A stretch of DNA of 41,826 bases, from assembly GCA_016841675.1 (NCBI GenBank), contig JAENYQ010000025.1, positions 1 through 41,826 on the forward strand. The letters run 5' to 3'. Origin of the DNA: Desulfotomaculum sp. GTDB taxonomy: Bacteria > Bacillota > Desulfotomaculia > Desulfotomaculales > Desulfallaceae. This document shows, piece by piece, positions 1 through 41,826 of the stretch. The notes below the pieces were generated by a model, which was not told where the DNA came from, made no database searches, and saw only the letters and a list, made by a program, of their open reading frames with translations. A program made the translations under genes and the position numbers. Numbering within the stretch: position 1 is the stretch's first letter; each line of letters opens with the position of its first letter.

Positions 1-1
1 T

Positions 2-1012
2 GGGGAGAACGTTAATGAGTTTGAGCAGGAACTTGCTGCGAAGGTGGGGGCGAAGTCGGCTGCAGCTCTTTCTTCTGGAACAGCTGCTATTCACATGGCA
101 CTTAAAGCTGCAGGGGTAGGAGAAGGTGACATTGTATTTTGCCAAAGCCTTACGTTCTCAGCTACAGCTAATCCAATTATTTATCAAAATGCAATTCCTG
201 TTTTTATAGATAGTGATTGCAAAACTTGGAATATGTGTCCAAATGCATTGAAAGAGGCTTTTGATAATTATACCCCAAAGGCTGTCATTGTGGTTCATCT
301 TTATGGGTTGTCAGCAGACATTGATAAGATAATTGAGATCTGCAAGAAACATAACGTTCCACTGATAGAAGATGCTGCTGAATCTTTAGGGACCTATTAT
401 AAAGGAAAACATACAGGCACCCTTGGAGACTATGGTGTTTTTTCTTTTAACGGAAACAAGATCATTACTACTTCTGGTGGTGGGATGCTCGTTTCTGACA
501 ATGAAGAACGCATTGCAAAAGTACGGTTTTGGGCCACACAGTCCAGAGATCCAGCAAAGCACTATCAACATAGCGAATTAGGGTTTAATTATCGCATGAG
601 CAATGTTATTGCTGGTATAGGTAGAGGGCAACTTAAGGTATTAGATCAGAGAGTTGAGAAGAAGAAGTATATATTAGAGTTTTATAAGAGAGAGCTTGGT
701 GGGCTAGAAGGTGTTCAGTTTATGCCTATAAATGAATGGAATGAGCCGAATTATTGGCTGAGTTGCATGACATTGAATAGTAACGTTAGACCTTTAGATA
801 TTATGAAAGCTTTAGAGACTGAGAACATAGAGAGCAGGCCTATCTGGAAGCCGATGCATATGCAGCCATTCTATGAGAAGTATGATTATATTGGTGGAGA
901 TGTGTCAAAGAAGCTGTTTGAGAATGGTGTATGTCTGCCAAGCGATACGAAGATGACAGATGAGGATTTGGAGAGAATAGTAACTATTGTTAAGCGATTG
1001 TTTAAACAATAG
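2..1012 (+). CDS. DegT/DnrJ/EryC1/StrS-family PLP aminotransferase, 5' end outside window
   Basis: The reading frame is open from base 2, so the gene starts before the window; the GTG at 44 is internal. Family members are PLP enzymes that aminate a keto-sugar nucleotide, here probably for the polysaccharide made by this operon. Counting from codon 44, the PLP-contacting Asp lies in IEDAAES (about residue 110) and the Schiff-base Lys is in SFNGNKIIT (about residue 139), followed by a TSGGGM glycine turn. The C-terminal substrate-side domain is complete. A sugar-phosphate transferase follows, as in PglE-PglC-like pairs. Family assignment is firm; the exact sugar cannot be read from the sequence. 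Confidence 0.92.
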   Translation, partial: GENVNEFEQELAAKVGAKSAAALSSGTAAIHMALKAAGVGEGDIVFCQSLTFSATANPIIYQNAIPVFIDSDCKTWNMCPNALKEAFDNYTPKAVIVVHLYGLSADIDKIIEICKKHNVPLIEDAAESLGTYYKGKHTGTLGDYGVFSFNGNKIITTSGGGMLVSDNEERIAKVRFWATQSRDPAKHYQHSELGFNYRMSNVIAGIGRGQLKVLDQRVEKKKYILEFYKRELGGLEGVQFMPINEWNEPNYWLSCMTLNSNVRPLDIMKALETENIESRPIWKPMHMQPFYEKYDYIGGDVSKKLFENGVCLPSDTKMTDEDLERIVTIVKRLFKQ

Positions 1013-1105
1013 TGCAGTAATAGTTAAACGATTATTAAGTTTTACAAATGCACTGAATATAAAGGAGCAAAACGATTGTTTAACCATTGTTTAACCATTG
1101 TTATG
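997..1105. repeat. Iterated TTGTTTAA motifs between genes 1 and 2
   Basis: The end of the aminotransferase gene holds a 14-bp perfect palindrome, ATTGTTTAAACAAT (997-1010). Related words recur downstream, including tandem ATTGTTTAACC units at about 1074-1100 that run through the start region of the next gene. It could be a weak binding-site cluster or slippage-prone DNA; function unknown. Confidence 0.5.
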
Positions 1106-1783
1106 TATAGTAGATTTTTCAAGAGACCAATGGACTTTATTTTATCTCTATGCGCAATTATTGTTTTAGCGCCTGTTTTGTTGGTAGTAGCTGTACTTGT
1201 TAGAGTCAAACTAGGTAGCCCGGTGCTGTTTAAACAAAAAAGGCCGGGACTTAATGAGAAGATATTTACTCTTTATAAGTTTAGGACAATGACGGATAAG
1301 AGGAATGAGAATGGGGAGTTATTATCCGATGAGATCCGTTTAACGAGCTTTGGGAAATTGTTAAGAAGCACTTCTCTTGATGAGTTGCCGGAACTGTTTA
1401 ATATTATCAAGGGCGATATGTCAGTTGTGGGGCCAAGGCCTCAGCTTGTAAAAGATTTGGTATTTATGAATGTAGAACAAAGACAAAGACATAGTGTTTT
1501 ACCGGGACTTACTGGATGGGCTCAGGTTAATGGACGAAATGATGTTAGTTGGGAAGAAAAGCTTGAATACGACCTGGAGTATATCGAGAAAACCTCATTT
1601 CTTTTTGATATGAAGATTATTTTCATAACCGTTTTAAAAGTATTTAAACGCGAAGGCGTTAGCGCCGAGGGGTTTTATACAGCGGAAGACTTAGGAGACT
1701 ACCTTCTTAGGGAAAAACAAATTACAGACAGTGAATATGCTGCCTATTTAGATGAGTACAACAAAACAAGAATTGGAATATAG
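1076..1783 (+). CDS. Undecaprenyl-phosphate sugar-1-phosphate transferase (PglC/WcaJ-type initiating enzyme)
   Basis: A bacterial sugar transferase that moves a sugar phosphate from a nucleotide sugar onto undecaprenyl phosphate at the inner membrane, the first lipid-linked step of polysaccharide assembly. It has an N-terminal hydrophobic helix (about residues 18-42) and the family landmarks LYKFRTMTD, DELPELFNIIKGDMS and VVGPRP. At 235 residues it is of the short PglC-like class, with a slightly longer tail. The TTG at 1076 has AAAGGAG at a good distance (1060-1066), while the ATG at 1103 matches the usual family N-terminus but has no clear ribosome binding site; the start is therefore uncertain. 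Confidence 0.93.
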   Translation: MFNHCLTIVMYSRFFKRPMDFILSLCAIIVLAPVLLVVAVLVRVKLGSPVLFKQKRPGLNEKIFTLYKFRTMTDKRNENGELLSDEIRLTSFGKLLRSTSLDELPELFNIIKGDMSVVGPRPQLVKDLVFMNVEQRQRHSVLPGLTGWAQVNGRNDVSWEEKLEYDLEYIEKTSFLFDMKIIFITVLKVFKREGVSAEGFYTAEDLGDYLLREKQITDSEYAAYLDEYNKTRIGI

Positions 1784-1794
1784 AGAGGAATAGT

Positions 1795-2610
1795 ATGAAT
1801 TACTCAGTCCTGATGTCTATATATCACAAAGAAAATTCGATCTATTTCAAACATAGCATAGATAGTATGTTAAGTCAGACTGCAGAACCAGAGGAAATCG
1901 TTATCGTTAAAGACGGTCCATTAACACATGCATTAGATCGAATAATAAATGAATATAAAAACAAAAATCCCTCAAAAATCACGGTAGTGCCGTTAAAAGC
2001 AAATGTAGGATTAGGCTTGGCCCTAAATGAAGGTCTGAAAGCTTGCCGAAATGAATTAGTTGCTAGAATGGATACCGATGATATCTCCTTACCCACTAGA
2101 TGTGAAAAGCAACTAGCATGTTTTGCAAATGATCCAGATTTGGATATAGTGGGAACGATGGTAGATGAGTTCTACGATGATCCCGCTAAAATTATTTCGT
2201 CTCGTATTGTGCCAACACAGCATGAACCGATTTATGAGTTTGCAAAAAGGAGAAGCCCATTCAACCATCCTACAGTCATGTACAAAAAAAGCAAAGTATT
2301 AACATGTGGAGGTTACAGTAATATGCGACGCAACCAGGATGTTAATCTCTTTGCGCGAATGCTTTTCAATGGATGTAAGGCCATGAATATTAATGAATCG
2401 TTACTTCTGTTCAGGTCGAATGACGATTTGTTAAAACGAAGAAGAAACTGGGAAAACACCAAAAGTTACATAAGTACGATCCGTAATCTTTGGAGAATGG
2501 GCTTTTCGAGTTATAGAGATTATTTAATAGTAAGCAGTGCACAAATTATAATCTTTTGTTGCCCCATTAGCTTACAGGATTGGCTTTATAGAACGTTTTT
2601 GCGACAGTAA
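1795..2610 (+). CDS. Glycosyltransferase family 2 (AmsE/EpsE-like)
   Basis: A GT-A fold sugar transferase, probably adding one residue to the lipid-linked repeat unit on the cytoplasmic face of the membrane. The N-terminal nucleotide-binding strand (NYSVLMSIYHKEN), the KDGP segment near residue 39 and the metal-binding ARMDTDD (D93, D95, D96) are all present. Length (271 residues) fits the family. It begins 11 bases after the initiating transferase, with GAGAGGAAT as ribosome binding site, so it is cotranscribed. Donor and acceptor sugars cannot be inferred. Confidence 0.9.
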   Translation: MNYSVLMSIYHKENSIYFKHSIDSMLSQTAEPEEIVIVKDGPLTHALDRIINEYKNKNPSKITVVPLKANVGLGLALNEGLKACRNELVARMDTDDISLPTRCEKQLACFANDPDLDIVGTMVDEFYDDPAKIISSRIVPTQHEPIYEFAKRRSPFNHPTVMYKKSKVLTCGGYSNMRRNQDVNLFARMLFNGCKAMNINESLLLFRSNDDLLKRRRNWENTKSYISTIRNLWRMGFSSYRDYLIVSSAQIIIFCCPISLQDWLYRTFLRQ

Positions 2611-2631
2611 TTAATTATAGAAGGTGTATAC

Positions 2632-3876
2632 ATGAACAGATTAGAGGTTTACATAAGTAGTCGGTTAAACAGAAGCCCCAAAGTAAAAAAAGTGATAAAA
2701 AGACTCTATCAATATGGAATGTATGCTATATCACCAAAAATAAAATGCGAAGGAAATATAACCAGGGTGTCTCCAAATGACGGAGAGTGCTTTTTTGGAT
2801 ATTACGATAAATCCCCATGGGATCAATCCGACCGTTACATGCTTTGTTTGAGGGTAAGAAATACTTTTAAATCAGTAGCACCAAAGGAACCAGCGGAGAT
2901 ATTATTGATAGACACAGATAATAATAATGCTTATGAAGTTCTGACAACCACTAATGCATGGAATGTTCAGCAAGGTTGCATGTTACAATGGTTGGGGCCT
3001 AAATTCATAGATACTATTATATTTAATGATTTTCAAAATGGGCAGTATTGTTCCATAGTGATGAATGTACATACAAAAGAGAAACGCACTTTACCACTTC
3101 CAGTCTATAGTGTTTCTAACGACGGTAGATTTGCTCTGACACTGGATTTTTCTCGTTTGCATCGGTTAAGACCAGGCTATGGTTATTCCAATCTGCCTGA
3201 TTCCACGAAGGACGTGCTATGTCCCGACGAACCTTGTATATATCATCTGGATATTGAAACTGGCAGGGTAACCCCTTTGCTCAAATACACTGATTTTGTT
3301 GATTTTCAGACACGACCAGAGATGAAAAACACAGAGCACAAAGTCAACCATATTATGATTAACCCATCAGGAAACCGATTTATGGTATTGCACCGTTGGT
3401 TCTGTGGTTCCAGGAAATATACGCGCTTGTTGACGGTTAAATGTGATGGTACCGACATGTTCAACTTAAGTGATGATGATATGACATCACATTGTTGTTG
3501 GAAAAATGATGAAGAAATACTGGCATATGCTCACAGGAAATATAATGGGGATGGCTATTATCTTATGAAAGATAAGACGCAGGAGGTTTCAAGATTGTGG
3601 TCAGAATTGATTTTTGACGGGCATCCCAGTTACTCGCCACATGGAACGTATATAGTAACCGATACTTATCCTGATAGGCAGAGAGTAGCCGAGATTTATT
3701 GCATTGATGCTAAAAATAATAAAATATATACAATCGCAAAGGTTTTTGCACCTTTTAAATATGACAATGATGTTCGTTGTGATTTACATCCGAGATGGAA
3801 TCGTTCAGGAAATATGGTTTGTTTTGACTCTGTATTTGAAGGATGCAGAGGAATGTATATTATTCAGGTGAGGTAG
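2632..3876 (+). CDS. TolB-like beta-propeller protein of the polysaccharide cluster
   Basis: A 414-residue protein without signal peptide or membrane span. After a basic N-terminal stretch it shows repeated WD/TolB-type blade patterns: NDGRFALTLDF (about 160-175), PSGNRFMVLHRW (about 240), a CCWKNDEEILAY segment (about 285), HPSYSPHGTYIVTDTYPD (about 325-342) and HPRWNRSGNMVCFDS (about 385-400). Proteins of this sort occur in exopolysaccharide clusters and are distantly like oligogalacturonate lyase propellers, so binding or lyase activity on the polymer is possible but unproven. It sits 21 bases after a glycosyltransferase and 6 bases before the broken acyltransferase. Confidence 0.7.
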   Translation: MNRLEVYISSRLNRSPKVKKVIKRLYQYGMYAISPKIKCEGNITRVSPNDGECFFGYYDKSPWDQSDRYMLCLRVRNTFKSVAPKEPAEILLIDTDNNNAYEVLTTTNAWNVQQGCMLQWLGPKFIDTIIFNDFQNGQYCSIVMNVHTKEKRTLPLPVYSVSNDGRFALTLDFSRLHRLRPGYGYSNLPDSTKDVLCPDEPCIYHLDIETGRVTPLLKYTDFVDFQTRPEMKNTEHKVNHIMINPSGNRFMVLHRWFCGSRKYTRLLTVKCDGTDMFNLSDDDMTSHCCWKNDEEILAYAHRKYNGDGYYLMKDKTQEVSRLWSELIFDGHPSYSPHGTYIVTDTYPDRQRVAEIYCIDAKNNKIYTIAKVFAPFKYDNDVRCDLHPRWNRSGNMVCFDSVFEGCRGMYIIQVR

Positions 3877-3882
3877 TTTAAG

Positions 3883-5179
3883 ATGATGAATGAAAGGATG
3901 ACGTGGGCGGACTCGACAAGAGGCATAGCTATTATATTGGTTGTAATTGGCCACGTTATATCAAACTTGTCTTCATCGGGTTTGCTTGAAATTCGACAAT
4001 ATGAAATTGTGAAGCAGATAATATATAGCTTTCATATGCCCCTGTTCTTTTTTGTAAGTGGTTATCTTCTGGCCATAAAAGAAAATGAGGGGGCGTATTC
4101 AAGAATCTATATTCTCAACCGTTTCATTACCATAGGAATACCTTATGTGATTTTTTCATTTATGTATTGGTTTTGTAAGTTTATTTTTAGTGGAGCGGTG
4201 AATAATCCCGTACAGATAACAGATTTGATGCTGATTTTTATTTCCCCAATTGGAGAATATTGGTTCCTATACACACTGTTAATTCTGAACATAATTAGAG
4301 CGGTTATATATAGAATGGATATTCAGGCAACAATGTGTATGGTTGTAGGTTTGGTTTTAGTACTTGTATGCCAGTGACCTGGATTGTTCACTCAACAGTC
4401 ATTTCACGTATATTTAGGTATGCATTTTATTATATGCTTGGTATTTGGATATACAAGAGAGTAATAAATAGGCAGTCAAGCAAGCCCAAATTAATAACTG
4501 TTATATCAGTATGGGTGGCATTTGCTTCGTTTGAGACTATAGGTATAATCTATTCAGAAGAGGTTGAATTATTGAGCGCTTTTGGTCTAATTGTTGCCTT
4601 ATCCGGTGTAACCGCAATAATTTTCGTTTCCAGTTATTGTCGAATAATTTGGCTCGAATTTATAGGAAGGTATACATTACCTATTTACTTAGTACATGTA
4701 TTTCTGATTGTTGGATTGCGAATACCTTTATCTATGATAGAAAACCAGGGTATTCTAATTAGCCCAAGTTTCGATTTTCCATCATAAAAATCGCCCTAAA
4801 AATATTTTTTCATCACGTTATTACTGGGCTTGCGGCTTCAAAATCGCAAAAAAGTGCAAAAATAGTGACCTAAAAAAATTACCATGGAAATGGGTTCCAT
4901 TGACCACAATATCCTTGCTTTGTTAACCTTAAATAGGAAATAAAACACCATTTTTCGAAAGGATTATTACAAATATGACAATAATTTACAAGTAGTGACC
5001 GAAAAAATTATAGAAATCCAGTAAACGCAAGCTTTTTGGGCATTTAAATCGAAACTTGGGTTAGCATAATCTCAGTTTGCTCGATCGTGTTTTCACTGAT
5101 AATATATCAGTTATGTAGAAAATGGAAACCGACTGATTTTTTGTTTAACCCCTCAAAATACCTAACATATAATATATAG
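3883..5179 (+). pseudogene. Acyltransferase family 3 membrane protein, broken by a frameshift and a MITE insertion
   Basis: The N-terminal part has the Acyltransferase_3 signature: WADSTRGIAIILVVIGHV (the H is the conserved catalytic-region His) and SFHMPLFFFVSGYLL, then several membrane helices. Such enzymes O-acetylate or succinylate sugars. The first frame stops at 4375-4377, but homologous sequence (MPVTWIVHS onward) continues one frame over, placing an indel at about 4365-4376. The second frame is cut at 4763 by a 298-bp element. Joining 4762 to 5065 continues in frame as ISIISVCSIVFSL and then a normal family C-terminus ending in PSKYLTYNI, with stop TAG at 5177-5179. The gene therefore carries two separate lesions and is unlikely to work. 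Confidence 0.85.
4763..5060. mobile_element. 298-bp MITE-like non-autonomous element
   Basis: Ends are inverted repeats: CCCAAGTTTCGATTT at 4763-4777 and its complement at 5046-5060. Both sides are flanked by TTAG (4759-4762 and 5061-5064), a 4-bp target duplication. It contains no plausible gene, only AT-rich sequence with two AGTGACC-AAAAAAAT-type words (about 4865 and 4995). Its removal with one TTAG restores the acyltransferase frame. The parent transposase is not in the window; the IS at 25.5 kb has different ends. Confidence 0.88.
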
Positions 5180-5238
5180 TTTCACTATAATTCTTAATAT
5201 GAGCTTTAACTAAGAAGAATATAAGGGAGGCAAGAAAA

Positions 5239-6111
5239 ATGGAAGTATTAAAGTATTTGTTTATCTGGTTTGCTGAGTTGTGTCCTGCAACTGCAACCAA
5301 GATACTTTTCCGAAAATATATTGGACAATCCCTTGACTTAAAGAATCCGAAGACTCTAAATGAAAAGCTTCAATGGCTTAAACTAAACACTTATAGAAAC
5401 AATCTGGTTGTCAGGCGTTGTGCAGATAAATTGGCGGTAAGAGAATTCGTTGCTTCAAAAGGGTGGGCGGAAGCTCTGGTTGAATTGCTAGAGGTTTGGG
5501 ATAGTGTTGATGATATTGATTTTGATGTGCTACCGAATAAATTTGTTTTGAAATGTAATCACGGCAGCGGAATGAACATAATTTGCTCCGACAAGAGCAG
5601 TTTTGATCAGGAAGATGCTAGAAATAAATTAAAGCATTGGATGTGTCAGGATTTTGGGAGACAAAGGGCTGAGTTGAGTTACAAAAACATGGATAAGAAA
5701 ATTATTTGTGAGACCTATATTGAGACTAAGGATGGGAACCCCCCCCAGGATTACAAAATTTTTTGTTCCTATGGTCAACCTAAGTTTTTATTTATTGCGA
5801 GTGATAGATACGATGACAACACGAAATTTGATTATTATACTATTGATTGGAAATGGCTTCCTGTGAAGAATGGACATCCCAATGCCGGCGATGTTTTTAT
5901 AAAACCCGAAAAATATGAGGAAATGTTAAAAATAGCTAGTAAGCTTTCTGAAGAATTTCCTATAGTGCGTGTAGATTTGTATCATGGGCAAGGCAAAGTA
6001 ATTTTTGGAGAAATGACTTTTTTGCATTTTGGCGGACTGACCCCTTTTGAACCCAAAACATTTGATAGAAAGTTCGGAGATATGTTAGATATAAGTAGAT
6101 CGAATAGCTAA
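5239..6111 (+). CDS. TupA-like ATP-grasp protein
   Basis: A 290-residue protein of the TupA-like ATP-grasp family found in capsule and teichuronopeptide clusters, where members are thought to ligate an amino acid or similar group to a sugar acid. Landmarks are LNEKLQWLKL (about 40), ADKLAVREFV (about 61-70), FVLKCNHGSGMN (about 106-117), the PPQDYKIFC strand and the C-terminal EMTFLHFGG acidic motif. The ribosome binding site AAGGGAGG at 5223-5230 fits the ATG at 5239. It begins just after the broken acyltransferase. A run of eight C residues at about 5740-5747 encodes the NPPQ segment and is in frame here. Confidence 0.85.
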   Translation: MEVLKYLFIWFAELCPATATKILFRKYIGQSLDLKNPKTLNEKLQWLKLNTYRNNLVVRRCADKLAVREFVASKGWAEALVELLEVWDSVDDIDFDVLPNKFVLKCNHGSGMNIICSDKSSFDQEDARNKLKHWMCQDFGRQRAELSYKNMDKKIICETYIETKDGNPPQDYKIFCSYGQPKFLFIASDRYDDNTKFDYYTIDWKWLPVKNGHPNAGDVFIKPEKYEEMLKIASKLSEEFPIVRVDLYHGQGKVIFGEMTFLHFGGLTPFEPKTFDRKFGDMLDISRSNS

Positions 6112-6140
6112 GTCTAAGCAGAATATAACATGGAGGAAGT

Positions 6141-7061
6141 ATGATCAGTGTTGTCATTCCAACTCATAACAGATCTGATTTAATTCAGAGAGCGGTCAAA
6201 AGTGCAACGAATCAAACGTACAACGACATAGAGGTTATTGTTGTTTCAGATGGTTGTACAGATAATACAAAAGAAGTAGTAGAAGTGCTTATTCAAGAAG
6301 ATAAAAGAATTAAGTTCATGGAGTATGCGCCTGCAAAGGGTGGTAATGTTGCAAGAAATATGGGAATAGCAGCAGCAAAAGGTGATTATGTTGCCTTTTT
6401 GGATGACGATGACGAATGGTTTATAGATAAATTAGAAAAGCAAATGGATGTTTTTAATATGGATGCAGAGATTGGACTAGTGTACACTGGTATTAAGGCA
6501 ATATATATTAAAGAACAGGTTAGCTATATTAGCCGGCCAATTTATTCTGGAGATCTTTCAAGGATAATATTGCTCGATAACTATATCGGAACCACATCAA
6601 CAGTAATAATGAAATCCGAATTGCTTAATTCTTGTGGAGTGTTCGATAACAGTTTTGGCGCAATGCAGGATTATGATTTATGGACAAGAATATGTCAGAA
6701 GACTAAGGTTGGGGTTGTAAGTGAACCTTTGATTAATTATTATAATTATCCTGGCAACAACCAAATATCTCAGCAAACGCAGAAGTACGAAGATGCTTTC
6801 GCATATCTTAGTGAAAAATACTTTGATTTATATTCTAAATTGAGTACTGATGAAAAAAAGATAAAAACGGAGAATATTTTCTTTCTACTTGCGAATAAGG
6901 CAATGCGAAATGGAAGTCCTAAAATAGCAAGAAAATATATTGTTCGTGCTTTAAAGAACCGATTTAGTTTTAAATGTCTTCTATATTATGTAATATCTTT
7001 CATGGACTATAAGATTGTTTTAACGCTTCGTAGTAGGATGACAAATAGATATAAAAGCTAA
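6141..7061 (+). CDS. Glycosyltransferase family 2
   Basis: GT-A fold transferase with ISVVIPTHNR at the N-terminus, VSDGCTD near residue 36-41, the acceptor-side GNVARNMG and the metal-binding LDDDDEW (residues 87-93). A C-terminal region of about 90 residues, basic and helical, likely contacts the membrane. GGAGG at 6131-6135 supports the ATG. It lies 29 bases after the TupA-like gene in the same operon. The sugar is unknown. Confidence 0.9.
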   Translation: MISVVIPTHNRSDLIQRAVKSATNQTYNDIEVIVVSDGCTDNTKEVVEVLIQEDKRIKFMEYAPAKGGNVARNMGIAAAKGDYVAFLDDDDEWFIDKLEKQMDVFNMDAEIGLVYTGIKAIYIKEQVSYISRPIYSGDLSRIILLDNYIGTTSTVIMKSELLNSCGVFDNSFGAMQDYDLWTRICQKTKVGVVSEPLINYYNYPGNNQISQQTQKYEDAFAYLSEKYFDLYSKLSTDEKKIKTENIFFLLANKAMRNGSPKIARKYIVRALKNRFSFKCLLYYVISFMDYKIVLTLRSRMTNRYKS

Positions 7062-7120
7062 GAGTAACAACACTGCCATTTCATTAGAAATAAATCTGCG
7101 TTTGATTGGAGAATAAACGT

Positions 7121-8062
7121 ATGGTATTTTCGATAATTATCCCAGTATATAATAAATCCGAAACCATCCAAAGCTGCGTGAACAGTGTTCTTAATCAGGA
7201 ATTCAAGGATTATGAATTGCTAGTTATTGATGATGGATCTACGGATGATTCTATAATAAAACTAAAATTACCTGAAAATGTTATTTTGTTAAACAAGGAA
7301 AATGGCGGAGTTTCATCCGCTAGAAATTACGGTATTATCAATAGTAAAGGTGAATACATTTGCTTTCTGGATGCGGATGATTATTGGGAACCAGAGCATC
7401 TTTCCACATTATATGAAATGATATTGCTTTATCCAGGAGAAAAAATATTCAGCACTTCTCATAGAATTAAAAAACCAAATGGTCAGATTGAGTGGAACAA
7501 CGTACTGTCTGCCTATGATGACAGCATTATTTTAGTCGATGATTTATTTAAGCTTTGGCTCCATAAGAAATCGAAAGGAATAATATGCTCAGATACGGTA
7601 TGTATTAAAAGTGAAGTATTTGATGAAGTTGGTTTATTTGAAGAAGGTGTATCACAAGGGGAAGATACTGATATGTGGTTACGGATTGCTGCGTATTACA
7701 AAGTAGTGCTATCGAAAAAGTGGACTGCCACATATCGACGAGAGTTCAGTGATGCTACCAAATACTATAGGAATAATTATGAATGGGTTTTTGCATCCAG
7801 AGAATATGATTTGGTAAAAGATTCTAGAGTACCAGAAAAGAAAAGAAAGAATATTGTTAAGTATATTGATAGATATAGAATGAACAACTGCAGAAGCATG
7901 ATTTTTGAGGGCAATAGGAAAAAGGCAAAGGAATATTTAAAAAAAGTAAGATATAAAGCGGATATAAGATATATTATCACTTTACTATGCCTCATATGTC
8001 CTGACTGCATATATAAACCACTATTTCATAAGGTGTTAGGTGGCATGTATGCGGATATTTAA
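7121..8062 (+). CDS. Glycosyltransferase family 2
   Basis: Second consecutive GT2 enzyme with FSIIIPVYNK, VIDDGSTDDS (35-44), GGVSSARNYG and LDADD (83-87). I place the start at the ATG 7121 because GGAG (7107-7110) lies 10 bases upstream; the TTG at 7106 would use that same region as coding sequence. The C-terminal third is basic with a short hydrophobic stretch before the stop. It probably adds the next residue of the repeat unit, which is inference from position only. Confidence 0.9.
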   Translation: MVFSIIIPVYNKSETIQSCVNSVLNQEFKDYELLVIDDGSTDDSIIKLKLPENVILLNKENGGVSSARNYGIINSKGEYICFLDADDYWEPEHLSTLYEMILLYPGEKIFSTSHRIKKPNGQIEWNNVLSAYDDSIILVDDLFKLWLHKKSKGIICSDTVCIKSEVFDEVGLFEEGVSQGEDTDMWLRIAAYYKVVLSKKWTATYRREFSDATKYYRNNYEWVFASREYDLVKDSRVPEKKRKNIVKYIDRYRMNNCRSMIFEGNRKKAKEYLKKVRYKADIRYIITLLCLICPDCIYKPLFHKVLGGMYADI

Positions 8063-8079
8063 ACAAAGGAATCTCTGAA

Positions 8080-9210
8080 ATGCTGATATATATTTTTTCT
8101 TTCCTATTGAATATATTGATTGGACTCTTAATATTTAAAGGTAAGGCACTTAATAAATCAGACAAAGCCAAGAAATGGTATTTATATCTCACGGTGATAC
8201 AACTAACAGTACTCGCCGGATTTCGTGGATATTATGTGGGTTTTGATACAGATTCATATACAGAAATTTTTAATCGAATAGCGGTATCAAATTATTCTGT
8301 GCTTAATACTGAAACATGGCTTGAAATCGGATTCGTTATCTATTGTAAACTGATTAGCCTATTTGGCGGTAATGCACAGTGTATGATTTTTTTATCAAGT
8401 GCTATTATAAATATATCTGTTTGCAGATTTATTTATAAATATTCCATAGATGTATTTATGAGTGTATATCTGCTAATGTGTTTTCCGTATTATTACTATT
8501 CATTCGATATAATTAGATATTTTATTGCGATTTCAATCATATTGTTTTTTTATAAATATATCGTTGAGCGTAGGTTTATTGCAACTTGTATTGTAATTAT
8601 CTTTGCCAGTACTTTCCACTCTGGTGCAATATTTTTATTTGCTTTTTATTTCTTATATAAATTTAAGTTAAATGCCGTAAATACAATTATTACTGTGCCA
8701 ATCATAGTTATTGTAGGGTTATCCTTTTCAGAACTATATATTTTCTTTTTTAGTATTGGAGATGTGTTTGGCAGGTATATATATGACTCATATTGGTTTG
8801 GTGGCAGTAGTGGTGGATATGTGACAGCAATAATGTATGTGGTGATCCTTATTCTTGGTATAATTGCACATAGCATTAATCGCTCAGACCGTAAGCATAC
8901 TGAATTGATCAGTAATGATGCAATTATTGGTATACTTATAGTTTTAGCAATGTCGTCAATATTATTTACAAGGGCGAGAATGATGATAAGGATCATGTTG
9001 TTTTGCTTGCCATTTTTGGCCGTTGGGTTTCCCAATCTGGTGTATGTCGCAATAAAAGATAGAGTAACAAAAGACAATTACTTTGTGTTAACATATGAAA
9101 CATTATTAATAAAGATTTGCATAATGGCAATTGCCTTATATTACCATGTATTTATGCTTTTGAACAATGTGCAGAATATAATTCCATATTATCCATTTTG
9201 GAATAATTAG
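8080..9210 (+). CDS. EpsG-family polysaccharide polymerase (Wzy-like)
   Basis: A 376-residue, highly hydrophobic protein with about ten predicted membrane helices. It carries the EpsG-family pattern FRGYYVGFDTDSYTEIF (about 47-63), matching the usual RYxVGxDTxxY motif. Such proteins polymerise lipid-linked repeat units on the outer face of the membrane. Only one such polymerase is seen in the cluster, consistent with a Wzx/Wzy pathway with the flippase at 14.0 kb. AAAGGAA at 8065-8071 precedes the ATG. Confidence 0.88.
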   Translation: MLIYIFSFLLNILIGLLIFKGKALNKSDKAKKWYLYLTVIQLTVLAGFRGYYVGFDTDSYTEIFNRIAVSNYSVLNTETWLEIGFVIYCKLISLFGGNAQCMIFLSSAIINISVCRFIYKYSIDVFMSVYLLMCFPYYYYSFDIIRYFIAISIILFFYKYIVERRFIATCIVIIFASTFHSGAIFLFAFYFLYKFKLNAVNTIITVPIIVIVGLSFSELYIFFFSIGDVFGRYIYDSYWFGGSSGGYVTAIMYVVILILGIIAHSINRSDRKHTELISNDAIIGILIVLAMSSILFTRARMMIRIMLFCLPFLAVGFPNLVYVAIKDRVTKDNYFVLTYETLLIKICIMAIALYYHVFMLLNNVQNIIPYYPFWNN

Positions 9211-9218
9211 GTGGTACT

Positions 9219-10457
9219 ATGAAAAAAATATTGTTTTTAGCTGGAGAATATCATCCATATCCATATGCTAATGGTGTATGTATTCAAAATGTAGTTAATG
9301 AATTAAAACATAAGAATTATGAAGTAGATGTAGTCTGTTTCAATACTACTAATAATAAAGAATTACATGTAGATAAATACAACAATTCAAAAATATACTA
9401 CGTAAACAATTTTGAAAATAATAAAGGGGTATTAAAAGATTTTAGACTACGTGTTAAAAATATATTACTGGCACCGTTGTATCCCGCAACTGATGTTAAA
9501 TTGATAAAAAAATACTATTGTGTGGTGAAAGAAGCGCTATGTACAAACAAATACGAAATGATAATTGCTGTTTATAATCCAATAGAAGCAGTAATAGCAG
9601 GTAAATTTGCTATTAGAAAAGTTCAAGGTTGTAAATATTGCTTATATATGTTTGACACATTAACTAACACAGGTCAGGCTACCGCACGTGGTCTTAAGAC
9701 TAATAAAGCAATTAAAATATATACGGATAACAGAAAACTATCTTGGGAACTTAAATTATTTGAATGTGCAGACTCGATTATATTAATGAATTCACATCGC
9801 CAGCATTATAAACAAAAGATGTATGATGAATTTCAAAGCAAAATAGTTTTTAGTGATTTACCATTGTTTGACCCTACGAATTTTTGTGCAGATTTTACTG
9901 AAAGTAACACCAAGATTAATATGGTATATTGCGGCGTCTTATCAAAAGAATATAGAAATCCTAGGTATTTATGTGAAGCAGTCATAAAATGCAAAGAATA
10001 TATATCCTGTTCATTGGACGTATATTGCAGAGGCAACTGTGGCCAAATGCTCGAACAGTATAGCGAGAGATCAAATAATGTAATTCGAAAACATGAATAT
10101 GTTGAATATGGTAAAATGAAAGATATCTTAAATAATTCCGATGTGTTAATAAGTATTGGGAATTATAACTCTAAAATGGTACCTTCAAAAATATTTGAGT
10201 ATATGTCAACTGGAAAAAAGATAATACATTTTATTCGAAGTAATAATGATTCTTGTCTTTCATATTTGTGTAAATATCCTGCAGCATTGATTATTAACGA
10301 GGATGTAACGCTAGAAGAAAATATCCAAAACATCTTAAAATTTTTAAATGAGCCATTAAATAAAAACGATATGATAGGCCTTAGAGATCTATTTAAGTTT
10401 AATATGCCTGGATACACAGCAAAAATTATTGATGATATATTGAATAATTCGTTATAG
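9219..10457 (+). CDS. Glycosyltransferase, GT4/GT-B-like
   Basis: A 412-residue protein starting KKILFLAGEYHPYPYANGVCIQ, the GT-B N-terminal pattern. The C-terminal half has MVYCGVLSKEYRNPRYL (new-domain strand), then DVLISIGNYNSKMVPSKIFEYMSTGKKIIHF, the nucleotide-sugar-binding region in which E of KIFEY is the conserved acidic residue. It starts 9 bases after the polymerase gene (GGTGG at 9211). Codon use is very AT-rich, like its downstream neighbours. Sugar unknown. Confidence 0.85.
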   Translation: MKKILFLAGEYHPYPYANGVCIQNVVNELKHKNYEVDVVCFNTTNNKELHVDKYNNSKIYYVNNFENNKGVLKDFRLRVKNILLAPLYPATDVKLIKKYYCVVKEALCTNKYEMIIAVYNPIEAVIAGKFAIRKVQGCKYCLYMFDTLTNTGQATARGLKTNKAIKIYTDNRKLSWELKLFECADSIILMNSHRQHYKQKMYDEFQSKIVFSDLPLFDPTNFCADFTESNTKINMVYCGVLSKEYRNPRYLCEAVIKCKEYISCSLDVYCRGNCGQMLEQYSERSNNVIRKHEYVEYGKMKDILNNSDVLISIGNYNSKMVPSKIFEYMSTGKKIIHFIRSNNDSCLSYLCKYPAALIINEDVTLEENIQNILKFLNEPLNKNDMIGLRDLFKFNMPGYTAKIIDDILNNSL

Positions 10458-10489
10458 TAGTTAGACGATACGCAAAGGTGGAAAATAAA

Positions 10490-11809
10490 ATGAAATATTT
10501 GTTCGTAATACACAGCTATTTTCCATACGAGGATGCTAATACAAATTGTTTAATGCCTATTGTAAATAAGTTGAAAGAAGATAATGAAGTTATCATTTTA
10601 GCAAACGGCCAAAAAAGTAGATATAGTCAACCAAGTATAGAGAATGAAATTCAAGTCTATCGTTATAAAAAGAGGTTTGATACTAAAGTATTATCTTTTC
10701 TTGTGAAAGGAAGAAAGCATATAAAAAGTTCCCAATTATTTTATAATTGGTTGATTAGAATAATTTGTTGGTTATTATTAATGTTATCGTTTCCTTATAT
10801 TGCGTTTTATCGATATGCATATAAAACTAAAATTTATACAGATGAATATGTATGCATGCAATATATTAAAAAAATTATTAACGAGAAAGGAATTAATATT
10901 TTAATAACAATCAGTGCTCCTTCATATCCTCATTATTCAGCACTATCTCTTGCAAAATCTAAATATTCTAAGAAAAGAGGAATTAAGTGGCTAGCTTACT
11001 TTATGGACCCCGATGCTACCTACATGATGGTACCGCCTGAGAATCGTCTACCAAAAGTAATGCAGGAGAAACAGATTTATCAATATACGGATCTAATACT
11101 ACTACCCCCGGAAATGTATAAAGAAAATATAACAAATGAATTCCAAGAGTTTGTTCATAAAATGGTTGAATTGAAGTTTGCTAATCTAAAACCAATAATA
11201 AACAACGGAAATTATTCGGATTTATTAAAAGAAAAATTTATTGAATGTGCTTATATTGGCAGCTTAAACGATGAGAGAATTCGTAATCCAAAGGGCTTAT
11301 TGAATTTAATCAAAAATATAGATAATAATAATTTTAGATTTCATTTAATTGGTGTAATATCAGATAGAATTCTAAGTGAAATAGTTAAAATTAAACAGAT
11401 TAATGATTTGCGTGTAGTGATTCATGGAAAGTGTTCGCTTGATAAATGCTATTTTTTTATCAAAAATGCCAATCTACTTATTAATATTGGTAATAATTGT
11501 ACAAATCAAATGCCAAGTAAAGTTTTTGATTATATTGCTTCCGGAAAGCCTATTGTAAATTTCTATGCGATTGAAAATGATACTTCAAAGAGCTATCTGT
11601 CTGAATATCCATTATGTTTGAATTTAGAAAACTCGTTGGATAGTTCGGTTTTAGTTAATAAGTTTGTGAAATTTGGTTTAATTAATAAGAATAAACATAT
11701 AGATTATAAATTTATACGACAAAAATATTCGCTAAATTTATCTGAAAATGTAGTAGAAACATTAGAAAAAACAATAAACGACCACATATATTTAAATGAT
11801 AGGAGATAA
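10490..11809 (+). CDS. Glycosyltransferase, GT4/GT-B-like, paralogue of the preceding gene
   Basis: It shares the domain plan of the previous gene: KYLFVIHSYFPYEDANTNC at the N-terminus, AYIGSLNDERIRNPKGLLNLI in mid-protein and NLLINIGNNCTNQMPSKVFDYIASGKPIVNF near residue 330-360. AAAGGTGG at 10474-10481 sets the start at ATG 10490; the GTG at 10478 overlaps that ribosome binding site. The two genes probably arose by duplication. Very AT-rich. Confidence 0.85.
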   Translation: MKYLFVIHSYFPYEDANTNCLMPIVNKLKEDNEVIILANGQKSRYSQPSIENEIQVYRYKKRFDTKVLSFLVKGRKHIKSSQLFYNWLIRIICWLLLMLSFPYIAFYRYAYKTKIYTDEYVCMQYIKKIINEKGINILITISAPSYPHYSALSLAKSKYSKKRGIKWLAYFMDPDATYMMVPPENRLPKVMQEKQIYQYTDLILLPPEMYKENITNEFQEFVHKMVELKFANLKPIINNGNYSDLLKEKFIECAYIGSLNDERIRNPKGLLNLIKNIDNNNFRFHLIGVISDRILSEIVKIKQINDLRVVIHGKCSLDKCYFFIKNANLLINIGNNCTNQMPSKVFDYIASGKPIVNFYAIENDTSKSYLSEYPLCLNLENSLDSSVLVNKFVKFGLINKNKHIDYKFIRQKYSLNLSENVVETLEKTINDHIYLNDRR

Positions 11810-11812
11810 TTT

Positions 11813-12850
11813 ATGGAACAATTTGATGTGCCTATTGTTTTGTTTTTTTTTAAACGAGAGCATAAAACTATAGAGGTAATAAAAAGAATTGGGGAAGTAA
11901 AACCACGCAAATTATATTTGATAAGTGATGGACCACGCAATCAAGAAGAATATTTTCGCGTGTGCCAGTGTAGAAAGAATGTGGAAGAAGCCATTGATTG
12001 GCCATGTGAAGTAATAAAAAATTATGCAGAGCAAAATAAAGGAGTTTACAACAGAATAGGGCTAGGAGCTCTTTGGGTATTCGACCAAGAAGAACAAGCC
12101 ATTTTTTTAGAGGACGATAATTTACCTGAAGTTTCTTTCTTTAGATTTTGTAAAGAAATGTTAATAAAATATAATGATGATACAAGAATATTATGGATAT
12201 GCGGGACAAACTATTTGGAAAAAAATGAACCCTCAGATGGTTCTAGTTATGTATTTACTAAACATATGTTACCATGCGGATGGGCTTCTTGGAGACATAA
12301 GTTCACTAAATTTTATGATAAAGATTTTTCTTTGTTAAAGAACAATCATATATACGATAGAGTAGAGTTCGAATATTTAAGCAAAAAAATGTATAATTAT
12401 GATATGATTCGATGGTGTACTGAATTGGAGCGTATTAAAAACGGAAAACAATTTGTGTCTTGGGATTTCCAGATGTCATTTTCAATTCGAGTTCATGGCC
12501 TATATGGGATAGTGCCTAAATATAATCTGATTAAAAATATAGGTGTGGATGAAGATTCGGTTCACGGTGGTACTTCTTTTGACAATATTATGGTAAAAAG
12601 ATTTTGTGGGATATCATCATACCCTATGGAATTTCCCTTAATTCATCCAATGGTCATACTTAGTGATTTGCAATTTGAAAAAAAAATTAATCAGATAGTA
12701 ATTCCACCGCGACAAGCTATTCTGATCATTATTTATGATTATATAAAAGCTTTTTGCAGGAAAGTATTTGTTGATAAAACTGGTTTTCCAGTTAAAGCAA
12801 CTTTAATAAAATATTTTAATAAAAAAAAGCATTTAAGGAGTCGAATATAA
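11813..12850 (+). CDS. GT2-like glycosyltransferase with GT-A N-terminus
   Basis: Begins DVPIVLFFFKREHKTIEVI, followed by LYLISDGPRN (GT-A strand and turn), YAEQNKGVYNRIGLG and a metal-site-like AIFLEDDNLPE. WGWASWRHK-like sequence (CGWASWRHK, about 158-166) and WDFQMSF match a family of sugar transferases annotated as hemolysin-activation-like or family-A glycosyltransferases. The ribosome binding site AGGAGA is at 11801-11806. The stop overlaps the next start by one base (TAATG), so translation is probably coupled. Confidence 0.8.
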   Translation: MEQFDVPIVLFFFKREHKTIEVIKRIGEVKPRKLYLISDGPRNQEEYFRVCQCRKNVEEAIDWPCEVIKNYAEQNKGVYNRIGLGALWVFDQEEQAIFLEDDNLPEVSFFRFCKEMLIKYNDDTRILWICGTNYLEKNEPSDGSSYVFTKHMLPCGWASWRHKFTKFYDKDFSLLKNNHIYDRVEFEYLSKKMYNYDMIRWCTELERIKNGKQFVSWDFQMSFSIRVHGLYGIVPKYNLIKNIGVDEDSVHGGTSFDNIMVKRFCGISSYPMEFPLIHPMVILSDLQFEKKINQIVIPPRQAILIIIYDYIKAFCRKVFVDKTGFPVKATLIKYFNKKKHLRSRI

Positions 12851-14001
12851 TGATTGGAGTAGAAACTTGTTTTATTGACAATTTTGGAGCTTGCTTACAA
12901 GCTTATGCATTACAGCAAACATTAATAGAATTAGGATATAGTTGCGAAATATTAAATTACCAACATCAAGATGTACGAAATATTCAAATGTATAATAAAA
13001 AAACTTATACAATAAAATCCAAAATTATATATGTTATAAAAGCAATAATAAAAAATCCATATTTTTTTAGAAACCGAAAAAATACCCACCTTCGTACTGC
13101 GGCGTTCGAAACATTTAGGAACCGTTATTTAACTTTTAGTAAGGAAAGCTTTAGTAGTTTTGAAGATTTAGAAAAAAATGCTGCAAACTATGATATGTAC
13201 GTTTGTGGCAGTGATCAAATATGGAATCCTACACTTGGTTATGCTCGTAATTTGAAGGTTGAATTTCTAGATTTTGTACCAGAAGACAAAAAAAGAATCG
13301 CTTACGCACCCAGTATCGGTGTTTCAGCAATTCCAGATAAATATAAAGATGATATGATAACGTATTTAAATAAAATGTCACATTTATCTGTTCGTGAAAA
13401 CCGGGGAACTCAAATAATTCAAGAGCTTACGGGTTTATATGCACCAACAGTATTAGATCCAACTTTGCTCTTTACAAGAGAAAGATGGTGTAAAGAAACG
13501 GAATCAATTGTAGCCAAAAAATGGGGTATGCACAAGAAGTATATCCTCTGCTATCTTTTTGGAGATTTGGAATACATTGAGAAACTTATTTCGCATGTAA
13601 AAACAATTACCAATATGCAAATAGTTGTTTTACCTTATAATAAACGTGAGTATGAATGTAAATACAAAAAAGTGTTTGATTGTGGTCCTTTGGATTTTGT
13701 TGCATTAATTCGTGACGCTGCTTTAGTATGTACAGATTCTTTTCATGCTACCGCATTTTCCATTAATCTACAGGTTCCTTTTTATAGTCTTCTCAGAAAC
13801 GAGATTAATTCTTTTGAAGATATGAGCTCCAGATTGATTAGTATATTACATATTATGGATCTATCCGAACGCTTAATTACTCCAGAAATGAAATTTCCAA
13901 CTGAAAGAATTTTCGACTTGAATTTTAAAAAATCTGAAGAAGTGCTTACTAAAATGCGCATAGAATCCATGAAATATTTACTTAATGCATTAGAATGTTA
14001 G
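12850..14001 (+). CDS. Polysaccharide pyruvyl transferase (CsaB/WcaK-like)
   Basis: Transfers a pyruvyl group from phosphoenolpyruvate to a sugar as a ketal, giving the polymer a negative charge. Family landmarks are the N-terminal NFGACLQAYALQQTL, VCGSDQIWNPTLG (about 117-129), RENRGTQII, VLDPTLL and the C-terminal CTDSFHATAFSI, where the His is the conserved active-site residue. Length (383) is normal. The start overlaps the stop of the preceding transferase (TAATG at 12848-12852). Confidence 0.9.
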   Translation: MIGVETCFIDNFGACLQAYALQQTLIELGYSCEILNYQHQDVRNIQMYNKKTYTIKSKIIYVIKAIIKNPYFFRNRKNTHLRTAAFETFRNRYLTFSKESFSSFEDLEKNAANYDMYVCGSDQIWNPTLGYARNLKVEFLDFVPEDKKRIAYAPSIGVSAIPDKYKDDMITYLNKMSHLSVRENRGTQIIQELTGLYAPTVLDPTLLFTRERWCKETESIVAKKWGMHKKYILCYLFGDLEYIEKLISHVKTITNMQIVVLPYNKREYECKYKKVFDCGPLDFVALIRDAALVCTDSFHATAFSINLQVPFYSLLRNEINSFEDMSSRLISILHIMDLSERLITPEMKFPTERIFDLNFKKSEEVLTKMRIESMKYLLNALEC

Positions 14002-14019
14002 GTTCTATAGGTATCAACC

Positions 14020-15555
14020 ATGGATAATAAAGCTGTAGCTATAAATATGATTGCTAATGGGTTGGCATTCATTATTACAATTGCAATTAGTTTTTTTCTA
14101 ACCCCATATATCGTAGTTACTTTGGGTACAGAGGCTTACGGATATGTATCGTTGATCAATAATCTAATTTCCTATTTATCACTAGCTAGTATAGCCGTTA
14201 ATTCTATGGCGGGTCGTTTTGTATCAATACACATATTCCAAAGAGACATGAATGGGGCTAAATGCTACTTTAATTCTGTTTTTATAACTAATATTGTATT
14301 GTCGTTTATTATTGTTTTGCTCCTTATTCCGATAATATGGAAACTAGAGTATGTGCTAAATATTACTAACGATCTGTTAATGGACGTAAAAGTGTTGTTA
14401 ATATTTGTGTTAATAAATTTTATTATCAGTTTCATGACAACTATATTCAATATCGCTATCTTTGTAAAAAATAAACTATATTTAAATTCTTTGCGCAATG
14501 TAGAAATGGCAATGTTTCAAGCGGCATTACTAGTTGGGTTATTTTGTTTATTTGAACCAAAAATTTATTATGTCGGTATAAGCGTTGCTTTATCAGGCTG
14601 TTATGGAATGTTATGGAATATCTATTACACAAAGAAATTATTGCCTCAAATGAACATATCAAAGAAATATTTTGACTTTAAAGCTGTAAAGGAACTTATT
14701 GCGTCTGGAATTTGGAATGTAGTAACTAAATTAAGTGCTATATTAAATGATGGACTTGATCTCCTAATTTGTAATTTATTTATAAATCCTTTGGAAATGG
14801 GTATTCTTGCAATCTCTAAGACAATACCTACTATTATGTATAGAATTATAGGTACTTTGTCTTCAACCTTTGCTCCCGGATTTACAAAAATTTACGCCGA
14901 AGAAAATAATGAGGATCTTAAAAAATCTCTAAATGATTCTATAAAAATTTTAGGGTTTTTTATGAGTATTATTGTGGCTGTTTTTATTGCCCTAGGAGAA
15001 AAATTCTTTAGTTTATGGGTTCCTTCTCAAGATCCTTCAAAGCTTCACATGTTGGCAGTGTTATCAATTTTAACTTTGATTATTAGTGGAAGTACAGCTG
15101 GCATTTATGAAATATTTATGATAACTAATAAATTGAAAATTAATTCAATAGTAGTATTGGGAATTGGTCTTTTGAATGTACTAATTGTATTAGTCTTGTT
15201 AAAGACAACTAATTTGGGTATATATGCTGTTGCTGGAGTAAGTTCAACAACAGCAATATTAAAAAATCTGTTGTTTACACTTCCCTATGCCGCTCGATGT
15301 ATTAACCAAAAATGGTATGTATTATATAAGGCAGTAATAAAGAATGTATTGTCGGTTTTCTTAATTGTATTAGTATCTTTTTGCATTAAAACACAAATCT
15401 CAGCGGATAATTGGGGAAGCTTTATTTTATTAGCCGGAGCATGTACCGTTTTGGGAACAATTATGAATATGTTTATCGTTCTCGGTAGGAATGATAGACT
15501 ATACTTAAAAAAAATAATTATCTCTAGATTAAAAGTTAATAATATGTCCTCATAA
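14020..15555 (+). CDS. Wzx-type polysaccharide flippase (MOP superfamily)
   Basis: A 511-residue integral membrane protein with roughly 14 hydrophobic helices. The start ANGLAFIITIAISFFLTPYIVVTLGTEAYG matches the MATE/Wzx N-terminal pattern, including the helix-break LGTEAYGYVSL. It would move lipid-linked repeat units across the membrane for the EpsG-like polymerase. It ends two bases before the next gene. No strong ribosome binding site is seen; a weak GGTATC lies upstream. Confidence 0.9.
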   Translation: MDNKAVAINMIANGLAFIITIAISFFLTPYIVVTLGTEAYGYVSLINNLISYLSLASIAVNSMAGRFVSIHIFQRDMNGAKCYFNSVFITNIVLSFIIVLLLIPIIWKLEYVLNITNDLLMDVKVLLIFVLINFIISFMTTIFNIAIFVKNKLYLNSLRNVEMAMFQAALLVGLFCLFEPKIYYVGISVALSGCYGMLWNIYYTKKLLPQMNISKKYFDFKAVKELIASGIWNVVTKLSAILNDGLDLLICNLFINPLEMGILAISKTIPTIMYRIIGTLSSTFAPGFTKIYAEENNEDLKKSLNDSIKILGFFMSIIVAVFIALGEKFFSLWVPSQDPSKLHMLAVLSILTLIISGSTAGIYEIFMITNKLKINSIVVLGIGLLNVLIVLVLLKTTNLGIYAVAGVSSTTAILKNLLFTLPYAARCINQKWYVLYKAVIKNVLSVFLIVLVSFCIKTQISADNWGSFILLAGACTVLGTIMNMFIVLGRNDRLYLKKIIISRLKVNNMSS

Positions 15556-15556
15556 A

Positions 15557-16774
15557 ATGGATGAAGAAAGGTTTGATTATATGCAATATGTTTGTCCCAG
15601 ACATGTTTGTGTTGGCTGTGCAGTTTGTGTTGATATATGTCCAATGAAATGTATCTCTATACAATTCAATCAAGAAGGCTTCATGATTTCAGTTATTGAT
15701 GAAAAAAATTGCATAGATTGCGGCCAATGTCTCAAAGTGTGTCCTAGCTTGAATACTCCTATAGGCAATAGTGGAGATTTTGAGGGATATATGTGCTGGA
15801 ACAGGGACACAATTGCAAGAATTAATAGTTCTTCTGGGGGGGTGTTTTCTTGCTTGGCTGATTATATTTTAGAACGTTCTGGTAATATATATGGCGCGGC
15901 ATTTGACGATAATTTTAGTTTAATACATATGCAAATAGATTCTGAAGAATCGTTACCTCGCTTGTGTGGATCTAAATATATTGGAAGTAACCTGTCCGGT
16001 GTATATATTAAAGTAAAAAGCGATTTAGAGAATGGAAAACGTGTTTTGTTTTCCGGTACCCCCTGTCAAAACGCAGCTTTAAAAAAGTTTTTGTCAAAAG
16101 ATTATGAGCATCTTTTAACTTGCGATTTTTTATGTCATGGGGTTGGTTCAACAAAATACTTCAATGATTGTCTGAATTATTTAGAAAAAAAATATGCTAG
16201 CAGTATTATAAGTATTTCATTTCGTCAAAAACAGCACGGTTATCTAAAACCGACTTTCGAAATACGTTTTGCCAATGGAAAAATTTACAAAGAATTTTAT
16301 TTTCTGAGTATATTCGGGTATTTTTTTCGTGACAAAATTTGCAATCGGACATCATGTGGAAGCTGCAAATATGCAACTGTAGAAAGATTCAGTGATTTTA
16401 CTATGGCTGATTATGGTTGTTCTGATAAACATGAACAGCCTCTACGAGAAATTAAAAAAGGAATATCAACATTATTAGTAAATACGAATAAAGGAAGAAA
16501 GGTTTTTAAGCAATTAAAGAATAATTTGGTTTATGTTGAGAGAGCAAAAAATTTTGTCATTTCTTCTTCGCCATATTTACAAATGCAAACGAGTGTTAGC
16601 AAAGATAGAAGGATGTTTTTTCATGATTATCTTGCTTTAGATTTTGAGGAACTTATTGCAAAATATTATTCTGTATCTAAAAAAGTAAAAAGGGAAATGA
16701 AATATAGTGGGAAATGGAATGGAAGTCCTGCCCAGTTTTTATATAAAGTGTTTCAAAAAATATATAAAATGTAA
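15557..16774 (+). CDS. Ferredoxin/coenzyme F420 hydrogenase-dehydrogenase beta-subunit-like protein
   Basis: Two [4Fe-4S] motifs lie at the N-terminus: Cys 18, 21, 24, 28 and Cys 52, 55, 58, 62. FrhB-type N- and C-terminal domains follow (SSSGGVFSCLADYIL, VLFSGTPCQNAALKKFL, CDFLCHGVGSTKYF, SCKYATVERFSDFTMADYG). Homologues are common in polysaccharide clusters beside pyruvyl transferases; their substrate there is unknown, and reduction of a sugar or a lipid-linked intermediate is a guess. It is the last gene of the AT-rich operon; the group II intron remnant starts 15 bases later. Confidence 0.88.
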   Translation: MDEERFDYMQYVCPRHVCVGCAVCVDICPMKCISIQFNQEGFMISVIDEKNCIDCGQCLKVCPSLNTPIGNSGDFEGYMCWNRDTIARINSSSGGVFSCLADYILERSGNIYGAAFDDNFSLIHMQIDSEESLPRLCGSKYIGSNLSGVYIKVKSDLENGKRVLFSGTPCQNAALKKFLSKDYEHLLTCDFLCHGVGSTKYFNDCLNYLEKKYASSIISISFRQKQHGYLKPTFEIRFANGKIYKEFYFLSIFGYFFRDKICNRTSCGSCKYATVERFSDFTMADYGCSDKHEQPLREIKKGISTLLVNTNKGRKVFKQLKNNLVYVERAKNFVISSSPYLQMQTSVSKDRRMFFHDYLALDFEELIAKYYSVSKKVKREMKYSGKWNGSPAQFLYKVFQKIYKM

Positions 16775-17155
16775 GAAAATCCCTACAAGTGCATAGAAGG
16801 AAGGAGTCCAAAATGTTCAATAATCTGTATAGGGAAGGCGGTAACATGCTATCGCTCCTACAAGGGCCACACAATCTACACTCACGTAGGTAGAACCATT
16901 GTGTTAACAAAACTTGCAGGGATAACAAAAGTAGCCAGAGAACGCCGCAAGAAAAGTTTACGTCATTAGCACACCAAATCAACGAAGAGATGCTCACTAT
17001 TTGCCATAACGAAATGGACGGCAAGAAAGCTACCGGAATTGATGCTATCACTAAACAAACCTACGGCGAAGACCTGGAATTAAACCTCAAAACCTGGTAC
17101 AACGCATGAAGCGTCATGCTTATCGGCCACAGTCCTTAGTTTTCAATCACAACCA

Positions 17156-17416
17156 GTGGATAGGGTTATTGAGCTTATTAATCCCGTCCTACGTGGCTGG
17201 GTGAATTATTACCGAATTGGGAACTCTAGCCGGTGCTTTGTCTATGTAAGGGACTGGCTAGAGAAGAAAGTACGGCGACATCTAATGCGGGCCCGCAACC
17301 GTAAAGGATTTGGCTGGGACAGGTGGAGTAGGAATTGGCTGTACCAGAACTTATTCTATACTCTGATTATAAGGTACGGCACTATAAAAAATCTGAAAGC
17401 GCTGCCAGCACAATAG
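17156..17416 (+). pseudogene. Group II intron maturase C-terminal fragment
   Basis: The frame reads LINPVLRGWVNYYRIGNSSR, VRDWLEKKVRRHLMRARN and RKGFGWDRWSRNWLY, the maturase-specific (GIIM) domain that follows the reverse transcriptase in LtrA-like proteins. Everything between the N-terminal scraps and this domain, including the YADD active site, is missing. The GTG at 17156 is not a natural start. Confidence 0.85.
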
Positions 17417-17447
17417 GTCTCATAACCATTGATGTGAAGTTAGCAGA

Positions 17448-17484
17448 AAAGCGCAGTGCGGGAAATCTGCACGCTGTGTTTGAC
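17448..17484 (+). ncRNA. Group II intron domain V-like hairpin
   Basis: AGCGCAGTGCGGGAAATCTG continuing to CACGCTGTGTTT folds into a stem with a GAAA loop, the shape and size of group II intron domain V. The usual AGC triad is present near the base. It lies 3' of the maturase fragment, as expected. Confidence 0.65.
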
Positions 17485-17690
17485 GAGGCGGGGGTTAGAA
17501 ACGGGGTGGATGACCCGCTTGAGGGGGACACTCGCCCGAAAGGGGAGAAACGGTTTGGCCTCACAAGGTCTAGAACTGCCAGCGCGCCAGTTCTCGACCC
17601 TACCTGTGAGGGTGGGAGGAACAATTCTAAGACTCAGAGCTCAGGAAAGGCCTCCTTCTACTCGACCTAACTTCGTTAATAAGTTAAAGT

Positions 17691-17945
17691 GATATGTGAA
17701 TTTTTCAAATACAAAGCCACTGCAACAGCTAAAGTTTTTTATGTATTACGTATGTATTATAAAATTGGCCATATAATCGTGCAATTTGGGCCGCTTTAAT
17801 TACATACTTTAGAAATTTTTGAGCCAGACTTCGTTATTTTCAAGAGCCCCAAAGGTACCCCCCTATGTTAAAGTTTTAATAATTAAAGCAAAACCATTAA
17901 ACATATTTGAATGAAAAAAAATATTACTTGTGAGGTCAAAATACA
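17691..17945. other. AT-rich leader of the capEFG genes
   Basis: No gene found. A TATAAT (17771-17776) might be a -10 box, without a convincing -35. GAGGTC at about 17932 is the likely ribosome binding site of capE. The region begins at the ragged right border of the group II intron remnant. Confidence 0.4.
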
Positions 17946-18968
17946 ATGTTCAAAAACAGCACCCTGCTAATAACCGGTGGCACAGGAAGTTTTGGTAATG
18001 CCGTATTAAATCGATTTTTAGCCACAGATATCTCTGAGATTCGCATTTTTTCCCGCGATGAGAAGAAACAGGATGATATGCGTAAACTCTATAAAAACGA
18101 TAAAATAAAATTTTACATAGGTGATGTCAGAGATATTTCCGGTGTAAAAAACGCCATGCACGGTGTTGACTACATCTTCCATGCAGCAGCCCTTAAACAA
18201 GTACCATCTTGCGAATTTTTTCCATTGGAAGCAGTTAAAACAAATATTATTGGCACAGATAACGTGCTTACAGCTGCTATTGAATATGGTGTTAAAAAAT
18301 TAATTTGCCTATCTACTGACAAGGCTGCTTATCCTATTAACGCAATGGGTATCTCGAAAGCTATGATGGAAAAAGTCTTAGTGGCCAAATCAAAAACTGT
18401 AGACCAGGAAAAAACCCTTATCTGCGGCACACGATACGGAAACGTTATGGCCTCCAGAGGTTCTGTAATACCCCTATTTATTGAGCAGATAAAGAGTGGA
18501 CAACCCATAACGGTAACAGACCCAAGTATGACCAGGTTTTTAATGAGCCTTGAAGAAGCAGTGGAACTTGTAGTATTTGCATTTCAAAATGCCCAGGCGG
18601 GTGATACTTTGGTGCAAAAATCCCCGGCATCCACCATAGGTGACTTAGCTCAAGCAATGAAAGAACTATTTAACGTTGATAATGAGATTAAAATAATAGG
18701 TACACGCCACGGAGAAAAGCTTTATGAAACACTGCTTACCAAAGAGGAATATATAGTAGCCCAGGATTTAGGTGGTTACTTTAGAGTGCCTGCTGATAAA
18801 AGAGATCTTAACTATGATAAATATTTTATAGAAGGAAACCAGAAACTATCTTCAGAAGAAGAGTATAACTCTCATAATACATATAGGCTTAATATAGAGC
18901 AGATTAAAGATAAATTAATGTCTCTTGATTATTTAAATAATGAATTGAAAAGCTGGGGTAAATCATGA
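17946..18968 (+). CDS. capE: UDP-GlcNAc 4,6-dehydratase/5-epimerase (CapE/FnlA)
   Basis: An extended short-chain dehydrogenase that converts UDP-GlcNAc to a 2-acetamido-4-keto-hexose with 5-epimerisation, the first step to UDP-N-acetyl-L-fucosamine. The NAD-binding GGTGSFG is at 11-17, FHAAALKQVPSCEFFP at 78-93 and STDKA at 123-127; the active-site motif is MGISK (134-138), the MxxxK form typical of this dehydratase class. It is followed with a 4-base overlap by capF and then capG, the classic three-gene set. G+C is visibly higher than in the glycosyltransferase genes upstream. Confidence 0.93.
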   Translation: MFKNSTLLITGGTGSFGNAVLNRFLATDISEIRIFSRDEKKQDDMRKLYKNDKIKFYIGDVRDISGVKNAMHGVDYIFHAAALKQVPSCEFFPLEAVKTNIIGTDNVLTAAIEYGVKKLICLSTDKAAYPINAMGISKAMMEKVLVAKSKTVDQEKTLICGTRYGNVMASRGSVIPLFIEQIKSGQPITVTDPSMTRFLMSLEEAVELVVFAFQNAQAGDTLVQKSPASTIGDLAQAMKELFNVDNEIKIIGTRHGEKLYETLLTKEEYIVAQDLGGYFRVPADKRDLNYDKYFIEGNQKLSSEEEYNSHNTYRLNIEQIKDKLMSLDYLNNELKSWGKS

Positions 18969-20074
18969 GGATACTTGTAACCGGTGCGAGGGGTTTTATT
19001 GGGAGTAATCTTATCGCTGAGCTAAAAAATAAAGAATATACCAATATCCTTGAGTATACCAGAGATGCTGACCCCGCGCTGCTTGATGCTCATTGTAAAG
19101 AAGTAGACTTTGTCTTTCATCTAGCTGGTGTAAATCGACCCCAAGAGCATTCAGATTTTATGGATGGTAATTTTGGCTTTACCAAAACATTGCTGGGTAC
19201 TCTGAAAAAGCACGGCAATAACTGCCCGGTGCTTATTGCATCATCAACTCAGGCCGTTCTTGGTAATCCGTATGGCAAGAGTAAAAAAGCCGGGGAAGAT
19301 TTGATGGTTGCCTATGGCCAAGATACAGGGGCCAAGGTACTCATCTATCGTTTCCCCAATGTGTTCGGTAAATGGTGCCGGCCTAATTACAATAGTGCAG
19401 TTGCTACGTTCTGTAATAATATTGCCCGTGATTTGCCTATTACCGTAAATGATCGCAGCGTGGTTATGAATTTAATCTATATAGATGATGTTGTGGCAGA
19501 ACTTATCAGTGCTCTACAAGGAAAGGAAAACACATTTGGAGATTTTTGTGCGGTTCCGGTAGTGCACACCATTACTCTAGGAGAAATAGTTGATTTACTT
19601 TATTCATTTAAAAACAGTCGCGATGACCGTTCTGTTCCCAATATGTCCGACGAATTTACCAGCAAATTATATAGTACCTATTTAAGTTATCTGCCGCAGG
19701 ATAAGTTTAGCTATCCATTAAAAATGAACATGGATAACCGAGGATCTTTTACAGAGTTTATCAAGACCCCGGATAGGGGACAAGTATCCGTCAACATTTC
19801 TAAGCCCGGCATTACCAAAGGCAACCACTGGCACCACAGCAAGAATGAAAAGTTCCTGGTGGTCAGTGGAACCGGTGTCATCCGCTTTCGGAAAGTTGGC
19901 TCTGATGAAGTAATAGAATATTACGTTAGTGGTGATAAGCTGGAAGTAGTTGATATACCCACCGGGTACACTCATAATATCGAAAACCTTAGTGATACGG
20001 ACATGGTAACAATTATGTGGGCCAATGAATGTTTTGACCCGGAGAAGCCGGACACGTATTATTTGGAGGTATAA
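18965..20074 (+). CDS. capF: Bifunctional UDP-sugar epimerase/reductase with C-terminal cupin (CapF/FnlB)
   Basis: Second enzyme of UDP-N-acetyl-L-fucosamine synthesis: 3-epimerisation by the cupin domain, then NADPH-dependent C4 reduction by the SDR domain. GARGFIGSN (7-15) binds the nucleotide and YGKSK (about 102-106) is the SDR catalytic pair. The C-terminal cupin carries ITKGNHWHHSKNEKF (about 279-293), whose histidines bind the metal. Overlaps capE by ATGA. Length 369 is typical. Confidence 0.93.
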   Translation: MRILVTGARGFIGSNLIAELKNKEYTNILEYTRDADPALLDAHCKEVDFVFHLAGVNRPQEHSDFMDGNFGFTKTLLGTLKKHGNNCPVLIASSTQAVLGNPYGKSKKAGEDLMVAYGQDTGAKVLIYRFPNVFGKWCRPNYNSAVATFCNNIARDLPITVNDRSVVMNLIYIDDVVAELISALQGKENTFGDFCAVPVVHTITLGEIVDLLYSFKNSRDDRSVPNMSDEFTSKLYSTYLSYLPQDKFSYPLKMNMDNRGSFTEFIKTPDRGQVSVNISKPGITKGNHWHHSKNEKFLVVSGTGVIRFRKVGSDEVIEYYVSGDKLEVVDIPTGYTHNIENLSDTDMVTIMWANECFDPEKPDTYYLEV

Positions 20075-20075
20075 C

Positions 20076-21224
20076 GTGACTAATACAGCAATAAAAAAAC
20101 TAAAATTAATGACCATCCTCGGCACCAGACCGGAGATAATACGGCTGTCCGAAGTAATTAAAAAATGCGATATATATTTTGACCATAGCCTGGTGCATAC
20201 CGGCCAGAATTGGGATTATACACTGAACCAGATTTTCTTTGAGGATTTAGGTTTAAGGGAGCCTGATTACTATCTGGAGGCAGTTGGTGGTGATTTGGGT
20301 GAAACCATTGGCAATATTATAGCGAAAAGTTATAAGGTGCTCTCGGAAGTAAAACCGGATGCACTTTTAATTCTGGGCGATACAAATTCAGCTCTTTCGG
20401 CCATAGCAGCTAAAAGATTGAAAGTGCCTATCTTTCATATGGAAGCCGGCAACCGCTGTTTTGATGAGAACCTACCTGAGGAAACTAATCGTAGAATTGT
20501 TGACCATATCGCGGACGTCAATTTGTGTTATAGCGAACACGCCAGGCGCTATTTGAACTATGAAGGCATAGCTAAAGAGCGCACTTATGTAACAGGGTCC
20601 CCTATGGCTGAAGTGTTGACAGCTAATATTGATAAGATTAAGAGCAGCAGGGTTGTCGAGCATTTGGGTTTGGAGAAGGGGAAATATATTTTACTCTCTG
20701 CTCATCGTGAGGAGAATATTGACATTGAGGAGAACTTTTTGGCCTTGATGAATGCGGTTAATGCTATGGCTGAGTTTTATGATATGCCTGTTATTTACAG
20801 TACGCATCCCCGCAGCGCCAAGTTTATTGAGCAAAGGGGTTTTAAATTCCACCCTCATGTGCGGAGTTTAAAGCCCTTCGGTTTTTCGGATTATAATAAT
20901 TTGCAGTTAAATGCATTCTGCGTGGTATCTGATAGCGGAACTATACCGGAAGAAGCATCCTATTTCAAATTCCCGGCTGTATCTGTGCGAACCAGCACGG
21001 AGCGGCCGGAATCTATGGATAAGGGTAATTTTGTCATTGGAAGTATTACTACTGAGCAGGTGCTGCAGGCAGTTGACTTGGCTGTTACTATGTTTAAAAA
21101 TGGTGACCTCGGCGTTACGACACCTGACTATGCGGATGAAAACGTTAGTGTGAAGGTGGTTAAGATTATCCAGAGTTATACGGGGATTGTTGATAGGATG
21201 GTTTGGAAGAAGGGTCAGGCTTAA
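20076..21224 (+). CDS. capG: UDP-N-acetylglucosamine 2-epimerase family, CapG/FnlC
   Basis: Third enzyme of the pathway, a 2-epimerase giving UDP-N-acetyl-L-fucosamine. Landmarks are LGTRPEIIRLSEV, HTGQNWDYTLNQ, GDTNSALSA, HMEAGNRCFDENLPEETNRR and SDSGTIPEEASYF. The start is taken at GTG 20076, with GGAGG at 20065-20069 and one base after the capF stop; a longer frame from 20025 would lie inside capF. Last gene of the polysaccharide region; no hairpin terminator is obvious after it. Confidence 0.93.
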   Translation: MTNTAIKKLKLMTILGTRPEIIRLSEVIKKCDIYFDHSLVHTGQNWDYTLNQIFFEDLGLREPDYYLEAVGGDLGETIGNIIAKSYKVLSEVKPDALLILGDTNSALSAIAAKRLKVPIFHMEAGNRCFDENLPEETNRRIVDHIADVNLCYSEHARRYLNYEGIAKERTYVTGSPMAEVLTANIDKIKSSRVVEHLGLEKGKYILLSAHREENIDIEENFLALMNAVNAMAEFYDMPVIYSTHPRSAKFIEQRGFKFHPHVRSLKPFGFSDYNNLQLNAFCVVSDSGTIPEEASYFKFPAVSVRTSTERPESMDKGNFVIGSITTEQVLQAVDLAVTMFKNGDLGVTTPDYADENVSVKVVKIIQSYTGIVDRMVWKKGQA

Positions 21225-21590
21225 ACTTGCTTAAACTATCGTAAATCGCCCAAAAGATATCCCTATTACCCAAAACTAACAAAATACTCAGCCGCGGTGC
21301 GGCACAATCTAAATGAAAATTGGCGCGATTTTATTTGAATTGCATTCTTCTAATACTATAAACATGCAGGACAGGAAGAGCTCTCCATTAGTAGTAAAAG
21401 GTTTTAATTCATGGTAAAATATTGGCAGTATCTATAAATAAAATGGGGCCAAATATAGAAATGTACTTTTGAAGATTAACAATTAGCAAAGGGCATTATA
21501 GCCACTAGATATAGAAAGTCCACAGTAAAAAGTTTTTTTGAAGATAATGCTCATTTACACGAGGAGATAGGATATCGAATTGCGGAGCGT
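21225..21590. other. Gene-poor junction between the polysaccharide locus and the repeat-rich array
   Basis: A short GC-rich hairpin (GCCGC/GCGGC) is at about 21291-21303. Otherwise there is AT-rich sequence without a gene. From 21480 onwards the frame of the next gene is already open (RYRKSTVKSFFEDNAHLHEE), suggesting that its original N-terminus has been lost here. Confidence 0.45.
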
Positions 21591-22808
21591 TTGACAGAAT
21601 CAGTGATTGATAAAAGGCCTGAACTAAGGGATGAGGCTGAGATACAACTATTCTATTGGTTAATAAGTAAATTTGTTACCTACATCTTTACTGAAGTAAC
21701 TTGCCTTTTTGAAGATGTTCACCGCATCATTGATGGGTCAATAGATTGCGACCGACTTGATTATGTAACCAGGGATCTAGAAAATTCTGGATTTAATCAT
21801 GGCCGTATTGAATATGATAGGTTGATTAGATCAATGAGACTTATTTTAATGAATGAGCATTTTCTTTTTTGTCCTGATAGTAGAACCCTAAGTACAGTTG
21901 AAGACTTTTTTAACCGAAGATGGTTACTTTATAAGTATGTTATATATCATCACCGGGTAATAAAAACGGATTATCTTCTTGAAAGGGCAATTGTTGGCTT
22001 GGCAAGGAGTTATTTAGATAGTACTGAGAACGAAAGTGAGTACGATGGCGGAGTATTGCCATTAGATATATCTGGGCTTTGGAAAGCTGTAAAAGAAGTA
22101 TATTCAAACAGAAAATTTTTTAATGCTCTAATTCAATGGGATGATTCATGGTTAATTTCTCTTCTTCGCCAGCAGTATTTTGAAACTTACCAAGGTAGCA
22201 ATGATTTTATATCCTCTTGCCTTGAAGAATTGTTGTCAAACAGGAAAAACTATCGTTCGATTGTAAAAAGGATGGATGATTTTTGGGAAATAGATAAGAG
22301 CTCAGCTAATTATTTTCGATTAGAAGATCTGGAAAAGCTACAGAAGACTTTAGGTAAAAACTGGAACCATATTTTTGATCGTTTATATAAGCAAAAAGAA
22401 TTTTATAAAAAAGACCGTTCGGAAACTGCATTTAATGGTTTCTTTTTGCATGGGATGAAGGAATTGTTGGATGCGCTTAAAAAGGAGCAACCATACTTTG
22501 ATTTAAATGTAAAAGCATCTTTAAATGATTTAAAAGAGAAATATAATATTAAGGATTGCATAGTTGTAAGTAAAAAGTTAAAGACAGGATTGGAAAGGCT
22601 ACCTTATTTACATAAAAATGGTTTTCCTATTTTACTTACTGAGGTATCCAGGATTTACGCTGTTCTTCGTCAAAATCAAATGGCGTTTCCGCCATTTTTT
22701 GTATATATTCCTGAGAATGCAAAAGTTAATGAGGCAGATTTCCTTTTGGATATTGGAAAACAAGTTGCTATTAAGCTTAGTTGTTTAATTGAAGAGCTAA
22801 CAAAATAG
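21591..22808 (+). CDS. HD-superfamily phosphohydrolase-like protein, N-terminus missing
   Basis: The segment DVHRIIDGSIDCDRLDYVTRDLENS (residues about 43-67) followed by GRIEYDRLIRSMRLIL is the post-HD region of dGTPase/SAMHD1-like phosphohydrolases, where the DxDRxDY motif follows the metal site. The metal-binding H...HD segment that should come first is absent. The frame is open from 21480 with no standard start before the TTG at 21591, so it is probably a truncated gene, although 405 codons remain intact. A GAGGAG is at 21561-21566, and an ATT at 21579 is possible. The C-terminal 250 residues match nothing I know. It is followed by a small helix-turn-helix gene. Confidence 0.6.
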   Translation: MTESVIDKRPELRDEAEIQLFYWLISKFVTYIFTEVTCLFEDVHRIIDGSIDCDRLDYVTRDLENSGFNHGRIEYDRLIRSMRLILMNEHFLFCPDSRTLSTVEDFFNRRWLLYKYVIYHHRVIKTDYLLERAIVGLARSYLDSTENESEYDGGVLPLDISGLWKAVKEVYSNRKFFNALIQWDDSWLISLLRQQYFETYQGSNDFISSCLEELLSNRKNYRSIVKRMDDFWEIDKSSANYFRLEDLEKLQKTLGKNWNHIFDRLYKQKEFYKKDRSETAFNGFFLHGMKELLDALKKEQPYFDLNVKASLNDLKEKYNIKDCIVVSKKLKTGLERLPYLHKNGFPILLTEVSRIYAVLRQNQMAFPPFFVYIPENAKVNEADFLLDIGKQVAIKLSCLIEELTK

Positions 22809-22861
22809 AAGTTATGATATAAATTTTATACAAGTTATAGAAAAAAGGAGGAAGGCATGGG

Positions 22862-23077
22862 ATGCCGTTAGTAACAAAAAATCCAGCCTATCAATTTGCA
22901 GATCTAGTTTTATCAAAAAAAGGACCATTTACTTTAAGAGAGATTTCGCTAGAACTGAGGGAAAATGGGTATGAAAATAACGAAAGGTTAATTAAAGATG
23001 CTTTACGTCGTCTTCGGGACGACGGAATGGTAATTGAACACGGTCCATTTTTTTCAGTTGCTGTTGGGGATTATTAA
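22862..23077 (+). CDS. Small winged-helix-like protein
   Basis: A 71-residue protein resembling a single winged helix: GPFTLREISLELRENGYENN as helix-turn-helix, then LIKDALRRLRDDGMVIEHG and a hydrophobic wing. AGGAGG at 22846-22851 is 10 bases from the ATG. It follows the HD-like gene by 53 bases and is probably cotranscribed with it. It could be a regulator or an antitoxin-like partner; no specific family recognised. Confidence 0.6.
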   Translation: MPLVTKNPAYQFADLVLSKKGPFTLREISLELRENGYENNERLIKDALRRLRDDGMVIEHGPFFSVAVGDY

Positions 23078-23150
23078 TATGGTATGGTAGCGTGGGACCG
23101 CGGAATTAATCTACGATCCTATCGAAATAAGTATAATAAACGGATATAAT

Positions 23151-23319
23151 GACCCCATCTGGGATGATTTGGGAATCCTTTGGATTCCCAAATCATCCCA
23201 GATGGGGTCAGTCCCTCGCCAAGGCAATACGTTAACGCACTAAAGCGATATGGTTGTAAGAACCCCCTGCCGGTAAACCAGGCAGGGGGTTCTTCGTTGA
23301 CGTAAATATCATTATCGGA
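23151..23319 (+). repeat. Composite hairpin repeat, copy A
   Basis: Module 1 is a perfect 28-bp inverted repeat (23151-23178 and 23182-23209, loop TTT), the longest in the window. Module 2 runs from GTCCCTCGCC through CGTTAACGCACTAAAG, the CCCCCTGCC/GGCAGGGGG hairpin, TTGACGTAA and TTATCGG at about 23319. This copy is the reference for the others. Confidence 0.92.
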
Positions 23320-23418
23320 AGTAGGATAACTCGGTATGGAGCTTCTTGACCAACTTTTCTTTCGAGTTTTAAGGCGTAATCTGATGCCGATGTAATTGCT
23401 TAACAGGATGATGTATAA

Positions 23419-23448
23419 TTGGACTATGTATAAATCAAATGATATAAT
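23419..23448 (+). promoter_or_regulatory. Promoter of the Rpn-like gene
   Basis: TTGGAC (23419-23424), an 18-bp spacer and TATAAT (23443-23448), placed 26 bases before the TTG start. It makes this gene independent of the repeat copy upstream. Confidence 0.65.
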
Positions 23449-23474
23449 TTAAAAAAATCTGGAGTGTTATTAAA

Positions 23475-24356
23475 TTGGCTGAATATGATTTAATCTTAAA
23501 AGCTCTAGCCGGGCAGTACCCGGAACATTTTGTAACCGTAGTCAGGGGACCGGGGGCAGAAGTGGAAAAAATCGAGCGCCTGGAAAAAGAAGCGGTGGCC
23601 ACTCAGCGCACTTCAGATATTTTGCTGAAAGTCACCGAGAGCGGCTATGAATATATATTATTGATCGAAATACAAACCAGGCCCGACAAAGGGATGCCCT
23701 TAAGGCTACTCGAATACACGGCCATGCACCATAGAGCGCATAAAAAGCCGGTTTACCCGGTGCTAATAAACTTAACCGGCCAGGGTTACAGGGAAGAATG
23801 TTATACATATGAATGCCTGGACATAACTGTAATCGATTTTAACTACCGGCAGTTTAACTTAAGTGAAATGAACGGGCGCGAATTTCTACACGCAGCGCCG
23901 GTGGGGCTTTTGCCCCTGGTGCCGCTAATGCGGCATTCCGACTCTCCGCAAGAGGTGCTTGAGGCATGCTCCAGGCGGGTAGAAAAAGAAGTGTTATCTG
24001 AACAGGACAGGGCCAGTCTCTTTTTAGGCCTAGCCGTAATCAGCTCGCTTAAGCTGTCCAAAGAAATAATCCTAAAGGTAATCGAGGTGAGTAAAATGGA
24101 AAACTCTCCGTTGTTTGACCGTATTCGCGAGGAATGGGAAGATAGAGGTAAGGTCAAAGGCATAATTTTTGCCATTCTAAAAACCTTAGAAAAAAACACC
24201 GGCAAGAAACCAGATAAGTTTTTTGAATCAAGGTTGCGTGCTATTGATAATGAAGAGATAATTGAAAAGTTGTTTTATGTAGCAATCGAGGCAGACAGCT
24301 TAGAACATTTTACGGATGCCCTGGAAAAAGTAGAGCAAGAAAGGGCTGGTCGTTAA
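23475..24356 (+). CDS. Rpn/DUF4351-like PD-(D/E)XK nuclease-family protein
   Basis: Resembles the Rpn (recombination-promoting nuclease / putative transposase) and DUF4351 family. The restriction-nuclease fold core is visible: TSDIL (D48) and LIEIQTRP (E65, Q67), the D...ExQ variant usual for this family, then LEYTAMHH. A helical middle (155-205) and a C-terminal region DRGKVKGIIFAILKTLEKN with an Rpn-like tail follow. The start is TTG with GGAG at 23460. It is bracketed by repeat copies A and B. Members are thought to be DNA nucleases that promote recombination; activity here is inferred. Confidence 0.75.
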   Translation: MAEYDLILKALAGQYPEHFVTVVRGPGAEVEKIERLEKEAVATQRTSDILLKVTESGYEYILLIEIQTRPDKGMPLRLLEYTAMHHRAHKKPVYPVLINLTGQGYREECYTYECLDITVIDFNYRQFNLSEMNGREFLHAAPVGLLPLVPLMRHSDSPQEVLEACSRRVEKEVLSEQDRASLFLGLAVISSLKLSKEIILKVIEVSKMENSPLFDRIREEWEDRGKVKGIIFAILKTLEKNTGKKPDKFFESRLRAIDNEEIIEKLFYVAIEADSLEHFTDALEKVEQERAGR

Positions 24357-24442
24357 GACCAGACTTTTATCCAACACAAAGGCCAACACAGGTAAACACA
24401 GAGGGACGGTTCTTTCGTGCTGACAAAATACCATTATTACTC

Positions 24443-24492
24443 AAAAATCTCCTCCCGGGTCATATCCCGGTGGGGGATTTTCGTTTAACATA
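24443..24492 (+). terminator. Hairpin after the Rpn-like gene, degenerate module 2 scrap
   Basis: AAATCTCCTCCCGGG and TCCCGGTGGGGGATTTT form a stem with a short loop, ending in TTTT. The tail (GGGGGATTTTCGTTTAACATAA) resembles the end of module 2, so it is probably a decayed repeat copy now able to act as a terminator. A REP-like GGGACGGTTCT word lies at about 24403-24413. Confidence 0.55.
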
Positions 24493-24496
24493 AATG

Positions 24497-24655
24497 CTCG
24501 GGTAGTTGTTGGACCTGGCTTGCGCCATTCCCAACAACTACCAAAAGGGGCCTGTCCCTCGCTAAGGTGATGCGTTAACACACTAAAGTATTGCGGGTGT
24601 TAGAATCCCCTGCCGGTGTACTGGGCAGGGGATTTGACGTAACATTTATTATCGG
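24497..24655 (+). repeat. Composite hairpin repeat, copy B
   Basis: The palindrome has a different arm (GGTAGTTGTTGG with CCAACAACTACC) and a TGGCTTGCGCCA top, then AAAAGGGGCCTGTCCCTCGC and a full module 2 with a CCCCTGCC/GGCAGGGG hairpin, ending TTATCGG at about 24655. Confidence 0.9.
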
Positions 24656-24778
24656 AAATAAGTTTATCCTAGTTTCGCTTAGCGAAGTAGCGAAGAATCT
24701 TCTTGGTTACGATTAAGACTGTTTTTGAGGACGCAAGAAACACCAACTGGTTCTGTCAGCATGGGTGGTCCACATTTT

Positions 24779-25168
24779 CTAAATCCCTTCGTACAGTAGC
24801 ATATTTTTTAGGTCAATCATAGCGCCGACACTTGATAGCAAATCCAATCCCAACAGTCCGTTGACCTTTCCTGTTAGGTCAATCACACAAAAATCCATTG
24901 TGCAACTGCTCACCTTGAAGGGACCGAATTCCACCTTATCTACTTTCTTGACGAAAGCATACTGTTTACCGACCAAGCCAACGCTAGCGACAATCTGGTC
25001 CTCGTTATCATATTCCAACCCCAACCCACGGACGGAATCAGGTGAGAGAATAGAATGTGTGGCACCAGTATCTATGACCACGTTTTCAATTAACCCTGTC
25101 TTGCCCAGGTAGGTCAACTTTAGAGTGGTAAATAGCAGGCCATCATGGTAATCAATGGCCATTCTCAT
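24779..25168 (-). CDS. Retropepsin-like aspartic protease
   Basis: A 129-residue single-domain protein with VVIDTGATHSILS (about 30-42), the Asp-Thr-Gly-Ala active-site motif of retropepsin-like proteases, and NGLLGLDLLSSVGAMIDL near the C-terminus, the hydrophobic-Gly flap-side motif. A dimer would be needed for activity. It overlaps the stop of the upstream 81-residue gene by four bases (ATGA), so the two form one unit. A truncated copy of its first 22 codons exists at 37.75 kb. The substrate is unknown; the partner is the obvious candidate. Confidence 0.8.
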   Translation of the reverse strand: MRMAIDYHDGLLFTTLKLTYLGKTGLIENVVIDTGATHSILSPDSVRGLGLEYDNEDQIVASVGLVGKQYAFVKKVDKVEFGPFKVSSCTMDFCVIDLTGKVNGLLGLDLLSSVGAMIDLKNMLLYEGI

Positions 25169-25410
25169 ATAACACCTCTAAAGCCAGGGTTGTTTCTAAT
25201 CTCTAACTCTACTTTTTCGTTTTGTGTGTGATAGACCAGAGTGTCTCCCCTGCTTCTCATGAGCTCTTCGGTTGCCTCTGCAGAATTTGATATGCTACGG
25301 ATGATGGCAACATCTTCAACCCTTTCCACATTCCCTACAAGATTGGATCTAATTATTTTTATCTGCACGTACTGGTTAGGGTAAAGCCTTCTTACTTCCT
25401 CCCATTTCAT
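25165..25410 (-). CDS. Small partner protein of the retropepsin-like protease
   Basis: An 81-residue protein starting KWEEVRRLYPNQYVQIKII and ending RNNPGFRGVI, predicted as a mixed alpha/beta domain. I do not recognise its family. The start codon has AAGGAGG at about 25417-25423 on this strand. A near-identical paralogue lies at 37813-38058 with the same leader and promoter, but there the protease partner is cut off. Tight coupling suggests a functional pair, possibly a target, inhibitor or toxin-like partner. Confidence 0.7.
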   Translation of the reverse strand: MKWEEVRRLYPNQYVQIKIIRSNLVGNVERVEDVAIIRSISNSAEATEELMRSRGDTLVYHTQNEKVELEIRNNPGFRGVI

Positions 25411-25461
25411 TATTCCTACCTCCTTCCAGTCAGATAAAATACGTGCTATTTTTTTACCAAG

Positions 25462-25472
25462 ATTATATCACA
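25462..25472 (-). promoter_or_regulatory. Extended -10 promoter of the protease pair
   Basis: On the minus strand TGTGATATAAT forms an extended -10 box (TATAAT complement at 25462-25467). The same box, with its leader, is present before the second copy of the 81-residue gene (38106-38111). No good -35 is seen. Confidence 0.5.
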
Positions 25473-25536
25473 CATGGACGCTACATTGCTAAATGCCCGT
25501 AGAAACTGATCGGGATGTTTATACATAATTAATTTA

Positions 25537-27194
25537 GGGCTTGCTGAACCGATCCTTATTTCAATTAAAACACCATAATGGCGTTCCAAAAAAAGCCCGA
25601 TTACTCTTAAATAAGTGCTGCAGAAAATAGAACAAAAGAACACGGAGCCTGTGCTCCAAGTTCATTACCAGAAACTGGATGCAAATCACGCTTTCGGCAG
25701 TCTCTTTTAGGCGCGCCATAATACGCGCCATGCCATAGCGACGCTTGGCTTCCCCAAATTTGCCTTCAACTGCATTACGTTCGCTGGCATCTTGCCGTTC
25801 CAGGCGTTTTTGTTCTAACTGTATCTCTTTGTCAGCCGGTGGTCTACCTAGCCTCGGCCCACTGAGCCGTATGCCACGTTGTTCGCAGTACCGTAAATTA
25901 TCAGCATTACGGTAAATCTTATCGGCCTGGACGGCTTCTGGATAGTGCCCGCACCTTTTGCGGTAGCATTCCACCGATTCGACTAAGGTTTTACCTTCAT
26001 TGAAGGCGTCCCAACTCAACTTTTCCACATAAGCGTAGCCGTCTACAATACTGATGGCCACTTTGGCACCGAACTCTGTATTGGCTGTGGCTTTACCCCG
26101 TACAATGGGGCGTACATGCGGCTGGCTGATGCTGACAATGCGATCATTTATCTTGTGGGTGCGGTGGGTATGCATATGGAGCTGCTGTTCATAGAGTGCA
26201 CGTATGATTTGTAGTTTTTCCTGGTGCTTCTGGCTCAGGCCGTGCTCATCACCGGCCATAGCAAGTAGACGGTCTACGGCACCAAGGTTGCGTCTCACAT
26301 AGCGCAGCTGCTTGCCAACAGCTTTACGGATAGTTTTCTTACCGGGTTTCTTGTTCCGAACAATGCTGAGATAATCCTTACGGGCAACTTGTCGATAAGT
26401 GCGCGGTCTTTTGCCTGGTTTACCAAGAGTTTTGTGCATGATGTCGATAATGTCATCCAACTTCTCCCTGGCTTCGTTAAGCAAGGATAAATCTGTGGGA
26501 AATCGTATATCTGCCGGAGCGCAGGTGGCGTCCAAGATGAGTTTGCCTTGGTTTGCCGGGTATATTTCAAAGGAAGACTCTTTTTTCTGGTTAGTAGGTT
26601 CTTCCGCTGTTGTTTTATTGCCACCTGAAGGCGGTTTGGGCTTAATGTCGTCGTTATCCTGCTTCTCTTGGGCTTCCTTGGCGGCACGGCAGATTTCTTC
26701 ATTGATTTCTTTCAATATTTCTGCGCTAAACCGCTTACGGAAATGCACCATAAGGGAAGGGTCAAAAGGAGGTTTGTCCTGGTATTCCCGGAGGCCTATA
26801 AAAAATTGCAAGTACGGGTTTTCTCTGATCTGTTCAACTGTTTCGCGGTCGGTGCAATTTAACTTTTCCTGGATGAGTATCGCGCCGAGGGCCATCCGTA
26901 CGGGTTTGGCTTTCTGTCCACGTTTTTTAGGGAAGATTTTAGCATAACGATCTTCAATAGTAGCCCAGGGAATAATTTTAGATAATTTTACCCAACGATT
27001 GTTGGCATTAAGTTTGCCTTCAAACGGGAGTATGAATTCTTCGAGATATATTTCCTTTTCCAATTTACGGAACATATTTTGCCTCCAGGTGCAAGGTTTT
27101 TGCATTATTTGCCTTGGTTTCCATGCATCTTATTTCGACAAATATGCTCCGAATTCCTTGATTTTATTGGATTTTTGTTCCGTTCAGCAAGCCC
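25537..27194 (-). mobile_element. IS1182/IS5-like insertion sequence
   Basis: Terminal inverted repeats GGGCTTGCTGAAC (25537-25549) and its complement (27182-27194) are perfect over 13 bp. Flanks carry TAATTTA at 25530-25536 and 27195-27201, a 7-bp target duplication. One transposase gene fills the element on the minus strand. The insertion lies right beside repeat copy C; a second TGATCGGGATGT word (repeat left-end sequence) sits at about 25508 on the other side. Confidence 0.9.
25561..27075 (-). CDS. DDE transposase, IS1182/IS5 type
   Basis: The frame extends to 27105, but GGAGG just upstream sets the start at ATG 27075 (MFRKLEKEIYLEEF). An N-terminal DUF772-like domain is visible (IPWATIEDRYAKIFPKKRG, ALGAILIQEKLNCTDRET). 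The DDE catalytic residues are likely D in LILDATCAPADI, D in VQADKIYRNADN and E in EGKFGEAKRRYG. A Lys/Glu-rich insert separates the first domain from the catalytic core. It looks intact. Confidence 0.9.
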   Translation of the reverse strand: MFRKLEKEIYLEEFILPFEGKLNANNRWVKLSKIIPWATIEDRYAKIFPKKRGQKAKPVRMALGAILIQEKLNCTDRETVEQIRENPYLQFFIGLREYQDKPPFDPSLMVHFRKRFSAEILKEINEEICRAAKEAQEKQDNDDIKPKPPSGGNKTTAEEPTNQKKESSFEIYPANQGKLILDATCAPADIRFPTDLSLLNEAREKLDDIIDIMHKTLGKPGKRPRTYRQVARKDYLSIVRNKKPGKKTIRKAVGKQLRYVRRNLGAVDRLLAMAGDEHGLSQKHQEKLQIIRALYEQQLHMHTHRTHKINDRIVSISQPHVRPIVRGKATANTEFGAKVAISIVDGYAYVEKLSWDAFNEGKTLVESVECYRKRCGHYPEAVQADKIYRNADNLRYCEQRGIRLSGPRLGRPPADKEIQLEQKRLERQDASERNAVEGKFGEAKRRYGMARIMARLKETAESVICIQFLVMNLEHRLRVLLFYFLQHLFKSNRAFFGTPLWCFN

Positions 27195-27204
27195 TAATTT
27201 AGTT

Positions 27205-27345
27205 GTGATCGGGATGTATTGGGAGTCCTCCAAATTCCCAATACATCCCCAAAAAGGGTCAGTCCCTCGCCAGGCAATACGTTAACGCACTAAAGCGATA
27301 TGGTTGTAAAAATCCCCTGCCGGTAAACCAGGCAGGGGGTTCTTC
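27205..27345 (+). repeat. Composite hairpin repeat, copy C
   Basis: Starts TGATCGGGATGTATTGGGAG; the arm differs from copy A at two central positions, both compensated on the other side (CCCAATACATCCC). Module 2 continues to the GGCAGGGGG hairpin and then breaks at about 27345, without the usual TTGACGTAA end. Confidence 0.88.
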
Positions 27346-27351
27346 GTGGTG

Positions 27352-27640
27352 GTCTGAAAGCCTGTTCGTGAGTGCCAACGTTCCCTAAGTTGAAGAGTAT
27401 CTTCCGAAAAAATTAACGTAATCCTAATAGGCATATTCACACTGGCTTCCCAAATATCTTTTGTTCCTTGTACTCTTTTTAGGCGTAATGAGGGGTGGTT
27501 GGGGTGTCCAATACCAGGATTGATTGTTGAATATAGCTTCTTCATTAAGTCTTCGGGCAAGCTCATTTTTTTCAGTTGGAGATAAACTTTTAATTTCTTT
27601 AATCAGTCGTTCGATATTAGCGTTCGATATTAGTGGTCAT
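27352..27640 (-). pseudogene. Remnant of a RelE/HigB-like toxin-antitoxin pair
   Basis: The C-terminal half of a RelE-like toxin is clear: HPSLRLKRVQGTKDIWEASV followed by RITLIFSEDTLQLR; an extra G (about 27387-27390) shifts the frame, after which NVGTHEQAFRPP (the typical RelE end) reads one frame over. Upstream, a small antitoxin-like frame starts at ATG 27640 (TTNIER), is broken by a 13-bp tandem duplication (27608-27620 and 27621-27633), and would otherwise read NIERLIKEIKSLSPTEKN. An internal deletion appears to have fused the two genes. Confidence 0.65.
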
Positions 27641-27645
27641 CAATC

Positions 27646-27901
27646 ATCACTTCTCATAGTTGAAATATTATACCATATCCTGTAATTTGGGATAATGACA
27701 ACAATGCATGGTCAGTTCCCCTTACACGCCGGGGGTTATTGTTTAGTTACAGGTTTATCATTACCTCTCCGCGATTACCCGCTCGAACATCGATACCAAT
27801 GCAGGCAAAGATTCACGCGCTGTCATCCAGACGATCTTAAGATACTAAAATATGTATATATAAAAAATATCATTTACACGTGTGATTGTCAATTAAAAAA
27901 T
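27646..27901. other. Intergenic stretch without recognisable gene
   Basis: A short open frame on the plus strand (27695-27985) runs into repeat copy D and has no family resemblance. TATAAT-like words and an AT-rich tract (about 27845-27900) are the only features. Confidence 0.4.
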
Positions 27902-28074
27902 GCCCGGATAAACTGGCGACCTGACGGTCTTCCGGATTCTCCTAGAAGGAGTGATCCAAAAGATGTCAGTCCCTCGCTTAGGTAATGCGTTAACGTACTA
28001 AAGCAACGATGGTGTTAGAATCCCCTGCCGGTGAACCAGGCAGGGGATTTGACGCAACGCTCATTATCGGCAGG
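27902..28074 (+). repeat. Composite hairpin repeat, copy D
   Basis: The palindrome is of the CCTGACGGTCTTCC type, with a damaged left arm and an AAGGAGTGATCCAAAAGAT interruption in the tail. Module 2 is complete (TGCGTTAACGTACTAAAG, CCCCTGCC/GGCAGGGG, TTGACGCAAC, TTATCGG). Confidence 0.85.
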
Positions 28075-28124
28075 AACAATTTGTTGCTTTCAGCAGCAGT
28101 TTAGTTTATACAAAATTGATTAAG

Positions 28125-28153
28125 TTGTGAAATATACTGTGGTAAGATATAAT
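28125..28153 (+). promoter_or_regulatory. Promoter of the DUF4258/YgiT pair
   Basis: TTGTGA (28125-28130), 17-bp spacer and TATAAT (28148-28153). A second TATAAT at 28222-28227 lies inside the duplicated segment. Confidence 0.6.
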
Positions 28154-28166
28154 ATCCTTACTAAAA

Positions 28167-28181
28167 CCCCATTTTATGGGG
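28167..28181. promoter_or_regulatory. Operator-like palindrome
   Basis: CCCCAT-TTT-ATGGGG lies just downstream of the expected transcription start of the DUF4258/YgiT pair. Toxin-antitoxin operons of the MqsRA kind are repressed by the antitoxin at such sites; binding is inferred. Confidence 0.4.
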
Positions 28182-28283
28182 GATGTGAATAGGTGGAGAA
28201 TGCTTACTTATTAAACAATGATATAATAAAATAAAAGTGCTGAGGTTTTGGGAGCATTGGGTATAAAATAGATACGGAATAAA

Positions 28284-28577
28284 ATTCTAACTGTTGAATG
28301 GGTTCTTAGTCAACATGCCAGAATTAGAGCTGGACAGCGTTGTGTTAAAGATTTCGAAATGGTTATTGCAATTGCAAATGGAGAGATTTTAGAGAATTAT
28401 CCGGAAGATCAAAGGGGCCATAGTTGCCTGGTGCTTGGTTATACCAGAGATGGAAAGGCCTTGCACGCAGTATGTGGTTATGACCCATCCGGTACTTTGG
28501 TAATAATTACTGTTTATTTTCCAGAACCGCCTAAATGGAAAGATCCTAAAACGCGGGGGGAAGGATGTATGAAATGA
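28284..28577 (+). CDS. DUF4258 toxin-like protein (MqsR-like partner of YgiT), unusual start
   Basis: The protein contains LSQHARIRAGQRC, VIAIANGEILENYPEDQRGH, SCLVLGYTRDGKALHAVCG and LVIITVYFPEPPKW, the full DUF4258 pattern; these RelE-like proteins pair with YgiT-type zinc-finger antitoxins. The first ATG in frame (28359) would remove the conserved H-A-R-x-R segment. The frame is open from 28272, so an ATT (28284) or ATA start is possible. Alternatively a TTG at 28257 is the true start and the TAG at 28269 is a nonsense mutation. The same sequence is present in the 150-bp duplicate. Overlaps the antitoxin by ATGA. Confidence 0.7.
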   Translation: MLTVEWVLSQHARIRAGQRCVKDFEMVIAIANGEILENYPEDQRGHSCLVLGYTRDGKALHAVCGYDPSGTLVIITVYFPEPPKWKDPKTRGEGCMK

Positions 28578-28822
28578 TTAATAAATGTTTAATATGCGGC
28601 GGAAAAACGGTTAAAAAAATAGTAACCACGGAAAACTGGTGGGGCGAAAAATTAACGCTGGTTGAGAATGTTCCGGCTTGGGTATGCGATACGTGTGGAG
28701 AACAATTCTTTGAACCAGAGGTGTGCGAAGAATTGGATCGTTTACGAGACACTCCGCCGGTTGCAAAAAGAACTATACAAGTGCCTGTTTACAATTTCCC
28801 TAAAAATATTTACTCAAGATAA
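28574..28822 (+). CDS. YgiT-type zinc-finger antitoxin
   Basis: Two CxxC pairs (CLICGG at the start and CDTCGEQFFEPE in the middle) bind one zinc, followed by EVCEELDRLRDTPPVAKRT and a C-terminal VPVYNF tail, as in the MqsA N-terminal/YgiT family. The ATG at 28574 has GGGGGGAAGG 10 bases upstream and overlaps the toxin stop; the earlier ATG at 28565 lies on that ribosome binding site. Likely neutralises the DUF4258 protein and represses the operon. No C-terminal helix-turn-helix is present, unlike MqsA. Confidence 0.82.
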   Translation: MINKCLICGGKTVKKIVTTENWWGEKLTLVENVPAWVCDTCGEQFFEPEVCEELDRLRDTPPVAKRTIQVPVYNFPKNIYSR

Positions 28823-28940
28823 TTCTCCTAGATGGGGCTGTCCCTCGTCAAGGTGATGCGTTAACACACTAAAGCATTGCGGGCGTTAGAATCCGCTGCT
28901 GGTGTACAGGGCAGGGGATTTGACGTAACGCTTATTATTG
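28822..28940 (+). repeat. Composite hairpin repeat, copy E (left arm lost)
   Basis: Only the right part of the palindrome remains (ATTCTCCTAGATGGGG, the same type as copies D and G); module 2 follows to TTATTATTG. It touches the stop codon of the YgiT gene. Confidence 0.82.
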
Positions 28941-29021
28941 TAATCAAGCAATGTATATTTTGTGAATTCCACTTATCTAAATATTACTGTTTAAAAATTG
29001 CCGGCTTATTTTTCAAATAAC

Positions 29022-29171
29022 GATATAATAAAATAAAAGTGCTGAGGTTTTGGGAGCATTGGGTATAAAATAGATACGGAATAAAATTCTAACTGTTGAA
29101 TGGGTTCTTAGTCAACATGCCAGAATTAGAGCTGGACAGCGTTGTGTTAAAGATTTCGAAATGGTTATTGC
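29022..29171 (+). repeat. Perfect 150-bp duplicate of the DUF4258 leader and 5' end
   Basis: Identical, base for base as read, to 28220-28369: second TATAAT, leader and the first 34 or so in-frame codons of the DUF4258 gene. It is cut off exactly where repeat copy F begins (ATTGC then TCGAGG). Confidence 0.93.
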
Positions 29172-29342
29172 TCGAGGAAATTTCGAAAGGCCTATTCGGC
29201 CTTCCAAAATTTCCTAAAAGGGGTCAGTCCCCCGCCAGGGTAATATATTAACGTACTAAAGTGATTGCGGGTATAAAAAAACCCTGCCGGTGCTAACCAG
29301 GCAGGGAATTATTTGTCCACGTAACTCTCACTATCGGAAGTA
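29172..29342 (+). repeat. Composite hairpin repeat, copy F
   Basis: Has the most divergent palindrome (GAGGAAATTT...AAATTTCC with an AAGGCC/GGCCTT top). The scaffold tail AAAAGGGGTCAGTCCC is unchanged. In module 2 the inner hairpin is ACCCTGCC/GGCAGGG and the outer strands TATTAACG/CCACGTAA. Just past its end lies TTCGCCTAGCGGA plus T8 (29356-29380), a possible small terminator. Confidence 0.88.
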
Positions 29343-29394
29343 AGGTTTTCTTGATTCGCCTAGCGGAGAAGCTTTTTTTTATTGCAAATATCAC

Positions 29395-29423
29395 TTAATC
29401 ACTCTGATCGCCTGTGATATAAT
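29395..29423 (+). promoter_or_regulatory. Promoter of the second Rpn-like gene
   Basis: TTAATC (29395-29400), 17-bp spacer and TATAAT (29418-29423) with an upstream TGTG that makes an extended -10. Confidence 0.55.
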
Positions 29424-29457
29424 ACCATAAAGAGAAATAAACTTACGGGGGGAAGTG

Positions 29458-30351
29458 ATGCCATTGCCACACAAGCAGTGGCACCCATTATTTGTAACAT
29501 CATTAAAAGAAGCGCTATCAGACGCCTTGCCGGGCCAAGTGGAAATAATACCCGAACTAGCCCTATCCTCAAAGCCACTGGATATAGATGTGCTGGTAGT
29601 GAAAAAAAGTCAGATGGCCCAACTACGCCATCCCATGACCGGCATATTTAAAACATACAACCTTTTTGAATTTAAAAGCCCTGACGATAATCTAGATTTA
29701 AATGATTATGACAAAGGCATAGCCATAGCTAGATTATATAAAGTAATTAAACACCCCAAAATGCACACATTAAATGACATAACACTAACCTTTGTTAGCA
29801 GAAAACATCCTGCTTCTATGCTGGAACTGCTCAAAACAAGAGAATTAGCTGTTCATAAAGGTAATCCGGCACCTGGCATTTACCGGGTGTTAGGGGAATC
29901 AATACCGGTTCAAATAATGGTGCTAAAAGAGCTACAAGATCCGGAAACAGCCTATATGTTTGCGGTCTTTTTAACTGGTAGAGAAAAAATAAGACTTGAC
30001 GCTACGATGACATTAATAAAAAAGCACCTGGCAGACCCGACCAGTCCCTATCGGCGCGATCTTTTGGAATTTAAAATAAAAAACCAGCTGATCTCCACTG
30101 AAGAAATGGAGGTGTTGTTAAAAATGCTAAATCAGGCAAACGAACAAGAAAAGGTAAAAATAAAGGAATTGTTGCAAAGTCACCCTTTTAGCCAGGAGGT
30201 TAAAAAAGAAGGCAAATTAGAAGAAAAAAGGAAAATTGCAATAAAATTGCTACATCTTAAAATGGATGTTGATACTATTGCCAAAGTAACTGGCTTAACG
30301 CAAACCCAGATTGAGGAATTGAAAAAGCAAATGCTTGATGGGAAGCCGTAA
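29458..30351 (+). CDS. Rpn-like PD-(D/E)XK nuclease-family protein
   Basis: Second, distantly related nuclease-like gene of the array. The core reads PLDIDVLVV (D42/D44) and YNLFEFKSPDD (E71, K73), the classic D...ExK signature, preceded by the helix HPLFVTSLKEALSD. The C-terminal 40 residues (KIAIKLLHLKMDVDTIAKVTGLT and QIEELKKQ) are the tail typical of Rpn/DUF4351 proteins. GGGGGG at 29447-29452 supports ATG 29458; the GTG at 29455 is also possible. Unlike the gene at 23475 it keeps the canonical Lys. Confidence 0.75.
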   Translation: MPLPHKQWHPLFVTSLKEALSDALPGQVEIIPELALSSKPLDIDVLVVKKSQMAQLRHPMTGIFKTYNLFEFKSPDDNLDLNDYDKGIAIARLYKVIKHPKMHTLNDITLTFVSRKHPASMLELLKTRELAVHKGNPAPGIYRVLGESIPVQIMVLKELQDPETAYMFAVFLTGREKIRLDATMTLIKKHLADPTSPYRRDLLEFKIKNQLISTEEMEVLLKMLNQANEQEKVKIKELLQSHPFSQEVKKEGKLEEKRKIAIKLLHLKMDVDTIAKVTGLTQTQIEELKKQMLDGKP

Positions 30352-30360
30352 GTGCTCAGG

Positions 30361-30562
30361 TGAGGATTAGTCCCCCGCTACGTTAAAGACTTAACGAGCT
30401 AATGCCCGGAGAATCTGAAAGACCTGACGGTCTTCCAGATTCTCCTAGATGGGGCCTGTCCCTCACTAAGGTGATGCGTTAACGCACTAAAGTATTACGG
30501 GTGTTAGAATCCCCTGCCGGTGTATCGGGCAGGGGATTTGACGTAAATCTCATTATCGGAAA
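30361..30562 (+). repeat. Composite hairpin repeat, copy G, preceded by a module 2 scrap
   Basis: 30361-30402 holds a scrap (GTCCCCCGCTACGTTAAAGAC with GAGCTAATG). Copy G proper follows: GGAGAATCTGAAAGACC and GGTCTTCCAGATTCTCC around CTGAC, with one mismatch (A opposite C), then GATGGGGCCTGTCCC and a complete module 2 ending TTATCGG at about 30559. Confidence 0.88.
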
Positions 30563-30766
30563 TATGATTATCGACAGTGGGACTTTAATACAAACAGCTT
30601 ATAGCTGTGGCTCGTGGTAGGTTTTATAATTATAGGGTACATTAATGTTTAAATCTTTATGTGGTACATTGTGGTGACGCACGGCAATAGGCGGTGAACG
30701 AATTATTGCCGAAGGCGGTAATTGCAAGTTGTAAAAAATAGCAGGAATTTAGCGGTAGAAGCAGAA

Positions 30767-30803
30767 AAGCCATCCCTTGTAAGAGTAAACAAGGGGATGG
30801 CTT
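30767..30803. terminator. Strong hairpin before the DUF6431-like gene
   Basis: AAGCCATCCCTTGT (30767-30780) pairs with ACAAGGGGATGGCTT (30789-30803), with one bulged base. There is no long T run on either strand; it could be a terminator, an attenuator, or the end structure of the mobile unit carrying the next gene. Confidence 0.5.
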
Positions 30804-30829
30804 CATCATCATTTGCAGCATAGGGAGAT

Positions 30830-31444
30830 ATGGAGTTTGGCGGCCCCTCTCCCTATGCTCTTAAGATGGACTTGAAGTCCCACTACAAGATGAGAATAGC
30901 AATTCCTTGGTCAAATGTCCAGAGCTATATTAAAAATCCTAAAAATTTTCTTCCTGACAGGCCTGTTTGTCTTAATGATCCAACCCACCGACCGTACTGG
31001 AATGCAAGTTGGGACCGTGAATTATGCTTAGACCATGTTAACGCAACTGAAATCACCCTCTTTAACGCTTATTGCAAAAAATGCCACGAGACAATCAGTT
31101 ATTGGCCAGAATTTGTGCTGGCATATCAGAGAGAGCCACTGGAGACTCATGAACAGGTATTAATTGAGCGTCTACAAGGAATTAGCCTTAGAGAGAGTGC
31201 CGCTAAGATTGGTTACGATCCACGCACTTTGTCCCGTTGGCTAAAGCTTATCTTGGCCCAAGCGTTGATACTCATTAACGCTGCCATTCGGCGCATTCTC
31301 AATGTTCTTGCTCAAGAGATATTGCCCTTGGCCGCAACAGTGGCCAAGGAAGCCACCAGGCTTCTCCTTGCCTGGCTACAAAACTATGCCGAGTGGGTAA
31401 GCTTTCCTCGTCCCAACCGGTTGATGAACGGTATGTATTGGTAA
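30830..31444 (+). CDS. DUF6431-like protein with zinc-ribbon and helix-turn-helix, 3' end inside a repeat
   Basis: A 204-codon frame. The N-terminal half has several Cys/His residues (RPVCLNDPTHRPYW, ELCLDHV, YCKKCHETISYWPEF) resembling a zinc ribbon, then GISLRESAAKIGYDPRTLSRWLK, a helix-turn-helix, then a hydrophobic helical part. This resembles the DUF6431 family, often found near mobile DNA; I am not certain. The last codons (NGMYW) are encoded by the left arm of repeat copy H, so the original C-terminus was probably replaced by the repeat. Start at ATG 30830 (AGGGAG upstream) or ATG 30866. Confidence 0.6.
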   Translation: MEFGGPSPYALKMDLKSHYKMRIAIPWSNVQSYIKNPKNFLPDRPVCLNDPTHRPYWNASWDRELCLDHVNATEITLFNAYCKKCHETISYWPEFVLAYQREPLETHEQVLIERLQGISLRESAAKIGYDPRTLSRWLKLILAQALILINAAIRRILNVLAQEILPLAATVAKEATRLLLAWLQNYAEWVSFPRPNRLMNGMYW

Positions 31445-31588
31445 TCCTTCGGATTCCCAATACATACCAAAAGGGGTCAGTCCCTCGCCAAGGGAATACG
31501 TTAACGCACTAAAGTATTGCGGGTGTTAGAATACCCTGCCGGATCAAACCGGGCAGGGGGTTTTTTGAAACTCCCCTGGTCACCGATA
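31425..31588 (+). repeat. Composite hairpin repeat, copy H
   Basis: Arms GGTATGTATTGGTAATCC and GGATTCCCAATACATACC, one mismatch. Module 2 has a CCCTGCCGG/CCGGGCAGG hairpin followed by TTTTTT, terminator-like, and an altered end (GGTCACCGATA). It matches copy P at 163 of 164 positions. Confidence 0.92.
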
Positions 31589-31722
31589 AGCGGCATTATG
31601 TAAACTAAGGAATTCAATATCAAAGTAATTTTATATTGGCCGCGTTTTGAATCTGGTATAATACGGGTAATGCTCTTTCAGTTTTGGGCCTAGCTTGCTC
31701 GATGCGTTGGAATTACAGGTGG
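31589..31722. other. Spacer after copy H
   Basis: Contains TATAATACGGGTAATGC near 31657, a possible -10 box without a gene downstream. No coding sequence is seen. Confidence 0.35.
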
Positions 31723-32640
31723 TTATTTATTTGCCCATTCATTCTTGGTTGGATCCCAGTAAAGGAAGAATTCTTCCTCGTTAAAAAATGACTCAAGTAT
31801 TGGTTGCAGAAAAACCTTTATTTGTAGCATTACATCACTAAAAGTTTCTGGATTCTCAGCCCGGATCCGTTTTTTGAAATTGTCCCATTCTCGTTGTTTT
31901 TCTGAGCTATTGATAAATAAGTCTTGAAAGATTAGTGGATTCTTCTCGAATTTGGTTCTTCTTCTTTCAAATGTTTGTATTATTGCTTCCTGGAGGATTC
32001 TTCCTTCAAAGGTCTTTCTATTTGATAGGATATAAATGTCATAAAAATCCTTCATTCTGCTGTTAAGAAAAGATAACTTAATCATTGCCTCAAATTTTTC
32101 AGCTATGGAGGATTCAAGGGTGTATGCTTGAACAAGGGGTATTTCATTTGTCTCCAACAGGACGGGGAACTCAATTTCAGCAGGCTTAGGTATAACAACA
32201 TCACCAAAACCGATATCTATTTGCAAACGATTCCTAACTTTTCCGAGATTACAGGTGATTCCTGCCCTTATACCTCTATATAAACCATGTTCCATGATAG
32301 TCTCAACGGTTATATCAGTTACCCGAAAAATTATTCCATCATCACATTGGACCCGGGCTACTTTTGAAAGGATGTTCATCAAATTTTCGCGCTTATTTTG
32401 GATTTTATAAGCCAGGAAGTCTATGTCTATCGTTGGTCGGGTGTTAAATTTGTCGATACAGAATAGCAATAACCCACCCTTTAACAGAAAGTTGTTTGCG
32501 TAGGGCGAAACTGATAACCGGTAAAGAAATCTTTCCTGCATGTATAGAATCAATATTGAGTTATAATCAATGCCGTTTTCTTTGGCAATGTTTTTTAATC
32601 TGGCTATTATTGAAGCTGGTTTGTTCTTTACGTTATTCAT
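31723..32640 (-). CDS. abiEii: AbiEii/AbiGii-family nucleotidyltransferase toxin
   Basis: Toxin of a type IV-like AbiE abortive-infection system. The nucleotidyltransferase core is FLLKGGLLLFCIDKF (G55, G56) and PTIDIDFLAY (D72 and D74, metal-binding). Further motifs are AEKFEAMIKLSFLNSRMKDFYDIYIL, the usual ExK...RxKDFYD block of this family, near 190-215. Length 305 is normal. It overlaps the stop of abiEi by ATGA, so the two are translated together. Such enzymes modify tRNA or block growth on phage infection; the target here is not known. Confidence 0.93.
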   Translation of the reverse strand: MNNVKNKPASIIARLKNIAKENGIDYNSILILYMQERFLYRLSVSPYANNFLLKGGLLLFCIDKFNTRPTIDIDFLAYKIQNKRENLMNILSKVARVQCDDGIIFRVTDITVETIMEHGLYRGIRAGITCNLGKVRNRLQIDIGFGDVVIPKPAEIEFPVLLETNEIPLVQAYTLESSIAEKFEAMIKLSFLNSRMKDFYDIYILSNRKTFEGRILQEAIIQTFERRRTKFEKNPLIFQDLFINSSEKQREWDNFKKRIRAENPETFSDVMLQIKVFLQPILESFFNEEEFFLYWDPTKNEWANK

Positions 32641-33242
32641 AATAGAACCTCAATATATATCTCAATCTGCTTGGTTACCCCGCAAATATCAGCATACTTC
32701 ATTAGAAGCTCCAGGTTGCGGTTATGGTTTTTTGTGTAACTAAGCATCATTTCCTTAACAATGTCCTTGCCAATTTGATCGCGGTATCTAATGCAATCAC
32801 ATATTGTTTTCTCTTTGCAATAAATTTTTACTTCGTGTTTGCCAAGTTTTATTATTTCGATACCAGTATTAAAAATTTTAGGTGTAAAGTAATATATTTT
32901 AACTGGTGGGTAATCTGGCGCCTTTACCTTAGATTTCCTGTCAATGGCGACAGATATCTCCCACGGTTGATAAGTAGTAAGGTTGTGGTAGGCTAGGGCT
33001 GATTGCAGGCATATTACACAATTTGGCATAGCCATTGCGACATCGGGTAGGGTAGAGTCCGGGGAGTTTTCCATGTCAGCCCAACGGTATAGTCCTCTTT
33101 TTATGCGCTCAATTTCACCATTTTCAAGAAGCTTATTAAGGTATATATTATGAATGCCAACTTGAATAATTTCCCGTGTATGTGCATACCCATTATTTTT
33201 TTTAAAGATGTTACGTATTTTCTTATGAATTTCATTTTTCAT
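32637..33242 (-). CDS. abiEi: AbiEi-family antitoxin
   Basis: An N-terminal winged helix (KIRNIFKKNNGYAHTREIIQ, LNKLLENGEIERIKRGLYRW) and the C-terminal AbiEi domain (CLQSALAYHNLTTYQPWEIS, YYFTPKIFNTGIEII, KTICDCIRYRDQIG). It binds its own operator in known systems and counteracts AbiEii without direct contact. The frame is open to a GTG at 33275, but ATG 33242 fits the family start and has AGGATG upstream. Confidence 0.92.
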   Translation of the reverse strand: MKNEIHKKIRNIFKKNNGYAHTREIIQVGIHNIYLNKLLENGEIERIKRGLYRWADMENSPDSTLPDVAMAMPNCVICLQSALAYHNLTTYQPWEISVAIDRKSKVKAPDYPPVKIYYFTPKIFNTGIEIIKLGKHEVKIYCKEKTICDCIRYRDQIGKDIVKEMMLSYTKNHNRNLELLMKYADICGVTKQIEIYIEVLL

Positions 33243-33281
33243 GGATTCAACACATCCTGATAAAGTAATCGGCACTCGGCT

Positions 33282-33287
33282 ATTATA
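33282..33287 (-). promoter_or_regulatory. -10 box of the abiE operon
   Basis: TATAAT on the minus strand (complement at 33282-33287), about 40 bases before the abiEi start. A weak TTAGTG 18 bases upstream may be the -35. Confidence 0.4.
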
Positions 33288-33471
33288 TAATCAAATTACT
33301 TAAGCCACTAAGTCATATCGTGCTTAAGTGGCGGGTAATTCATAGGATTTGTTGTTTGATAGATATGCAAATAATTATAATAATTGCCGTTGCTTTTATC
33401 AATATTATAACCGTTTTATGTGTGAGAACAACAGTATTTAAAAATTTCTTTATTATTTTTTTTGCAGGGAT

Positions 33472-33615
33472 ACCCTTTTGGGATGTTTTGGGAATCCTTT
33501 CGGATTCCCAAAACATCCCAAAAGGGGTCTGGCCCCCGCTTGGGTGATACGTTAACGCACTAAAGCGACGATGGTTTAGGAATCCCCTGCCGGTGAACCA
33601 GGCAGGGGACTTAGT
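33472..33615 (+). repeat. Composite hairpin repeat, copy I
   Basis: A perfect 25-bp inverted repeat (33473-33497 and 33502-33526). The tail is GGGGTCTGGCCCCCGC instead of GGGGTCAGTCCCTCGC. Module 2 ends after the GGCAGGGG hairpin. It is identical over about 88 bp to copy K. Confidence 0.9.
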
Positions 33616-33640
33616 TTATAAAACCAGTTAATTAGTGTAA

Positions 33641-33970
33641 CTATACTTGTGATAAAATAAACTTTATATAAGCTGTTTGAATCTCATTAAGGTCATCTGA
33701 ATGTAGAAAACCTAATTTGTAAATAAACTGAGATTTATCTATCATAATGGTTTTTGAAACCCGAGCTGTTGATGGAAAATTTAGGCCAGCGTATACCCAT
33801 TTAACAATTGGTACATCATTATTATCTCTTGGTGCATGTTTTGTTACTTTTACTGATAGAACATCTAAAGATTCAATTGCTAAAACAATTACCGGCCTTG
33901 GAAGGAAGGTTGAAGGATCTTCTTCAAGAGGGAATTTACACATCCATACATCGCCTAATGAGATATTCAC
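33641..33970 (-). CDS. PemK/MazF-like toxin
   Basis: A 109-residue protein with NISLGDVWMCKFPLEEDPST and LPRPVIVLAI, the PemK/MazF N-terminal barrel pattern (GDVW and the RPVIVL strand), then SVKVTKH and a C-terminal helix. Family members are mRNA endoribonucleases. It is shorter and more divergent than classical MazF. The upstream 76-codon gene ends 13 bases before it and is the likely antitoxin. Confidence 0.75.
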   Translation of the reverse strand: MNISLGDVWMCKFPLEEDPSTFLPRPVIVLAIESLDVLSVKVTKHAPRDNNDVPIVKWVYAGLNFPSTARVSKTIMIDKSQFIYKLGFLHSDDLNEIQTAYIKFILSQV

Positions 33971-33983
33971 AGAATTTATCTAT

Positions 33984-34214
33984 TTACTCCTTATTTGCTT
34001 TATCCCATTCATGCTCTTCTCTCCAAGGGTCATTCTTTGATATAATCGTCTTTCCATCCTGATTTCTTTTAGTGTTAGCTTCGGCTAAATGGCGAATTAG
34101 TAACTTATTTCTTGTGAGGAAGTCTGCAAAAGTATCAGCCTGAACGCTATTGGCTGTTACTGGCATGTCTTTCCCCTCCCTCTGCTTTTTGGTATCCTTT
34201 TTTTCTTTGTCCAT
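33984..34214 (-). CDS. Putative antitoxin of the MazF-like toxin
   Basis: A charged protein (76 residues from ATG 34214: MDKEKKDTKKQREG, then FADFLTRNKLLIRHLAEANT and a Glu/Asp/Lys-rich tail). GGAAGGTGG lies 6-7 bases upstream of this ATG, whereas the longer frame from 34259 lacks one. It has no recognisable DNA-binding fold. Its role is inferred from gene order and size; I do not know the family. Confidence 0.6.
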   Translation of the reverse strand: MDKEKKDTKKQREGKDMPVTANSVQADTFADFLTRNKLLIRHLAEANTKRNQDGKTIISKNDPWREEHEWDKANKE

Positions 34215-34274
34215 ATCATACCACCTTCCAATAGCTTGTTCAATAAGTATTATGCCCATTTTGCCAGTTTATGT

Positions 34275-34330
34275 CCGGGGAATCTGGAAGACCTGACGTT
34301 CTTCCAGATTCCCCTAGATGGGGTCAGTCC
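34275..34330 (+). repeat. Composite hairpin repeat, copy J (module 1 only)
   Basis: 15-bp perfect arms GGGGAATCTGGAAGA (34277-34291) and its complement (34300-34314), loop CCTGACGT, then CTAGATGGGGTCAGTCC. Module 2 is absent; the group II intron fragment begins at this point. Confidence 0.85.
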
Positions 34331-34687
34331 GAAAGCGCCGGGATAAACCGGCATAGAGTAGGGGATGAAAGAGCCCCACGTGAAAGGAATAGCTGCACCA
34401 TCACGACCCCGAGTCATGCGCGGGTAGCCGCGAGGCCGCACGTGAAGCGTTGATAGGGGAAAACGCAGGCCAGCCATTGAGCTCCGAAATCACCCATCTG
34501 GGGTGCCGACCTTGTGGTCAGATAGGGAAGGCAACACGATATGACGGCGACAAACGCAGCGAGCCGCATATCGACCCCGCGGAGTCGAAGAACCTGAGCA
34601 TGCGTGGACACTTTATGTTCGAGAACCGGGAGATCTCAGCGGTACCCACTGGCCAGTATGCTGGCGGGTCGGTTAGGGAAGGCCTGT
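34331..34687 (+). mobile_element. Group II intron 5' fragment (ribozyme part)
   Basis: The stretch contains ATGAAAGAGCCCCACGTGAA, CATGCGCGGGTAGCCGCGAG, GTGAAGCGTTGATAGGGGAA, GAGCTCCGAAATCACCCATC, ATCGACCCCGCGGAGTCGAA and GGTACCCACTGGCCAGTATG, which I recognise as the conserved ribozyme segment upstream of the reverse-transcriptase gene in bacterial group II introns. No protein-coding part is left. It begins directly after palindrome J and ends directly before palindrome K. Short frames across it are not genes. Confidence 0.62.
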
Positions 34688-34844
34688 GATCGGATGTTTT
34701 GGGAATCCTTTCGGATTCCCAAAACATCCCAAAAGGGGTCTGGCCCCCGCTTGGGTGATACGTTAACGCACTAAAGCGACACGGTTGTTAAAACCCCCGC
34801 CGGTGAACCAGGTAGGGGGTTTGACATAAGTATTGTTATCGGAA
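34688..34844 (+). repeat. Composite hairpin repeat, copy K
   Basis: Starts TGATCGGATGTTTTGGGAAT. Shares palindrome and tail with copy I, but its inner hairpin is CCCCCGCC/GGTAGGGGG and it keeps the full end (TTGACATAAGT, TTATCGG). Confidence 0.9.
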
Positions 34845-34873
34845 CATAACTATAAGCTGCCCTTCGTGGTTAA

Positions 34874-35347
34874 TTAAGGCATTGGATATGCAATTTTAAC
34901 CCAATCAAAAAATTCTTTCGGCTTTCCAATGGGTATACCATAAATGTTTTTTAACTTTAACATATGTCGAACATCGCTTGATATAATATATTCCGCTTTT
35001 CCGGCTATGGCTGCCCACAGGAACGGATCATCATCCCTGTCCGGCGAATGTGGCAACCACTCATTCGGCATTTCAGGCACTTTGCTATTTTGTCGTAGAA
35101 TAAAGTTAAGCAGATCATGCACTTCCGAATCGGAAACATCAGCCTTTTCTATGTATCGGCGAGCTAATCGGTCAATTATTTCGTGAGCCTCAAAGCGCAT
35201 AAATTCGTTCCAGATAAGAATAATGTTACCGGATAGTACAAAGTTAAACAATGGGGTAGTCATGTAGAGCGAAGGAACAAGAATATTTGTATCAACTACG
35301 ATTGGAACGGCGATTTTTCTTGATTTCACGAAAAACTTCATGAACAT
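34874..35347 (-). CDS. PIN-domain toxin
   Basis: A 157-residue PIN-domain ribonuclease of the putative TA toxin PIN family. The acidic residues are D in IVVDTNILVPSLY, E in IWNEFMRFEAHEII, D in HSPDRDDDPFLWAA and D in YIISSDVRHML. Such toxins cleave RNA. It begins inside the 3' end of a 58-codon gene in another frame (overlap about 56 bases); that gene is the likely antitoxin. Start ATG 35347 or 35341. Confidence 0.85.
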   Translation of the reverse strand: MFMKFFVKSRKIAVPIVVDTNILVPSLYMTTPLFNFVLSGNIILIWNEFMRFEAHEIIDRLARRYIEKADVSDSEVHDLLNFILRQNSKVPEMPNEWLPHSPDRDDDPFLWAAIAGKAEYIISSDVRHMLKLKNIYGIPIGKPKEFFDWVKIAYPMP

Positions 35348-35468
35348 CCTTTTCTATTTCTTTTTTAGTGATGCCTGCGCTCTTCATCTTCCCCGTAATT
35401 TTATTTGAAAGAAGGCGTGCTTTGGTTAAATCTTTTTCATAATCGCTAGTTTTTTTTCTTGGAAGCAC
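35292..35468 (-). CDS. Small putative antitoxin of the PIN toxin (58 codons)
   Basis: A short gene starting with GTG 35468 after AAAGGATGGTGG, reading LPRKKTSDYEKDLTKARLLS, then GITKKEIEKDVHEVFREIKK and a basic end. Helical and charged, like the small antitoxins that precede PIN toxins of this family. It overlaps the toxin gene in a different frame, which implies coupled translation. Confidence 0.68.
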   Translation of the reverse strand: MLPRKKTSDYEKDLTKARLLSNKITGKMKSAGITKKEIEKDVHEVFREIKKNRRSNRS

Positions 35469-35757
35469 TATAATCCACCATCCTTTAAGTTAACTATCAA
35501 TTGGAATATTGGTATTCAACAAAATAGTAAACCACTCGCCAGGAAAATATTGCTAGGAAAAAAAGACATCGGCTTCCCCAACCAAGGCAGTGGCAGAAAA
35601 TATGGCATCCGGTGTTTGCCCGCTCGCTTACCACGGCGTCCACGTCAAGCATGTAGAAATTGGGGAAACAACGGAATAATAGCTTATATTCGTTGGCCAG
35701 GGTATAATTCGCTTAATAAATAAGAACGGTGATAAATGGCCCATGAATTAGTAATGA
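35469..35757. other. Spacer between two PIN units
   Basis: No complete gene. A more GC-rich patch (about 35570-35680) may be debris of a lost gene; I could not assign it. There is no hairpin repeat between the two PIN units, unlike most of the array. Confidence 0.4.
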
Positions 35758-36213
35758 TTATATGTCTTTAAGTAAGCTAACATAACTTTTTTTACCTCTT
35801 AAAGAATTAACCAATCGTTCGTCTGCTGTCCAGAATTCACAGTTTTCCCCAGTTTTTTCTCTAATCTCTTCTGCCACTGCTAAAAAGGTGGCATCATATA
35901 ACGTTGGTAAGTCAAAATAGCAACTAATTTTCCATGCCCTATCCATAATGCTGTATTCTTCCATAATATATTTAATACCTTTGAACTCCTTAAAACTAGC
36001 CCACATTTCCTCGGCATCCGGTAAAGTTAGCTGCTTGATCCTAATCTTTTTTCTAAAAATGCTCCCTATCTCAGCCCATGCAAAGGAGGGCAAGACAATT
36101 ATTTGATTATCTTCAATTATTTTTTGCATTAAAACTTTAGCTTTAAAACTATCTTCTTCCTCAAAAAACAACTTTAGAAATACGGAGGTATCCAAACAAA
36201 TATATCTACTCAT
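35758..36213 (-). CDS. VapC-like PIN-domain toxin
   Basis: A 151-residue PIN protein: ICLDTSVFLKLFFEEE (first Asp), LPSFAWAEIGSIF (Glu), LPTLYDATFLAVAEE (Asp) and FWTADERLVNSL (Asp), the four-acid RNase site of VapC. It overlaps the upstream antitoxin by eight bases, a standard VapBC arrangement. Not close in sequence to the PIN protein at 34.9 kb, so a separate acquisition. Confidence 0.88.
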   Translation of the reverse strand: MSRYICLDTSVFLKLFFEEEDSFKAKVLMQKIIEDNQIIVLPSFAWAEIGSIFRKKIRIKQLTLPDAEEMWASFKEFKGIKYIMEEYSIMDRAWKISCYFDLPTLYDATFLAVAEEIREKTGENCEFWTADERLVNSLRGKKSYVSLLKDI

Positions 36214-36505
36214 AACGATTAGTACCTTCTCGTAAGTTTTGAACTAGCTTGACAGAATCCTCATGTAAGCCAGTCTTTCGGGTAACTTTTTCTTTCAAGC
36301 TTAGTATTTTTTCTAAACTCTTTTTACGACTTTCCACTAATTCATTCTCATTATTCAAATGCATTTTATTGAAACTTTCGGCATCAATTATATATGCTAC
36401 CGGCTTTGATCTTTGTAAAATAGCAATAGGCTTTTTTGTTTTGGTTAAATCTGCCAACACGCTTTTGGTGTTTCTTCTTATTTCGGTTATGCTAACCATC
36501 CGCAT
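36206..36505 (-). CDS. Phd/YefM-like antitoxin
   Basis: The frame extends to 36538, but AGGAG sets the start at ATG 36505. MVSITEIRRNTKSVLADLTK and KKPIAILQRSKPVAYIIDAE are the Phd/YefM DNA-binding N-terminal domain; the Lys/Glu-rich C-terminal half would wrap the VapC-like toxin. It should autoregulate the operon. Confidence 0.85.
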   Translation of the reverse strand: MRMVSITEIRRNTKSVLADLTKTKKPIAILQRSKPVAYIIDAESFNKMHLNNENELVESRKKSLEKILSLKEKVTRKTGLHEDSVKLVQNLREGTNRYE

Positions 36506-36586
36506 TATTATCACTCCTAAAAGCATCCTTAAAAGCATTATAGCATATTGTTTCTACTTTGGCCAAAGGGAGCCTGTCCTTTAGAT

Positions 36587-36735
36587 GATCGGGATGATTT
36601 GGGAATCTTTTCGGATTCCCAAATCATCCCAAAAGGGGACTGACCCTCACCGCGTTAATAAGCTAAAGTATTTTTTAAATTTAATAAAAATAAAACCACC
36701 GCAAACACGGAGGTTTTTTCTTCTCTGACGTAATA
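36587..36735 (+). repeat. Composite hairpin repeat, copy L (divergent module 2)
   Basis: The palindrome is of the copy A type with one mismatch (GGGAATC/GATTCCC around TTTTCG). Module 2 is strongly altered (GCGTTAATAAGCTAAAG, then an AACCACCG/CGGAGGTT hairpin plus T6), but the order of parts and the final TGACGTAAT are kept. The preceding GGGAGCCTGTCC (about 36569) is a further scrap. Confidence 0.8.
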
Positions 36736-36749
36736 CTGCTAATCTGCAG

Positions 36750-36816
36750 GGATGTTTTGGAATGGCGCAAACCAAGCCCAAAGCACCCTCAGCACGTATG
36801 GAGGGTCAGTCCTTTG
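36750..36816 (+). repeat. Composite hairpin repeat scrap, copy M
   Basis: GGGATGTTTTGGAATGGCGC, then AAACCAAGCCCAAAG and a GGAGGGTCAGTCC tail. The top of the hairpin is in the opposite orientation to that of copy B. No module 2; it supplies the stop codon region of the GNAT gene. Confidence 0.65.
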
Positions 36817-37350
36817 TTAGGGATTTGTTTCAAATTGTTCTAGAATCTCCGGATATTCTAAGTTAAGGTAGATAAAGATTACCGGTTCACCGCTGTCATT
36901 CTCATATTCATCTTCTGAAACAAGACGAAAGTTAAATTTCCTTCTATACCAATCTACCTTTTCTCGAATAGCGAAACCTACTACATATCTTTCATTAAAC
37001 ATATAAGCTAAATCAATAATACGATTTACCAAGTTCTTTCCAATACCTTGTTTTTGCCATGATAAATCAACACCAATTCGCGCTATTTCTAAACAATCAA
37101 CTTCTTCTATTTGGTTATTTATTTCAAACTTAACTCTAATCTTTTTTATGGTAAAATAACCAATTAGCTGACCACTATTATTAAAAACTAGTGTTGTGCT
37201 AGATTCCTTATAAGCATGACTTAAAAAAGCATCGGTTTTCAAAAATTTATTTATACTACCATTTCCACAGTTAAATTTCTTATAATCATCATAATGGCAT
37301 TCAATAATTGGAATAAAGACCAAGGAGTAATGGCCTACTTCATATTGCAT
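36817..37350 (-). CDS. GNAT-family acetyltransferase toxin (TacT/AtaT-like)
   Basis: The FNCGNGSINKFLKTDAF pattern (about 26-42) is characteristic of GNAT toxins that acetylate aminoacyl-tRNA. The acetyl-CoA site is in IARIGVDLSWQKQGIGKNLV (QKQGIG is the P-loop), followed by VGFAIREKVDWYRRKFNFR with the conserved Tyr. The last codons (EQFETNP and stop) lie in repeat copy M. It overlaps the upstream small gene by 16 bases. Length 177 is normal for the class. Confidence 0.85.
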   Translation of the reverse strand: MQYEVGHYSLVFIPIIECHYDDYKKFNCGNGSINKFLKTDAFLSHAYKESSTTLVFNNSGQLIGYFTIKKIRVKFEINNQIEEVDCLEIARIGVDLSWQKQGIGKNLVNRIIDLAYMFNERYVVGFAIREKVDWYRRKFNFRLVSEDEYENDSGEPVIFIYLNLEYPEILEQFETNP

Positions 37351-37565
37351 AAACTTCTACCTCTACTCCTTTTAACAACCTTTACGGAGTGAGGATCTCG
37401 CTTATATTTTTCAGCTATTCTTACGAGAAGTTCTTCCGTTTTTCTTTTTTCTGCAAGAAATTTTTCTGCATCCTTACCTTTTATTATAGGATACTCGCGC
37501 ATACTTACCGCCATCCTTCTCACCCCTTTCCTAGTAGGTGCGGTAGACTTGTCCTTCTTATCCAA
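37335..37565 (-). CDS. Putative antitoxin of the GNAT toxin
   Basis: A 76-residue charged protein with SMREYPIIKGKDAEKFLAEK and RKTEELLVRIAEKYKRD, mostly helical. The TTG at 37565 has AAAGGAG upstream; ATG 37514 with AAAGGGGTG is an alternative start. It is not an obvious DUF1778 or CopG protein, the usual partners of GNAT toxins, so a different antitoxin type is possible. Assigned by order and overlap. Confidence 0.65.
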   Translation of the reverse strand: MDKKDKSTAPTRKGVRRMAVSMREYPIIKGKDAEKFLAEKRKTEELLVRIAEKYKRDPHSVKVVKRSRGRSLCNMK

Positions 37566-37631
37566 GATTATACACTCCTTTGCTTAAGCTTGTCTATAAT
37601 TATGTGCAAAGGATTTAAATAATAACCAATA

Positions 37632-37747
37632 ATGCCCCATCTAGGAGAATCTGGAAGACCGTCAGGTGTTTATGGTTATCCGATAGAGTCAGCAGTGATC
37701 GGGATGATTTGGGAATCCTTCGGATTCCCAAATCATCCCACGATGGG
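37632..37747. repeat. Composite hairpin repeat, copy N, with an inverted half-copy
   Basis: 37634-37666 is a half-palindrome of the copy D/G type in inverted orientation (complement CCTGACGGTCTTCCAGATTC and onward), the only reversed piece in the window. 37697-37747 is a module 1 palindrome of the copy A type starting TGATCGGGATGATTTGGG. No module 2 follows. Confidence 0.82.
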
Positions 37748-37751
37748 GTAA

Positions 37752-37816
37752 CCCAGGTAGGTCAACTTTAGTGTGGTAAATAGCAGTCCATCATGGTAAT
37801 CAATTGCCATTCTCAT
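37752..37816 (-). pseudogene. Truncated retropepsin-like protease (first 22 codons)
   Basis: Encodes MRMAIDYHDGLLFTTLKLTY, matching the gene at 24779-25168, then ends at palindrome N. Everything with the DTGA active site is gone. Confidence 0.85.
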
Positions 37817-38058
37817 ATAACACCTCTAAAGCCGGGGTTATTTCTAATTTCAAACTCCATCTTTTCATTTTGGGTATGATAAACAAGAGTGTCTCCTCTG
37901 CTTTTCATGAGCTCTTCGGTTGCCTCTGCAGAATTTGATATACTCCGGATTATGGCAACATCTTCAACCTTTTCCACATTCCCTACAAGGTTTGATTTAA
38001 TTATTTTGACCTGCACGTACTGGTTAGGGTAAAGCCTTCTTACTTCCTCCCATTTCAT
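37813..38058 (-). CDS. Second copy of the small protease-partner protein
   Basis: 81 residues, differing from the protein at 25165-25410 at only a handful of mostly conservative positions (for example I/V, R/K, L/F). The leader, AAGGAGG ribosome binding site and TATAAT (38106-38111 complement) are also duplicated. The intact frame beside a truncated partner suggests recent duplication or selection on this small protein alone. Confidence 0.72.
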   Translation of the reverse strand: MKWEEVRRLYPNQYVQVKIIKSNLVGNVEKVEDVAIIRSISNSAEATEELMKSRGDTLVYHTQNEKMEFEIRNNPGFRGVI

Positions 38059-38316
38059 TATTCCTACCTCCTTCCAGTCAAAAAACGTGCCATTTTTTTA
38101 CCAAAATTATATCACAACAGACGGGACACCACAGCATTTTAATTAAAAGGAAGCTGTGTATTCCGGGCAGGGGGCAAACCCCCACTGATTGAAGTTTCTT
38201 TTTTTTGCCAAAGTGTTAACCGTATTCTTCCAAACTTTTCACAAAAAACGAAGGAAAATTGGTGCTATTAAAAGAATAATTAGACAATTAACAAATGTTA
38301 TAGGTGGTGATAAGTC

Positions 38317-38904
38317 ATGCCACGCAAAAAACGGGTTTGGTATCCCGGAGCTGTTTATCACATCATGTGCCGGGGGAATCACCGTCAGGAAATCTATAGA
38401 GATGAAGAAGACAGGCTGTTTTTCCTGACCACTTTAAGGGAAGTTAAAGAAAATTTGCCATATATACTGCACAGTTATTGCCTGATGACCAACCATTTCC
38501 ACTTGCAGGTTGAAACCGGCGATATCAATATTAGCCAGGTGATGAAAAGAATCAACATGCTGTACGCTATATATTTCAACCATAAATACAATTTTGTCGG
38601 CCATTTGTTTCAGGACCGCTATCGTGCCGAATTGATTGAGACAACGCCCTACCATTTGGAAATAAGCAGATACATTCATTTAAACCCGGTTCGAGCCAGT
38701 ATTGTTGAGCGTCCTAATTTGTACCAGTGGAGTAGTTATAGAGTATATACGGGTGAGCAGCAGGATCAGCTTACCACCACTGCCAAAATATTGGGCTGTT
38801 TTGCACCCCCCAGCGTTCAGCATTACCGGAACTTTGTGGAGGAAGCATTGAAATATATTAAAGTTAAGCCTAAAGGGGATGAAGCAGATGGCAATAGTAA
38901 TTAA
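38317..38904 (+). CDS. REP-associated tyrosine transposase (RAYT, Y1/HUH family)
   Basis: An IS200/IS605-like single-strand transposase. It has RVWYPGAVYHIMCRGNHRQE at the N-terminus, the HUH pair in LMTNHFHLQVE (H60, H62), and SRYIHLNPVRAS with the likely catalytic Tyr119. GGTGG upstream supports the ATG. RAYTs are single-copy domesticated transposases that recognise palindromic REP sequences; the palindromes packed around this gene are the obvious candidates. It overlaps the start of comM by 17 bases. Confidence 0.93.
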   Translation: MPRKKRVWYPGAVYHIMCRGNHRQEIYRDEEDRLFFLTTLREVKENLPYILHSYCLMTNHFHLQVETGDINISQVMKRINMLYAIYFNHKYNFVGHLFQDRYRAELIETTPYHLEISRYIHLNPVRASIVERPNLYQWSSYRVYTGEQQDQLTTTAKILGCFAPPSVQHYRNFVEEALKYIKVKPKGDEADGNSN

Positions 38905-40438
38905 TTCTTTTGCCATTGCCGGAATTGACGGTTACCAGGTAGAAGTTGAAACAGTGACCATGTACGGGCAGCCTTCCATTACCATTGTGGGGCTGGGCGA
39001 CGCTGCCATTAAAGAATCCCGCCAGCGCTTGGAAGCGGCCATTAATTTTGCCCGCTACGAGTTTCCTAAAATGAAAATAGCCATCAATTTAGCTCCCGGA
39101 GATATTAAGAAAAGCGGTTCGCATTTTGATCTTAGCATGGCGGTTGGCCTGCTGATTGAAACCAGCCAGGCGTTGGTTGACAAGGATACGTTAAGCCGGT
39201 ACGGGTTTATCGGCGAACTGTCATTTAATGCTTTTCTGCGGCCTTGCGGTGGTGTGCTGCCGATGGCGATCGCGGCCCGGGACGCGGGCATTGAGAAGTT
39301 GATTGTCCCTGTGGAAAACATTAGGGAAGCTTCGCTGGTGCAAGGTATTGAAGTATTTGGGTTTAGTGAACTTAAGTCAGTGGTCGCTCATTTGGAGGGT
39401 AAAGAAAGCTATGTGGCACCTGTTGCCAAGGCGGGCGACCTGCATTAGGTGCATGATAAAAGGCTGGATTTTCAAGATGTACAGGGCCAGGATGCGTTGG
39501 TCCAGTATATTGTTGTTGCCGCAGCCGGCGGACATAACATGCTGATGAGCGGCTCGCCGGGTTGCGGCAAGTCCATGATTGCGAAAAGGATGGATACCAT
39601 TCTTCCCGATATGACCGAGGAAGAGGCGCTGGAAGTAACCAAAATTTACAGTGTGGCCGGCTTGTTAAAAGAGCGCAATCAGTTAATTACCAAGCGCCCT
39701 TTTCGAGCCCCCCATCACAATGCTTCCATGAATTCGCTGGTCGGAGGCGGCAACCCGGCTGTGCCGGGCGAGATTTCGCTTGCCCATCACGGGGTGCTTT
39801 TTCTGGATGAAATAGCGGAATTCAACAAAAAATCTTTGAATGCTTTAAGACAGCCGATGGAGGACAGGGTGGTTACCATATCAAGGGTTAAAAGTATTGT
39901 TACTTTTCCTTGCAATTTCATGTTGGTTGCCGCTATGAATCCATGCCCCTGTGGTAATTACGGACACGCCCAGTGTAAGTGCAGCGATTATGAAGTTTTA
40001 AAATACCGGCAAAAGATATCGGGTCCCATTTTAGATCGCATTGATCTACAAAAATACGTCCATTCCGTTAATTACCTGGAATTAGCCTCGCAGGTTAATG
40101 GCAAGAGCTCAGCTGAGTTACGAGAGCGGGTGCAGTTTACCCGTAAAATTCAACAAGTACGTTTTGCCGGCATCAATGGTGTGAATTGTAATGCGCAGAT
40201 GACCGAGGCGCTGGTCAAAGAGTTTTGCCAGTTAGATGAAGCTGGTAATAAGCTTTTGCATTTGGCCTATGATAGGTTTCGCTACAGTGCTCGCACTTTT
40301 CATAAGTTTTTGAAGCTGGCCAGAACCTTTGCCGATTTGGATGGTGCGGCAAAAATACGTAAACAGGATGTGTCGGGCGCACTCTTGTCGCGGGATCTGG
40401 AAAAGGATCAATCCAAACTGCTGGTGGTTAGGGGTTGA
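38888..40438 (+). pseudogene. comM: ComM/YifB Mg-chelatase-like AAA+ protein with an in-frame TAG
   Basis: The N-terminal domain (AIVINSFAIAGIDGYQVEVE onward) runs to DLH, then TAG (39446-39448), then continues in the same frame as VHDKRLDFQDVQGQDALVQY with Walker A GSPGCGKSM, Walker B GVLFLDEIAEF and a CxCG zinc-like motif near MNPCPCGNYGHAQCKC. Both halves together have the normal length (about 517). A GTG follows the TAG at once and could restart translation. ComM is a branch-migration helicase for integrating transforming DNA. ATG 38888 is preferred over 38879, since GGGG is nine bases upstream. Confidence 0.88.
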
Positions 40439-40443
40439 CGGTT

Positions 40444-40596
40444 ATGGACCTATTCTGGATTTGGCTGAGTACGGTTAAGGGTATCGGTCCGGTAACGCAA
40501 AAAAAACTGCTGGCAATTTTGTTCCGGTAATCAGCGGTATGGCCAGGGGTATTGACGGGTATGCCCATACCGCATGTCTCAGAGCAGGTGGCTATA
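40444..40596 (+). pseudogene. dprA: dprA remnant
   Basis: MDLFWIWLSTVKGIGPVTQK, KLLAILFR is the DprA N-terminus; after a large internal deletion and frame change, ISGMARGIDGYAHTACLRAG matches the DprA Rossmann core (SGMARGID). The rest is replaced by repeat copy O. It follows comM directly, as in many Firmicutes. DprA loads RecA on transforming DNA, so this pathway is disabled here unless another copy exists. Confidence 0.85.
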
Positions 40597-40765
40597 GACG
40601 GAAGTTTTGGGAACTCCTTCGGATTCCCAAAACATCCCAAAAGGGGCCTGTCCCTCGCCAAGGCAATATGCTAACGCGTTAAAGTATTGAGGTGTATGAA
40701 TTCCTTGCCTTTGCAAACCAGCCCAGGGGTTTTGGGTTACGTAAATTTGATTATCGGAAATACCA
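40597..40765 (+). repeat. Composite hairpin repeat, copy O
   Basis: The left arm lacks a few bases compared with the right (GGAAGTTTTGGGAACTCC against GGATTCCCAAAACATCCC). Module 2 is complete but diverged (TATGCTAACGCGTTAAAG, CCTTGCC hairpin, GGTTACGTAAAT, TTATCGG). Confidence 0.85.
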
Positions 40766-40855
40766 TAAGCTGCTATTATTTTAAATCTAGTCAGAGTGTT
40801 AAGGCGCCTTAGGCTAATTGTGCTGGTTGCCAGATTTGCTTTATGGTTAAAACCA

Positions 40856-40884
40856 TTGTTTTAAATTACATAAAATGGTATAAT
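40856..40884 (+). promoter_or_regulatory. Promoter of the last PIN pair
   Basis: TTGTTT (40856-40861), 17-bp spacer and TATAAT (40879-40884). AGGAG at 40943-40947 follows as ribosome binding site for the TTG start. Confidence 0.6.
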
Positions 40885-40958
40885 TATAAGTAAGTTCTTA
40901 ATTATAAAGTGAAGGATAATCTTCATTCTTTTTAATAAAACGAAAGGAGTGGGATATA

Positions 40959-41207
40959 TTGAATTTTGTTAGGAAAGTTGCAAATAGCAATATATTAGCT
41001 AGCATTATTGACATACCCGAAAATCTAAGAAACAAGAAAGTTGAGATACTAATATTCCCCTATGAAAATTTGGATTCGGAAGCCATTATAGACCAAAAAC
41101 CTAAAAGAGTTAGGGGTTTATTAGAAAAGTACAAGAACAAGGATCTTCAGAATATAGAAAATGGTGCCTGGGCAAAGGCAGTGGCGGATAAACATGAAGA
41201 TAGTTGA
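40959..41207 (+). CDS. Putative antitoxin of a PIN toxin
   Basis: An 82-residue protein: NFVRKVANSNILASIIDIPE and LRNKKVEILIFPYENLDSEA form an AbrB/DUF2281-like strand-helix N-terminus, then VRGLLEKYKNKDLQNIENGA and WAKAVADK, the toxin-wrapping tail. TTG start after GAAAGGAGTGGG. The 14-base overlap with the PIN gene supports a VapBC-type operon. Confidence 0.78.
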   Translation: MNFVRKVANSNILASIIDIPENLRNKKVEILIFPYENLDSEAIIDQKPKRVRGLLEKYKNKDLQNIENGAWAKAVADKHEDS

Positions 41208-41568
41208 TGCTAATATTATTCTAAGGTATCTATTAAATGATTCGGATGATTTGTCAGATAGAGCTGCCGAAATATTAGAAAATAATATGGTTTTTGTTCC
41301 GAATGAGGTTGTAGCAGAGATTGTGTATGTGTTGGAAAAAGTTTATAAAGTTGAAAAAGGGAAAATAAGTATTGCGTTATTAGAGCTATTTGAATATGGC
41401 AATTTACAAGTAGGGGATTTTGGAATAGTTAATGAGGCGTTAAGGGTCTACGCAGAGAGGAAATTAGATTTCGTAGATACATTATTATATGCATATTATA
41501 AGATAGGGAAACATGATGTTTATACATTCGATAAAAAGTTAAATAACCTGTTAAGTGAGATTCGCTAG
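41194..41568 (+). CDS. PIN-domain toxin
   Basis: From ATG 41194 the protein is 124 residues: KIVDANIILRYLLNDSDD (D5), PNEVVAEIVYVLEKVYKVEK (Glu), ERKLDFVDTLLYAYYK (Asp) and YTFDKKLNNLL (Asp). This is a compact VapC-like RNase. The longer frame from 41161 lies within the antitoxin gene and is not needed. Bracketed by repeat copies O and P. Confidence 0.87.
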   Translation: MKIVDANIILRYLLNDSDDLSDRAAEILENNMVFVPNEVVAEIVYVLEKVYKVEKGKISIALLELFEYGNLQVGDFGIVNEALRVYAERKLDFVDTLLYAYYKIGKHDVYTFDKKLNNLLSEIR

Positions 41569-41662
41569 CCCTAACTCGGAAGGGGTCAGTCTGATCGTAA
41601 GCGTCAAATAGAACCCACGTAGCCCTATGCCCTTCCTTATGACCAGAATTAGAGCTGGGCAG
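41569..41662. other. Junction with a scrap of the DUF4258 gene
   Basis: CCAGAATTAGAGCTGGGCAG (41643-41662) equals, with one change, the word in the DUF4258 gene (28318-28337) and its 150-bp duplicate. It ends exactly at copy P. A GGGGTCAGTCTGATCG scrap lies at about 41582. Confidence 0.7.
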
Positions 41663-41826
41663 TGAACGGTATGTATTGGTAATCCTTCGGATTCCCAATA
41701 CATACCAAAAGGGGTCAGTCCCTCGCCAAGGGAATACGTTAACGCACTAAAGTATTGCGGGTGTTAGAATACCCTGCCGGATCAAACCGGGCAGGGGGTT
41801 TTTTGAAACTCCCTTGGTCACCGATA
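41663..41826 (+). repeat. Composite hairpin repeat, copy P (runs to window end)
   Basis: Matches copy H (31425-31588) at 163 of 164 positions; the single difference is CCCCTGG against CCCTTGG near the end. About 10 kb separates the two, pointing to recent copying or gene conversion. Confidence 0.93.

Follow-up and report, generated by a model that had tools for sequence, protein, structure and literature searches.

The window analyzed here, i.e., the 41826 nt that make up an entire contig in the 3.84-Mb draft genome of Desulfotomaculum sp., contains an array of bipartite, two-hairpin elements. We tentatively regard them as DNA-level structured ends which are recognized by a comM-linked RAYT (REP-associated tyrosine transposase) and used to build cassette arrays, with a probability of about 0.45. 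The anatomy of the elements, the covariation of their hairpin 1, the sharp left end, the same-direction arrays, the position 3′ of genes and the adjacency to RAYT genes were observed. We infer that the RAYT is the mover of the elements and TG its target, and likewise the cassette-building step and the chemistry of the right end.

The earlier note had described the region 23203–23319 (module 2) as a conserved structured element, possibly RNA, with a constant order of motifs. The sequence is as described, and the same order was seen in 13 copies on the + strand. Module 2, however, is no standalone unit; this region is the right half of element A, module 1 lying immediately to its left, and the whole bipartite element spans ~165–190 nt. 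It reads TG▼[C/A]TCGG (▼ marks the left boundary), hairpin 1, GGGGNCWGTCCC, a conserved core of ~45 nt ending in ...TTAACnnACTAAAG, hairpin 2 and ...TTATCGG. Hairpin 1 has a stem of at least 12 bp and a loop that is often TTCG-like or GGCTTGCGCC, the hairpin foot being TCGG; on its 3′ side come AAAGGGGNCWGTCCCYC and the core, then ~20 variable nt between TTAACnnACTAAAG and hairpin 2, and the right end reads ...ACGTAA...CATTATCGGA. The left boundary is sharp because the information jumps from background (at most 0.29 bits/base) to 1.68 bits at TG, as calculated for 62 copies from several genomes.

Several copies depart from this plan. In copies A (23150–23210) and I (33473–33526), hairpin 1 is lengthened to perfect inverted repeats of 29 and 25 bp. 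These take the place of the usual TGATCGG left end, which looks as though one arm had served as the template for the other. In two elements of genome G013 (L097 6100–6150; L098 ~16000), a small additional insertion that contains a TTATCAAGTTATTTGATAA palindrome lies between the core and hairpin 2. A further G013 element (L099 ~14000) adjoins an apparent 5S rRNA 3′ end, where hairpin 2 of the element possibly also serves as the terminator of rrn, read on the opposite strand.

In a repeat search, the element recurred roughly every 1 kb on the + strand, and the full bipartite element could be aligned in 13 window copies between 23150 and the contig end at 41826 (Table 1). With the covariance model R1, 13 copies of the window were recovered, each on the + strand, together with some 10 on other contigs of the genome. 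The copies outside the window include those on contigs C36, C59, C142 and C151, with a single orientation per contig.

Table 1. Elements, intron and neighboring genes in the window (coordinates in nt of the window).
Feature	Coordinates	Strand	Remarks
Element A	23150–23319	+	29-bp perfect inverted repeat (module 1) at 23150–23210
Element A, parts	core 23203–23245; hairpin 2 23258–23294; right end TTATCGG ~23313–23319	+	
Rpn (Transposase_31) cassette gene	23475–24356	+	DNA 87% identical in another genus
Element B	24495–24655	+	Complete (TGCTCGG ... TTATCGG); top model score
Element C	27206–27345	+	Without right end (replaced after GGGGGTTCTTCGT)
Element D	27901–28071	+	Complete; degraded hairpin 1
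Element E	28811–28941	+	Truncated module 1
Element F	29169–29338	+	Left boundary within a gene remnant
Element remnant	30353–30404	+	Directly 5′ of element G; 2 nt past the stop codon of 29455–30351
Element G	30403–30559	+	Complete
Element H	31425–31560	+	Without right end; left end cuts the 3′ end of gene 30830–31444
AbiEii/AbiEi toxin-antitoxin pair	31723–33275	-	Between elements H and I
Element I	33473–33620	+	Hairpin 1 a 25-bp perfect inverted repeat; without right end
PemK/MazF-like toxin and small upstream gene	33641–34259	-	Between element I and the intron
Lone module 1	34271–34330	+	5′ part of a group II intron directly after
3′-truncated group II intron	34331–34683	+	Rfam RF02005 at 34368–34594; after GGGGTCAGTCC, cut at the start of element J
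Element J	34684–34842	+	Complete
PIN toxin/Phd-YefM antitoxin pair	35758–36538	-	Between elements J and L
Element L	36586–36730	+	Variant core (GCGTTAATAAGCTAAAG); unrelated hairpin 2
Module 1 remnant	37696–37750	+	5′ of the RAYT gene
RAYT (Y1, HUH tyrosine transposase)	38317–38904	+	PF01797; HFH and Y motifs present
comM copy, second in the genome	38879–40438	+	Overlaps the RAYT gene; one in-frame TAG
Element M	40595–40757	+	Complete
Element N	41663–41817	+	Without right end; close to the contig end

The conserved structured element is real and goes far beyond a chance repeat, but its best evidence comes from module 1, to the left of the part noted earlier. Across 24 elements from several genera, 88% of the cells of hairpin 1 were paired and 9 of the 12 pairs showed double changes, the pairs being counted over related sequences. 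The covariation score of 0.498 compared with 0.161 after shuffling (reached in 0 of 500 shuffles) and the 54 double-change cells with 16.6, a shuffle comparison rather than a formal R-scape test, and the signal was lost when the arms were slid. Hairpin 2 (18 elements) was paired in 84% of the cells; its double-change cells numbered 6 vs. 3.2 in shuffles (32/500). The paired changes reported for this inner stem are real in the window (ACCCCC/GGGGGT in A; TCCCC/GGGGA in B, D and G), and so is the wholly different stem of copy L (36586–36730), AACCaCCG/CGGaGGTT. As covariation they are weak in the wider set, in which the module-2 stem scored barely above the shuffles (0.184 vs. 0.173, 114/500). 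The proposed outer pairing of TACGTTAAC with GTTGACGTA is not conserved, being complete only in close copies such as A and B and broken in F, J, M, the c142 copy and every aligned relative. An alternative pairing from RNAalifold, GTGTTAG/GACGTAA, was not adopted because several copies break four of its pairs involving the right-end arm.

We agree with the earlier note that the element matches no known RNA family. At the Rfam gathering score, only RF02005 (group II intron) matched in the window; permissive thresholds applied to a 200-nt stretch gave sub-threshold matches only to generic long hairpins, and a literature search with the GGGACAGTCCC motif returned unrelated papers only. A trans-acting non-coding RNA or a riboswitch formed by module 2 alone would fit the conserved core and stem and the lack of a known family. 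This reading appears very improbable, since module 2 belongs to a bipartite element, its outer helix is not conserved, unrelated stems replace hairpin 2 in some genomes (including G013) and in copy L, and the copies are found mostly 3′ of genes and not in leaders.

The elements show a strand bias relative to genes. They lie 3′ of codirectional genes (46:9 in tandem contexts); a codirectional stop preceded the left end by at most 60 nt in 29 cases vs. 17.4 ± 3.6 at random, as compared with 2 cases before opposite genes, and neighboring elements at most 6 kb apart were on the same strand in 65 of 66 pairs (12 genomes; median spacing 1153 nt), counts whose significance is overstated as arrays are non-independent samples. 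In two species, an orthologous element has been kept 4 nt past the same gene. This strand bias leaves room for a 3′-UTR or terminator role, and an RNA role for the element is possible. Transcribed downstream of toxin-antitoxin and other genes, hairpins 1 and 2 might terminate or insulate the mRNA or affect its stability, and might have spread through duplication and horizontal transfer, being useful there. Besides the placement 3′ of codirectional genes and the orthologous pair, this would agree with a G013 hairpin 2 with a long T tract, resembling an intrinsic terminator by eye. We nevertheless consider a 3′-end RNA rather unlikely: window hairpin 2 does not combine a GC stem with an immediate T run on the + strand and is not among the + strand terminator-like matches, it covaries weakly, and a terminator needs neither the ~45-nt core nor the end motifs (TGCTCGG, TTATCGG). 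The hairpins can also act as folded DNA single strands, and the mobile arrays, the RAYT gene and the use of the elements as group II intron targets point to DNA.

Genome-wide counts rest on model searches. The covariance model R2 (module 1 and core) placed the element in 17 of 41 relatives and in 27 of the 113 genomes of the class. Two more genomes outside the class were added among 299 phylum genomes searched, one of which, G196, has a dense element array. With a degenerate pattern of the core, matches were obtained in three named records (Desulfoscipio geothermicus, a Desulfotomaculaceae MAG and Sporotomaculum syntrophicum) and in none of the viral contigs searched.

The genes between the elements of the window encode an Rpn nuclease, a retropepsin-like protein, AbiEi/AbiEii, PemK/MazF, PIN with Phd, a GNAT protein and a YgiT antitoxin. 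The cargo of G196 comprises PemK, HEPN/MNT, ParE, DUF4160 and Rpn, and that of G077 HEPN/MNT and Fic. In G032, the same retropepsin pair as in the window recurs, along with an Rpn-type gene and a nucleotidyltransferase. Toxin-antitoxin, Rpn, HEPN/MNT and retropepsin-like cargo recurs in several families. Three cassettes are common to the window genome and G013 (Rpn 87%, X 88% and Y 87% identical), with different neighbors in the two. Arrays adjoin polysaccharide/capsule-type gene clusters in the window genome and in G077, and in G009 and G039 they are near UDP-glucose dehydrogenase-like genes (window 1–22800; L195 1218–4019; L168 8242–9618).

Comparison of filled and uninterrupted sites supports the left end. 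Element F begins at GGTTATTGC▼TCGAGG, whereas the uninterrupted GGTTATTGC▼AATTGC is present at 28369 and in contig C36. Three other comparisons gave ACAAARTTGC▼TCGGG vs. ▼ACGTAG, AAAAAATG▼CCCGG vs. ▼GTTAG and GACCTTGTG▼CTCGG vs. ▼GTCAGA; in the fifth (L035), AACGCA▼TGCCCGG vs. AACGCA▼GGCC, TG is not common to both. The shared sequence includes TG in four of the five comparisons, which suggests TG as the insertion target. No empty site was found for the right end, the uninterrupted sequence being restored at the right flank in none of the five left-end pairs; therefore, the right side is either imprecise or removed by later deletions. A single precise crossover on both sides of a cassette was not supported, as duplicated stretches inside the genome show mixed breakpoints, both inside genes and at elements.

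The same breakpoints, together with the many truncated window copies and the coincidence of the clusters with decayed genes, the second comM and IS-like genes, would be expected of passive interspersed repeats, i.e., an old, immobile MITE-like family residing in low-constraint islands, whose arrays were enlarged by homologous recombination and segmental duplication. We hold this to be unlikely. The perfect or near-perfect arms of hairpin 1, of differing sequence, imply a recent structural constraint, and drift alone predicts neither the sharp left end of the 62 copies nor the shared cassettes in differing surroundings or the like cargo across families.

The best NCBIfam match of the window RAYT was NF047646 (REP-associated tyrosine transposase) with 69 bits, below the cut-off of 80. 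The comM copy linked to it is probably decayed, and an intact comM is found elsewhere in the genome (G000 C47:18769–20253). The RAYT–comM pair was also present in the arrays of G013, G077 (partial) and G196, the last having two copies of RAYT, of which one is accompanied by comM and part of dprA; in G039, the RAYT lies beside comM–dprA. In the RAYT–comM copies of G013, G077 and G196, comM is incomplete too.

Among the 17 element-bearing genomes, five of six RAYTs of at least 60% identity were located within 3 kb of an element, as compared with two of 46 more distant RAYTs. When the later-found genomes were included, nine of 12 RAYTs of at least 60% identity, often with comM behind them, lay within 2 kb, all nine directly downstream and on the strand of the element. 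The exceptions were G027 (about 5 kb from an element), G110 (element on another contig) and G056, whose close RAYT had no element within the 14 kb read. G025 has elements and no RAYT at E 1e-10, and G009, G010, G011, G014 and G032 have elements with distant RAYTs only. It is possible that common hotspots of mobile genes co-locate RAYTs and elements without a functional link.

Six 5′ pieces of group II introns (one in the window at 34331, two in L097 and one each in L035, L102 and L195) sit just 3′ of hairpin 1, directly after GGGGNCAGTCC of a module 1. Each piece whose 3′ side was read stops exactly at the left end of another element, as expected if insertion had occurred again and again at the left end of an element already in place. 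The short pieces are 34331–34683 in the window, L035 5797–5935, L097 5209–5399 and L195 ~10220–10310. Judging from the context, the introns probably belong to class IIC. Group IIC introns target terminators and attC sites (PMC7923331) with a stem-loop upstream of IBS1, and in the elements hairpin 1 and CAGTCC likewise lie directly 5′ of the introns. Unlike such targets, most elements are intron-free, and of the introns read just a 5′ fragment is left, the next element having cut them.

REP/REPIN–RAYT ‘REPtrons’ (PMC6006769, PMC3116915) share with this system the many-copy intergenic structured repeats and the Y1/HUH tyrosine transposase gene beside them, here in several genomes; some RAYT subclasses adjoin atypical structures without GT[AG]G (PMC6006769). 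The elements differ from REPtrons in being ~170 nt long and bipartite, with two different hairpins and conserved core and end motifs, in forming same-strand arrays with gene cassettes, and in the link of the RAYT with comM. Instead of the single 21–65 nt hairpin of a REP, or two inverted ones, they have two unrelated hairpins and a core within ~165–190 nt, and the GT[AG]G foot is not conserved, occurring in five of 24 elements and then overlapping the stem. The ends of IS200/IS605-type transposons and derived (PATE-like) MITEs are similar in having subterminal hairpins at both ends without terminal inverted repeats and, as we propose for the elements, insertion 3′ of a short target. In contrast to them, no IS200-class TnpA is tied to the elements and the hairpin sequences vary freely; of the two ends, the left is backed by four of five empty/filled pairs and the right by none.

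Integron arrays and CALINs with attC sites (PMC7923331) likewise consist of same-direction small genes rich in toxin-antitoxin pairs, and the elements too border same-direction small-gene cassettes as structured sites. Like attC, they lie at gene 3′ ends, keep their structure despite sequence drift and harbor group II introns; unlike attC, they have a fixed boundary at the 5′ (left) end and a different anatomy, and their introns lie on the element's own strand. Site-specific recombination of attC-like sites by a tyrosine recombinase, i.e., a divergent integron, would account for the arrays, the cargo, the structured 3′ sites and the introns at them, and tyrosine recombinase genes or fragments do occur in or near the arrays of G032, G013 and G011. 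We find this quite improbable: the genes read in the array of the window include no tyrosine recombinase, and no single recombinase family recurs across arrays, unlike RAYT. Membership in integron attC sites proper was rejected, since the R'' (RYYYAAC) and R' (GTTRRRY) boxes flanking a stem were found in 0 of 13 elements on both strands. IntI (TIGR02249) exceeded the cut-off in none of 15 genomes, but neither did it in any control genome, and an integrase could therefore have been missed. On C145, a 15.6-kb contig of G000, about seven tyrosine recombinase genes stand in a row, with matches below the integron cut-off.

With the RAYT-based reading, the comM-linked RAYT would be the HUH endonuclease that recognizes both hairpins as folded DNA single strands, and copies would be inserted 3′ of TG, starting at TG▼[C/A]TCGG. 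New element-plus-gene units would tend to land directly 5′ of a resident element because each carries TG at its own left end. After repeated rounds, elements would flank every small gene (mostly toxin-antitoxin) of a same-direction array, comparable to the cassettes of integrons. That this amounts to an integron-like cassette-array system in Bacillota, run by an HUH single-strand transposase (the comM-linked RAYT) without an integron integrase, is a more doubtful proposition.

Integrons are the textbook route by which bacteria stockpile small genes. If the proposed system is true, units with structured left ends would join the left ends of resident elements and in this way gather toxin-antitoxin and other small genes. 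Such a second and unrelated, RAYT-based route would give a concrete role to widespread, poorly understood transposases, explain the large toxin-antitoxin islands of sulfate-reducing Bacillota and provide a structured site used by group II introns, in parallel to attC. Should the elements prove to be no more than 3′-end RNA structures, they would still constitute a recurrent, covarying family that is not in Rfam. Direct tests are practical, since two closed genomes carry dense copies.
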